From assembly GCF_014132355.1 (NCBI RefSeq), contig NZ_BLZO01000047.1, positions 1-51,573 of the forward strand: a stretch of DNA of 51,573 nt, given 5' to 3'. Made by a program: the position numbers and the translations under genes. The DNA comes from Okeania sp. KiyG1 (GTDB lineage Bacteria > Cyanobacteriota > Cyanobacteriia > Cyanobacteriales > Microcoleaceae). Every line of letters begins with the position of its first letter. Within the stretch, counting starts at the first letter, position 1. The notes under the pieces are model-generated. The model had not been told where the DNA came from. It worked only from the letters and a program-made list of their open reading frames with translations, and did not search any database. Shown one piece after another: positions 1 to 51,573 of the stretch.

Positions 1-803
1 AAAATTGCCCACACCTTGGAAGAATATGAAGGGAACAAACCCGGATTTGACTTTCTAGGATTTCAATGTTAGGCAATATGAGGCCAAGTCAACCAAACAA
101 GGATTTAAAACGCTGATTAAACCATCTCTCCAAGAGTATTAAAACTCACTATCGGAAACTGGCGGATATATGTGATAAATACAAAACCGCTCCTACGCAA
201 GTCTTTAATAGCCAAACTAAATCCGGTAATTAGAGGATGGGCTAACTACTACTCAGCCGTAGTCAGTAAAGAGGTATTCAGAAAAATAGATAACCTCCTA
301 TGGAAAAGATTATGGAGATGGGCAAGTAGAAGGCATCCAAATAAATCGGCCAAATGGGTAAAAGAAAAGTATTTTCCCTCGATTGAAAGGAACACAGAAA
401 TTGGGTTCTTAACGATGGCGAATATATACTAAACCAACACTCAGATGTACCTATTGTAAGGCACATCAAAGTTAAAGGTAATAAATCCCCTTATGACGGT
501 GACTGGACTTATTGGAGTAATAGAATCGGTAAATACCCAGGCGTAAGGAAAGAAGTCACAACGCTATTAAAACGGCAAAAGAATAAATGCGCATCTTGTG
601 GACTAACCTTTAGACCAAATGACCTAATTGAAGTTGACCATATAATTCCAAGGTCTAAAGGTGGTGACAACACATATAAAAACAAACAATTGTTGCACCG
701 ACATTGCCATGACAGTAAAACTGCATCTAGACAAAAAGACATATCACAAAATTTAAGCCACAGGACTTACCTGAAAATTATTTATGGGTTGACGATATGT
801 TAA
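1..803 (+). pseudogene. Decayed group II intron reverse transcriptase/maturase with C-terminal HNH domain (3' part)
   Basis: This is the end of an intron-encoded protein, read in at least three frames. Positions 1-60 encode KIAHTLEEYEGNKPGFDFLG, the conserved block just after the RT palm. The frame then shifts at about 61 and continues with a FNVRQYEAK stretch. Positions about 172-400 encode the maturase X domain (RGWANYYSAVVSKEVFRKID). A second shift at about 402 leads into an HNH nuclease domain ending at the TAA at 801-803, with CASCGL, the EVDHIIPRSKGG core and a HRHCHD ligand pair. The parts are in normal family order but cannot be translated as one protein. It resembles the better preserved maturase that follows at 2171. 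The RT catalytic region lies left of the window. Confidence 0.85.
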
Positions 804-849
804 CATCTGATGACAGGGATGTACCCATGACAAGGGACGTTTAAGAGAG

Positions 850-925
850 GAGCCGTGTGAGGTGAAAGTCTCACGCACGGTTCTGAAGACGAGTCGGTTT
901 GGTAACAAACTGGCTTAGTTTAACA
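850..925 (+). ncRNA. Group II intron domain V and VI, 3' end of the first intron
   Basis: Positions 850-883 form a textbook 34-nt domain V: GAGCCGTGTG at the 5' side with the AGC triad, a GAAA loop, and CGCACGGTTC at the 3' side. Domain VI follows: a stem around a GTAA tetraloop (about 893-915), then the TTAGTTTAAC tail. The intron ends at about 924-925. It lies directly downstream of the decayed maturase, so it is the 3' end of that intron. The next bases, GTGCGACTCG from 926, look like the 5' end of another intron. An alternative domain VI pairing uses ACGAGTCG with CGACTCGT at 929-936, which would move the 3' end slightly. Confidence 0.85.
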
Positions 926-1865
926 GTGCGACTCGTTAGGTCGAAACCGCTTTAAAGCGGGGGATGACCTGGGTTGATTTTTTATATCGACTACAACTGT
1001 AGAGAGTTTCTAGGTTTAAGTCCTAGCATCGAGATGTTCGATTGAATCCATTATCCCCATTAAGGAGAGTGGCGCTCGAATTAGTGAAGCGGGATAAAAA
1101 GCAGGTAATATAGCAGAAGTCAGAAGTCAGTAGGGGCGTTAACGGTAGTTATGCGAAGCAAACGGCCGTTCGCCCGTACAGAAGTTAAACTCTTGCTGTG
1201 ACTAAATTTGAGAGGAGCGAGAATGTCCTAATAGTAATGGCGACTGCTATAACTAACCTATCTAAGTTAAATCCCTGCAAGGGAGGTCGAAAGGGTTAAC
1301 ATTCGTGAACTGATGATTGGAAGCGTCGTTAGTCCAAGATAGAGATACGATAGGTCAAGTCTCTATCGAAATATAGCAATAGACAGATAGGACACGGACT
1401 TATGGGGATAATTATCTTTAGACAGGGAAATGTTTTTCCAACTGTTCCCTGTTCCCTGTTCCCTGCTATAGGAATGAGAATCAGAGATTTTCCTCTTTCT
1501 GATTAACATCCTTCTCTTACCGATAAGAGCATTCCTCGGCGTATAGTCAGAACCCAACCCGACCAGACAAAACCTCTACGGAACGAAGTAACTTCAATAC
1601 GGTTCTCTATTGAGTAGGCAGCCAAGCTATAAACCTGATTGAGGAAGGATGATGTCAAAAGCCAATGTCTGGAGTAATTCCCAGGATATGCAGACGGACA
1701 TCCCTAAGTCTAGAGAGTAGAGCGCGACCTGAACTGGTCGTCTGAAATGGGAGGCCCAACTCCTCTGGTGATTTTCTCCACCAGCCGCCGTGTGATGGGA
1801 AACTGTCACGCACGGTTCTTAGGGGAGCACAGAGAAGTGACTCTCGAACCTTACCCGATAACTAA
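926..1865 (+). ncRNA. Putative ORF-less group II intron directly abutting the previous one
   Basis: It begins with GTGCGACTCG, matching the GUGYG start of bacterial group IIB introns, then an AGGTC/GACCT stem enclosing CCGCTTTAAAGCGG, as expected for domain I. A second domain V-like hairpin lies at 1785-1818, with the expected GGAA-type loop and CACGCACGGTTC 3' strand. The 5' strand reads CCGCCGTGTG instead of GAGCCGTGTG, so the AGC triad is altered or displaced. No RT gene lies between the ends. The domain region carries two inserted repeats: one with GGGGCG and GCCGTTCGCCC arms near 1130-1185, and a TTCCCTG-rich one near 1430-1475. The 3' boundary is approximate. Confidence 0.6.
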
Positions 1866-2170
1866 TACCGTTTCACGGAAGTCATGCATCGAGTGTGTAA
1901 TTCTGAGGTCTCCTCAGAATGTAAGACACACTCAAGACAGTTATAGCGCTGTGCGCAGGCAACAGCTCCGGAAAGCAACAGCTCATCTGGGGAATAAAAA
2001 ACCGATATTATAAGGCTTTTAGCTATTGGACATCTCTTGTAATTTGTAAATATGCCAGCGCACATTGCTATAAAAGTCAAAAGTCATGCATTATGATTTT
2101 ATAAGCTCAAAACAAGGAGCGAAACTATTTGTGACATCTTTAAAGTGAATTGGTATAAGTAGGAGGCAAA
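1866..2170 (+). ncRNA. RNA leader of the maturase-encoding intron (5' part missing)
   Basis: About 300 bases lie between the second intron's 3' end and the maturase start codon. No open reading frame with recognisable sequence is present. The stretch ends in a shine-dalgarno-like TAGGAGGC six bases before ATG at 2171. Domains I-III normally need some 500-600 bases before the ORF, so this intron is either 5'-truncated or its first half lies to the left, split by the two introns above (twintron arrangement). The second reading is an inference. Confidence 0.5.
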
Positions 2171-3571
2171 ATGACCAATACGAGTGAAACAACTACGGTG
2201 GAAATGAAATGGAGTGATATTAACTGGAAATCGGTTAATAGAGCAGTATTTCGCCTTCAGAAAAGAATCTACAAAGCGTCGCTAAATGGTGATACCAAAA
2301 CTGTCAGGAAATTACAGAAGTTACTGGTAAAGTCTAAATCAGCTAAATTACTCGCAGTCAGTAAAGTAATACAGGATAATAGGGGTAAAAATACTCCAGG
2401 AATGGATGGGATAGCTAAAATAGCCCAAAAAATTCAACTGGATGGCAAAGCTAAATCTGTTCGCAGGATTGAAATTCCTCAGTCAAGCAAACAGGAGAAA
2501 AGACCATTAGGAATACCCACAATGGAAGACTGGGCTAAACAGTCATTAGCTAAAATAGCTCTAGAACCAGAATGGGAAGCAAAGTTTGAAGATAATTCTT
2601 ATGGTTTTAGACCGGGAAGATGTGCTAAAGATGCGATCGCAGCTATCTATAGTGACATCAAAAGAACGAGTTACTATGTTCTAAATGCTGAAATAGAACA
2701 GTGCTTTGACCAAAGAAGATTATTGGATAAACTCAATACTTATCCAGCTATGCGCCATCAAATTAAGGTATGGCTCAAAGCAGGGGTAATGGAAAAAGAT
2801 GTCTTCTACAAAACCGAAAATGGAATTCCAAAAGGTGGTGTAATTTCTCCGTTATTAGCGAACATAGCTTTACATGGAATGCAGGAGGTATTACAAGAGG
2901 AATTTTCCGAGAAATATACCACCTATGGGATACAACCTGATATCAATTTCAATCCACCTCTATTCCACAGATATGCGGATAATTTTGTCATCTTACACGA
3001 AAGCAAAAAGGTGATAGAAAAATGCCAAGAAATTATCAATGACTGGTTGGAAAATATGGGTCTAAAACTAAAAGACTCAACAACAAGAATTGCTCACACT
3101 CTAGGAGATGGAAAAGTTCAGACAGGATTTGACTATCTAGGGTTTAATGTCAGGCAATATTCAGTCAAAGATATAAATAGTGCAACGGATGGAAATGGTA
3201 ACAAACTAGGGTTTAAAACTCTCATAAAACCTGCGAAGGAAGCTATCAAACGCCATACCAGGGTCTTAAAACATACAATCCGACTGTATCGCAATGCACC
3301 GCAAGAGAAATTAATAGAAATGCTAACACCTAAAATTAGGGAGTGGTGCAATTATTATGACTCTGTGGTAAGTTCAAGAGTCTTCGCAAAGATGGATAAT
3401 ATCTTATACCATCAACTTCTCAGATGGGGATACTATCGTACACCCATGCAGGGTAAAAAGCATACGGTAAACAAATATTGGGGAGTTGATAAGGGAAAAG
3501 GATGGAAATTCATCACACCAGACGGGAAAGTATTGCGAAACCATAAGGAGAGTAGGGGAGTAGGGGAGTAG
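2171..3571 (+). CDS. Group II intron maturase with substituted RT active site
   Basis: The 466-residue protein contains RT motifs, thumb and maturase X domain. Visible blocks are NTPGMDGI (RT0/1), RRIEIPQSSKQEKRPLGIPT (RT2), SYGFRPGR, GIPKGGVISPLLANIALHGM (RT4), and LTPKIREWCNYYDSVVSSRV (domain X). Two polymerase motifs are abnormal. Motif A reads LNAEIEQCFD, with E174 where the catalytic Asp is expected. The YADD box reads YADN (268-271). The RT is therefore probably inactive for retrohoming, while the splicing part looks intact. The usual C-terminal HNH domain is gone: after KVLRNHKE the frame runs into a GGGGAGTA minisatellite and stops. RBS GGAGG lies just upstream. It may act as a splicing-only maturase for this intron cluster. 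Confidence 0.85.
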   Translation: MTNTSETTTVEMKWSDINWKSVNRAVFRLQKRIYKASLNGDTKTVRKLQKLLVKSKSAKLLAVSKVIQDNRGKNTPGMDGIAKIAQKIQLDGKAKSVRRIEIPQSSKQEKRPLGIPTMEDWAKQSLAKIALEPEWEAKFEDNSYGFRPGRCAKDAIAAIYSDIKRTSYYVLNAEIEQCFDQRRLLDKLNTYPAMRHQIKVWLKAGVMEKDVFYKTENGIPKGGVISPLLANIALHGMQEVLQEEFSEKYTTYGIQPDINFNPPLFHRYADNFVILHESKKVIEKCQEIINDWLENMGLKLKDSTTRIAHTLGDGKVQTGFDYLGFNVRQYSVKDINSATDGNGNKLGFKTLIKPAKEAIKRHTRVLKHTIRLYRNAPQEKLIEMLTPKIREWCNYYDSVVSSRVFAKMDNILYHQLLRWGYYRTPMQGKKHTVNKYWGVDKGKGWKFITPDGKVLRNHKESRGVGE

Positions 3572-3690
3572 GGGAGTGGGGGAGTGGGGGAGCGAGGGAG
3601 TGGGGAGTAGGGAGTGGGGGAGTAGGGAGTAGGGATATTGAAGTAATTATAGAATTATAAACATATATTATATAACCGGATTCTATATGA
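3541..3690. repeat. GGGGAGTA minisatellite plus inverted-repeat element cutting the maturase gene
   Basis: A run of GGGGAGTAGGGGAGTGGG-type units (about 3549-3632) is followed by a segment with GATATTGAAGTAATTATAGA and ATAACCGGATTCTAT. The same segment occurs in the opposite orientation at 7484-7596, so this is an interspersed element. It sits exactly where the maturase reading frame leaves its family sequence. Confidence 0.75.
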
Positions 3691-4061
3691 TTACACAATA
3701 GAAAATGCGTCTTTCTTGTGTGAACAATATTTTCCCAGTGAAGACAAGCTGGAAATAGACCATATAATTCCCTACAGCAAGTGAGGTAAAGTTATAAGAC
3801 TATTTATTAGTATATTCCCTGTTCCCTGTTCCCAGCTCCGGTGTTCCCTGTTCCCTAGAGCAATAAAACTTTGTACCTCATCAACCTGATAACTGCTGTA
3901 ATATTTTCCCAGTGAAGAAAATCTGGAAATAGACCATATAATTCTCCAATATTTAGGGGGTAAAAACAATATGGCTAACAAAAAATTCCTGCACAATTAC
4001 TGCCATCATCAGAAAATTTTTCAAGATGGTAGTCGCGATCGCAAGTCAAACTAGCTAGGAG
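3691..4061 (+). pseudogene. HNH nuclease remnant of the intron protein, split by a small inverted-repeat insertion
   Basis: Positions about 3700-3775 can be read as part of an HNH domain (LEIDHIIPYS). A second copy of the same segment, TTTTCCCAGTGAAG through GACCATATAATTC, appears at about 3899-3945 and then continues into HNYCHHQ and the domain end. The element between the copies (about 3781-3877) has the ends GTGAGGTAAAGTT and AACTTTGTACCTCA, so it looks like a MITE flanked by a roughly 45-bp duplication of the gene. The fragment was the C-terminal domain of the maturase at 2171-3571. Confidence 0.65.
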
Positions 4062-4140
4062 GAGCTGAATGAAGGGGAACTTTCATGTTCGGTTCTGAAG
4101 GAGAGTTTGGGATAGCGATATCTCATTCGACTCTAACAAA
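4062..4140 (+). ncRNA. Group II intron domain V/VI and 3' splice boundary next to the dam exon
   Basis: Positions 4062-4095 form a 34-nt domain V: GAGCTGAATG paired with CATGTTCGGTTC, AGC triad present, GGAA-like loop. Domain VI follows as GAGT...GGATA around a GCGA tetraloop, closing with ACTC and the tail TAACA. The intron therefore ends at about 4136-4138, and the next codons read AGA CAA TTG TTG CCT, the start of the methyltransferase exon. This is the 3' end of the intron that carries the maturase at 2171. Confidence 0.85.
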
Positions 4141-4943
4141 GACAATTGTTGCCTGAGTTAATCAAATATATTGATGAAAAATCCCTAAAAAACATACCTA
4201 TTATGAACCTTTTATTGGAGGTGGAGCGCTTTTATTTGAGTTACAACCAACTAGGGCAGTTATTAATGATAAAAATCTGGAATTAATTAACTGTTACGAA
4301 GTAGTTAGAGATTCATTGGATGATTTAATTGTGGAGTTAAAAAACATCAAGAAAAAATAGTCCAGATTATTATTATGAAGTAAGAAATTTAGACCGTATG
4401 TCTAAATATAAAAATCTGTCAGCAGTAGAAAGGGCGGCTAGGATTATTTATTTGAATAAAACTTGTTACAACGGTTTATTTAGAGTAAATTCTCAAGGTC
4501 AATTCAATGTTCCTTTTGGTAGATACAAAAAACCTAATATTTTAGATGAAGATGTTTTAAAAGCTGTTAGTAAATATTTAAACAAACCTCAAGTAAAACT
4601 ATTAAATCTGGATTTTGCGGAGGCTGTTAAGAAGGCAAAAAAAGGTGATTTTCTCTATTTCGATCCACCTTATGATCCGGTTTCTGATACAGCATCTTTT
4701 ACTGGATATGATGCTAATGGTTTTAACCGGAATCAACAGGAAAGATTGAAGGAAGTTGTTGATGATTTAACACAGAGAGGTTGCCGAGTTATGTTGAGTA
4801 ATTCTCAGACTGATTTTATTATGGATTTATATCAAGATTATCAGGATAAAATTCATATAGTTAAGGCAGCACGAAATATCAATTCTAAAGGTTTGAAAAG
4901 AGGTAAAGTTAATGAAATTATAGTTTTAAATTTTTCAGTGTAG
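4137..4943 (+). pseudogene. dam: D12-class DNA adenine methyltransferase, 3' exon, frameshifted
   Basis: The product transfers a methyl group from SAM to the N6 of adenine in DNA. This exon starts at the residues that normally follow the FxGxK-type KWAGGK element (RQLLPELIKYID), then shows the SAM-binding YEPFIGGGALLF and the catalytic DPPY in FLYFDPPYDP (about 4650). The C-terminal end (NINSKGLKRGKVNEIIVLNF) is typical of Dam-like enzymes. The frame is 4143, then shifts near 4195, near 4340 and near 4352, each at an A-rich stretch and each compatible with one missing base; from about 4365 to the TAG it is open. The 5' exon would lie beyond the intron pile-up, outside the window. It is a solitary methyltransferase: no restriction enzyme gene is nearby. 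Confidence 0.85.
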
Positions 4944-5237
4944 AGTTACCGAATAATTAATAATTAATAATTAATAATTAATAATTAAATAATTCTGGTT
5001 TAAAGCCTCCCACCTTTTAAGGGGAAAAAAGCGGTCGTAGCGCAGCTTCCCGTCGGGTGGGATGGCGATCTTCGGAGCGGCTCTGTCAAGAGCTAGTCTC
5101 CTCGCTTTCCGACCATCGACCAAGAGAAGAAATAATATTTCCTTATATTCAATTCCGTAGCGGTTTTAACCAGAGGTAATTATCCATTATCAATTATTAA
5201 TTATTAATTAATGCAAGGGAATTCTACCTTGCTGAAG

Positions 5238-5427
5238 TATACCAATTTGATAAATACTTGCTACAAATATCTAGGGTATTATAATTCTGAATTTAAAATT
5301 TAGAATGCAGAATGGATAGATTTAATACCATTTTTGGTGTTGCAAATCACATTTTTCGTGAAACATAATTGATCTGAAATTCTTTTTCTGGTGCTTATTA
5401 TTCGTAACATTCTTTTTCAAAATGGTA
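5238..5427. repeat. MITE-like element, ATACCAATTTG family (copy 1)
   Basis: The left end is TATACCAATTTGATAAATAC followed by TTGCTACAAATA. The right end is CGTAACATTCTTTTTCAAAA then TGGTA. The two ends are imperfect inverted repeats. Related copies lie at 10509-10696, 22938-23078, 25001-25197 and 32655-32851 in both orientations; interiors differ, while the ends are conserved. No transposase gene is inside. Confidence 0.75.
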
Positions 5428-5639
5428 GTACACCCCTCGCGGGCAAGATGCCCGCCCTAGGAAAATTTAATTATTATAATTATTAATATCTGTACTTCAT
5501 GCTTGGAATATGCTGTATATTATTTACCAAAAAATTGTGGTCTAAAGCCTCCCTATAATTGGGTCTAAAACTCCGCCTTTTAAGGCGAAATGTGTTTTGG
5601 AGGGTTGCTTAAAAACAACTTCTGACTTCTGAGCAAAAA

Positions 5640-5815
5640 ATAGGGTCTAAAGCCTTCCCTTTCAAGGGGATGAAAAAGCGATCAAGGGATGGCAAGTAGA
5701 CCTGTGCCATATCCAATCGACCGAGAAAAAATAAAGTTAAATATTTCAAGCCTCTGACTTTAACTAGAGGTACTGATAACTGATAACTGATAACTGATAA
5801 CTGAAATGACTTCTG
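5640..5815. repeat. Interspersed GTCTAAAGCCTCC...TGATAAC repeat
   Basis: One end reads GGTCTAAAGCCTTCCCTTTC with an AAGGGG arm; the other reads CAGAGGTACTGATAACTGAT-type minisatellite ending in GAAATGAC. The same layout recurs at about 8788-8900 (reverse), 31085-31290 (reverse), 33128-33370, 35010-35135, 40845-40905 (partial) and 50955-51090 (reverse). It is often placed directly at the end of a gene, here just past the stop of the DinB-family gene. Confidence 0.65.
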
Positions 5816-5821
5816 ACTTCG

Positions 5822-6325
5822 TTATAATTCAGCTTCTGGCAACCACAATAAATCTGTTACTCCGAAGTCTTTACCACATTGACTAATTAAGGTAGTAAGT
5901 TGACCACGATGATGAGTTTGATGATTGAAAAAATGTAAGAGTAAAAACCAAATTGGAAATGTACATTCTCGTTTCTGAGACCTACTTGTAAAAGTCAAAG
6001 GTTCAGATAATTTTTCCTGTGTTAACGAATCAATATAACTCTGAATTTCTTTGTCTGTTTTTTGACGTTCTTCCCATAATAAATCAAATTCAGCAATTAA
6101 TTCTTGTCTTAACGATTCAATTTCAAAAGTATAATTTTTAAAACGACTTAACCACAATTTATCTGCTAATAAAATATGGTTGAGTGTGCCGTGAATTGAA
6201 TTAAAAAATGCTTTCTTATCTTCCCGACGTATTTCATCGGGTATGGATGCACAAACTTGGTAAATTTTTTCGTTCATCCATTGGTTATATTGAGATAATC
6301 TTTGAAAATAATAGGTTGTTTTCAT
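5822..6325 (-). CDS. DinB family protein (four-helix-bundle metalloprotein)
   Basis: The 167-residue protein has the DinB/YfiT-like fold signature. H50 sits in TLNHILLADKLWL, and H135 and H139 sit in FNHQTHHRGQL, giving the three-histidine metal site of the family. Length and motif spacing are normal, and the ATG at 6323-6325 is the only sensible start. Members of the superfamily include damage-induced proteins and bacillithiol- or mycothiol-dependent transferases, but the substrate cannot be told from sequence. It stands alone, followed by a repeat at its 3' end and with a MITE and an IS upstream. Confidence 0.85.
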   Translation of the reverse strand: MKTTYYFQRLSQYNQWMNEKIYQVCASIPDEIRREDKKAFFNSIHGTLNHILLADKLWLSRFKNYTFEIESLRQELIAEFDLLWEERQKTDKEIQSYIDSLTQEKLSEPLTFTSRSQKRECTFPIWFLLLHFFNHQTHHRGQLTTLISQCGKDFGVTDLLWLPEAEL

Positions 6326-6445
6326 TATAAAATTCTAGAAAAGAGGGAGTAAGAGTAGTAGGGACGTTGCATGCAACGTCCGTACAAAGTAGGGGGAAAT
6401 AATTGATGAATAACAGTGAGATAATTGATTTTATTTTTATTCATA

Positions 6446-6532
6446 ACTTACGCAAATTGACTTTTAAATCACTATCTGTAGGGGCGAATACCATTCGCCC
6501 TCGCTATATGTAAATTCTCTGCGTAAGTCCTG
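6446..6532. repeat. MITE, CAGGACTTACGCA family (copy 1)
   Basis: The ends are AACTTACGCAAATTG and CTGCGTAAGTCCTG, inverted to each other. The core is GTAGGGGCGAATACC with GGTATTCGCCC-type pairing. Related copies are at 39198-39309 and 42437-42607. It may sit inside an older element of the GGAGATGTCTA family, whose right end follows at 6540-6555. Confidence 0.8.
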
Positions 6533-6586
6533 TTATTATTGGAGATGTCTATTAGGAAAGAATACTATATCTGGTTAAGCAATTAT

Positions 6587-7375
6587 GGCGTTGGTGAATC
6601 AAGCTATGAATTAAGGTATTATTAAAATAAATCAAGATTACTATAGTCTCAAATCATGGAATGTCCCGAATGTAAATCTCATCATATTCGCAAAAACGGA
6701 ATTAATCGGCAAGGGAAACAAAACTACATCTGTGTTAATTGTTCTCGTCAATGAGAGTGATAATTATCAATTAGAACAGGGTTATTCTAATGAATTTAAA
6801 CATGAATGTTTAACAATGTATGTCAATGGCATGGGAATTAGAGCGATCGCTAGGGTCAAAAAAATTCACCACACCACCATAATTAATTGGATTAAACAAG
6901 TGGGTGATTTACTACCCAATAGTTATTCTCGCATTGAGGATTCCACAGGTGGGAAAATTAGATGAACTAGAGACTTTTGTGGGTAAAAAAAAACAAGATT
7001 TGGATATGGACTGCGGTAGATCATTTTAAGAGAGGTATTAAAGAAGTGGGTGATTGGAGACCATAGTGCAGAAACCTTTGAACCGTTGTGGGCACAGGTA
7101 GAAAAGTGGAACTGTTATTTCTATGTGACAGATGGATGGAAAGTATATCCACAATTTATTTCACAGGGGGATCAGATTATTAGTAAAACGTATATGACCA
7201 GGGTCGAAGGAGAAAATACAAGACTCAGGCACTATTTAGCTAGACTACACCGAAAAACTTTATGTTATTCAAAGTCGTTGCAAATGTTGGAGTATTCTGT
7301 CCGTTTACTGATTCATTATCTTTATTGGAACGATGTTCCAGTCCCTTATCGTTCATAGCTCAATTCACCAACGCC
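6587..7375 (+). mobile_element. IS1-family insertion sequence, complete ends, 8-bp target duplication
   Basis: The 789-bp element starts with GGCGTTGGTGAATCAAGCTA and ends with TAGCTCAATTCACCAACGCC; the 24-bp inverted ends differ at two positions. It is flanked on both sides by GCAATTAT (6579-6586 and 7376-7383), the 8-bp duplication expected of IS1-type transposition. Length and end sequence fit IS1 of cyanobacteria. The enclosed transposase is frameshifted, so this copy is probably not autonomous. Confidence 0.93.
6656..7358 (+). pseudogene. IS1 transposase (InsA/InsB-type), frameshifted
   Basis: The N-terminal zinc ribbon starts at ATG 6656: CPECKSHHIRKNG then ICVNC. It shifts frame at about 6752 into the helix-turn-helix part (GIRAIARVKKIHHTTIINWI, 6732-6965 frame). 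A nine-A run near 6995 brings a further shift, within the first catalytic Asp region (IWTAVDHFKRG). The last frame, 7050-7358, has FYVTDGWKVY (second Asp) and the IS1-type VEGENTRLRHYLARLHRKTL (Glu/Asn region). All domains of a DDE IS1 transposase are there but not in one frame. IS1 elements do use a -1 shift between insA and insB; the extra breaks argue for decay or base-calling loss in A runs. Confidence 0.88.
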
Positions 7376-7483
7376 GCAATTATAAATAATAAGGGAGGAG
7401 TCAGGAGTCAGGAGGAAAGAAAGAAGACGAGAAGGAGAAAGTTTTTGAATCGTTAATTATCCGGACATGATATTACGGCGTAA

Positions 7484-7596
7484 TCTAAAATCCGGTTATA
7501 CAGTATATATATATGTCGATAATTCTATAATTACTTCAATATCCAATCTCCCCGACTCCCCCACTCTCTCCAGCTATATAAACCGGATTTTATATA
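7484..7596. repeat. Inverted-repeat element with AAATCCGGTTATA / TATAAACCGGATTTTA ends
   Basis: Ends CTAAAATCCGGTTATA and TATAAACCGGATTTTATA are inverted to each other. The interior shares GATAATTCTATAATTACTTC with the reverse-oriented copy at about 3640-3690. It is followed by an AATTCTAA microsatellite (7600-7638) that runs up to the stop codon of anmK. Confidence 0.7.
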
Positions 7597-7639
7597 ACTC
7601 CTGAATTCTAAATTCTAAATTCTAAATTCTAAATTCTAA

Positions 7640-8784
7640 TTAAATAATCGGTTGATGAATTTCTCCTAACATTACTTTGGCTTTTGCTCCGGTAACTTCT
7701 GGAAAATTACTGGGAATTTTTAAAGAACGCCAATAAGCTAAAACTGCAAAGGCGATCGCTTCTTTAAAGTCTACATTTACACCTACTTCAGCAGTGGTAA
7801 TTACTGGAATTGGTACTAATAAATTATGTATCCGTTCTTTTAAATATAAATTATGACTACCACCGCCACATAATAATATTTGATCTGGTAAATTGGGCAA
7901 AAAATTTCGATAGCTATGATTAATGGAAGCTGCTGTTAATTCTGTGAGAGTTGCTAGTATATCAGCAGCGCTTAAATTATAATTTTCTCCATCAGCAAGA
8001 CAGTTAAATAAATAGTCTTTGCCAAATAATTCTCTACCTGTAGATTTTGGTGGTTTTTGTTGGAAAAAGTCTTGTTTTAACCATTTTTCTACTAAGTCTT
8101 GACATGGTACTCCACTAGCCGCCCATTCTCCATTTTTATCGTAGGTTTTCCTACCTTGAGAAAGGTGTTGTACTGCTAAGTCTAATAGTGTATTACTCGG
8201 ACCTGTATCCCAACCTAAAATACTATTTTTGAGGTCTGGTGAATTTTGACTTTTAATATAAGCGACATTTCCTATTCCACCTAAATTTTGAATGCAGCGA
8301 CTATATTCAGGATGGCTCAGTAAATGAATATCTACACAAGAAACTAAGGGTGCACCTTGACCTCCTGCGGCAATATCAGCAGCTCGAAAATTACTAATAG
8401 TGGGAATACCTGTGATATTGGCAATTACTTCACCACGTCCTAACTGAAGACTATAGCCTAATTGTTGAGATGGTGGACGGTGATAAACGGTTTGACCATG
8501 AGAGCCAATAATTTCTGCTTTTTTATCACTTTTTGATTAATTGTAAATGCTGCTTGGGCAAATTCTTGGGCAATAGCATCATCAAGTTCTGCCAATTCAG
8601 CTATTGACAGAGAAGAACCGCCACACACACTAAGAATTTGCGAGCGTAACTTTTCTGAGTATGGATAAGTAGTTGCTGCTAGGAGTTCAATTTTTAAATT
8701 TGTTTGACCACCAGCAACATCAACCAAAGCTGCATCTATACCATCGACGGAAGTGCCACTAATCAAACCAATAATTTTGGTCAT
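7640..8784 (-). pseudogene. anmK: Anhydro-N-acetylmuramic acid kinase with one -1 frameshift
   Basis: AnmK hydrolyses the 1,6-anhydro ring and phosphorylates anhydro-MurNAc during cell wall recycling. The start [20 protein letters not shown] at 8784 is the family's ATP-binding opening. After KVIKK (about 8530) the frame must slip by -1 to continue with [20 protein letters not shown], then [32 protein letters not shown] and [12 protein letters not shown], down to the stop at 7640. All else is intact, and the sum (about 380 residues) is family length. The shift point is an A run reading A AAA AAG GCA-like, the classic -1 slippery heptamer, so it could be decay, an assembly base loss or recoding. 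The following repeat begins right upstream of the ATG. Confidence 0.88.
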
Positions 8785-8787
8785 TTC

Positions 8788-8935
8788 AGTTATCAGTTAT
8801 CAGTTATCAGTTATCAGTATCTCTTGCAATAAGGAGACTTGAAATCTGGAATATTCTCTTGACCACTATAATTTTCTTCTTACTTTTTACTTTTTACTTT
8901 TTAATTTTGACTTAGATTTTTATGCTACATTTTGT
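8788..8935. repeat. TGATAAC minisatellite and repeat end between anmK and the phosphatase gene
   Basis: Four ATCAGTTATC-type 10/7-bp units (8788-8818) are followed by ATCTCTTGCAATAAGGAGAC, the reverse end of the interspersed family seen at 5640. A TTTTTACTTTTTAC run follows, with TATGCTACATTTTGTGGG, which also ends the MITE at 28881-29173. Confidence 0.6.
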
Positions 8936-8972
8936 GGGTTAAAAGAGAACGCTATTGACCAGAATGTTTCGG

Positions 8973-9752
8973 TCATTTCTCATCACCAACAATGACAATT
9001 ACTGCTGTGATATTATCGCGACCTCCTCCATCTTTAGCAGCATCTACAAGTTCTTGAGCAATAGGTTCACTATCGTCACTAGAACTTAATATGGGGGCAA
9101 TTACCGTGTCAGATAAATCTTCTGTTAATCCATCACTACAGAGTAATAGGCGATCGCCTGTTTGAATATCAATAGGTAAGATGTCTACTTTTCCCATATC
9201 TTCCCTACCTAAACATTGAGAAAGCACATGACGCCAAGGATGTACTCTAGCTTGATCGGGAGTTAAAGCATTTTGTCTGACTGCTTGAGCTACCCAAGTT
9301 TGGTCTTCTGTAATTTGTTCTAAGTTTTGGTCTCGAAGTCGATAGAAGCGAGAGTCACCTACATTTGCACACCAATGTTTTTGTTCTCGGAAGATAACCA
9401 CTACTGCGGTGGTGCCCATATCTGAACGTTCTGGGTTTTCTAGTTGGTCGCATAAAATGGCTTCATTGGCTTTGAGAAAAGCATCTTCTAACAATTTTGG
9501 TGATTCTATAACATCCTGCCAATGGTTAACAAGATAATTTTTAATTACTTCCGCAGCAATTCTACTAGCTTCTTGGCCACCTGCGTGTCCTCCCATACCA
9601 TCAGCAACAATAAAGAATCGTCCTTCCGGGTCTATGTAGTAAGAATCTTGATTAACTGAGCGAACACAACCTTTATCAGTAGTGCCTGCGAAATTCAATT
9701 TCATAGAATTTTGTTGAAGGCTTTTTGTCCCATTTTGATGTTTATTATCCAC
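8973..9752 (-). CDS. PP2C-type protein serine/threonine phosphatase
   Basis: This is a metal-dependent cytosolic phosphatase of the PPM/PP2C class. Motifs in order: VNQDSYYID (metal Asp), VADGMGGHAGGQEAS (bimetal site), GTTAVVV, VGDSRFYRL, LLCSDGLTEDLSD (metal Asp), GGRDNITAVIV (last Asp). All metal-binding Asp residues are present, and the length is that of cyanobacterial PphA-like enzymes. No transmembrane segment or extra domain is seen. The longest frame begins with GTG at 9752; the ATG at 9704 (MKLNFAGTTDKG) fits family starts better, so the first 16 residues are doubtful. Cyanobacterial PphA dephosphorylates the nitrogen regulator PII, but whether this one does is not shown here. Confidence 0.92.
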   Translation of the reverse strand: MDNKHQNGTKSLQQNSMKLNFAGTTDKGCVRSVNQDSYYIDPEGRFFIVADGMGGHAGGQEASRIAAEVIKNYLVNHWQDVIESPKLLEDAFLKANEAILCDQLENPERSDMGTTAVVVIFREQKHWCANVGDSRFYRLRDQNLEQITEDQTWVAQAVRQNALTPDQARVHPWRHVLSQCLGREDMGKVDILPIDIQTGDRLLLCSDGLTEDLSDTVIAPILSSSDDSEPIAQELVDAAKDGGGRDNITAVIVIVGDEK

Positions 9753-10932
9753 CTATATTATTTAATATCCCAATTTTTATATACTTTACTGGTATTCTAG
9801 CACTACAATGTTGCCCATTAGGGTTTGCTGAAAAAGTCTATTAGTAGGGGTAGGAGACGCGGGGACGCGGGGATGCGTGGACGCTGAGACACGGGGACGG
9901 AGGCTTTTGGTTTCTGATTAAAAGTGGCGTTGCACAGTGACGAGTGATTTGAGATTTTTGATGAACAGGATTTTGGATTAATCAATTGCTAGAATTATTA
10001 ATTAATGTTTTTTTAGTCAAAGTCTAAACCATTTTTTTTGCAGTGTCATTCTATAGTGTGCAACCACTTAAAAGTTGACTTTTCACTATTTTAGTCAGAG
10101 TAAAAAAACACTTATTGACTGAAAAGTAGGCAAGTTTTGGTAATTTTTTCTATCCTCCTATCTCCTAATCTTTTTTCGACTACAAAAAGGCACTTTTTTT
10201 TATGGTTAAGTGCTTTGAGATTTAATTAGCAGAACAATAATTAATACAGTATATATCCTCCGATAAAATTATTTTATTAATAAGTTTTATCGTCAGCATT
10301 CAGCCGTCAGCTATTAGCTAGCCTCCTATGGTCGGAACTGCGTTAACAGCTATTAATTTTGGGAAAGGTAAAAAACCTTTGAAATTGAGGAAAGAATAAA
10401 AAGTTACTATCATGCGTCTCCTTCCACAACCTGGGAAGTAGTTATTCATTATTAATTGCTGATAGCTGACTGCTAATAGCTGAATGCTTATGTTTTATCT
10501 AATTGGGTTATACCATTTTAAAAAAGAATATTACGAATAATAAGTACCATAAAAAGACTTTTAGATAAAATTTGTTTCACTAAAAGGTGATTTGCAACAT
10601 CAAAAATGGTATTAAATCTATTCCATTCTGGGTTCTAAGTTCTTAATTATAAGAAATGCCCTAACTATTTGTAGCAAATATTTATCAATTTGTATTAATT
10701 CCAACATTTGATGTTAAATAATAGTTGTATGAATCACTAATAAATGGCAATTCATTAATGGATAATTGATAATTTATAATTGATAGTTACCTCGGGTTTT
10801 AAACGCTACGGAATTGAATATAAGGATATATTATTTCTTTTCTTGGTCGATTATCAGCTTTGATCAGGGGGTTTAAATGAATATGGGTTGTTTGAGGCAG
10901 CTTTGATAGTTAAGTATAAATTCTGCTTGAAA
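9753..10932. other. Gene-free stretch with decayed mobile-repeat ends
   Basis: No coding sequence was found. Contents: a CATTAGGGTTTGCTGAAAAA end of the GCTTGCTGATTAA family (9817); GACGCGGGGA minisatellite (9855-9890); a segment with inverted GTCAGCATTCAGCCGTCAGC and GCTGACTGCTAATAGC ends (10294-10491); a MITE of the ATACCAATTTG family in reverse (10509-10696); and a partial copy of the spacer (about 10750-10932) that separates blocks in the following array. Confidence 0.65.
10509..10696. repeat. MITE-like element, ATACCAATTTG family (copy 2, reverse)
   Basis: Starts TATACCATTTTAAAAAAGAA with ATTACGAATA and ends ATTTGTAGCAAATATTTATC then AATTTGTAT. It is the reverse-complement arrangement of the copy at 5238-5427, and even shares the core words GTGATTTGCAACA and AAAAATGGTATTAA. 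Confidence 0.75.
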
Positions 10933-11702
10933 ATGAATCCTGACTGGGTGGAAATATCTTAAAACTATAACGTTTGAGTTTTCTGATCAGAGTTTCTTAC
11001 ATTTTGTGAGCCTCCAACTATTGAGGGTGGAGGGAAGATTGATTCCTACTCACTTACCTCTACCTCCTGTTTTTTGAGGCCCACACAATGATTCCTGACT
11101 GGGTGGAAATATCTTAAACTATAACGTTTGAGTTTTTTGATCAGAGTTTCTTACATTTTGTGAGCCTCCAACTATTGAGGGTGGAGGGAAGATTGATTCC
11201 TACTCACTTACCTCTACCTCCTGTTTTTGGAAGCCCACACAATGATTCCTGACTGGGTGGAAATATCTTAAACTATAACGTTTGAGTTTTTTGATCAGAG
11301 TTTCTTACATTTTGTGAGCTTCCAACTATTGAGGGTGGAGGGAAGATTGATTCCTACTCACTTACCTCTACCTCCTGTTTTTGGAAACCCACACAATGAT
11401 TCCTGACTGGGTGGAAATATCTTAAACTATAACGTTTGAGTTTTTTGATCAGAGTTTCTTACATTTTGTGAGCCTCCAACTATTGAGGGTGGAGGGAAGA
11501 TTGATTCCTACTCACTTACCTCCACCTCCTGTTTTTGGTGGCCCGCACAATGAATCCTGACTGGGTGAAAATATCTGAAACTATAACGTTTGAGTTTTCT
11601 GATGAGAGTTTCTTACATTTTGTGAGTCTCCAACTATTGAGGGTGGAGGGAAGATTGATTCCTACTCACTTACCTCTACCTCCTGTTTTTGGAGGCCCGC
11701 AC

Positions 11703-11902
11703 AATGATTCCTGACTGGTTAGTTTGATTAATTGATAATTGATAATTGATAATTGATAGTTAGCTCTGGTTAAAATCGAGAGGATTGAATATAAGGATAT
11801 ATTATTTTTTTTCTTGGTCGATTATCAGCTTTGATCAGGGGGTTTAAATGAATATGGGTTGTTTGAGCCAGCTTTGATAGTTAAGTATAAATTCTGCCTG
11901 AA
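11703..11902. repeat. Higher-order spacer of the 154-bp array (copy 1)
   Basis: The spacer is 200 bp. It contains three to four TTGATAATTGA units, TAGCTCTGGTTAAAATCGAG, ATATAAGGATATATTATT, TTGATCAGGGGGTTTAAATG and AATATGGGTTGTTTGAGCCA. It is nearly identical to the spacers at 12212-12410 and 12720-12918, and partly present at 10750-10932 before unit 1. Confidence 0.9.
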
Positions 11903-12211
11903 AATGATTCCTGACTGGGTGAAAATATCTTAAAACTATAACGTTTGAGTTTTCTGATCAGAGCTTTTTACATTTTGTGAGCCTCCAACTATTGAGGGTG
12001 GAGGGAAGATTGATTCCTACTCACTTACCTCCACCTCCTGTTTTTGGAGGCCCACACAATGAATCCTGACTGGGTGAAAATATCTGAAACTATAACGTTT
12101 GAGTTTTCTGATGAGAGGTTCTTACATTTTGTGAGCTTCCAACTATTGAGGGTGGAGGGAAGATTGATTCCTACTCACTTACCTCTACCTCCTGTTTTTG
12201 GAGACCCACAC

Positions 12212-12410
12212 AATGATTCCTGACTGGTTAGTTTGATTAATTGATAATTGATAATTGATAATTGATAGTTAGCTCTGGTTAAAATCGAGAGGATTGAATA
12301 TAAGGATATATTATTTTTTTCTTGGTCGATTATCAGCTTTGATCAGGGGGTTTAAATGAATATGGGTTGTTTGAGCCAGCTTTGATAGTTAAGTATAAAT
12401 TCTGCTTGAA
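12212..12410. repeat. Higher-order spacer of the 154-bp array (copy 2)
   Basis: The spacer is 199 bp and almost identical to 11703-11902 and 12720-12918. Together with the two units that follow, it makes a roughly 508-bp block, duplicated in tandem at 11703, 12212 and 12720. Confidence 0.9.
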
Positions 12411-12719
12411 AATGAATCCTGACTGGGTGGAAATATCTTAAAACTATAACGTTTGAGTTTTCTGATCAGAGTTTCTTACATTTTGTGAGCCTCCAACTAT
12501 TGAGGGTGGAGGGAAGATTGATTCCTACTCACTTACCTCTACCTCCTGTTTTTGGTGGCCCGCACAATGAATCCTGACTGGGTGAAAATATCTGAAACTA
12601 TAACGTTTGAGTTTTCTGATGAGAGGTTCTTACATTTTGTGAGCTTCCAACTATTGAGGGTGGAGGGAAGATTGATTCCTACTCACTTACCTCTACCTCC
12701 TGTTTTTGGAGGCCCACAC

Positions 12720-12918
12720 AATGATTCCTGACTGGTTAGTTTGATTAATTGATAATTGATAATTGATAATTGATAGTTAGCTCTGGTTAAAATCGAGAGG
12801 ATTGAATATAAGGATATATTATTTTTTTCTTGGTCGATTATCAGCTTTGATCAGGGGGTTTAAATGAATATGGGTTGTTTGAGCCAGCTTTGATAGTTAA
12901 GTATAAATTCTGCTTGAA
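12720..12918. repeat. Higher-order spacer of the 154-bp array (copy 3)
   Basis: Third near-identical spacer; the block after it holds three 154-bp units instead of two. Confidence 0.9.
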
Positions 12919-13603
12919 AATGAATCCTGACTGGGTGGAAATATCTTAAAACTATAACGTTTGAGTTTTCTGATCAGAGTTTCTTACATTTTGTGAGCCT
13001 CCAACTATTGAGGGTGGAGGGAAGATTGATTCCTACTCACTTACCTCTACCTCCTGTTTTTGGAGGCCCGCACAATGAATCCTGACTGGGTGAAAATATC
13101 TGAAACTATAACGTTTGAGTTTTCTGATGAGAGGTTCTTACATTTTGTGAGTTTCCAACTATTGAGGGTGGAGGGAAGATTGATTCCTACTCACTTACCT
13201 CCACCTCCTGTTTTTGGAGGCCCACACAATGATTCCTGACTGGGTGGAAATATCTGAAACTATAACCTTTGAGTTTTCTGATCAGAGTTTTTCACATTTT
13301 GTGAGCCTCCAACTATTGAGGGTGGAGGGAAGATTGATTCCTACTCACTTACCTCTACCTCCTGTTTTTGGAGGCTCACACAATGAATTATGACTGGTTA
13401 CAGTCCAAAATCCTAGATTTTTGAACTGGAATTACCTAAAAGCTGGTACTTCCTTAGTACCTGTAAAGGCTGAAACCTTTGCCAGTAAGCACTTTGAAAT
13501 TTAATCAGCAAACCCTACTGGACAGTCAGTTGTCCTTAACGTACGTTTTCGTTCGGTTACTACCGATCGCCCGTAAATATTCAATCATCTAAACCATACC
13601 TTC

Positions 13604-13641
13604 AAAAAAAACGGTTACATCTCTCAGGGTAAATGTAACCG
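13604..13641 (-). terminator. Rho-independent terminator of the small PEP-CTERM gene
   Basis: On the minus strand CGGTTACAT pairs with ATGTAACCG (9 bp, 12-base loop) and is followed by eight T. It lies 31 bases past the stop codon of the gene at 13672-14223. Confidence 0.85.
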
Positions 13642-13671
13642 ATTTACTCAATATTTTTACTGCAAATTAGT

Positions 13672-14223
13672 TTACGAAACTTTTTCTAGTTCTTTATCTG
13701 CGGGGTTTGAGGATTTCAGTCTGCGCTTGAGGGTTGAGGCTGCTCCTAGAGTACCGACAGCTAGGAATCCTAGAGCAGAGGTGGGTTCTGGTACATGTTG
13801 AGCAGTTACGTTAGTGGCAGAAAAATTGACCAATGTAGTTACATTATTTAAAGTTAAAGGAATTGTACCTGTCCCTGTATTATCCCCGCCAGCATTGCCT
13901 TCAAAAAATCCATTTAAATTCGGATTATTACTACTAATAATTGTAAATTCAATATCAAAAATACCTAGTTCATTTTCAGTTTTTGTTGCATCTTCTAAAG
14001 TAAAATTTTCACCAAATGCTCGAAAAACTCCATTACCAGAAGATTTATCAAAAGTATAAATAGCTTTATCAGTTAATCCAAGTTGTGTTTGAAGTTCTAT
14101 ATCAAACATTCCTGCAACTTGACCAGTTAAACTAGCTGCATTAGCAGACTCAATATTGAAAAAATTATTAGATACAGTGAGCAAAGCACATAAGGCCATT
14201 AGTTTAGAAAAAGAATAATTCAT
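13672..14223 (-). CDS. Secreted PEP-CTERM sorting-signal protein
   Basis: The 183-residue protein has an N-terminal signal peptide (LMALCALLTVSNNFFNIESA, cleavage likely after ANA). A middle part of no recognised family follows (ELQTQLGLTDKAIYTFDKSS, beta-rich). It ends in the sorting signal VPEPTSALGFLAVGTLGAAS, then basic KRRLKSS and DKELEKVS. PEP-CTERM proteins are exported, processed by an exosortase and anchored in the envelope or exopolysaccharide; that is family knowledge. The tail and the upstream module are shared with the gene at 37491-38882. The ATG at 14223 follows the shared module by about 35 bases, and a terminator follows the stop. Confidence 0.88.
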   Translation of the reverse strand: MNYSFSKLMALCALLTVSNNFFNIESANAASLTGQVAGMFDIELQTQLGLTDKAIYTFDKSSGNGVFRAFGENFTLEDATKTENELGIFDIEFTIISSNNPNLNGFFEGNAGGDNTGTGTIPLTLNNVTTLVNFSATNVTAQHVPEPTSALGFLAVGTLGAASTLKRRLKSSNPADKELEKVS

Positions 14224-14236
14224 AGTTACTAAATCT

Positions 14237-14420
14237 TTAGTTATTTCCCAATAACTCTAATAATCTCACAGTAATTCCACGGCGATCGCTCATTTTTCTG
14301 TTTACTTTTCTGTTCAAACTGTTCACTTTTCTGTTCACTTTTCTATTCAAATTGTTCAGTTCAGAAAACAAAATGACCTCTAAGCTACCGTAAATAGGCG
14401 CTTCGATGGTAATCAGACAA
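14237..14420 (-). promoter_or_regulatory. Shared upstream module of PEP-CTERM genes (copy 1)
   Basis: Read on the minus strand it holds repeated AAAGTGAACAGAAAAGTGAA units, then ATGAGCGATCGCCGTGGAAT and TACTGTGAGATTAT, ending about 30 bases before the ATG. The same order and words precede the other PEP-CTERM gene at 37320-37450. A frame with MSDRRGITVRLLELLGNN can be read through this copy, but it is broken in the other copy, so the conservation is more likely at DNA or RNA level. Confidence 0.7.
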
Positions 14421-14640
14421 AAACCAACGTCGCTCATATAACTATCGTTATACGCACAGATTACCTGGGACTGGACGATAGTTGGCCCCAAAATAGGGGA
14501 TTATCATCTAAAAACTCAGCGCATAATGAAAACCCCTACATCTCCTTAAAAATTATTTGACTATTAACTAATAACTAATAACTAATAACTAATAACTAAT
14601 AACTGAAATAACTCTTGACTCTTTTCTTGATAGTTTACAG

Positions 14641-14872
14641 GTAAGCGTTTCCTCCAGAATGCTGCGCAAACAGCCGTCAGTTCTCAGTCCTAATAAGAGT
14701 GTTTTAAGTTTTTGATAAAGGCTTTATTATTCAGAGTTAAGTCTTACTACAAGAACTAATTTTCAAGCCTATATTTGTTAAAATCTCTTACTCAATCTTG
14801 AGGTTTTTCTTGCTGATAGCTGACGGATAATGGCTGTTTGCCTACATTCCGCAGGAAATGCTTATATTTGCA
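14641..14872. repeat. Inverted-repeat element, TAAGCATTTCC...GCGGAATGC family
   Basis: Ends TAAGCGTTTCCTCCAGAATG then CTGCGCAAACAGCCGTCAG, and TGACGGATAATGGCTGTTTG with ATTCCGCAGGAAATGCTTAT. Related pieces occur at 24206-24250 and twice at 32164-32548. It is preceded by an AATAACT minisatellite (14568-14606) and ends at the stop codon of the maltokinase frame. Confidence 0.7.
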
Positions 14873-14873
14873 T

Positions 14874-16295
14874 TTACGGAATTAATTGTTCAATTCTTAG
14901 TAAGGGAATCTCTACCCATTCTGGACGATAGGTAAGTTCATAATCTAGTTCGTAGACGACTTTTTCTAATAGATAAACGTTTAAAAGTACTTGTATTTCT
15001 TCTTCTGTTTTAGGTAAGAATGAGCTTGACGTTGTATTGTTGAGGTAAGCTTTTAAAAAAGATATGCTCACCCAGCTATACCAAAATGTAGACCATTGTT
15101 CCATGGCTAGTAAATTTTCAGGACGAATCATTCCATTTTTTATTTCTTCCCGGAGAGCAACATTAGCTGCATAATAAAATGACTCCAACATTATTGCTAT
15201 ATCTCGAAGTAAGGAACGTTTCATCCGACGTTCATTTAAAGGTCGAACTCCTTCTCCTTCAAAATTAACAACTACAAAATCTTTACCTGTAAATAATACG
15301 TTTTCTAAATGATAATCTCCATGACAACGAGTACGCATTGCGGTAATTTTTCGTTCTACGACAGAACCTAAATGTGTCATAATTTGGTCCTGACGATTAA
15401 TGACACTTTTGGCTAATTGTTGTTTATCTTGTGGAAATCCTGATAAGTGTTTTTTCAGCTTTAATAATATTCTTCCTGTCTGGTTTCTCATGTACTGATA
15501 AACTGACCTTTGATAAAAAGGTGTAAACTGTTCGGGAGCAAAATTTGGATTCTCTAAATCAGAAGCTAAAGCGCGATGAATATCTGCTGTAACTTTACCT
15601 AAGTTTTCGGCTACATTGATATAAGAACCAATCACATCGTAGACTGATTCGGTAATCTCTGTATTTAAACTATTACTAACAGTAATCTGAGGAATTTCTA
15701 ACTCATTTACAGATGTATTTTCTACCATTATTCTGTCAAAATAATCCCTCAGAACACCAGAAGTATAAGACCAACCATCCATTGCTTCAGGAATAAATTC
15801 TTCTAATATACCAATGGTCATTAAATTAGTTCCCTGTTGGTGATATTCCAGATATCCTGCTGTTTGAGAAATATTTCCTGCAATTTCTGAACTTTGAGAC
15901 CTAGATTTATCTGTCAAAAACTTGCCAACTTCTAAATCTGGATTAATACCAACTTCTAGTTTTCGTAATAACTTAAATATTAATTCTGTACCGAAATTAA
16001 TCAGAGTTTTATCATGTTTTTCAGAGGAAATCTGAGGATTAATATTTCCTGTATTTGTCTGCATTATATCTGCTAATACATCCGTATATTTTCCTCGAAG
16101 AACACCTTTATTTCCTTGATATTTTTGGTTTTGGGCGATGGCATCAAAAGGCATATTTAAAAATTCTCTATCTCCCAACACATCAAACAAAATTCCGGGC
16201 TTTTCTTGCTGCTGTATTTGCAACTCCGCCACAATCTGTTCCCGAGGAATTTGAGGAGTTATTTCTGTGGGAATTAAATAGCTCAAACCAATCAA
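14874..16295 (-). CDS. Maltokinase domain (C-terminal half of a split TreS-maltokinase)
   Basis: Maltokinase phosphorylates maltose to maltose-1-phosphate with ATP. The 473-residue frame has the N-terminal cap and an aminoglycoside-phosphotransferase-like kinase fold: TRCHGDYHLENVLF (catalytic loop) and VVVNFEGEGVRPLNERRMKR. The usual metal-binding Asp of DFEGE is Asn here (codon AAT near 15268). The frame is open further upstream to about 16356 (ALIFLEFNYTEGSPETY), the linker seen in TreS-Mak fusions. The TTG at 16293-16295 is thus unlikely to be a natural start. A one-base slip near 16350-16356 (CAACAAAAG) would join it to treS and give about 1100 residues, the usual size of the fusion. It may be split by decay or by a missing base. 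Confidence 0.87.
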   Translation of the reverse strand: MIGLSYLIPTEITPQIPREQIVAELQIQQQEKPGILFDVLGDREFLNMPFDAIAQNQKYQGNKGVLRGKYTDVLADIMQTNTGNINPQISSEKHDKTLINFGTELIFKLLRKLEVGINPDLEVGKFLTDKSRSQSSEIAGNISQTAGYLEYHQQGTNLMTIGILEEFIPEAMDGWSYTSGVLRDYFDRIMVENTSVNELEIPQITVSNSLNTEITESVYDVIGSYINVAENLGKVTADIHRALASDLENPNFAPEQFTPFYQRSVYQYMRNQTGRILLKLKKHLSGFPQDKQQLAKSVINRQDQIMTHLGSVVERKITAMRTRCHGDYHLENVLFTGKDFVVVNFEGEGVRPLNERRMKRSLLRDIAIMLESFYYAANVALREEIKNGMIRPENLLAMEQWSTFWYSWVSISFLKAYLNNTTSSSFLPKTEEEIQVLLNVYLLEKVVYELDYELTYRPEWVEIPLLRIEQLIP

Positions 16296-16339
16296 ATATG
16301 TTTCTGGCGACCCCTCTGTATAATTAAATTCTAAAAATA

Positions 16340-18205
16340 TTAAAGCAGTTTCTTTTGTTGATAATCAATCGGAATAACTTCTGTAATTTCTGTAGATTGA
16401 ATCACCTTATTTTTACCTCCAAACCAAGGGAAGCTGCTCAAATAATTAGGTAAAATTGACTCTAATCTACTCTTGATTTCTGCCTGAGAAAAGATATCTT
16501 TCCAATTACCTGCTACGGTCAAAACAGGAAGTTTACTCAGAGGTTTTGGAGTCTCAATATAAGTTTGTTGTGGTTGTAAAGTAAACCAGTAAAAAGCATA
16601 AGGACTTAGACTAAAAAAGTATGGATACTCCTTGATAGCTGGAAACTTAGTTCTACCAAAAATTTCCACAGGAACCATACCATTAAAAGCTGATAAATCT
16701 AACTCTACTATTTGCACGAAACGAGAGAGATTAGCTACTACTAAAATATGCTGACCAGAATATGTACGAGTAAAAGCCAAAACCTTCCTATTTTCCGGAT
16801 GCAACAACTCAAACGAACCACGTCCAAAAGCTTGAAAACGTTCCCTCGTAGAAATCAAACGCTTCATCCACCACCACAAAGAATTAGAATTAGCCTGTTG
16901 AGCTTCCACATTAATTGTTTCGTAATGGTATTCAGGGTCAACAATCACAGGAGCATATAACCTTTGTGGATTTGTACGACTAAAACCAGCATTCCGGTCC
17001 GCAGTCCATTGCATCGGAGTCCGCACACCATTACGATCGCCCAAATAAATATTATCTCCCATACCTATTTCATCCCCGTAATACAAAACCGGAGTCCCAG
17101 GTAAAGACAACAATAAACTGTTCAGCAACTCTATTTGCCGACGGTCATTTCCCAATAGAGGGGATAAACGGCGACGAATGCCCAAATTTATTCTGGCCTG
17201 TGGGTCTTGAGCATAAGCCTTATACATATAATCTCGGTCTTCATCGCTGACCATTTCCAGAGTCAACTCATCATGGTTACGCAAAAACAAAGCCCACTGA
17301 CAGTTATTGGGTATGGAAGGAGTTTGCTTGAGAATATCAGAGATTGGAAAATTATCCTCCATCCGCAAAGCCATAAATAAACGAGGCATCAGAGGGAAAT
17401 GAAAATTCATGTGACACTCATCTCCGGCCCCATAATACTTAGCCGCATCTTCAGGCCATTGGTTAGCCTCTGCTAATAACATTCTATTAGGATATTTAGA
17501 ATCTATGTGCCCCCGTAACTTTTTGAGAAAAACGTGGGTTCCTGGCAGGTTTTCGCAATTAGTACCCTCTTCAACACAAAGATAGGGAACTGCATCAAGG
17601 CGCATTCCATCAACCCCCATGCTCAACCAAAAGTCTGCCAACTCTAAAACAGCATCTTGTACCGCAGGGTTTTCGTAGTTGAGGTCTGGTTGATGATAAA
17701 AAAAGCGATGCCAATAGTAAGCTTGAGCCACAGAATCCCATGCCCAATTAGAATTTTCAAAGTCTTGGAAAATAATCCGAACTTCTGGGAATTTATCAGC
17801 ACTGTCACTCCAAACATAAAAATCTCTTTCTACACTACCTTTGGGAGCGCGACGTGCTCTTTGGAACCAAGGGTGTTTGTCCGAGGTATGGTTAACTACA
17901 AGTTCGATAATGACCCGAATACCTCTGTCATGGGCAGCATCTAGAAGTTGTTGAAAATCTTCTATGTTGCCGTAGATAGAGTTAATACTTCTATAGTCAG
18001 CAATGTCATAACCATCATCTCTGAGGGGAGAGGGGAAAAATGGTAGAGTCCAAATTGCTGTTACTCCCAGGTCTTGCAAATAGTCTAATTTTTCTGTAAG
18101 TCCCCGGAGGTCTCCAATACCGTCACCGTTACTATCAGCGAAAGCTCGAACTGGTACTTCATAAATTATGGCGTCTTTGAACCAAAGTGGGTCGTTTTTT
18201 AGCAT
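16340..18205 (-). CDS. treS: Trehalose synthase / maltose alpha-D-glucosyltransferase
   Basis: GH13 enzyme that interconverts maltose and trehalose in the cytosol. The 621 residues begin MLKNDPLWFKDAIIYEVPVR and contain the four GH13 regions: IIELVVNHTS, GMRLDAVPYL (nucleophile D204), LLAEANQW (acid E246) and FLRNHDELT (D312). A C-terminal beta domain and the start of the maltokinase module follow (LPWFGGKNKVIQSTEITEVI). The frame then ends abruptly after IDYQQKKLL. In relatives, this point continues into maltokinase, which here follows in the -1 frame, so the stop at 16340 is not a natural end. The first ATG at 18205 fits the family. A TGATAAC-type minisatellite lies immediately upstream (18214-18250). 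Confidence 0.94.
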   Translation of the reverse strand: MLKNDPLWFKDAIIYEVPVRAFADSNGDGIGDLRGLTEKLDYLQDLGVTAIWTLPFFPSPLRDDGYDIADYRSINSIYGNIEDFQQLLDAAHDRGIRVIIELVVNHTSDKHPWFQRARRAPKGSVERDFYVWSDSADKFPEVRIIFQDFENSNWAWDSVAQAYYWHRFFYHQPDLNYENPAVQDAVLELADFWLSMGVDGMRLDAVPYLCVEEGTNCENLPGTHVFLKKLRGHIDSKYPNRMLLAEANQWPEDAAKYYGAGDECHMNFHFPLMPRLFMALRMEDNFPISDILKQTPSIPNNCQWALFLRNHDELTLEMVSDEDRDYMYKAYAQDPQARINLGIRRRLSPLLGNDRRQIELLNSLLLSLPGTPVLYYGDEIGMGDNIYLGDRNGVRTPMQWTADRNAGFSRTNPQRLYAPVIVDPEYHYETINVEAQQANSNSLWWWMKRLISTRERFQAFGRGSFELLHPENRKVLAFTRTYSGQHILVVANLSRFVQIVELDLSAFNGMVPVEIFGRTKFPAIKEYPYFFSLSPYAFYWFTLQPQQTYIETPKPLSKLPVLTVAGNWKDIFSQAEIKSRLESILPNYLSSFPWFGGKNKVIQSTEITEVIPIDYQQKKLL

Positions 18206-18795
18206 GGGGTTATTTCAGTTATCAGTTATCAGTTATCAGTTATCAGTTATGAGTGGTAATTATATATGTATCAGTAGTCACAAAGTTTAGAAAGTTTAGG
18301 TATTATGGTCAAGCTGAGACTGTTAAGCATAATAAACATCTCCAAATATAGTTCTAAATCACTCTTCATTTCACAAGATATTCAATAATTGATAATTGAT
18401 AATTACCTCTCCCTAAAAACGGATAGGATTGAAGAAAAGAAAAAAATATTTTTTTTCCCTTGAAAGAGGAGGCTTTAAACCTGAATTATTTAATTATTTA
18501 ATTATTTAATTATTAATTCTTAGGCAATAAAGAGTTAACTATTTTTAGAGATGTTTAAAGTAGATTATTTAGGGTATATAGATACTTAACCTCTACCTGA
18601 TGATAATGTATAAATTTGGTCTAGCTTGTACTAGAACTAAACTTTGTTGCTTTTGTCTTTTATTATTCTACTTTGGAAACATTTATCGACAATTAAAACA
18701 AACAAGATTTGTGTGAATATCTGCATATAAACATTTTCTTATTATTTATAACTTCTGTACTTATGTTGAGACAGTACTTTCAAGTAGTTGGTGAC
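18206..18795. other. Gene-free stretch with repeats between treS and the DUF4407 gene
   Basis: It has ATCAGTTATC units (18214-18250), AATTGATAATTGATAATTAC leading to a GGATAGGATTGAAG repeat with AAAGAGGAGGCTTTAAACC (18378-18500), and ATTTAATT microsatellite (18484-18515). No coding potential was seen. Confidence 0.6.
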
Positions 18796-19757
18796 TTATA
18801 AGCCAGAATAAATCTTTCCCAACAAATCATCAATTAAATACTGAATCAAATCCAAATCTTGCTTAATTTTTTTTTCCACAATGCTAATTGCTGTTTGTTT
18901 AGCTTGTTCATTAGGAAGAGTTTCGGCATATTGTAAACCTTCTAAATACCGCTTAAACGCTTCCTTAATTCGCCCATCCATAGTGACACTAAATTGTTCA
19001 TAAATTCTAGCAATATGCTCTTTTGTTTGTGCATCTAAAACTATTCTTTTTCGAGATAGTGCAGCTGCTATCTGCATTTCAAGTTCTTGTTCTTTAGCTG
19101 CACACATCTTTGAAAAAATTCTCATCTCATGTTTGTGATACTCACTCATTTTTTCCAGATGATGTTGGTTCTCAAGTTTTTCTTCTTGAGTAGGAAATAA
19201 GCGACCAAATATTCCAGAATTATTATATTTGAAATTAGAGTTTTGATGTTGTAACTGGAGATATTCTTGAGTTAAATTTTTAATTATCTCATCAGATGAA
19301 TTGTATTTGATTGATCGTTGTTTTTGTTCAATTTTAGACTCTACTTTATCAACATTTCTTACTTGAACTGCTCCCATTAACATAAGTGTAGTAAGAGGTG
19401 TAGTTAGAGCAGTTGAAAAAATTATATTGACTAAAAGCTTAACTAAGAAAGATAGGTTTAAGTTAGTTGAAAAACTAAGAATACTTCGATCCATACCCCA
19501 CATAAACGATCCTGCTAAAACTCCACCAAAAATACCTCCTACAGGTGAACCAAGAGAAATTAAAATAAAAGTATAACCACCAAATGTAGCAAGGGTTGTT
19601 GATACTATAGCCATTGCTCCTAAGCCAGCATAAGATTTTTTTAAGTGTAGCGGTAACTTTTTATTGTCTACACCTGTCCACCAAATTAAGAAAGATTGAA
19701 ATGGAGTGGTGATGAATCTTAAAAGTGAAGTTTTTGCTTATCTTTATTATTAACCAT
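18796..19757 (-). CDS. DUF4407-like membrane protein with coiled coil; start region frameshifted
   Basis: The continuous frame 18796-19614 gives 272 residues: three to four transmembrane stretches (GGYTFILISLGSPVGGIFGG, FSTALTTPLTTLMLMGA), the family-typical WGMDRSI, then a long charged coiled coil (QKQRSIKYNS through EKKIKQDLD). Reading further upstream in frame gives the missing family start, TPFQSFLIWWTGVDNKKLP and SYAGLGAMAIV. The likely ATG is at 19755-19757 (MVNNKDKQKLHF), in a frame one base off; a missing T in the TTTT run at 19721-19724 would restore it. The function of DUF4407 proteins is unknown. The gene stands alone. Confidence 0.75.
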
Positions 19758-19900
19758 TTTTATTATAATTTCTAGAAATGTAAAAAATAATTTATTAAAA
19801 GCTTGACAGATTTTTGATTGTTTGATCTCCACCAATCATCGTATCAAAATTTTTTGATTTTCATCAATCATCATATCAAATCAGTAAATTTTCTGCTTTG

Positions 19901-20650
19901 ACAATTAATTTTTCGATTCTTGATTTACTAACAATTTTTCTGTGACTAGAGGAAATTTTGTGAAGAGAGATTTAGAGTCAGATATTTTCATAGTCAGTGG
20001 AAATAAAGTCTGAGTTTCCTTACTCTCTAGGTTTGATGTTCTACTATTGCGTATGTCGCAACAGTGAAATTTTACAATTAATTTTTCGATTCTTGATTTA
20101 CTAACAATTTTTCTGTGACTAGAGGAAATTTTGTGAAGAGAGATAGTCAAATATTTTCTGTCAGTGGAAATAAAGTCTGAGTTTCCTTACTCTCTGGGTT
20201 TGATGTTCTACTATTGCGTATGTCGCAACAGTGAAATTTTACAATTAATTTTTCGATTCTTGATTTACTAACAATTTTTCTGTGACTAGAGGAAATTCTG
20301 AGTAGGGAGGGAGATAGTCAAATATTTTCTGTCAGTGGAAATAAAATCTGAGTTTCCTTACTCTCTAGGTTTGATGTTCTACTATTGTGTATGTCGCAAC
20401 AGTGAAATTTTACAATTAATTTTTCGATTCTTGATTTACTAACAATTTTTCTGTGACTAGAAGAAATTTTGTGAAGAGAGATAGTCAAATATTTTCTGTC
20501 AGTGGAAATAAAGTCTGAGTTTCCTTACTCTCTAGGTTTGATGTTCTACTATTGTGTATGTCGCAACAGTGAAATTTTACAATTAATTTTTCGATTCTTG
20601 ATTTACTAACAATTTTTCTGTGACTAGAAGAAATTCTGGGTAGGGAGAAA
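19901..20650. repeat. Array of about 4.4 repeats of 167-173 bp upstream of the ABC1 kinase gene
   Basis: Units start ACAATTAATTTTTCGATTCT at 19901, 20074, 20241, 20412 and 20579. Each contains TTTACTAACAATTTTTCTGT, GACTAGAGGAAATT, AGTGGAAATAAAGTCTGAGT and TGTGTATGTCGCAACAGTGA. Length differences come from small indels near the GAAGAGAGAT segment. No coding frame is kept across units. The last unit ends 150 bases before the start codon at 20798. Confidence 0.92.
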
Positions 20651-20797
20651 TAGAGTCAAATTCTTACTTTTGACTTTTGACTTTTGACTTTTGATTTTTG
20701 ACTTGAGTTGACTTTTGACTTCAGCAAAGACTTCAGTGAAACGACAGCCATATTGTTACAATGTTTAACAAAAGTAATTAAATTTTTCTAAAATTTT

Positions 20798-22837
20798 ATG
20801 AATATGGAAACAATATCATCTACTACTCAACGAGAATATTTGAATTCACATAATAAGAAATTAGACACATTAGAAATTGAGGCAACACCAGTCACAAATA
20901 TAGATATGGTTAAGTCTCAAGATTATTCAAAACCAGTAGAAAGTAATGCTCTACGCTATGACCCAGAAGCAATTACAGCCTTATACAGTAAACGCCCTTT
21001 GCCAGTATGGAAAAGGCGCATCAGTGTTTTATGGACTTTTTTATCATTTGCTTTTAGCTTGTGGTTGGACAAAATTACAGGTAATGCCACTAAAAATGAA
21101 CCAAAACGGGCAATTAGGTTAAGAGAAATATTGACAAATCTAGGTCCTGCTTTTATTAAAGTGGGACAAGCACTATCTACTCGACCAGATTTAGCTTCTC
21201 CCACATATTTAGAAGAGTTGACTAAATTACAAGACCAATTACCCCCTTTTCCTAATGAATTAGCCTATCGTTTTATAGAAGAAGAATTAGGTTTCCGTCC
21301 AGAAGAAATTTATGCAGAATTAACACCTAATCCCATTGCTGCTGCTTCCCTTGGACAAGTTTATAAAGGCAAACTTAAAACAGGCGAACCAGTAGCAGTA
21401 AAAGTACAACGTCCTGGTTTAGCGGAAAATATTGCTTTAGACATTTATATATTAAGAACACTAGCTATTTGGGCACATAAAAGTATTAAGCGACTCCGCA
21501 GTGACTTAGTAGCTATTATGGATGAGTTTGGGACTCGAATATTTGAGGAAATGGACTACACTCAAGAGGGTCGTAATGCGGAAAAATTTAAGCAACTCTA
21601 CGGTCATCTTCCAGATATTTATGTTCCTAAAATTTATTGGCAATATACAGGTCGTCGTGTATTAACAATGGAGTGGATAACGGGTACTAAACTAACTAAT
21701 TTGGAAGCGGTAAAAGCCAAAAATATTGATGCCAAATATCTGATAGAAATTGGTGTGCAATGTTCTTTGAGACAGTTATTGGAACATGGTTTTTTTCATG
21801 CTGACCCTCATCCTGGTAATTTATTAGCTAGCCCAGAAGGTAAGTTGGTTTACCTAGATTTTGGGATGATGAGTGAAGTTAAACCTTATCAGAGATATGG
21901 TTTATTAGAAGCAGTTGTACATTTGGTAAATCGTGATTTTGAAGCCTTAGCTCAGGATTATATTAAGCTGGAATTTTTGACTCCTGATACTGATGTAACT
22001 CCGATTATTCCTGCTTTAGCTGGTGTGTTTAATAATGCTCTTGGTGCTAGTGTGGCAGAGCTTAATTTTAAGAGTATTACAGACCAGTTATCAGCTTTAA
22101 TGTATGAGTATCCATTTACTGTGCCTGCTTATTATGCTTTGATTATTCGTTCTTTGGTAACTTTGGAAGGTATTGCGATTAATGTCGAGCCTAATTTTAA
22201 GGTGTTGAGTAAGGCTTATCCTTATGTGGCAAAACGTTTACTAACTGACCCTGCTCCTGAGTTAAGAACTTCTCTGAAAGATTTACTTTTTAAGGATGGT
22301 GATTTTCGTTGGAATAGATTGGAAAATCTCTTAAGAAATGCCAGTAATAGTGATGATTATGATATTAGCAAGGTGTTAGACCAAGCTCTAGATTTTTTAT
22401 TGTCTGAACGTGGTGATTTTATTAGGGTGCGTTTAGTCGAAGAATTGATTAATAGTCTTGACCTAGCATCCAGAAATACTTTTTCTAATGTGAGAAATAG
22501 AGTGGGTGAATTGTTAGGTATGAAGGAAGAAAAACCGACCAGAATTACATCTAAAAATTCTCCAGAAGAAAAAAGAGTAGAGCATATTCAACGTATTTGG
22601 CAAATTATTCAAGATACTCCTGGTTTTGATGCTATGCAGTTAGCGCAGTTAGTACCAAATTTGTTGGTTAAACCAGAAATGCAAAAGATGGGGCAAGAAG
22701 TTGCAAGTGGTTTGACTCAACGGGCGATCGCTCGTTTGATTCGTCAAGTATTATTATCTCCAGAGAATTCTAATGGTAATGGTAATGGTCATCAACCAGA
22801 TACTAAACCTCAACTTTCTTTGCCTATTCCTAGGTAA
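20798..22837 (+). CDS. ABC1/UbiB (AarF) family atypical kinase
   Basis: UbiB-like ATPases support quinone and lipid metabolism; in cyanobacteria several copies occur, linked to plastoquinone/tocopherol or stress. The 679 residues show K121-x-G-Q124 in KVGQALSTRPDLASP, the alanine-rich loop AAASLGQVY (181-189), the ATP-site Lys in VAVKVQRPG (K202), EEMDYTQEGRNAE, the catalytic loop HADPHPGN (334-341) and D354-F-G. All signature residues are intact. The C-terminal 200 residues and the first 60 are less conserved; two membrane-interacting helices could be present, as in other members, but were not mapped. ATG 20798 or the ATG two codons later are both possible. A long repeat array precedes the gene. 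Confidence 0.93.
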   Translation: MNMETISSTTQREYLNSHNKKLDTLEIEATPVTNIDMVKSQDYSKPVESNALRYDPEAITALYSKRPLPVWKRRISVLWTFLSFAFSLWLDKITGNATKNEPKRAIRLREILTNLGPAFIKVGQALSTRPDLASPTYLEELTKLQDQLPPFPNELAYRFIEEELGFRPEEIYAELTPNPIAAASLGQVYKGKLKTGEPVAVKVQRPGLAENIALDIYILRTLAIWAHKSIKRLRSDLVAIMDEFGTRIFEEMDYTQEGRNAEKFKQLYGHLPDIYVPKIYWQYTGRRVLTMEWITGTKLTNLEAVKAKNIDAKYLIEIGVQCSLRQLLEHGFFHADPHPGNLLASPEGKLVYLDFGMMSEVKPYQRYGLLEAVVHLVNRDFEALAQDYIKLEFLTPDTDVTPIIPALAGVFNNALGASVAELNFKSITDQLSALMYEYPFTVPAYYALIIRSLVTLEGIAINVEPNFKVLSKAYPYVAKRLLTDPAPELRTSLKDLLFKDGDFRWNRLENLLRNASNSDDYDISKVLDQALDFLLSERGDFIRVRLVEELINSLDLASRNTFSNVRNRVGELLGMKEEKPTRITSKNSPEEKRVEHIQRIWQIIQDTPGFDAMQLAQLVPNLLVKPEMQKMGQEVASGLTQRAIARLIRQVLLSPENSNGNGNGHQPDTKPQLSLPIPR

Positions 22838-22937
22838 GTTGATTAATTATTTAATAGTTAATTATTATTAGTTGTTAGTAAGAAAAGTTTCTACTGGCAA
22901 CTAATTTTTTTCAAAAATGGAGGCTTAATTGAGCAAT

Positions 22938-23078
22938 AATACCAAATTGATAAATGTTTGCTACAAATAATTTTCTAGGTGTTAGGTGGTAGGTAGTAGG
23001 TACTAGATGCTAGGTTTTAGGTTTTAGCTGGATTATTATAACCAGTTTATTTGTAACATTCTTTTTCCAACTTGTATA
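22938..23078. repeat. MITE-like element, ATACCAATTTG family (copy 3)
   Basis: Left end ATACCAAATTGATAAATGTT with TGCTACAAATA; right end TTGTAACATTCTTTTTCCAA then CTTGTAT. The interior is a GTTAGGTGGTAGGTAGTAGG minisatellite. Confidence 0.75.
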
Positions 23079-23093
23079 ATACCAAATTTAATT

Positions 23094-23337
23094 TAATTAG
23101 GGCTTGCTGATTAATTTTCAAAGCCTTTATCTGTCAATACTTGATAATTTTTAGAGTTAAAAAGGTGCAAGTTTTTTGGTCTAAAAAGCTAAAAAAGTTA
23201 GAGTTTTGAGTAGATAAGGATAAAAAATAAAGGGATATTTCTTTCTCCTAAATCCTCTAAATTCAGAATTCAGAATTCAGAATTATAAATCCTGAATTAT
23301 ATCCTCAACTATAAGACTTTTTTAGCAAACCCTAATT
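23094..23337. repeat. MITE, TAATTAGGGCTTGCTGA family (copy 1)
   Basis: Left end TAATTAGGGCTTGCTGATTA and right end TTTTTTAGCAAACCCTAATTA are inverted repeats. It shares its terminal TAATTA (23333-23338) with the adjoining copy 2. No open frame is present. Confidence 0.8.
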
Positions 23338-23632
23338 AGGGCTTGCCGATTAAATCTAAAAGTTTTTATAGACAAAGGTTTTAGCCTTTTTAAGTATCAA
23401 AAAGTGCGAGGTTTTAGGTGGTAATGGTTCAAAAATGAGTGGATTTTGGTCAAGAGTTGAGCAGAAAAATCAAGGGACGATTCTTCCTACTATTTCCTCT
23501 ATAGTTCCCATTTCTCCTGTCTTCCCCTCCCCTCCTGGGAGGGACTAGGGGTGGATTGGGAAGGGTTAGGGGTGGGTTGTCTCCTGTCTCCTACCCCAGC
23601 AAAAAGACTTTCCATACGCAAACCCTAATTAG
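23333..23632. repeat. MITE, TAATTAGGGCTTGCTGA family (copy 2)
   Basis: Ends TAATTAGGGCTTGCCGATTA and CATACGCAAACCCTAATTA. It is 300 bp and includes the GC-rich palindromic piece CCTCCTGGGAGGGACTAGGG also seen at 35450 and inside tnpB at 44868. Copy 3 is at 35252-35518. Confidence 0.8.
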
Positions 23633-23784
23633 TATATTTCTAAAGAGGGGAAGGGAAAAGGCAAAAGGCAGAATGATTAAAAAAGAGTTGGAAAAAGTAT
23701 CTTTTCATGACTAGATTTAGTATAAAATTTCAACTCTAATATACAGTATATAAATTATATTATAGGAAATTCAACAAATTGAAA

Positions 23785-24799
23785 ATGAACATTTATCAAA
23801 AATCATTCAAGCTCATTTTAGCGGAAAATACAAACATTCCTGCAATGATTAACGCTATTATTGGAGCTACTCTTCAAGGGCGAAATGATACCAAAAATAG
23901 CGATTTAACTTTTCGTCAAGTACACATTTTTCATTCTGAACAATCATTACAAGCTTTGACAACTTCAGTAGCTTGGCAAGAAGCTCTAAGCAACTATAAA
24001 ATTTCTTCAACAAGTTTAGTTCATCATGTCACAAAAATAGAAGATTCTAATGTTGATAGATTTAGGGTTCTTGTAGAGTAACTACGAACAATTGTTAACC
24101 CTCTTGATAACCCACAAAACTATATTGACTTGACAGGTGGTATTTCATCTCTTAAGTCTATACTTGCTGTTTTTGCTTATGTACTTGATATAGAAAATAT
24201 GTAAGCATTCAGCGGTCAACTATCAGCTATTCCTACGGAATGCTTACGAAAATATTTATTCGTTGGAAATAGATTTCTCTAAATATACAGTTATTAGAAA
24301 AAAGCAAGCTAGTCTTTTTTACCATTATTTAGAAAAAGCAGGCGTCAGTATAAAATATCGCAAATTTCCGCCGATAAGGGAGTTTGATAATTTCGGAAAA
24401 TTAAACTACACAGAAGTTTTACGCCATCGCTTAAATATTAACGATCTTGTAAATTGCCTAACAAATTTATTACCTTCTTGATTTGATATTGAACATTTAC
24501 GAGAATCGCTTTTATCTGGGGTAAATTCTCGCCTAATTGGTGAAGTAACTGAAGAAACCTATAGTTATCGTCATTCTATTTTTTCTTCCTCTGCTGGAGT
24601 TGAAGAAGTCGCAAATATCATTTTAACTATTATCAAAAGTGCTGATTTGGAAAACAAAACACTAGGAAAAAAGTTAGATGAAGTGCGGGATATGTTTTCT
24701 CAAAATCCCAAATACTTCGTTAATACTGAAACATTAGAATATATCACTAGACTAATCACCTCCGTACGAAATGATTCAGTTATCAGTACCTTTGGCTAA
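23785..24799 (+). pseudogene. Broken gene of unrecognised family with a DLTGG motif
   Basis: The reading begins at ATG 23785 (MNIYQKSFKLILAENTNIPA), with HIFHSEQSLQALTTSVAWQE in the middle, and meets an in-frame TAA at 24079. The same frame continues as LDNPQNYIDLTGGISSLKSI to 24204. There a repeat fragment (GCATTCAGCGGTC to GAATGCTTAC, 24206-24247) is inserted. After it, the frame resumes with LEIDFSKYTVIRKKQASLFY to a stop at 24479-24481. The next part, FDIEHLRESLLSGVNSRLIG through YITRLITSVRN, runs to about 24799. DLTGG followed by a hydrophobic helix is reminiscent of nucleotide-binding CARF-type domains, but that is weak. The gene is clearly dead: nonsense codons plus a repeat insertion. 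Confidence 0.6.
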
Positions 24800-25729
24800 A
24801 GCATCGGGATTGAAATACTAAATTGAATTGAATTGAATTGAAATTTTTTCATCCCCTTGAAAGGGGAAGCTTGAGACCTTATTTTTTGGTCAAAAATCAC
24901 CTGAAGTTGCTTTAGCTAGACGCATTGCTAAAGCTCAAGGTAGAGTTCAATAATTGATAATTGATAATGGATAATTGATAATTTATAATTACCTCTCTCT
25001 AATACCAATTTTAAAAAAGAATGCTACAAAAAGTTAGACCTTGATCGGATATGCTTAAAAATAGCTAGTCTAGTTAATTTTAGATAGTTATTTATATTGT
25101 TTTTCCATTTTTTAAAATATTTATCCCTTCTTCCTTATTCCCTCTTCCTTATTTATTACTTCTAACATTCGTAACAAATATTTATCAAATTGGTATAAAA
25201 GGAAGAGGATTGAATAAAAGGAAATTTTTTCTTGTTTCTCCTTTAAAGGAGAAGCATTAAACCTTAATTATTCCGTAAAATTATGGGTATAGCTTTAAAA
25301 AATTAGAAATATAAAATTAGCAAAAATCAACTACAGCCTCAAGTTTTATAATTAATATAATGTCAAGCAGCAAGTGTATTTTAATTCAAGAATTTTTTGA
25401 CATTTTAATCTAACTATTTTTCAGAGAAAAATTCTAATAGCTTGTGAAAAATATTATTATAGTTAATAGGCACTAGACATCTTTCAAAAAGATATAGATT
25501 TTTCCAAGAGTAGAGAACCGGAAACAGAGAAGATCTTTTCATAATCAAGATACGAAAAATAATTTTGTAAGTGACTTTTACAGCTCTAGCTTATCTTAAA
25601 TAAAGAGCAAGTTTATTTTCTGTAGATATCTATTAAAAATCCTTTATATTCTGACTCGCTGACTCCAGCAATTCTTACTCCTAACCAACACTAAAATATT
25701 ACAAATGAAATTAGGATGACTATATAACT
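24800..25729. other. Gene-free stretch with repeats and a 20-residue gene scrap
   Basis: It holds an AATTG microsatellite (24819-24842), a CCCCTTGAAAGGGG hairpin (24854-24867), and a scrap at about 24885-24952 that reads GQKSPEVALARRIAKAQGRV with a stop, whose parent gene is not recognised. Then come AATTGATAATGG units, a MITE of the ATACCAATTTG family (25001-25197), and AAAGGAGAAGCATTAAACC (25242-25262). From 25300 to 25729 only AT-rich sequence was seen, presumably including the promoter of the next gene. Confidence 0.55.
25001..25197. repeat. MITE-like element, ATACCAATTTG family (copy 4)
   Basis: Starts AATACCAATTTTAAAAAAGA with ATGCTACAAA and ends AACATTCGTAACAAATATTT with ATCAAATTGGTATA. 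The interior has TTCCTTATTCCC minisatellite units. Confidence 0.75.
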
Positions 25730-27166
25730 ATGGAAAAACAACCAACCTCTAAAAAACGCGCTGAAGCTCTAGATGCTCTGCGTGGATTTGCCATTTTAAT
25801 GATGGTATTATCTGGCATAATTCCTCGTGATGGAACATTACCTGCTTGGATGTATCATGCTCAAACTCCACCACCAAATTATGTATTTAATCCTAATATT
25901 CCTGGATTAACTTGGGTAGATATTGTTTTTCCAATTTTCTTATTTTCAATGGGAGCATCTATACCCCTAGCTTTATCTCGATTAATAAATAAAGGGTGGC
26001 GATACATTTCAATATTTTTATTCATCCTGAGAAGAGGTTTTTTACTAGGTACATTTTCTATAGTTATTCAACATTTTAGACCACACATTATTAATAATAC
26101 AGAGGAAATTCCCGAAAAGTGGAAATTGGCTTTATTAGGATTTTTAATCCTATTTTTAATGTACAGTCGTTTACCTAAATTTTTCCCCAAGTTTCTAAAT
26201 AAACTTATCAGTATAGCTGGGTGGAGTATATGTATTTTAGTTCTGAGTAGATTAACATATCCAGATGGTAGTAGCTTTTCATTAGAGCGTAGCGATATTA
26301 TTCTCATAGTTTTAACTAATATGGCTGTTTTTGGTTCAATAATTTGGTTATTTACTCAATCTAATTGGTGGTTACGTTTAGGATTATTGGGAATATTATT
26401 AGGGTTAAGATTTTCTGCTGCTGATGATGGATGGGTGAAAGAATTTTGGTTTAACTCTCCTTTGCCTTGGATTTTTAGGTTTGATTATTTGAAGTACTTA
26501 TTTATTGTTATTCCAGGTACTATTAGCGGAGATTTAATTTTAAAATGGATGAGAAATAATGAAAGTAGCGATCGCGATTCGATATTAGAAAAATGGCCAG
26601 CTAGTCGTTTTTTGACTATTGCAGTATTAATGATAACTATTGACTTGATATTATTGATTGGGTTACAGTCTAGGCTAGTTTTAGAAACAATTTTAATCAG
26701 CGGAGTTTTATGTGCTTCCGGTTGGTTATTATTCCGGCAACCAAGTAATCAGATAGAAAATTTACTCAATAAACTTTATGGTTGGGGAATCTATTGGCTA
26801 GTATTAGGATTAGCTTTTGAACCTTTTCAAGGTGGAATTAAAAAAGATAGTGCTACCCTAAGCTACTTTTTCATTACTACAGGAATGTCTATTTTTTTAC
26901 TAATTCTATTCACTGTTGTTAGAGATTACTTTCAGCAGAAAAATCTTCTCAAATTATTGGTCTATAATGGTCAAAATCCAATGATAGCTTATGTTGTTTT
27001 TGGTAACTTAGTCTTACCTATCTTGAAATTAACTGGATGGTATGAAAAAATTGCACAAATGACTCAAACCACAAGTGTAGGATTATTTACGGGATTTATT
27101 TATACATTAATAGTGGCATTAATTGTTAGTATTTTTAGTAAATTAAAGCTTTTTTGGAGGACTTAA
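25730..27166 (+). CDS. DUF5009 / heparan-glucosaminide N-acetyltransferase-like membrane protein
   Basis: The 478-residue integral membrane protein has about ten to twelve hydrophobic helices. The N-terminal signature RAEALDALRGFAILMMVLSG is followed by WVDIVFPIFLFSMGASIPLA; together they are typical of the COG4299/DUF5009 acyltransferase-3-like family. Later family parts are RFDYLKYLFIVIPGTISGDL and LVYNGQNPMIAYVVFGNLV. Members are thought to move acyl groups across the membrane onto sugars, by analogy to human HGSNAT; the substrate here is unknown. It starts at ATG 25730 and has no gene partner nearby. A GTCAGGAGTCAG minisatellite follows the stop. Confidence 0.85.
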   Translation: MEKQPTSKKRAEALDALRGFAILMMVLSGIIPRDGTLPAWMYHAQTPPPNYVFNPNIPGLTWVDIVFPIFLFSMGASIPLALSRLINKGWRYISIFLFILRRGFLLGTFSIVIQHFRPHIINNTEEIPEKWKLALLGFLILFLMYSRLPKFFPKFLNKLISIAGWSICILVLSRLTYPDGSSFSLERSDIILIVLTNMAVFGSIIWLFTQSNWWLRLGLLGILLGLRFSAADDGWVKEFWFNSPLPWIFRFDYLKYLFIVIPGTISGDLILKWMRNNESSDRDSILEKWPASRFLTIAVLMITIDLILLIGLQSRLVLETILISGVLCASGWLLFRQPSNQIENLLNKLYGWGIYWLVLGLAFEPFQGGIKKDSATLSYFFITTGMSIFLLILFTVVRDYFQQKNLLKLLVYNGQNPMIAYVVFGNLVLPILKLTGWYEKIAQMTQTTSVGLFTGFIYTLIVALIVSIFSKLKLFWRT

Positions 27167-27229
27167 AAGAAGAAGGAGTCAGGAGTCAGAAGTCAGGAGT
27201 CAGGAGTCAGATTTTAGGAGAAAATCATA

Positions 27230-27396
27230 GCTGCCGTGATTGAGTAAACAATCAAGTAAGTATTTATGCTTAATTATTTACTCAGAATTTGATGAACTAA
27301 AAAAGTAATTGAGATGATTTATATAGTATAAATACTTAACCAGCTACGGATTTTTATACTACTTTTAATGTTATAATTTGACGTGCGGAATGTGGG
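27230..27396. repeat. CCCACATTCCGCAC-family element (copy 2, reverse, partial)
   Basis: The right end is GTGCGGAATGTGGG (27383-27396). The inner part ATTTATATAGTATAAATACT and GCTACGGATTTTTATACTAC matches, in reverse, the element at 28881-29173. The left border is not clear. It ends directly at the tnpB remnant. Confidence 0.65.
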
Positions 27397-27823
27397 CTAT
27401 AGCGAACTTGTTATGAACCAAATTGGTAAATTAATTATTGGTTGGAATCAGAATTTTAAAGATTCAATTAATATCGGAAAAATCAACAATCATAAATTCG
27501 TAAATACTCCTCATAAAAAGCTAATAGAACAGTTAAAATCTAAGGGATTATTAGCGGGAATTGAAGTGATTGAAACTGAATAATTTTATACTTCCAAATG
27601 TTCAGCTTTAAAACTAGAATAGTTAAAGAAACACCAAATTTATTTAGGAAAAAGGGTTAAAAGAGATTTATTTAAAGCCAGCAAAAGAATTAAGATTAAT
27701 ACCGATCTAAACGGTTCATTAAATATAGGCCAAAAAGTAGTGGGAAATGACTTTATTGTCTCATCCCATAGAGGTTGTATAGTTCAGCCAATAAGGATTC
27801 GCCCTTATAAACAAGAAATTTAG
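27385..27823 (+). pseudogene. tnpB: IS200/IS605 tnpB remnant, C-terminal part
   Basis: In one frame, with two stop codons (27581 and about 27621), the sequence reads LVMNQIGKLIIGWNQNFKDS, INNHKFVNTPHKKLIEQLKS, GIEVIETE then FYTSKCSAL, and KKHQIYLGKRVKRDLFKASK, INTDLNGSLNIGQKVV. This is the TnpB region from the RuvC-II helix through the zinc finger (YTSKC) to the RuvC-III Asp (TDLNG) and the family end. The N-terminal half is absent; the MITE-like end GTGCGGAATGTGGG abuts the break. This is a different TnpB subgroup from the one at 43754. Confidence 0.8.
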
Positions 27824-27917
27824 ATAGAGTTATATTTGTCTATATTTTTTGTAACTATTAGAATATTACTACTTGTACACTACTACTAATATTTATGAAT
27901 AAAAGAAGGAGGATTTG

Positions 27918-28277
27918 ATGAGTAGTATAGTTCCTGTTATTTTTGTATGGTTTGTCACATTATTTGGAGCTTGTGTAGGTATTGTCATTGGAGGTACTAT
28001 TGGAGGAATTGTTGGTGCAATTACCAACTTAATCACTAAATTTAGATGCACGATGAGAATATTTAATGCAGCAACTTTTACTTCACTTTTGAGTATGTTC
28101 GTTTTTCTCGTTGTAGCTCATCAACAAATTCAACCTTTAAATTGTGCTGATGGTTTAGATGGACTTTATGCCTGTTTCAACCCACTGCTTATCCCATTTT
28201 GGGGAGCAATTATTGGAGGAATATTTGGCTCATTTGTAGGAGTTATAGTGGAAATATATACTAAATCTAATAGTTAA
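27918..28277 (+). CDS. Small glycine-rich membrane protein, function unknown
   Basis: The 119-residue protein has three predicted membrane spans: VIFVWFVTLFGACVGIVIGG continuing with glycine-zipper-like GGTIGGIVGAI, FTSLLSMFVFLVVAH, and a second GxxxG helix FWGAIIGGIFGSFVGVIVEI. Two cysteines lie in the loop NCADGLDGLYACFN. The start at ATG 27918 is favoured over the TTG one codon earlier because AAGGAGG sits 7 bases before it. Glycine-zipper repeats are common in small membrane and pore-associated proteins, but no family was recognised. A long repeat array begins 10 bases past the stop. Confidence 0.75.
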   Translation: MSSIVPVIFVWFVTLFGACVGIVIGGTIGGIVGAITNLITKFRCTMRIFNAATFTSLLSMFVFLVVAHQQIQPLNCADGLDGLYACFNPLLIPFWGAIIGGIFGSFVGVIVEIYTKSNS

Positions 28278-28287
28278 ATTCAGTTAA

Positions 28288-29436
28288 ATTCAAGACTGTA
28301 TTGAAATATCTCGTATTGATTTTGAATAAATTAATTTTTAAGATCAAACCTCATTAAGAGCGCCATAATAAAAATGTTTTCTCTGATAAATTTATCCCTG
28401 CTTCCTATTACCTATTCCCTATTCCCTATAAATTCAAGACTGTATTAAAATATCTCGTATTTACTTTAGACAATTAGTTTTTAACATCAAACCTCATTAA
28501 TAACGCCATAATAAAAATGTTTTCTCTGATAAATTTATCCCTGCTTCCTATTACCTATTCCCTATTTCCTATAAATTCAAGACTGTATTGAAATATTTCG
28601 TATTGATTTTGAATAAATTAATTTTTAAGATCAAACCTCATCAATAACGCCATAATAAAAATGTTTTCTCTGATAAATTTATCCCTGCTTCCTATTACCT
28701 ATTCCCTATTCCCTATAAATTCAAGACTGTATTGAAATATCTCGTATTTACTTTAGATAATTAGTTTTTAACATCAAACCTCATTAAGAACGCCATAATA
28801 AAAATATTTTCCTCGATAAATTTATCCCTGCTTCCTATTACCTATTCCCTATTCCCTATAAATTCAAGACTGTATTGAAACCCACATTCCGCACTTCAAT
28901 TTGTAACATGAAAATCAGTATAAAATCCGTAGCTTGCTTAGATATTTATACTATATAAATTATCTTCATTTACCTCAATCGAGAGTCAAATTCTCAGATT
29001 ACTTATGGCAGCATAAACACTTACTGAATCCTTGACTCCTATTGACCACTATAATTTACTTCTTATTTCTTATTTCTTACTTCTTACTTCTTACCTCCTT
29101 CTTAATGCATGACTTTTGAATGCATGACTTTTGACTTGTTTTTTATACTACATTTTGTGGTGCGGAATGTGGGTTGAAATATTTCGTATTTACTTTAGAT
29201 AATTAGTTTTTAATATCAAACCTCATTAAGAACGCCATAATAAAAATGTTTTCCCCGATAAATTTATCCCTGCTTCCTATTCCCTATTCCCTATTCCCTA
29301 TAAATTCAAGACTGTATTGAAATATTTCGTATTTACTTTAGATAATTAGTTTTTAATATCAAACCTCATTAAGAACGCCATAATAAAAATGTTTTCCCCG
29401 ATAAATTTATCCCTGCTTCCTATTCCCTATTCCCTA
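28288..29436. repeat. Array of six 143-144-bp repeats, fifth unit interrupted by a MITE
   Basis: Units start AATTCAAGACTGTATTGAAA at 28288, 28431, 28574, 28718, 28861 and 29302. Each holds TATCTCGTATT, CAAACCTCATTAAGAACGCC, ATAATAAAAATGTTTTC, TAAATTTATCCCTGCTTCC and TATTCCC units. The unit from 28861 is split by a 293-bp element at 28881-29173 and resumes after it. Alternating variants (TTGATTTTGAATAAATTAAT versus TTTACTTTAGATAATTAG) suggest dimer-wise duplication for the first four. The array ends four bases before the stop codon of the GGDEF gene on the opposite strand. Confidence 0.93.
28881..29173. mobile_element. MITE with CCCACATTCCGCAC ends inserted in the 143-bp array
   Basis: The 293-bp element has perfect 14-bp ends CCCACATTCCGCAC / GTGCGGAATGTGGG and is flanked by TTGAAA on both sides (28875-28880 and 29174-29179), as a target duplication; the repeat unit around it supports a clean insertion. 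No open frame is inside. A related copy is at 27230-27396. The sharp ends and intact duplication point to a fairly recent move. Confidence 0.88.
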
Positions 29437-29439
29437 ATC

Positions 29440-30948
29440 TTAACAAACATAGTTAATTCTATGAACAATAACACAATCTCGTCCCTGTTCTTTTGCTTGA
29501 TAAAGCGCCCGATCAGCATCTATTAATAATGTACGAGCTGATAATTGTAACGTAGGAATTACACTACTTACTCCTAAACTTACAGTTACATAAGGACTGA
29601 CTTTTGAACAAGCGTGAGGTATCTGAAGTATTTTGATTTCTTTCCTAATTAATTCTGCTCTTCGTAAAGCTTCCTCAATATTTGTATTTGGTAATATAAC
29701 TCCAAATTCTTCGCCTCCATAACGACAGACTAAATCTGTAGACAATTTAGCTACCTTACTAATAGCTTGAGCAACTTTTTTAAGGCATTGGTCTCCCTCT
29801 GGATGCCCATAACAATCATTATAATATTTAAAATAATCCACATCACAAATGATGAGAGATAAATATTTCTTTTCTTGTTTAAGCTGCTCCCATTTTTGAT
29901 GAAAATATTCATCGAATGTACGACGATTAGCTAGAGAAGTTAAACTATCAAAACTGGCAATTCGTTTTAAATTTTGGTTTGCTTTTTTAAGAGCTAACTC
30001 AGATTTTTTCCGTTGAATTAATCCTCCTAACTGAGTTGCTACAGCATTAACTAACTGTATAGAATTTTGCTCTAAGATTTGAGAAGATTTCTGGAAAAAT
30101 ACTAAGATAGCTAAAACCTGTTTACCTAGAATAATCGGTATTCCTAAAGCAGATTTAATGCCTATTTTTTCGGCAACTTGAAAGCCAATTAAAACCGATT
30201 CTTTTTCCTGAGAAATATCTTTTACCCATTCTGTTTGCTGAGACTTCCACACCCTTTGTAGTAAGCTTTGTTGAGAACTGAAAGTAATAATTTGATGCTG
30301 TTGTCTAAATTTTAGAGTTACTGGTAAAGTACCGTTATTACTATTGCTAGAATACCATCCTCTACTAAATTTGAGCATAGTAGTCTCTTGATTAGGAATC
30401 CATGCTTCTCCAAAATCCCAATTCATTGTTTGACAAACTTCTGCTAAAGTTACTTCTAATGCTGATTCAATATCAGATGCTTCACTAATAGCATGAGTCA
30501 CTTTTAATAATAGTTGTAATAAAGCGTTTTGTTGTTGTAATTGCTGCTGTAGCGATCGCAGACGTAATTGGTTTTCAATTCTGGCTAAAATTTCAATTAA
30601 TTCAAATGGTTTTGTAATATAATCTACTCCACCTACAGTAAAGGCTTTAACTTTATCCATTACTCCATCTAAAGCAGAGATAAAAACTACAGGAATATTG
30701 GCAGTTTGTTTATCTATCTTCAGGTATTCACAAATTTGATAGCCATCCATTTCTGGCATTTTAACTTCTAATAAAATCAGAGCTGGAGGCTCAAAATGAA
30801 TATTTTCTAGAGCTTCTTTTCCACTCGTGGCAATTTGCACTTTATACCCTTGCACAGATAACAACTCAGTCAACAGCTTTAAACTTTTAGGATTATCGTT
30901 AATAATTAAGATACTTTCTCTAAGTATAGAATTTTGTTGTTGATACAT
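29440..30948 (-). CDS. REC-GAF-GGDEF response regulator / diguanylate cyclase with altered REC site
   Basis: The 502 residues hold a receiver domain (about 10-130), a GAF domain (about 145-315; FGEAWIPNQETTMLKFSRGW, GIKSALGIPIILGKQVLAIL) and a GGDEF domain (about 335-500; FDSLTSLANRRTFDEYFHQK, VCRYGGEEFGVILPN). The GGDEF signature is GGEEF, so c-di-GMP synthesis is expected. In the receiver domain, the phosphoacceptor Asp is Glu (E61 in LILLEVKMPEMDGY), and the acidic pair reads ND (17-18). The conserved Ser (FISA) and Lys (ITKPF) are kept. The inhibitory RxxD site before GGEEF reads LSTD, so product feedback is probably lost. The ATG at 30948 fits. No cognate kinase lies nearby. Confidence 0.93.
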   Translation of the reverse strand: MYQQQNSILRESILIINDNPKSLKLLTELLSVQGYKVQIATSGKEALENIHFEPPALILLEVKMPEMDGYQICEYLKIDKQTANIPVVFISALDGVMDKVKAFTVGGVDYITKPFELIEILARIENQLRLRSLQQQLQQQNALLQLLLKVTHAISEASDIESALEVTLAEVCQTMNWDFGEAWIPNQETTMLKFSRGWYSSNSNNGTLPVTLKFRQQHQIITFSSQQSLLQRVWKSQQTEWVKDISQEKESVLIGFQVAEKIGIKSALGIPIILGKQVLAILVFFQKSSQILEQNSIQLVNAVATQLGGLIQRKKSELALKKANQNLKRIASFDSLTSLANRRTFDEYFHQKWEQLKQEKKYLSLIICDVDYFKYYNDCYGHPEGDQCLKKVAQAISKVAKLSTDLVCRYGGEEFGVILPNTNIEEALRRAELIRKEIKILQIPHACSKVSPYVTVSLGVSSVIPTLQLSARTLLIDADRALYQAKEQGRDCVIVHRINYVC

Positions 30949-31739
30949 GATTGAGTTGGGGTAGAGTAAATATTGCTTATCAATGGATCATTTACAATTG
31001 ATAATTAATTAAACTTTAATACTTCTTCTTTTTAAGAATAAAAAATCTAACAATTTATTCCCTTGTATCAATACCTCCCCCTTTTAGGAAGAGGTTATTT
31101 CAGTTATCAGTTATCAGTTAGCCTCCTGATGAGGAACTGTGGACTTCAGTACCTCCTGCAATAAGGATACTTGACATAAAGAATATTCTCTTTTCTCTTG
31201 GTAGATTAGAGATAGCGAGGAAACCTAGCCATCTCTCGACCGCTTTTTATCCCCTTAAAAGGGGAGAATTTAGACCACAATTGTTCAGTAATTATCAATT
31301 TTTGAATATTTTGTGTGGCTATTAGCCAAATTTAATTTTATCTTTGTCTGTGGCGAGTTTATAGCAGAAGGAAGAAGGAAGAATAAAGGACCGAAGGAGC
31401 AAAAAATCTTACGTTGTCTGAGTTTTAAGCTTGTGGTCTGTCCTCACCTTTCCTTGGACTGCCATAACATCTCACCGTCTATACGGTGCTTGAAATTGTT
31501 TGGGGTTTGTAGACACTACAGTGGCCCTTTATTGACTATCCATAAGCAATTTTCCCTTCAGGCTTCTTCAAGAAATTTGTGTTATATTTAGAGGGAGTAT
31601 AGAGTTTTAATATTAACTCTTTCAAATAATAGTTAATAGCTGTTTAACTGAATTTTATTTACTCTGTTAAGGAAGCTACAACCATTTTTGAATTGCGATA
31701 TTTACCCTGAACTGTGTTAAACATAGCAGTTTTCAGTTT

Positions 31740-31819
31740 AGTGAGGTACTACCAGCTTTTCTGCTTTTCTGTTTTCAGATATGCTGGTCTCTCAAACCTA
31801 AATTTTTGTACCTCATAAG
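31740..31819. repeat. Small inverted-repeat element with TGAGGTAC ends
   Basis: It begins GTGAGGTACTACCAGC and ends TTTTTGTACCTCATAA. The same ends bound the piece inserted in the intron HNH remnant at 3781-3877, and a solo end lies at 40840. Confidence 0.6.
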
Positions 31820-32273
31820 TATAAAAGTTGCTATCTTTATGTATAACATAACTTTAATATAAAAAGATTTAACTTTAACTAATATAACATTTTCATTTTA
31901 GTGGTGAAAATACTTTTGAGGAAAAACCAATAAGAAATAAAGCAGATCGAGATTTTTGATAGTGGAATAAAGATACAGTTCTTTTTGCCAATTTTATATA
32001 AGTAATTTGTATTAGATTCAGAAAATTTTCAAATCAGCTTTCATCTGGTTTATTTACTACTAATTGTTGGTCGGATGATATCAGCAGAGGAGGATGAAAA
32101 GAGGGCTTAATTTTTAACTTTACTAAATTTTTTAAAAGTTAGTTTAAAAAAACTAGCATTTTTAATACGTAAGCATTTCCTGCGGAATGCTGCGCAAACA
32201 GCTATTAGCGGTCAGCTGTCAGCTTTTTAAAGAATGAAGTAAAAATTCGTTTAACTTATACTATATTTTCGTA

Positions 32274-32548
32274 AGTCTTTCCTGCGGAATGCTGCGCAAA
32301 CAGCTATTAGTAGTCAGCTCGAGGGCAATAAGACCCTGCTTTTAAGGACATAGTTTAAATGAATATAGACTTTAACAACTTTTGTAGTAAGATTAATTCT
32401 AGCTCAATTAATACAGCTTTAAAGCCACAGGAAAAGCAATAGCTGAAGTCCGCAGTTCCGACCACAGGAGGCTAGCTGAAGTCCGCAGTTCCGACCACAG
32501 GAGGCTAGCTGACGGCTGTTTGCGCAGCATTCCGGAGGAAATGCTTAC
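32274..32548. repeat. Inverted-repeat element, TAAGCATTTCC...GCGGAATGC family
   Basis: Ends GTAAGTCTTTCCTGCGGAAT with GCTGCGCAAACAGC, and GCTGTTTGCGCAGCATTCCG with GGAGGAAATGCTTAC. Inside is a 35-bp direct repeat, AGCTGAAGTCCGCAGTTCCG continuing ACCACAGGAGGCT, two copies. Confidence 0.7.
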
Positions 32549-32654
32549 ATTAATTAAGTCCCTATTCCCTACTCTCTCTTTTCTGGAGATATCTCTTGAT
32601 TCAATTAATCAGTTTTTCAATCTAATAATTGCCTTTTATTTATCAATACTGAGT

Positions 32655-32839
<185 letters not shown>

Positions 32840-32851
<12 letters not shown>

Positions 32852-33117
32852 TACAACACAAGTTGATTTTGAAGCTAACTTTGGTGTCACTAAAGCAACT
32901 ACATTAGGAACAGGACGTGGAGTATATCTAACTAAAGACTTGCCTTCATAAACTAGAGATGTACTAGCTCCAGAATCTAACATTACTGCATCCCGAAATC
33001 CTGCTTGTGCTAAAAGTTGAGCAAGTTTAACAGAACCAATTCTTTTATAAGATACACCAATAATAGGTTGACCGCTACGATGAATACCCCAAAATGCTCG
33101 GTGACGAGGTTCATTAA
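32840..33117 (-). pseudogene. Phosphodiester glycosidase (NAGPA-domain) fragment
   Basis: On the minus strand one open stretch reads FNEPRHRAFWGIHRSGQPII, VSYKRIGSVKLAQLLAQAGF and RDAVMLDSGASTSLVYEGKS, then RYTPRPVPNVVALV. The LDSGASTSLVY block is the hallmark of the NAGPA / phosphodiester glycosidase family C-terminus. The N-terminal two thirds are missing: a repeat begins at 33118. The last residues run into the MITE at 32851, which gives the stop. This is a gene remnant bounded by repeats on both sides. Confidence 0.75.
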
Positions 33118-33127
33118 ATTTTCCTTT

Positions 33128-33370
33128 TATTCAATCCTCTTCCTTTTAGGGAGAGGTAATTATCAATTATCCATTATCAATTATCAATTATTGAAGCCTC
33201 CTCTTTTAAGAAGATAAAAAGCGGTCGATCTTCGGAGCTTCCCGTAGGGTGGGATGGCGAGTTATCCTCCCCATATCCAATGGATAAAGAGAAAAGAAAA
33301 TTCCGTATTTTCTTGCTTCCTTATTGCAGAGATACTAATAACTGATAACTGATAACTGATAACTGAAATG
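33128..33370. repeat. Interspersed GTCTAAAGCCTCC...TGATAAC repeat, long version
   Basis: Contains CTCTTCCTTTTAGGGAGAGG, TTATCAATTATCCA units, AAGCCTCCTCTTTTAAGAAG, AAAAAGCGGTCGATCTTCGG, GTAGGGTGGGATGGCGAG, ATTCCGTATTTTCTTGCTTC and ACTAATAACTGATAACTGAT. It is the fullest copy of the family described at 5640. Confidence 0.65.
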
Positions 33371-33612
33371 ACACCAAGCTAATCAAACCCTTACCTAAAT
33401 TTGAGATATAATTAACCTATAGCAATCAGGAATCAGATGTGAGAATTGAGGTGTTCCTTTAAAGCATAGGATATAGCAGTTTTCTTATTCTTATGTATTC
33501 GTTTCTTCCCTCCATACCTATTCCCTATTCCCCCCATACCTAAAACAAAAGTCTCCAATATCTCACAACTAAAATCACATTGCTATAGTTAATTGTAATT
33601 GTGGAGAAAAAA

Positions 33613-34757
33613 ATGAAATTCAACCGTCGTTATTTCCTAATTTCTCTCGGCAGTGCATTAGGATTAGCTTTTAATTCTTGCAAAAATTTCCAGCAAACCA
33701 AGACTACAAACGCAGAAAATTTTAACTCTCAAATTCCCGCAAATCAGACTATTTCTCCCTCAGAAATATCAACTCCATCAACACCCGCTCCTCCAGGAAT
33801 GTTTGCCCCAAAACGAGGAGATATTCGACTCGTAGTTATCAGTGATTTAAACAGTAGTTATGGCTCCACAACTTACCAATCACAAGTAGAAAAAACTATT
33901 CCTTTAATACCTGAATGGCAACCAGATTTAGTGCTTTGTGCAGGTGATACGATCGCCGGACAAAAACAGTCACTTACTGAAGAAAATATTCAAGCTATGT
34001 GGGGTGGTTTTGACCGTTACATTGCCACACCATTACGTCAAGTAAAACAACCTTTTGCTATTACTATTGGCAATCATGATGCTTCAGGTTATTTCAATAA
34101 ATCTCAGGATGGATATAAATATGCAAAAGAACGTAGACAAGCACAACTTTATTGGAGCAAACATCAAAATGATTTAAACATAAACTTTCTAGAAGCAGAT
34201 GGATTTCCTTTTTATTACAGTTTTCTCCATAAAGAAATTTTTATTTAATTTGGGATGCTTCTATTCTTCGGATTCCTAAACAACAATTAGAATGGGCAGA
34301 AAAAAGTCTAGCAAGTAGTCAAGCACAAACAGCAAAAATGCGAATTGTAATGGGGCATTTACCTTTTTATGCTGTTGCTCCTACTAAAAATAAAATGGGT
34401 GATGTTTTAGCTAAAGCCGATGAGTTAATAACTATGTTAGAAAAGTATAATGTTCACCTATATATTAGCGGTCATCATCATGCTTATTTTCCTGGTTATA
34501 AAGGTAATTTGAAATTGCTTTATTCTGGTGCTTTAGGTAGCGGTCCGCGTACTTTAATTGGTAGTGATTTATCTCCCAGAAATACTTTGACAGTTGTTGA
34601 TATTAATTTAGAGGAAAACCAGAGTTTTTATACTACCTATGATATGAACACTTTAGCAGTGGTTGATCCACAGGAATTACCAGAAAAAATTACAGGTATA
34701 AATGGTTCAGTTTTACGGGAAAAAGAAGCTTCATTAAAGTCAAAAATTAAAAGTTAA
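33613..34757 (+). pseudogene. Metallophosphoesterase with Tat/lipoprotein-like signal, one frameshift
   Basis: Calcineurin-like phosphoesterase, likely exported. The start MKFNRRYFLISLGSALGLAF with NSC is a signal peptide with twin arginines and a possible lipobox cysteine. ATG 33613 is preferred to the GTG four codons earlier. Metal-site motifs: VVISDLNSSYG (Asp), LVLCAGDTIAG (GD), ITIGNHDA (GNHD), MGHLPFYA (His) and ISGHHHAYFPG (GHxH). The frame ends early at 34248 after HKEIFI; one extra T in the ATTTTTA run would give IFYLIWDASILRIPKQQLEW and join it to the second part (34338-34757, MRIVMGHLPFYAVAPTK). Everything else is intact, so this may be a recent frameshift or a lost base in the assembly. 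Confidence 0.85.
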
Positions 34758-34808
34758 AATTTAAAAGTTAAAATTTAAAAGTTAAAATTTAAAAGTTAAA
34801 ATTTAAAA
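34746..34808. repeat. AAAAGTTAAAATTT minisatellite after the phosphoesterase gene
   Basis: About four 15-bp units of AAAGTTAAAATTTAA directly follow the last codons of the gene. The final residues KSKIKS look derived from this repeat. Confidence 0.7.
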
Positions 34809-35009
34809 GTGATATTTTAAGTACTTAAAGCCTCTACTTTACAGTAATTTAAGCCGAACATTTGACTTCATCAGTTACTAACTATTTGTGGCATTTCTTA
34901 AGTAAATTGGTATAACATACTGTCTATCAAGGTAATTGAAAATTATTTGATTCTGGTGCTTCAGGTGGGATATACTTCATTAATTGATAATTAATAATGA
35001 ATAATGGAT

Positions 35010-35222
35010 AATTACCGAAAAATCGTGGTCTAAAGCCTCCTCTTTTAAGGGGATAAAAAAAAGAGAATTCCGTATTTCAAACCTCCTTATTGCAGAGGTA
35101 CTGATAACTGATAACTGATAACTGATAACTGAAATTACCTCTAGTTAAAACTGTTACGGAATTGAATATAAGCAAATCTGATTCCTTCTTTCTCCTTAAA
35201 AGGAGAGGCTTTAAACCAAATG
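35010..35222. repeat. Two abutting interspersed repeats with TGATAAC units
   Basis: First copy: ACCGAAAAATCGTGGTCTAA with AGCCTCCTCTTTTAAGGGG to TTGCAGAGGTACTGATAACT and GAAAT (35010-35133). Second: TACCTCTAGTTAAAACTGTT, ACGGAATTGAATATAAGC to CTCCTTAAAAGGAGAGGCTT (35134-35222), inverted relative to the first. Confidence 0.6.
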
Positions 35223-35251
35223 GATTAATTATAAATTATCTATTGGTAATT

Positions 35252-35518
35252 TAATTAGGGCTTGCTGATTAATTATCAAAGTATTGACTGATATTGGTTT
35301 TAGCGTTTTTGGGTTGAAAAAAGTACCAGCTTTTCGGTGGCAAGAGCTGCAAAAAGCTAGTATTTTGGAATGATTATGGCAGAAAAATTGAGGGAAAATT
35401 TTTCCGACTACCTCCTCTATAATTCCCATCTCTCCTGTCTCCTGTCTTCCCCTCCTGGGAGGGGTTAGGGGTGGGTTTTCTCCTACCCCTAGAAGACTTT
35501 TTCAGCAAACCCTAATTA
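35252..35518. repeat. MITE, TAATTAGGGCTTGCTGA family (copy 3)
   Basis: Ends TAATTAGGGCTTGCTGATTA and TTTTTCAGCAAACCCTAATTA. It is 267 bp and carries CCCCTCCTGGGAGGGGTTAG near the right end. It lies immediately before a decayed duplicate of the phosphoesterase 3' end. Confidence 0.82.
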
Positions 35519-35690
35519 GCAGTAACTTATCTCCCAGAAATACTTGAAGAGTTGTTGATATTAATCTAGAGTAAACTCAGAGTTTCTACACAACAGGTTC
35601 TGAACATTTTAGCAGTGATTAATTCACAGGAATTACCAGAAAAAATTACAGGTTTAAATCGTTCTGTTTTGTGGGAATAAAAAAGTAATG
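35519..35690 (+). pseudogene. Decayed duplicate of the phosphoesterase 3' end
   Basis: GCAGTAACTTATCTCCCAGA, TTGTTGATATTAATCTAGAG, AGAGTTTCTACACAACAGGT, CAGGAATTACCAGAAAAAAT and TACAGGTTTAAATCG match 34560-34730 with many substitutions and indels. No frame is left. The block between the two copies is filled with repeats, so an old tandem duplication was later broken up by element insertions. Confidence 0.75.
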
Positions 35691-35764
35691 TTGCCTATTT
35701 AACAAAAATTGGGATAATCTGACATACTGTCTGTGTTGAATTATTTTTGGCAATTTATACATAT

Positions 35765-37000
35765 ATGGCAACAATTAACAATAATTACCTCAAACTTAAA
35801 GCAGGTTATCTCTTTCCAGAAATCGCCCGTCGAGTCAATACCTTCGCTGAAGCTCACCCAGAGGCCAAAATTATCAAACTAGGTATTGGGGACGTCACCG
35901 AACCCCTGCCAGAAGCTTGTCGTCAGGCCATTATTAAAGCAGTAGAAGAAATGGGCGATCGCTCAACTTTTAAAGGTTATGGCCCAGAACAAGGTTATGG
36001 TTGGTTGCGGGAAAAAATCGCGACTCAAGATTTCCAAGCTAGGGGATGCGATATAGATGCCTCGGAAATATTTATTTCTGATGGGTCTAAGTGTGACAGT
36101 GGTAATATTCTCGACATTTTTGGCCACGATAATACTATTGCGGTAACTGACCCAGTTTATCCAGTGTATGTAGATACTAATGTAATGGCAGGTAATACTG
36201 GAGATGTGAATGAGAAAGGGGAATATGAGGGTTTAGTTTATTTACCAATTACCGCAGAAAATAATTTTACTGCCGAACTTCCTACTCAAAAAGTAGATTT
36301 GATTTATCTGTGTTTCCCGAATAACCCTACTGGTGCGACTGCCACAAAAGAATATCTCCAGACTTGGGTAAATTATGCAAAAGCGAATAATGCCATTATT
36401 TTATTCGATGCTGCTTACGAAGCATTTATTACTGATGCAAGTCTTCCCCACTCCATTTATGAAATAGAAGGAGCAAAAGATTGCGCAATAGAATTTCGCT
36501 CCTTTTCCAAGAATGCTGGTTTTACTGGTACTCGTTGTGCGTTGACTGTTATACCCAAAACCCTCAAAGGGAAAGCTGCTGATGGTAGCGATGTAGAATT
36601 ATGGAAACTGTGGAACCGCCGTCATTGTACAAAATTTAATGGAGTTTCTTATATTGTGCAGCGTGGTGCTGAAGCAGTTTACTCCGATGAAGGGAAAGCA
36701 CAGGTAAAGGGGTTGATCGAATTTTATTTAGAGAATGCCAAAATTATTTGTTCCCAGTTACAAGCGGCAGGGTTAACTATTTATGGTGGGGTGAATGCGC
36801 CTTATGTTTGGGTGCAGACTCCTACAGGTTTATCTAGTTGGGATTTTTTCGATAAACTGTTGCACAACTGTAATGTTGTTGGTACTCCCGGTTCTGGTTT
36901 CGGTGCAGCAGGTGAAGGTTACTTCCGAATTTCCGCTTTTAATAGTCGGGAAAATGTTAATGAGGCGATGAAGCGAATAACTGAGAAATTTAAAGTTTAG
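35765..37000 (+). CDS. dapL: LL-diaminopimelate aminotransferase
   Basis: PLP enzyme that converts tetrahydrodipicolinate directly to LL-diaminopimelate, on the way to meso-DAP for peptidoglycan and to lysine, as in cyanobacteria and plants. ATG 35765 ([20 protein letters not shown]) is the family start; the TTG 18 bases earlier is less likely. The 411 residues have [63 protein letters not shown] and the PLP lysine in [20 protein letters not shown], then GYFRISAFN. No abnormal residue was noticed. It stands alone, followed by a HIP1 site (GGCGATCGC) and preceded by a segment resembling the region after the phosphoesterase gene (ACATACTGTCT). Confidence 0.97.
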
Positions 37001-37306
37001 GTAGGCGATCGCTAAAATCAAGTAAGATTAAGTAGGGTGGGCAAATCTTGAGGTATGGATATACTGTGGTAAATCAAGTTTATTTGTCTACCCTAAAATA
37101 TTTAGTTTGAGCGATCGCTCTGGGATGTCAATCCTTGACTTAACATTTCTTGACAAATATCTGGTCGGGCCATTTATAAAGACCCAAAGGACTGCTAAGG
37201 GACATTTATGGGTTCTCTCTTCATATTTTGAACAACTCTAGATAATGATAGGAAGCCTGCAAAATCTAAGACTTAGACACTGGCCATAGTTTTGCGGAAT
37301 CTTTGT
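37001..37306. other. Intergenic stretch without recognisable gene
   Basis: Two HIP1 sites (37005, 37111) and an inverted pair GTAGGGTGGGCAAA / TTTGTCTACCCTA (37033-37097) are visible; the latter could act as a terminator-like hairpin for dapL. Nothing else was recognised. Confidence 0.45.
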
Positions 37307-37450
37307 TTTTGAACGTTCTGAATAAAAAAGTGAACAGAAAGTGAGCAGTTTTATAGAAAAGTGAACAGAAAAGTGAACAGTTTTATAAAAAAATGAGCAG
37401 ATAGGTGAGCAGAAAAATGAGCGACCGCCGTGGAATTACTGTGAGATTAT
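37307..37450 (+). promoter_or_regulatory. Shared upstream module of PEP-CTERM genes (copy 2)
   Basis: AAAAAAGTGAACAGAAAGTG and GAAAAGTGAACAGAAAAGTG units, GGTGAGCAGAAAAATGAGCG, ACCGCCGTGGAATTACTGTG and AGATTAT stand in the same order as upstream of the gene at 13672-14223 (where the match is on the minus strand, 14237-14420). The short frame seen in the other copy is interrupted by stop codons here. It ends 40 bases before the start codon. Confidence 0.7.
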
Positions 37451-37490
37451 AAAAAGCTAGAGAAGTACATATCGCTATGTGAAAAATACA

Positions 37491-38882
37491 ATGAACTTAT
37501 TAAATAAATCTATCACTACATCTCTAAGCTTTGGAATAACTTTATTTTCTCTACTTATAGGAAGTTCCGCTTGGGGGTCATCCCTTGTTTTCTTAGATTT
37601 TGACTCAGTTACAGTTGAAGACGAGTTTAAAAAATTCAAAGAAGGGACACCTACTAAATTTGTCGATAGTGCTTTAGTTAACCGACTGGACATGGAAGAC
37701 GGCAATGGACAAGATAATAAACAAGAAATTGCCAATATGATTATGAACGATATCAAGAGCAATCTTGAAAGTCTTTATTCTGACTACTGGATTACTTTTA
37801 CTAAAGAAAAACCAACTGAAGGAAAGTTTAAAACTCTTGATTTTTTTGGAGGAGTTAAGCGAAAAGGAAAAATTTCTGCTGGTACAGCACCACTTAATGG
37901 GGATAAAGCTTGGATATTTGTTGATGTTTGGGCAGACACCAATTTAAAATTTTGGAGAGATGGTAAAGACGGTCTTCTCGATAAAACCGAAGTAACTAAT
38001 ACTTTAAGCAAAACAGCTGCTCATGAGTTAGGACATTTATTCGGACTTGGTGAGAATAATTCAATGAGGATGAAGAATGAACCAGGTCCTGATGATACCC
38101 CGACAGTGGGAGCTATTGATACTTACAAGCCTTCTTCTGGGGTTATGGCTCAGGGAACATTTCCTGACATAACAAACTTAAAATTCAAAGACGCTGATGC
38201 AAGAATGCTAAGAGAGAAAATAGGTGGGAAGGATAAATATAAGCCAACTAAGCAAAAAACCTCAAAAGTAGGGGATGTAGATGATCACGGAACAAACCCA
38301 GATGGTGTGCGAGATGATTTGTTAGAAGTAGCTACTATAAGTCCTGGCGAAATTATTAATCCAGATGGGGATGGAACTGATGAATTGCTTTCTGAAGGTG
38401 TAACCTCTTTTCTATTTCCATTCGTTGAACCAGATGTCAATCTAGCTATTAGTTCTGCTTTCCTATCCCTAGGAATATATAATTATACAGCAGGTGCTAT
38501 CAATTTAGAATTGATTGAAGATTTTGGACGCTTCGACTTAACTGATTTATTACTAACTTCTGGAATGGATGGAAATCCATTGAATCAATCAGGCGGCTTA
38601 TTTACAAGTCTTCGGTTTGATCTAGAATCATTCTTAGGGATTCCACTCTTAGAACAAATCTTAGCAGATGGTGAAATTCAGTTGGATGTAACTGTTAATT
38701 CAGGTTTTGACAATACAGTATCTTTGGATTATATACAGGCTGATGTTTTTATGCAGAAGGTTCCTGAACCAACTTCTACTCTCAGCCTTATCGCTCTCGG
38801 TACTCTAGGATCAGCATCAACCCTCAAACGCAAACTGAAATCCTCCAAATCTCTAGAGAAAGAGCTAGAAAAAGTTTCGTAA
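37491..38882 (+). CDS. PEP-CTERM protein with zincin-like protease motif
   Basis: The 463 residues start at ATG 37491 (MNLLNKSITTSLSFGITLFS), with a signal peptide cut near AWGSS; the GTG four codons earlier is less likely. The middle contains AAHELGHLFGLGENNSMRMK, a zinc peptidase helix HExGHxxGxxE (H178, H182; the third ligand position of metzincins is Glu rather than His or Asp), followed by GVMAQG as a possible Met-turn. A later segment has acidic repeats (PDGVRDDLLE, NPDGDGTDELL), possibly calcium binding. It ends with VPEPTSTLSLIALGTLGSAS and KRKLKSSKSLEKELEKVS, the sorting tail shared with the gene at 13672. The protein is likely exported and anchored in the envelope or extracellular polysaccharide. 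Confidence 0.86.
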   Translation: MNLLNKSITTSLSFGITLFSLLIGSSAWGSSLVFLDFDSVTVEDEFKKFKEGTPTKFVDSALVNRLDMEDGNGQDNKQEIANMIMNDIKSNLESLYSDYWITFTKEKPTEGKFKTLDFFGGVKRKGKISAGTAPLNGDKAWIFVDVWADTNLKFWRDGKDGLLDKTEVTNTLSKTAAHELGHLFGLGENNSMRMKNEPGPDDTPTVGAIDTYKPSSGVMAQGTFPDITNLKFKDADARMLREKIGGKDKYKPTKQKTSKVGDVDDHGTNPDGVRDDLLEVATISPGEIINPDGDGTDELLSEGVTSFLFPFVEPDVNLAISSAFLSLGIYNYTAGAINLELIEDFGRFDLTDLLLTSGMDGNPLNQSGGLFTSLRFDLESFLGIPLLEQILADGEIQLDVTVNSGFDNTVSLDYIQADVFMQKVPEPTSTLSLIALGTLGSASTLKRKLKSSKSLEKELEKVS

Positions 38883-38982
38883 ACTAATTTGGGTCAAATA
38901 TCTTAGAATAAAGCGTTGCGACAGCAAGCAGACAAAACAACGCTCGACGTATAAGCAGATGTTAAATATAGTTTCAATGTCT

Positions 38983-39096
38983 GGTGTTGGTGATGCGTGG
39001 CTATGATTGTGCTTTAATGGCTATTGCCTAACTATTAACTGAAAAGCATTTTATGTTTTGCCAAATTTAGATTTCATAGCTTGATTCACCAATGCC
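38983..39096. mobile_element. IS1-derived MITE with 8-bp target duplication
   Basis: The 114-bp element starts GGTGTTGGTGATGCGTGGCT and ends TTCATAGCTTGATTCACCAA then TGCC; the ends match those of the IS1 element at 6587-7375. It is flanked by CAATGTCT at 38975-38982 and 39097-39104. It has no coding sequence and was presumably moved by an IS1 transposase in trans. A further left end of this kind is at 51470. Confidence 0.88.
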
Positions 39097-39197
39097 CAAT
39101 GTCTTAGTTTTGGTTTGACCAGAAGTTGGGGGTTGAAGGTTGAGAGCGATCGCCAATACCAGTTGTCATACCAATTCTTTTAATGAAATAGTATAAC

Positions 39198-39309
39198 CAG
39201 GACTTACGCACGCATATCAAATTATACACAATCTGTAGGGGCGAACGGCCGTTTGCTTCGCATACTTCCTAACACCCCTACTATATATAGTGGTTGTGCG
39301 TAAGTCTTG
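39198..39309. repeat. MITE, CAGGACTTACGCA family (copy 2)
   Basis: Ends CAGGACTTACGCACGC and GTGCGTAAGTCTTG. The core GTAGGGGCGAACGGCCGTTT with GCTTCGCATAC resembles the piece inside the second group II intron near 1130-1185. Confidence 0.85.
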
Positions 39310-39762
39310 ATAATATTAAGTCAGTTTAATTAGTGATGAAAAAAACTTCTCCTCTCTATCTTGCTTAAATATTGAAATTATTTCAACTGTGCCAGTTTAG
39401 AAAAATAACTACAACTGTCTACCATCTTCTATGACAACTAAATAACTGTCACCTACATACTAAGTTCTACCTTAATAGTTAGCTTAGGATTGGTATTAAG
39501 AAAGGCAAAAACACAAGAGTGACACTTTTTCATCTGGTCAGTTTCTATTAATAATCTGTCAGAGATAGGGTAACACTTTTTCAAATATGCCTCTAATATC
39601 ATGTTCGGTTGAATAGTTATGATTAGGGTATAGATGTAAGAAACATCTCAAACCCCTGAGATTGCTTCCTTCCACTGCGTTCCAGTCGCAATGACTTTAT
39701 AGTTAGTGTTTATCCGAACATAATATAAATCATTACACCAAAAATAACTTAACTGAAAAACT
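39310..39762. other. Intergenic stretch upstream of the ferritin-like protein
   Basis: AT-rich and without a frame. There is a segment with AGATTGCTTCCTTCCACTGC and GTTCCAGTCGCAATGAC near 39658-39695 that looks like a dispersed repeat. A promoter presumably lies here but was not assigned. Confidence 0.4.
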
Positions 39763-40767
39763 ATGAACTTAGTAACAACAATTAATTCCTCTAATCAGAC
39801 CCAATTTGACCTAGCTGGTTATTGTCATTCCACTCCTAACTATCTACAAACCAGAGCCAGAATTAATTATTTACTTGAACGCTATCTTTCTCAAGACATT
39901 CTTACAGAAAGACTATTAGACTTACCTCAACAATTTGAAAATCCTCAACAAAGACCTTGGCAAAAAATTAATTTGCAAGCTATAAATCATAGTCAAATTG
40001 TTGGCATAGAACCAAAATTATTTTTACAAGTAATTGCCTCCGCTGTAGAAATAGAAGCACCCATTCGTTCCTATTCCCAAGAAAGTTGGGGCTATTTACA
40101 AACTGCTCATCCTCCACTAGCTAGATTTATAGGAGGTGTAACTGATGAAAATGGGAACATAATTGAAGTTGGTATTTGGGAAAAAGAAGAACGACAACAC
40201 GCCCCTGCTTTTAGCAAGATTTATCAACAACTTACAGGGAAAAAATTACAGCAAAAACCTAATACCGTTCATGGTTATCAACCTACTGGAAATGTACGGG
40301 CAGAAATCTATAATCATGGAGTAAGTAGAATTAGTTCCGAATGGAGTGCCGTATCTATTTATATATGGTTAATGTCTCATTATACTGGGGCGTTACAAAT
40401 GGCGATCGCTCAACCTTTACAAGATGAAGTTAATCATTTGGCTAAGTTTTGGGGAATCACCAGATGGGGTTTTGGTAATTCATTTTTTCGGCGAGTTATT
40501 GGCAGTATTTATCGCCTAATTAGACTCTTAAATCATCATCAAAAAGAGCGAACTTCTGGTCAAGATATTATCAAATTTTCTCATCTCAAATATGGTATTG
40601 AGATTGGTTATAGTTTGATGAAAGTAATGATACAAATGTGTCGTTGGAATTATCATTTAAAAGCTGATGCTTTGAGTCAAGTTTTTGGTAATTATCTCAG
40701 TTATCAAAATAATATGGGTCGCGCAACCCCGCCTTTTAAGGCGCAATATTTTTGGAGCGGAGCTTAA
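39763..40767 (+). CDS. Ferritin-like (putative di-iron) protein, unknown function
   Basis: The 334-residue, mostly helical protein carries ExxH pairs with di-iron four-helix-bundle spacing: E143-R-Q-H146 in KEERQHAPAFSKIY, E222-V-N-H225 in LQDEVNHLAKFWG, and single Glu candidates at E96/E98 (VEIEAPIRSY) and E193 (SEWSAVSIYI). That is the six-ligand pattern of ferritin-like oxidases, and SHYTGALQMAI fits the membrane-facing or substrate-channel helix. The function is not known; oxygenase or desaturase-type activity is an inference. The last 15 residues (RATPPFKAQYFWSGA) are encoded by a GCCTTTTAAGGC-type repeat also present at 5565, so the natural C-terminus was probably lost or extended. Repeats follow directly. 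Confidence 0.75.
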   Translation: MNLVTTINSSNQTQFDLAGYCHSTPNYLQTRARINYLLERYLSQDILTERLLDLPQQFENPQQRPWQKINLQAINHSQIVGIEPKLFLQVIASAVEIEAPIRSYSQESWGYLQTAHPPLARFIGGVTDENGNIIEVGIWEKEERQHAPAFSKIYQQLTGKKLQQKPNTVHGYQPTGNVRAEIYNHGVSRISSEWSAVSIYIWLMSHYTGALQMAIAQPLQDEVNHLAKFWGITRWGFGNSFFRRVIGSIYRLIRLLNHHQKERTSGQDIIKFSHLKYGIEIGYSLMKVMIQMCRWNYHLKADALSQVFGNYLSYQNNMGRATPPFKAQYFWSGA

Positions 40768-40912
40768 ATCCCCGTTACAAAAATAACTTCTGACTTCTGA
40801 CTTCTGACTTCTGACTTCGTTAAAGCAATTCCCATGCTGGTGAGGTACAAAATTCCTGATTGCAGAGGTATTGATAACTGATAACTGATAACTGATAACT
40901 GAAATGACTCCC
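40768..40912. repeat. GACTTCT and TGATAAC minisatellites between convergent genes
   Basis: Four TGACTTC units (40788-40818), a solo TGAGGTACAAAATTCCTG end at 40840, then TTGCAGAGGTATTGATAACT and further TGATAAC units ending in GAAATGACTC. They fill the whole gap between the ferritin-like gene and the transporter gene. Confidence 0.65.
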
Positions 40913-41860
40913 CTACTCTTTCACCAAACGTCGATGTTCTTGACTTAGTAACAACACACCCAGAGTGACAATAACTATACCAAGCAGTTGTAAACTATTG
41001 AGAGTTTCTTGAATTGTCAACCATGCTAAAATAGCAGTTAAACTAGGATTAGTCGCACCTATTGTTGCAGCAGAAGTAGCACCAATCAGACTAATGCCGT
41101 AATTAAACATTAAATGGCCAGCCAAAGTGACAATTGCTGAGAAAAATCCGCCAATCCAGAGAGATGTCCAATTAAGACCGCTACTTCCTTGCCAAATGAA
41201 TAAGCTACAAGCAGATAGTCCTAGAGCAGTAGCAAAACTAATCCAAGTAAAAGGTACTGGATGCAGAGTTTCAAAACTTTTTTGTGCATTTACTGTATAA
41301 AGTGCATAGGTAAGTCCAGAACCAATACCGAAAATTACTCCGACCGCATTATAACTATCAGATGCAGTTTGACTGTAGGGAATAGTCAAAAAAGTTCCTA
41401 CTAATACCACTATCATCACCATCCAGCGAAAGCGAGTAGGGGGAATACCTAACAATAGCCAAGAAAATAGGGAAGTGAACATTGGGTAAGTAAAAAATAG
41501 AGTTAATGCAACTCCAGTTTCAATTGATCCAATAGACACATAAAGCAGCGCTAAGTAAAGAAACATAAGTATCCCGCCACCTAGCGATCGCCACAAAAGG
41601 GGACGAGATTCAGTATTTCCTAAATCTCTAACATTTTGCCAAGTGTGCGGGTAGAGTTTTGTGGCAAAGGATGCCATCAATGGAACGACCAATACCATTC
41701 GCATGAACATGAGCAAAAAAGAATTTTGTAGAGTGGGAGTAACAAACCCCCCTGTCTGAAAAATGCCCAAAATTGTCTGTTCATTGAATAAAATTCTGAC
41801 AATTACATTTTGAAAACAGAAACAGAATGATGCAAGTATAACAATGAAAAAACCAAACAT
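40913..41860 (-). CDS. EamA/DMT-family transporter
   Basis: The 315-residue integral membrane protein has two EamA repeats and about ten hydrophobic helices. It starts MFGFFIVILASFCFCFQNVI. The first repeat ends SIETGVALTLFFTYPMFTSL; the second has GVIFGIGSGLTYALYTVNAQ and TSAATIGATNPSLTAILAWL with LGIVIVTLGVLLLS. Family members export amino acids, nucleobases or other small metabolites; the substrate cannot be inferred. The size and both halves are complete. It ends in basic QEHRRLVKE and converges on the ferritin-like gene. Confidence 0.9.
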   Translation of the reverse strand: MFGFFIVILASFCFCFQNVIVRILFNEQTILGIFQTGGFVTPTLQNSFLLMFMRMVLVVPLMASFATKLYPHTWQNVRDLGNTESRPLLWRSLGGGILMFLYLALLYVSIGSIETGVALTLFFTYPMFTSLFSWLLLGIPPTRFRWMVMIVVLVGTFLTIPYSQTASDSYNAVGVIFGIGSGLTYALYTVNAQKSFETLHPVPFTWISFATALGLSACSLFIWQGSSGLNWTSLWIGGFFSAIVTLAGHLMFNYGISLIGATSAATIGATNPSLTAILAWLTIQETLNSLQLLGIVIVTLGVLLLSQEHRRLVKE

Positions 41861-42436
41861 ATAATTATAGCAAAGGACAGTTTCAAGACCTTTACTATTG
41901 TGTCATTAATTCTAGTAGTGCGTGCTGGTATGTTTACAAATTGCAGGAACTACCCAATAGCTAAAAGTATTATATGATTTCCGATGAATCATATCACATC
42001 CATGAGCACTATATTAGCAACTACTGGTATAACTAGAAAATAAGAAAGTAGTTGATCGAGCAGAAGTCAGGATGTTGGGAAATTTATATGTCTGGTAATG
42101 TGGATAGGAAAGTACACAAGAGTCTATGCATTGTTGCCAATGCATTATGCTTCGCCACGTCCACTACCTCTTTCATCACAGTAAACCCTAACTTGAGCGA
42201 AAGATAGTTGGGTATTTGAGATTGAGTAATTGAGTTGCCAGCTGCAGATACTACGAAATAAGATCGTTGAAATTACGATGGAAATGTAAATAAATAAGTA
42301 GAGACTCATAGGAGTTTTTATTGTTCATTTCAGGAGTTTCTACTACTAAATACGGCAGTTATATCATCTTTTCAGGATACAATTCAGTGTCTTTACCTAT
42401 GTTTTACCTATTCCCGGAAAATTGCGGCCAGATACT
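41861..42436. other. Intergenic stretch without recognisable gene
   Basis: AT-rich sequence with no frame of note. The region near 42285-42350 (GTAGAGACTCATAGGAGTTT and TCAGGAGTTTCTACTACT) can pair and may be a dispersed element. Nothing further was recognised. Confidence 0.4.
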
Positions 42437-42607
42437 CAGGACTTATGCAAAATAGAGAATTATATCATATCCGGTAGCATCGGTATTGTATAGCCAAGTT
42501 CAACAATTAATAATTAATAATTAATAATTAATAATTAATAATTACAATTTGTAGGGGTTAACGGCCGTTAACCCCTACTATATTTGGTGGTGCGTGCGTA
42601 AGTCCTG
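42437..42607. repeat. MITE, CAGGACTTACGCA family (copy 3)
   Basis: Ends CAGGACTTATGCAAAA and GTGCGTGCGTAAGTCCTG. The interior has an AATAATT microsatellite (42503-42543) and the palindrome GTAGGGGTTAACGGCCGTTA with ACCCCTAC, which lies just past the coaE stop and could serve as its terminator hairpin. Confidence 0.85.
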
Positions 42608-42615
42608 ATCTTCCG

Positions 42616-43248
42616 TTATTCAGGTGATGAGGAATGAGCGATCGCTGAGTCTACTTGCTGCAACAAAGTTTCTAAGGTTGAGGAGTTATCCAAAACTACA
42701 TCTGCTTGTTGACACTTATTTTCTAGAGGTATTTGATTATTAATTCGAGTGTAAGCTTGTTCTTGACTTAACCCATCCCGTTTCATCAATCTTTCTATTT
42801 GTTGTTGAGGTGAAGTGTATGTAACCCAAATTTCTGTTACTAAATCAGTCATTTTGGCCTCAAACAACAATGGTACTACTAATATTGCTGTGGGGTATCG
42901 CTCGGAGGTCTGATACCCAGGTTCATTATTTTTTTTGACAAACTGCTGAATATTCTGCTCGAAGCGATCGCGTACATAAGGATGAATTTGTTTCTCTAAC
43001 CAGAATAACTCCTCTTGATTGTTAAAAACAATCTCTCCTAATTTTTGCCTATTAAGATTACCATTAGGTAACAATATATCAGTACCATAGTGTTCTATTA
43101 TACTATCTAAAATCAATGAACCTGGTTGTACGGCTTTGCGAGCATAAATATCTGCGTCCCAAATTGGCAGATGGTAAGTTTTGTTCAAATAATTTGATAC
43201 AGTAGTCTTTCCTGTACCAATACCCCCGGTTAAACCAATGAATCGCAT
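42616..43248 (-). CDS. coaE: Dephospho-CoA kinase
   Basis: Last step of coenzyme A synthesis: ATP-dependent phosphorylation of the 3'-hydroxyl of dephospho-CoA, in the cytosol. The 210 residues start MRFIGLTGGIGTGKTTVSNY with the P-loop GGIGTGKT (K14). Then come WDADIYARKAVQPGS (substrate Asp), LEKQIHPYVRDRFE, VPLLFEAKM, RDGLSQEQAYTRINNQIPLE (lid region) and the C-terminal ADVVLDNSST. All are typical of CoaE. Start and length fit the family. It is a stand-alone gene between repeats. Confidence 0.96.
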   Translation of the reverse strand: MRFIGLTGGIGTGKTTVSNYLNKTYHLPIWDADIYARKAVQPGSLILDSIIEHYGTDILLPNGNLNRQKLGEIVFNNQEELFWLEKQIHPYVRDRFEQNIQQFVKKNNEPGYQTSERYPTAILVVPLLFEAKMTDLVTEIWVTYTSPQQQIERLMKRDGLSQEQAYTRINNQIPLENKCQQADVVLDNSSTLETLLQQVDSAIAHSSSPE

Positions 43249-43339
43249 TATAAATAAGTCAAAAGTTAAAAGTCAAAAGTTAAAAGTAGTATAGACAGAG
43301 CCTAACTTTCAGTGGTTTAGCTTAATTTATAGCATTTAT

Positions 43340-43565
43340 TAGACATCTCCTCCATGCATAGGGAGTAGGCAGTAGGCAGTAGGCAGTAGAGGGGAAAGAA
43401 TTGATAATTTATGTCTGATAATTGATTTGATTTTTTATTATTGGAGATGTCTATTAGACAGCTCCTCCACGCATAGGGAACAGGCAGGAATAAAAGTCAA
43501 AAGTCAAAAGTTAAAAGTAGTATGGATAAGAATTGATTTAATTTTGGATTTTTGGAGATGTCTAT
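43340..43565. repeat. Two tandem MITEs with TAGACATCTCC / GGAGATGTCTA ends
   Basis: Copy 1 (43340-43453) runs from TAGACATCTCCTCCATGCAT to TTATTGGAGATGTCTA. Copy 2 (43455-43565) runs from TAGACAGCTCCTCCACGCAT to TTTGGAGATGTCTATC. The interiors carry AGTAGGC and AAAAGTC minisatellites. A solo right end is at 6540-6555. Confidence 0.8.
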
Positions 43566-43753
43566 CAGAGAATGTTGAAAGAGGACTCCCGTTATAATTT
43601 TTAATTTAGCAGTGAGACGGGGCGTATAAACTGCGCGGGAAACCCACGCAGACAGCCCCTCATGAATTTCAACCAGAAAAATAATTGAGTGATAACGAAA
43701 CAATTTTTGTGTTAGGGTTATATAATGTTTAGAAATCAGCAAAAACCACAAAC

Positions 43754-44926
43754 TTGATTACTTTTACTTACCAGTACAAGCTTAAACCAACTTGGCATCA
43801 AGAGGCAGAAATTAATCATATTCTTGATGTCTGTAAAAGCGTGTATAACTACGCTTTAAGAGAGCGTAAAGATTGGTTAAGTTCAAGGAAGTCATCAATC
43901 AATAGTTGTTCCATCCTAACTGAATATATTATCCCTGCTGATACTTCTTACCCTAATTATAATTATCAAGCTAAAAACTTAACAATAGCTAAGAAAACTA
44001 ATCCTAGATTAAAGTCAGTTAATGCTCAAGTTTTACAACAAACTTTAAAAACTTTAGATAGAGCATTTTCGGAAATGAAATCTCTGGGTAAAGGTTTCCC
44101 TAGATTTAAGAAAAAGATGAGAAGCTTTGTTTTTCCTGCCATGCTGAAAAATTGTCTAGGTAATAATAGAATTAAACTACCTCAGCTAGGTTGGATTAAG
44201 ATTAAACAAAGTAGGCCGTATCCAGATGGTTTTCAAGCTAAACAAGCTAGGATAGTTAGAAAAGCTAGTGGTTATTATCTGATGATTACCTTTTTTTCAT
44301 CAGAGTCAGTGCCAGAAAATCCAATAGGTAAAAGATCATTAGGTATAGATGCAGGAATAGAATCTTTTGTAGCTACTTCCACTGGAAAGTTAATCAAATC
44401 TCCTAAGTTTTTATTGAGTTCACTACGCGAGCTGAAATTGCTGCAAAGAAGACTTAAGAAGAAAACAAGAGGTTCAAATAACTGGTTAAAACTCCAGAAT
44501 AAAATAGCTAGACTACATGAAAAAATAGCTAATACTAGACGTGATTGGCATTTCAAACTAGCTCATCAACTTTGCGATTTTACAGATAATATTTTTGTTG
44601 AAGATATCAATTTTAAATCTTGCTCTAGAGGTATTGTCAGAAAACAATCTAATGACAGTGGTATAGGTCAGTTTATCAACGAAATATTGCCGTATGTTTG
44701 CTGGAAACGAGGTAAGTATTATGCAAAAGTTAACAAGAATTATACCTCTCAAGAATGTCCGTTATGTGGCCATATTCAGAAGAAGAAGTTGTCTGATAGA
44801 AAACATAATTGCAGCAACTGTGGTTATCAACTGAATCGGGATGTAGCTGCTGCACCCACCCCATCCCCTCCCGGGAGGGAGCAAGAGGGGTGGGTGAGGA
44901 TTAATAGCCGTGGGGCAAACGGTTAA
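43754..44926 (+). CDS. tnpB: TnpB RNA-guided nuclease of IS605 family, disturbed C-terminus
   Basis: TnpB is an RNA-guided DNA nuclease that favours element persistence. The 390 residues start with TTG (MITFTYQYKLKPTWHQEAEI); an in-frame stop upstream limits the start. RuvC residues are present: D199 in SLGIDAGIESFVA, E283 in IFVEDINFKSC, D363 in QLNRDVAAA. The zinc finger is C335-PLC338-G and C353-SNC356. After NRDVAAA the natural tail is replaced by PTPSPPGREQEGWVRINSRG, encoded by a GC-rich palindromic insert (CCCTCCCGGGAGGG, 44868-44881) that also occurs at 23525 and 35450. The catalytic set is complete, so activity is possible, but the altered end is suspicious. Upstream and downstream repeats suggest its guide RNA is read from the 3' region. 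Confidence 0.9.
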   Translation: MITFTYQYKLKPTWHQEAEINHILDVCKSVYNYALRERKDWLSSRKSSINSCSILTEYIIPADTSYPNYNYQAKNLTIAKKTNPRLKSVNAQVLQQTLKTLDRAFSEMKSLGKGFPRFKKKMRSFVFPAMLKNCLGNNRIKLPQLGWIKIKQSRPYPDGFQAKQARIVRKASGYYLMITFFSSESVPENPIGKRSLGIDAGIESFVATSTGKLIKSPKFLLSSLRELKLLQRRLKKKTRGSNNWLKLQNKIARLHEKIANTRRDWHFKLAHQLCDFTDNIFVEDINFKSCSRGIVRKQSNDSGIGQFINEILPYVCWKRGKYYAKVNKNYTSQECPLCGHIQKKKLSDRKHNCSNCGYQLNRDVAAAPTPSPPGREQEGWVRINSRGANG

Positions 44927-44999
44927 AGAAAAGCGCACCGCCTGCGCTGAGGTTCCCTCAGCGTAAAGACGGAGCAAGAAAGCTTGTGGAGATGGTAGT

Positions 45000-45105
45000 A
45001 GCGGGGGTGCAACTCAACTTGTTTGATTTGTTATCTAGCCCGAGAATCTGTGATACAAGAATCTCCCGTTATAATCTCCGATTTAACGGTGAGAGTGTCA
45101 ATATA
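45000..45105 (+). ncRNA. Putative omega/reRNA 3' region of the TnpB element
   Basis: Directly after the tnpB reading frame lies the conserved right-end sequence ending TTAACGGTGAGAGTGTCAA. In TnpB systems the guide RNA overlaps the tnpB 3' end and the element right end, and the flanking host DNA serves as guide. On that basis, the guide here would begin at about 45106. This is an inference by analogy. Confidence 0.45.
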
Positions 45106-45422
45106 CAAATGAGTTATTTCATTTTATATGCTCTCTTCTATATAATATAATCACTTTTATTTTTCCGAGCAAATTACAAGCAAGTTACTGAAATTTTAGA
45201 TTACAGTAGAAATGTAAAGTAAAGTAGCTCAAACAGAAATTTTCTCTATAGCAGGGAACAGGGAACATTGACAAAAGCTTTTTTCTGTCTCAGGTTATCG
45301 TCAACATAACTCAAACACTAACTCGCTCCTTGCTATATAATACTGATTTGATTTGATTTTAGATGTAATTTAATCATTAGAGGGTCAAAAAGCTTGACTA
45401 AAGAGTAGTTATATGATAATAA

Positions 45423-48400
45423 ATGAAAGACCGCAAACCAATGAACTATGCACCCATCTATAAAATTTACCAGATTTTCATAGCTGTCCCTCTAACTGGA
45501 CTTTGGGTATTGGATACTGCTGCCCTCCTACCATTCCATGACAACGAAAATAATGGTAGATTAAGAATGATTTCATGGAAAATTTTTTCCCCTAAAATCG
45601 CATCAGCTCAAACATCAACTCCACCAATAGTTCCCGAAGCAAATTCAACCAATACAGTAGTAACTCCGGTAACACCATCCCCAGATTCCTCTCAAACTCG
45701 CTTTGATATTACAGGTGGGAAGCAATCAAAAGATAATACGAATCTTTTCCATAGCTTTGAGAAATTTAATGTGGGAGAAAACCAAATTGTTAATTTTATT
45801 TCTAACCCAAATATCAAAAATATTCTGACTCGTGTTACTGGTGGAGATGCTTCTGTAATTAATGGTCTAATTCAGGTAACAGGGGGCAATTCTAACTTAC
45901 TGATGATGAATTCTGCGGGTATAATTTTTGGTGCAAATGCTAGATTGAATATCCCTGCATCTTTTGTCGTAACTACTGGTTCAGGTATTGGTTTTGACTC
46001 TGGTTGGTTCAATAGCATAGGTGAAAATAACTACGATCTTTTAACAGGAAATCCCAGTGCTTTTTCTTTCCCAATGACGAATCCTGGAGTAATTTTAAAT
46101 GAAGGTGAGCTGACTGTGGAAGCAGGAGAAAGTGTCACTTTATTGGGGGGAACAATTATTAATACAGGTAAAATTTCTGCACCAGGTGGTGAAATTACGA
46201 TCTCTACAGTTCCTGGAGAAAATTTAGTCCGTATTAGTCAAGAAGGACGTTTATTAAATTTAGAAATAGCGACGGAGAATGGAGAAAGTTCTAATGATTT
46301 ACCAGAAGAATTAAACAGTTTAAATGCCTTATCTATACCAGAGCTTTTAACAGGTAATAGTGAAGTGATGGAAATGGCTACTGGAGTTAGAGTTAATGAT
46401 AATAATGAAGTAGTTTTAACAGGTTCAAATCAAGTAATTCCGACAGATTTAGGTACAACGATTGTATCTGGTTCTCTTGATGTTTCTTTGGCAGAAAATT
46501 CGGAATTGGCAAATACAAGTAGAATTAATATTTTTGGAGAAAAAGTAGGATTATTTAATGCCAAACTTAATGCTTCTGGTCTCTATGGTAGTGGCAATAT
46601 TAGAATTGGTGGAGATTCTCAAGGTTTAGGAACAGTTCCTCGTGCTACTCGTACTTATGTAGATGAAAATACAGAAATATTTGCTAGCTCTCTCAGGGGT
46701 GAGGGAGGCAATATAGTTATTTGGAGTGATGAAGAAACTAGCTTTTTTGGCAAAATAGAAGCTATTGGTCGGATTGAGGAACAGTCTATATCGGCAGAAG
46801 AAAATTCCAGCAAAAATCTAGTAGAAGTTTCTAGTCAAGGAAATTTAATTTTTGATGGTACTGTTAATTTAGGTTCTCCAGATGTGTTGGGTAGTTTATC
46901 ATTTAAGGCTGAAAATATTAATATTGTAGATGCAAATATTGAGGTAGCAGATAATCCTTTAAGAGGGGAAACGGCAATAGAATCTCAAATATCAAAATCA
47001 TCAATAGAAAACATATCAGATAGTACAAATATTACTTTTCAAGCATCCGATGATATTACTGTTAACAATTTATCTGAAACTCAATTAAACTTTGCTCAGA
47101 CAAAAGGTGAAATCTCATTTGTTGCAGATAGTGACGAAAATGGTTTGGGGTCTTTGACAATAGACTCGGAAAATACTATCAATACTCAAGGAGCAGCAGT
47201 TAATATTTCTGGCACGATAATAAATACTGGAGATATTAATACAGAAGGAGGAGAACTTAATATTACCAGTAGTCAAGGTTTTGTGATGACTAATAATTTA
47301 TCTACTGCCAATTCAGATATGACAGTAGAAAGCAATGGTGGAGAGATTAATATTACAGCACAGGGAGATATTACTACAGGGGAAATTGATGCGAGTGGAG
47401 ACTCTAGAGGTGGAAATATTACTATGAATGCTGCTACTAATATTGATACAGAAAGCATTAATGTTGAAGGTACACAAAGTGGTGGAGAGATTAATATTAC
47501 AGCACAGGGAAATATTACTACAGGGGAAATTGATGCGAGTGGAGACTCTAGAGGTGGGAATATTACTATGAATGCTGCTACTAATATTGATACAGAAAGC
47601 ATTAATATTGAAGGTCAACAAAGTGGTGGAGAGATTAATATTACAGCACAGGGAGATATTACTACAGGAGAAATTGATGCGAGTGGAGACTCTAGAGGTG
47701 GGAATATTACTATGAATGCTGCTACTAATATTGATACAGAAAGCATTCATGCTGAAGGTACACAAAGTGGCGGGAATATCGATATTAGAGCTGGAAATAC
47801 TCTCAACTTGCGAGGAATATCCACATCAAGCGGTAGTCGAGAAACTGGCAACATTACTATTACTGGAGATGAAATAAACCTTTTAGGTGGAGAAAACAGT
47901 GTCAGTAGTAATGGGAGACTTATCTTACAACCAGCATCAGAAAATCAAAATATTACTCTGGGAGGATTTGAAAATATAGAAGGGACAGACGGCAATTTGC
48001 CTCTACACTTGACAACAGGAGATTTAGCAACTTTAGCAAATGGTTTTGAGTCCGTTACCATTGGCAAATCTGAAAATTCTGGCAATATTACTATTGCTTC
48101 TACAGAAAACAGCAGTACAAATGGAGTTGTATTCAATGACCCCACAGCTATTCAAGCAGAAACAATTACAGGTACAGGTACAATAACTGGGGTAGATAAT
48201 GCCCAAATTACTATAAATGCTAATAGCGATATTTCCACTGGCAATATTTCCACATCCACAGGTATTAGTATTACCAGTATTCAAGGCAATATTAAGACTG
48301 GAGATGTGACGGCAAATACATCAGATAATAGTATTGGCAATATTGATATTACCAGTGGTAGCGGTTCTATCGAAACAGGAAAATTAACCACCACAGGAAC

Positions 48401-50954
48401 AACAGCAGGAGGAAATATTAATGTACAAGCAGGCGATCGTATGACTATAGGTAGAATAAATTCTAGCGCTACACCAGGAAATGCAGGAGAAGTTAAACTG
48501 AATGCGGAAAACGGTATTGAGGTCATATCTATACAAGCAGAAGGTGGAAATAGTGGAGGGAATGTCGAAATTACTACAGGTGATACTCTCAGGATAACAG
48601 GTACTTTTTTAGACCAAAATCAGAATATTGCAAGTATTTCTACCGCAGGTGAGTTAGTGGGAGGGAATATTGCTATTAGCACCGGAAATACACCTTTTAT
48701 CGTCGGAGATGCTACAATCAATGGTTCTGTAGGAGCAATTACAGATGGAGAATCAACAGTTTCACCAGACCGCTCTCTACCTAGTAGTTTTGAACTCAAA
48801 GAAGTAGAAAACTCTCAATCACAAAATTCTGAGTCTAGCGAAACAACATCTGAGTCTAATGAAACAACATCTGAGTCTAGCGAAACAACATCTGAGTCTA
48901 CTGAAACAACATCTGAGTCTAGTGAAACTACAACCGAATCAGAAAGTCAAGAAAATCAACCTCAGTCAGAAGAATCAACCCCTGAAAATGTCACTCAACC
49001 AGAATCAACAGAATCTAGTAATTCTGAGGAAAATCAAACTACTACCGTTACCGAAACTCAACCAGAATTAGTTGAGGAGTCAAACAACAATATAGAGGAA
49101 CCGCAAACTCAAATTCCCCCTGATGCAGATAACGAAGAACCCTCAAACACAAATCAAGATATACAGCAAGATATACAGATAGTATCTCAAAACCCCAACG
49201 ACGAATCAAACTCACCAGTTTTAGATAATTCTGAACCTACAACCCCGATAACAGAAAACACTGCATCACCAATGAGTAGTTCAGAAGAACAAATTATGCC
49301 AATAGAAGAAAACACTCCATTACCAATGAGTAGTTCAGACGAACAAATTATGCCAATAGAAGAAAACACTCCATTACCAATGAGTAGTTCAGACGAACAA
49401 ATTATGCCAATAGAAGAAAACACTCCATTACCAATGAGTAGTTCAGGGGAACAAATTCTCCCATTAGTTGTGGAAAATCAAAATCAAAATCAAACTACAT
49501 TAGAATTTGAACAACCGAATAACTCTCAACTTATGATTGCCGAAAATGTGGAGACAAATATTCTTGTAGAAGATACTAACTCCAGTTCAATTCCACCAGT
49601 ATTAGAACCAACTGTTGCTATAGAAAATCCCGCCCAAGGTAAGTCCTCTCAGAAACCAACTCCAACTATAGTAGTAGAAGAAAATATAACTATCACTGCT
49701 TCCGAAATTTCTCCCAACGATAATTACAATCAAATTAGTTTAACTGATACCCTATCGCAAATAGAGTTAAACAGAGGTAGAGAATTCGCTGGTTATTTAG
49801 GAAAAAATATTACTAAAAAAACTGCCACAGCAGCAAATATCCGAAATACTCTCAGTAGCGTTGAAAAAATTGGTATTAGACCAGCAATTGTATATGTATC
49901 TGCGCAACCCAATAATTTAGAACTGCAATTGTTTTTGCCAAACGGTAAACCTATTGTCAAAAGTAGTGGGCAAAAAAGAGATGAAGTGATTGAGGTTGCC
50001 AAAAAATTTACAAATCAGATTAGGACTCCCAGTCAATTAAATTCTCATAATTATTTACAAAATGCTCAAAAATTACATCAATGGTTAATTGCACCAATTG
50101 CTGAAGAGTTGGCAAATCATAATATTAATACAATCGTTTTTTCTATGGGTAGAGGTTTGCGAACTATTCCTATAGCAGCTCTACACGATGGTCAACAGTT
50201 CCTGGTAGAAAAATATAGTTTGGGATTAATTCCTAGTTTTACTTTAACTGATACAAGCTATGTGGGATTAAATGGTTCTCAAGTTTTGGCAATGGGAGCA
50301 TCTGAATTTCCTGGTAATATCGAGCAAACTCCTCTACCTGCAGTTCCTGTAGAACTTAAAACCATCGTGAATAATATTTGGCCTGGTAAATCTTTTTTGA
50401 ATCAAGGATTTACTCTCGAAAATTTAAAGGAGCAAAGTAGCAAAGAAAAATTCAAAATTATTCATTTAGCTACCCATGGAGAATTTCATCCAGGGGGTGC
50501 TGACAATTCTTATATTCAATTCTGGGATACTAAGTTACGCTTAAATCAATTACGGCAATTACGTTTATATAATGCACAGGTAGAGCTATTAGTTTTGAGC
50601 GCTTGTACTACTGCAGTCGGAGATGAAGAAGCAGAGTTAGGTTTTGCTGGGTTAGCAGTACAAGCGGGAGTCAAGTCTGCTTTAGCAAGTCTTTGGTATG
50701 TTAGTGATACTGGTACATTAGCTTTAATGACTGAGTTTTATCAGAGTTTATCTAACAGACCAATTAAAGCAGCAGCATTACGACAAGCACAGTTAGCAAT
50801 GTTACGGGGAGAGGTGCATTTACAAGATGGTCATATACTCCGAAATGGTAATCAACATCTGTCTCTACCACGGGAGTTAGCTAGAGGAGGTAGAAGGGAT
50901 TTATCTCATCCTTATTATTGGGCAGCATTTACGATGATTGGTTCGCCATGGTAA
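45423..50954 (+). CDS. Two-partner-secretion domain / repeat / CHAT peptidase fusion protein
   Basis: 1843 residues. A signal anchor (IFIAVPLTGLWVLDTAALLP, and ASAQTS as possible cleavage) leads into a TPS/haemagglutinin N-terminal domain (about 75-330; NLFHSFEKFNVGENQIVNFI, GGNSNLLMMNSAGIIFGANA). A beta-helix-like stretch follows, with three nearly identical 48-residue repeats (GGEINITAQGDITTGEIDAS; nucleotides 47337-47768). Next come a Ser/Thr/Glu linker with five SESSETT units, four EENTPLPMSSSDEQIMPI units (about 49255-49470) and a C-terminal CHAT domain (about 1540-1843) with H1685 in IHLATHGEFH and C1728 in LVLSACTTAVGD, the caspase-like dyad. ATG 45423 was chosen; an ATG six codons later is possible. 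The layout predicts TpsB-dependent export of a surface protease or adhesin; no TpsB gene is in the window. Confidence 0.93.
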   Translation: MKDRKPMNYAPIYKIYQIFIAVPLTGLWVLDTAALLPFHDNENNGRLRMISWKIFSPKIASAQTSTPPIVPEANSTNTVVTPVTPSPDSSQTRFDITGGKQSKDNTNLFHSFEKFNVGENQIVNFISNPNIKNILTRVTGGDASVINGLIQVTGGNSNLLMMNSAGIIFGANARLNIPASFVVTTGSGIGFDSGWFNSIGENNYDLLTGNPSAFSFPMTNPGVILNEGELTVEAGESVTLLGGTIINTGKISAPGGEITISTVPGENLVRISQEGRLLNLEIATENGESSNDLPEELNSLNALSIPELLTGNSEVMEMATGVRVNDNNEVVLTGSNQVIPTDLGTTIVSGSLDVSLAENSELANTSRINIFGEKVGLFNAKLNASGLYGSGNIRIGGDSQGLGTVPRATRTYVDENTEIFASSLRGEGGNIVIWSDEETSFFGKIEAIGRIEEQSISAEENSSKNLVEVSSQGNLIFDGTVNLGSPDVLGSLSFKAENINIVDANIEVADNPLRGETAIESQISKSSIENISDSTNITFQASDDITVNNLSETQLNFAQTKGEISFVADSDENGLGSLTIDSENTINTQGAAVNISGTIINTGDINTEGGELNITSSQGFVMTNNLSTANSDMTVESNGGEINITAQGDITTGEIDASGDSRGGNITMNAATNIDTESINVEGTQSGGEINITAQGNITTGEIDASGDSRGGNITMNAATNIDTESINIEGQQSGGEINITAQGDITTGEIDASGDSRGGNITMNAATNIDTESIHAEGTQSGGNIDIRAGNTLNLRGISTSSGSRETGNITITGDEINLLGGENSVSSNGRLILQPASENQNITLGGFENIEGTDGNLPLHLTTGDLATLANGFESVTIGKSENSGNITIASTENSSTNGVVFNDPTAIQAETITGTGTITGVDNAQITINANSDISTGNISTSTGISITSIQGNIKTGDVTANTSDNSIGNIDITSGSGSIETGKLTTTGTTAGGNINVQAGDRMTIGRINSSATPGNAGEVKLNAENGIEVISIQAEGGNSGGNVEITTGDTLRITGTFLDQNQNIASISTAGELVGGNIAISTGNTPFIVGDATINGSVGAITDGESTVSPDRSLPSSFELKEVENSQSQNSESSETTSESNETTSESSETTSESTETTSESSETTTESESQENQPQSEESTPENVTQPESTESSNSEENQTTTVTETQPELVEESNNNIEEPQTQIPPDADNEEPSNTNQDIQQDIQIVSQNPNDESNSPVLDNSEPTTPITENTASPMSSSEEQIMPIEENTPLPMSSSDEQIMPIEENTPLPMSSSDEQIMPIEENTPLPMSSSGEQILPLVVENQNQNQTTLEFEQPNNSQLMIAENVETNILVEDTNSSSIPPVLEPTVAIENPAQGKSSQKPTPTIVVEENITITASEISPNDNYNQISLTDTLSQIELNRGREFAGYLGKNITKKTATAANIRNTLSSVEKIGIRPAIVYVSAQPNNLELQLFLPNGKPIVKSSGQKRDEVIEVAKKFTNQIRTPSQLNSHNYLQNAQKLHQWLIAPIAEELANHNINTIVFSMGRGLRTIPIAALHDGQQFLVEKYSLGLIPSFTLTDTSYVGLNGSQVLAMGASEFPGNIEQTPLPAVPVELKTIVNNIWPGKSFLNQGFTLENLKEQSSKEKFKIIHLATHGEFHPGGADNSYIQFWDTKLRLNQLRQLRLYNAQVELLVLSACTTAVGDEEAELGFAGLAVQAGVKSALASLWYVSDTGTLALMTEFYQSLSNRPIKAAALRQAQLAMLRGEVHLQDGHILRNGNQHLSLPRELARGGRRDLSHPYYWAAFTMIGSPW

Positions 50955-51090
50955 TATCAGTTATCAGTTATCAGTTATCAGTACCTCTAGCTGTTTGCGC
51001 AGCATGACCTAGGAAAGCAAAAGGCTTCAAATATGGAATATGTTCTTTTTTGTATCCCCTTAAAAGGGAGGCGCATACCCACAATTTTTC
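50955..51090. repeat. Reverse TGATAAC...AAAGCCTCC repeat after the CHAT gene
   Basis: ATCAGTTATC units start at the stop codon of the preceding gene; CAGCTGTTTGCGCAGCAT and TATCCCCTTAAAAGGGAGGC follow, ending in CCACAATTTTTCGGTAAAAG. Same family as 5640-5815. Confidence 0.65.
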
Positions 51091-51162
51091 GGTAAAAGAA
51101 GGCAGAAGGAAAAATAGGGAAATAAAATAGTAAATTAAACGTTGCTCTGGTGCGATCGCTAT

Positions 51163-51357
51163 TCAATACCGTTCTACATACCATCCAGGGATACCATAGT
51201 TCCACCCTCTCATAGTTTCAAAAGGGTCTGCTTTTGTTAGTCTCTCATCATCAGACACAGCTACCAGAGATTTTAAGTTATTGTTAATTTGAATTTGTTG
51301 TTTTTCAGTTACGTTATTCAAAGTATTTTGTAGGAGATTTTTTTCTTTCTCAGTCAT
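51163..51357 (-). CDS. Small hypothetical protein
   Basis: The 64-residue frame starts at ATG 51357 (MTEKEKNLLQNTLNNVTEKQ). It is polar, with a likely helix at the N-terminus, and ends GWNYGIPGWYVERY. No family was recognised. No shine-dalgarno stands out, but the codon pattern and the aromatic C-terminus look protein-like. It could be a small regulatory or peptide-precursor gene, or chance. Confidence 0.4.
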   Translation of the reverse strand: MTEKEKNLLQNTLNNVTEKQQIQINNNLKSLVAVSDDERLTKADPFETMRGWNYGIPGWYVERY

Positions 51358-51469
51358 TTTTCGATCCAAATTATTGGCTAATTTAACATTAACCTACTAT
51401 TGAATTAATCAATCCCTCCGGTCATTAATCTCAATATTTCATAAAATAAATTTAAACTCTGTTATATTT

Positions 51470-51573
51470 GGTGTTGGTGAATTTAGCTATGATTTTCGTG
51501 CTTAGGTAATATCAAATCTGTTTAATTCGGTATAAAAAAATGTTCCATCTTCAACCATTACCAAATATTTCCC
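51470..51573. repeat. Left end of an IS1-type element or MITE, cut by the window edge
   Basis: GGTGTTGGTGAATTTAGCTA and TGATTTTCGTGCTTAGG match the left ends at 6587 and 38983. The right end is not within the window. Confidence 0.65.

Follow-up and report, generated by a model that had tools for sequence, protein, structure and literature searches.

A palindromic core common to dissimilar non-coding tandem arrays of Okeania and related cyanobacteria

The stretch of DNA analysed here (51,573 nucleotides of contig NZ_BLZO01000047.1 from Okeania sp. KiyG1, hereafter the window) carries an array of twelve tandem non-coding units, each of which contains an 18–22 bp palindrome, AAACT-NN-AACGTT-NN-AGTT, that also occurs in tandem arrays built from different units in the same genome and in its relatives. 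This palindrome, which we refer to as the core, was missed in the original prediction. It is the part of the unit that stays, and this suggests a recognised DNA site. We give an even chance to the reading that the array is a non-coding satellite in which the core of each unit is a putative binding site for a dimeric DNA-binding protein and has been kept as such. The distribution of the arrays suggests that units could spread between loci and that arrays could then grow in place by unequal recombination; a dimeric protein would recognise the core, with AAACT-NN-AAC as half-site, and the array would represent a cluster of binding sites that may act in gene regulation, in DNA organisation or in the maintenance of the element itself.

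Tandem Repeats Finder and BLAST located twelve units of 154–155 bp at 10933–13382 (Table 1), confirming the predicted twelve-copy array of 154-bp units, now with three interruptions. From unit 1 to unit 12 the lengths are 155, 154, 154, 154, 154, 155, 154, 155, 154, 155, 154 and 154 bp, and the units are 92.9–99.4% identical in pairwise comparisons. Units 1–5 are contiguous, and spacers of approximately 200 bp precede units 6, 8 and 10; the three spacers share 99–100% identity among themselves and 82.7% with the segment preceding unit 1. One spacer and two units together form a 508-bp higher-order repeat, whose copies are 97.6–99.2% identical. The 154-bp period was reported by Tandem Repeats Finder in four rows (10932–11718, 11903–12227, 12411–12735 and 12919–13397). 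The units had been described as non-coding, which is borne out by a unit length (154) not divisible by 3 and by the ORFs of at least 30 amino acids in 10900–13420, none of which exceeds 59 amino acids. A CRISPR array, with identical repeats and unique spacers, was rejected, given that whole units repeat here and the three spacers are nearly identical; exchange at the core was also rejected, the higher-order repeat ending, as judged by eye, in a TGACTGG stretch outside the core.

Table 1. Positions of the array, its cores and hairpin arms in the window, and the core arrays of the host genome.
Feature	Position	Strand	Remarks
Intergenic segment ahead of the array	10751..10852	+	parts match the same locus in congeners
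Units 1-5	10933..11703	+	starts 10933, 11088, 11242, 11396, 11550; 154-155 bp each
Palindromic core of unit 1 (AACTATAACGTTTGAGTT)	10963..10980	.	pattern scan of the window
Same 18-bp core	11117, 11271, 11425, 11579, 11934, 12088, 12442, 12596, 12950, 13104; 13258		13258 with 1 mismatch
Outer hairpin 5' arm, unit 3 (CATTTTGTGAGCTTCCAA)	11308..11325	+	similar arm in every unit
Outer hairpin 3' arm, unit 3 (TTGGAAACCCACACAATG)	11381..11398	+	overlaps the beginning of unit 4
Spacer 1 of the 508-bp higher-order repeat	11704..11903	+	related to the segment ahead of unit 1
Units 6-7	11904..12212	+	Tandem Repeats Finder, BLAST
Spacer 2	12213..12411	+	spacer comparison
Units 8-9	12412..12720	+	Tandem Repeats Finder, BLAST
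Spacer 3	12721..12919	+	spacer comparison
Units 10-12	12920..13382	+	unit 12 starts at 13229
Host array C38			23 core copies, ~53 bp spacing
Host array C47 (the window)			11 exact core copies
Host array C80			9 core copies, two of these ~1 kb off
Host array C85			7 core copies, ~153 bp spacing
Host array C89			4 core copies, 214-222 bp spacing
Host array C104			7 core copies

The array is flanked by a PP2C phosphatase gene on one side and by genes for a 183-residue protein without Pfam match, an APH-like protein and an alpha-amylase on the other. Tandem repeats account for 58 rows in the window, some of them overlapping. A tandem array of 167-bp period and without core occupies 19897–20661; in 4/5 congeners copies of its unit lie further downstream at this locus, in each of the four as a tandem array; two further arrays of similar-looking 143-bp units lie at 28285–28880 and 29174–29436. 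The region 847–4943 holds three matches to group II intron domain V (847–924, 1783–1859 and 4060–4137), with a reverse transcriptase-maturase ORF at 2171–3571 in their midst. The ORF that follows the maturase matches only positions 99–253 of the D12 adenine methyltransferase profile, and group II introns may split a gene of this type.

In the window, the core has 12 matches at up to 2 mismatches, versus 0.38 expected in shuffles. The host genome (10.98 Mb in 198 contigs) contains 97 oriented matches to AAACTNNAACGTTNNAGTT, corresponding to 70 places, of which 61 are located in six arrays, and no match to its reversed control. Core arrays consist of 4–31 head-to-tail copies, with units ranging from 53 to approximately 220 bp. 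BLAST of one window unit identified two more host arrays that belong to the 154-bp family, on C85 and C116 (two places). The seven C85 units, near a tRNA-Leu gene, are only 74–78% identical to those of the window, and therefore no source of the window array could be seen. Relatives of the 154-bp family are present in 3/5 congeners; in further genomes and elsewhere in G003 the match is restricted to 25–43 bp, repeated in G022 and G035 and found once in G026, and this stretch contains the core. A search for relatives had been proposed at the outset, and it was this search that exposed the core as common to arrays of other unit types. A single host site, on C57, lies inside a 311-residue ORF and may be due to chance.

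Several related elements were recorded alongside. Elements of 87–95 bp with GGACTTACGC inverted ends and a central core occur at L083 3508, L098 937, L099 4905 and elsewhere, and 6/14 such mini-transposon-like elements have no core, two of them (L227 775 and L092 5297) holding another palindrome in that place. The C85 array (L022 3800–5200) is flanked by another palindrome family, AACTATAGTGCTATAG, which has its outer letters in common with the core. In array families of 53 and 118 bp (L088 from 3530, L090 from 3556, L085 at 3251) the core is adjacent to GGGTCAGACCC or GGGTCTGACCC, sequences that resemble the HetR site, AGGGGTCTAACCCCT.

Conservation of the core was scored with units defined by their flanks and with the core masked in the model, in 13 of the 14 arrays tried (L080 has no core window). 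In 9/13 (C85, L049, L048, L078, L079, L074, L052, C38 and the first core of C104) no 18-bp window was less variable than the core, a conservation that is partly ascertained because most loci were retrieved by way of the core, and that includes several orthologous or related arrays. L077 and L076 have 1 and 2 of 144 windows, respectively, that are less variable; this number is 13/126 in the window array, 35/192 in C89 (L089) and 50/84 for the second core of C104, which is poor. Ties are frequent in uniform arrays (25/28 windows in C38, 24/126 in L048), and gene conversion could be an alternative keeper of a uniform core. Insertion of a mobile 20-mer was rejected, as no core-less unit was present in the 12 families searched by their flanks, which comprised the mini-transposon and 11 array types from a set retrieved largely by means of the core; the search recovered point mutants and cases at alignment edges only.

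The two NN steps of the palindrome differ in behaviour between contexts. Among 150 array or other sites, in which sites of the same array are not independent, 115 have no Watson-Crick pair at these positions, 21 have one and 14 have both, versus 39 of the 48 sites with mini-transposon-like flanks in which both are paired (75/273 contexts fall in neither group). In arrays, where NN is mostly unpaired, the core is thus a dyad rather than a stem, its NN positions being free as would be expected of a site for a dimeric protein.

The main rival explanation, because mini-transposon-like elements contain this core too, is that of a selfish palindromic repeat (SDR/MITE-like), in which the core would be the residue of a small mobile palindrome or hairpin mini-transposon of the clade, which would have seeded arrays; these would then have been amplified neutrally and uniformity would arise from copying, with no host protein involved. 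We consider this explanation possible but doubtful. The core is central in 8/14 of the elements with inverted ends, sites flanked by mini-transposon sequence are mostly complementary at NN, and arrays come and go between species, all of which are in its favour; however, array cores are mostly asymmetric at NN, the absence of core-less units in the 12 families means that no core insertion was seen, and in the diverged arrays L079, L074 and L052 the core is less variable than its flanks.

The core is restricted to a clade. A 21-bp core pattern was detected in 10/40 genomes, namely all six of the genus (host included), 3/3 of another genus and 1/1 of a third, with 0/30 in the rest. The core was thus found in all five congeners searched; Okeania SIO2F4 and Hydrocoleum have it as well, but few other members of the phylum do: phylum-wide, AAACTNNAACGTTNNAGTTT occurs in 4/386 genomes (27 places in the host, 3 in G011, 3 in G219 and 1 in G141). 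The reversed control of AAACTNNAACGTTNNAGTTT occurs once each in 11 of the 386 genomes, and a single match therefore means nothing. A scan of named genomes returned, among the matches listed, Hydrocoleum, Trichodesmium, Calothrix NIES-3974 and a Microcoleaceae MAG. Beyond the cyanobacteria, the matches listed include one Pelagicoccus MAG, as well as Allomuricauda/Flagellimonas and a few others with one site each, all of which we take as unrelated. The Pelagicoccus MAG (L105, L113, L121 and others) carries a dispersed perfect palindrome, GCGCAAACAAAACTTCAACGTTGAAGTTTTGTTTGCGC, that contains the core pattern, and in Allomuricauda/Flagellimonas (L097, L108, L117, L122, L130, L134, L169) one core-like palindrome lies near a gene end, seemingly always in the same place, and is perhaps a terminator. 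A phage origin was rejected, the pattern being present in 18 viral contigs at one place each and without an array. Among the papers listed in a literature search, none described the core or core-bearing arrays, and matches to the sequence strings were unrelated by title.

The arrays are also variable in their presence at given loci. Of six Okeania-type genomes, only the host has the window array at this locus: the PP2C-to-amylase genes are present in 5/5 congeners, with no exact core between them in any of the five. Parts of 10751–10852 match one place at this same locus in 4/5 congeners (L242, L244, L245, L246), and 10681–10754 matches it in the fifth (L243). The simplest reading is that the host gained the array, loss in five congeners being the other possibility. 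At the tRNA-Leu locus, an array is present in the host, G001 and G004, and probably in G003, at contig edges, while G002 and G005 have no core there at up to 2 mismatches. An array of approximately 170 bp period lies between genes for proteins of 192 and approximately 425 residues in 5/5 congeners (2–9 exact cores); in L077 this pair matches ADP-ribosyltransferases and FGGY kinases. The host has both genes, with no core between them. Array content therefore changes within the genus, as the tRNA-Leu and 170-bp loci differ between species, and, with the window array and two others present or absent at the same loci across species, these arrays are unstable satellites. The higher-order repeat and this presence/absence pattern in relatives support the recombination-driven satellite that the original prediction had listed as one of its options.

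Another of these options was a protein-binding array for partition or replication. Recurrence of the palindromic core in other unit types supports protein binding indirectly; no partition or replication gene was present among the neighbours scanned. Plasmid or chromosome partition sites or replication iterons (parS- or iteron-like) would account for direct repeats in tandem that carry a palindromic site and for several arrays per genome, but in view of these neighbours, and of array positions that vary between species, we regard this explanation as highly improbable. The neighbouring proteins scanned include no gene class common to the arrays, and no binding protein for the core was found.

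The third option, a multicopy structured RNA, was based on hairpin stems, and these are present. The outer stem, formed by CATTTTGTGAGCCTCCAA with TTGGAGGCYCACACAATG, has 14–17/18 Watson-Crick pairs and 1–3 mismatches in each window unit; unit 12 combines the best outer stem (17/18 Watson-Crick pairs) with the sole core substitution of the array (AACCTT). In this explanation each unit would be transcribed and would fold into a nested hairpin, in a manner similar to NsiR1 of Nostoc. Three window units, folded as 94-nt RNAs, indeed gave z values of -4.15, -5.30 and -7.52 versus dinucleotide shuffles. However, a stable inverted repeat can form its hairpin from both strands, and the minus strand of one window unit also folds well (z = -4.84). 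At other loci, the z values of five units range from -1.21 to -3.95. The claim that changes are concentrated in the stem arms is weakly supported, with 8/19 variable columns in arms that cover 33/155 columns (hypergeometric P = 0.024), but these changes weaken pairs and are without compensation.

A covariance test had been suggested for the units, and covariation was examined here in an alignment of 28 units, 24 of them distinct, taken from six array loci, with 500 shuffles; it was not above that of the shuffles. In the consensus structure 97.6% of cells are paired, well above the 45.6–55.5% obtained when it is slid by 1–3 columns, yet a high share is expected of a structure derived from the same alignment, and 156/500 shuffles were as high. 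Pairs with changes on both sides numbered 2, versus 1.5 in shuffles (reached in 259/500), cells with changes on both sides numbered 3 (reached in 151/500), and the covariation score of 0.121 was reached in 91/500; RNAalifold showed changes on both sides in 2/21 pairs. Arms from the same unit pair no better than re-dealt arms, with 376/450 cells versus 376.9 in shuffles and 1840/2000 shuffles as high (25 rows, L022_5106, L048_5880, L051_115, L023_3753, L049_4705 and L050_4489 having been dropped). For arms in the opposite phase the values were 397/486 cells and 1861/2000 shuffles (27 rows kept, four window rows without left arm dropped).

Rfam gave no match over the array at the gathering threshold, in keeping with the earlier statement that no described family was recognised, and a permissive search returned only mir-627, at 19.9–26.8 bits versus a threshold of 86. 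The region 9753–13671 has 27 promoter-like matches, versus 13.3 in shuffles, which would suit transcription; those within the array are all in the repeated spacers, and none (sigma-70-like) is inside a unit, in a scan that demands T at the last -10 position and cannot count TATAAC. No terminator-like site was found in the array. The array is, in addition, missing at the same locus in five congeners. A structured RNA was rejected as the best reading because covariation does not exceed shuffles, and we consider it improbable.

The hairpin belongs to the 154-bp unit family and is not a feature common to the arrays. In the DNA between cores of 12 arrays (one example each), only the window clearly beats shuffles (z = -3.39 and -2.99); F165 reaches -2.50 on one strand, and the 10 other non-window arrays remain above -2 on both. 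Arms that are symmetric about the core stand out in 4/14 cases (F154, 0/500 shuffles; mini-transposon, 1; F170, 5; F214, 6), weak in F181 (31/500), and not seen in the other nine, including C85 and L048 of the 154-bp family itself. In a tandem array, a favourable hairpin energy does not count as evidence of an RNA gene. Okeania-type genomes are large, and the window alone is rich in tandem repeats; one palindrome common to dissimilar arrays offers a handle for protein pull-down, asking whether such satellites do anything.

Among known systems, NsiR1 of Nostoc sp. PCC 7120 is present as twelve tandem non-coding copies of approximately 60 nt upstream of hetF, each with its own promoter carrying a DIF1 motif (PMC9045159). 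Both are non-coding tandem arrays of a filamentous cyanobacterium and both have twelve copies, whereas the window units are 154 bp long with a palindromic DNA core, contain no promoter-like match in a scan blind to TATAAC, and do not have hetF among the neighbours scanned. Membership in NsiR1 was rejected on this last point.

The small dispersed repeats (SDR) of Nostoc punctiforme are reportedly 21–27 nt long and located inside tandem repeats and mini-transposons. By this definition the core is similar, being 18–22 bp long, dispersed, and present in tandem repeats and mini-transposon-like elements. It differs in occurring in every array unit, in its asymmetry at NN, in its sequence and in its clade; sites with and without the element, the mark of SDR mobility, were not seen in our largely core-fetched pool of 12 families. 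REPs are mostly dispersed singles or pairs of extragenic palindromes. The core resembles REPs and MITEs as a short intergenic palindrome that also occurs in the 87–95-bp inverted-end elements, but differs from REPs in that most host sites are head-to-tail in six arrays. In eukaryotic alpha satellite DNA, the CENP-B box is a short, fixed protein-binding word in units that diverge elsewhere. The core is likewise a fixed word in otherwise diverging tandem units, an analogy of logic only, with a putative bacterial binder; by the same logic it is conceivable, though unlikely, that a protein specific to the clade of Okeania, Hydrocoleum and Trichodesmium-type cyanobacteria recognises the core, and that diverging arrays are kept as interchangeable platforms for it.
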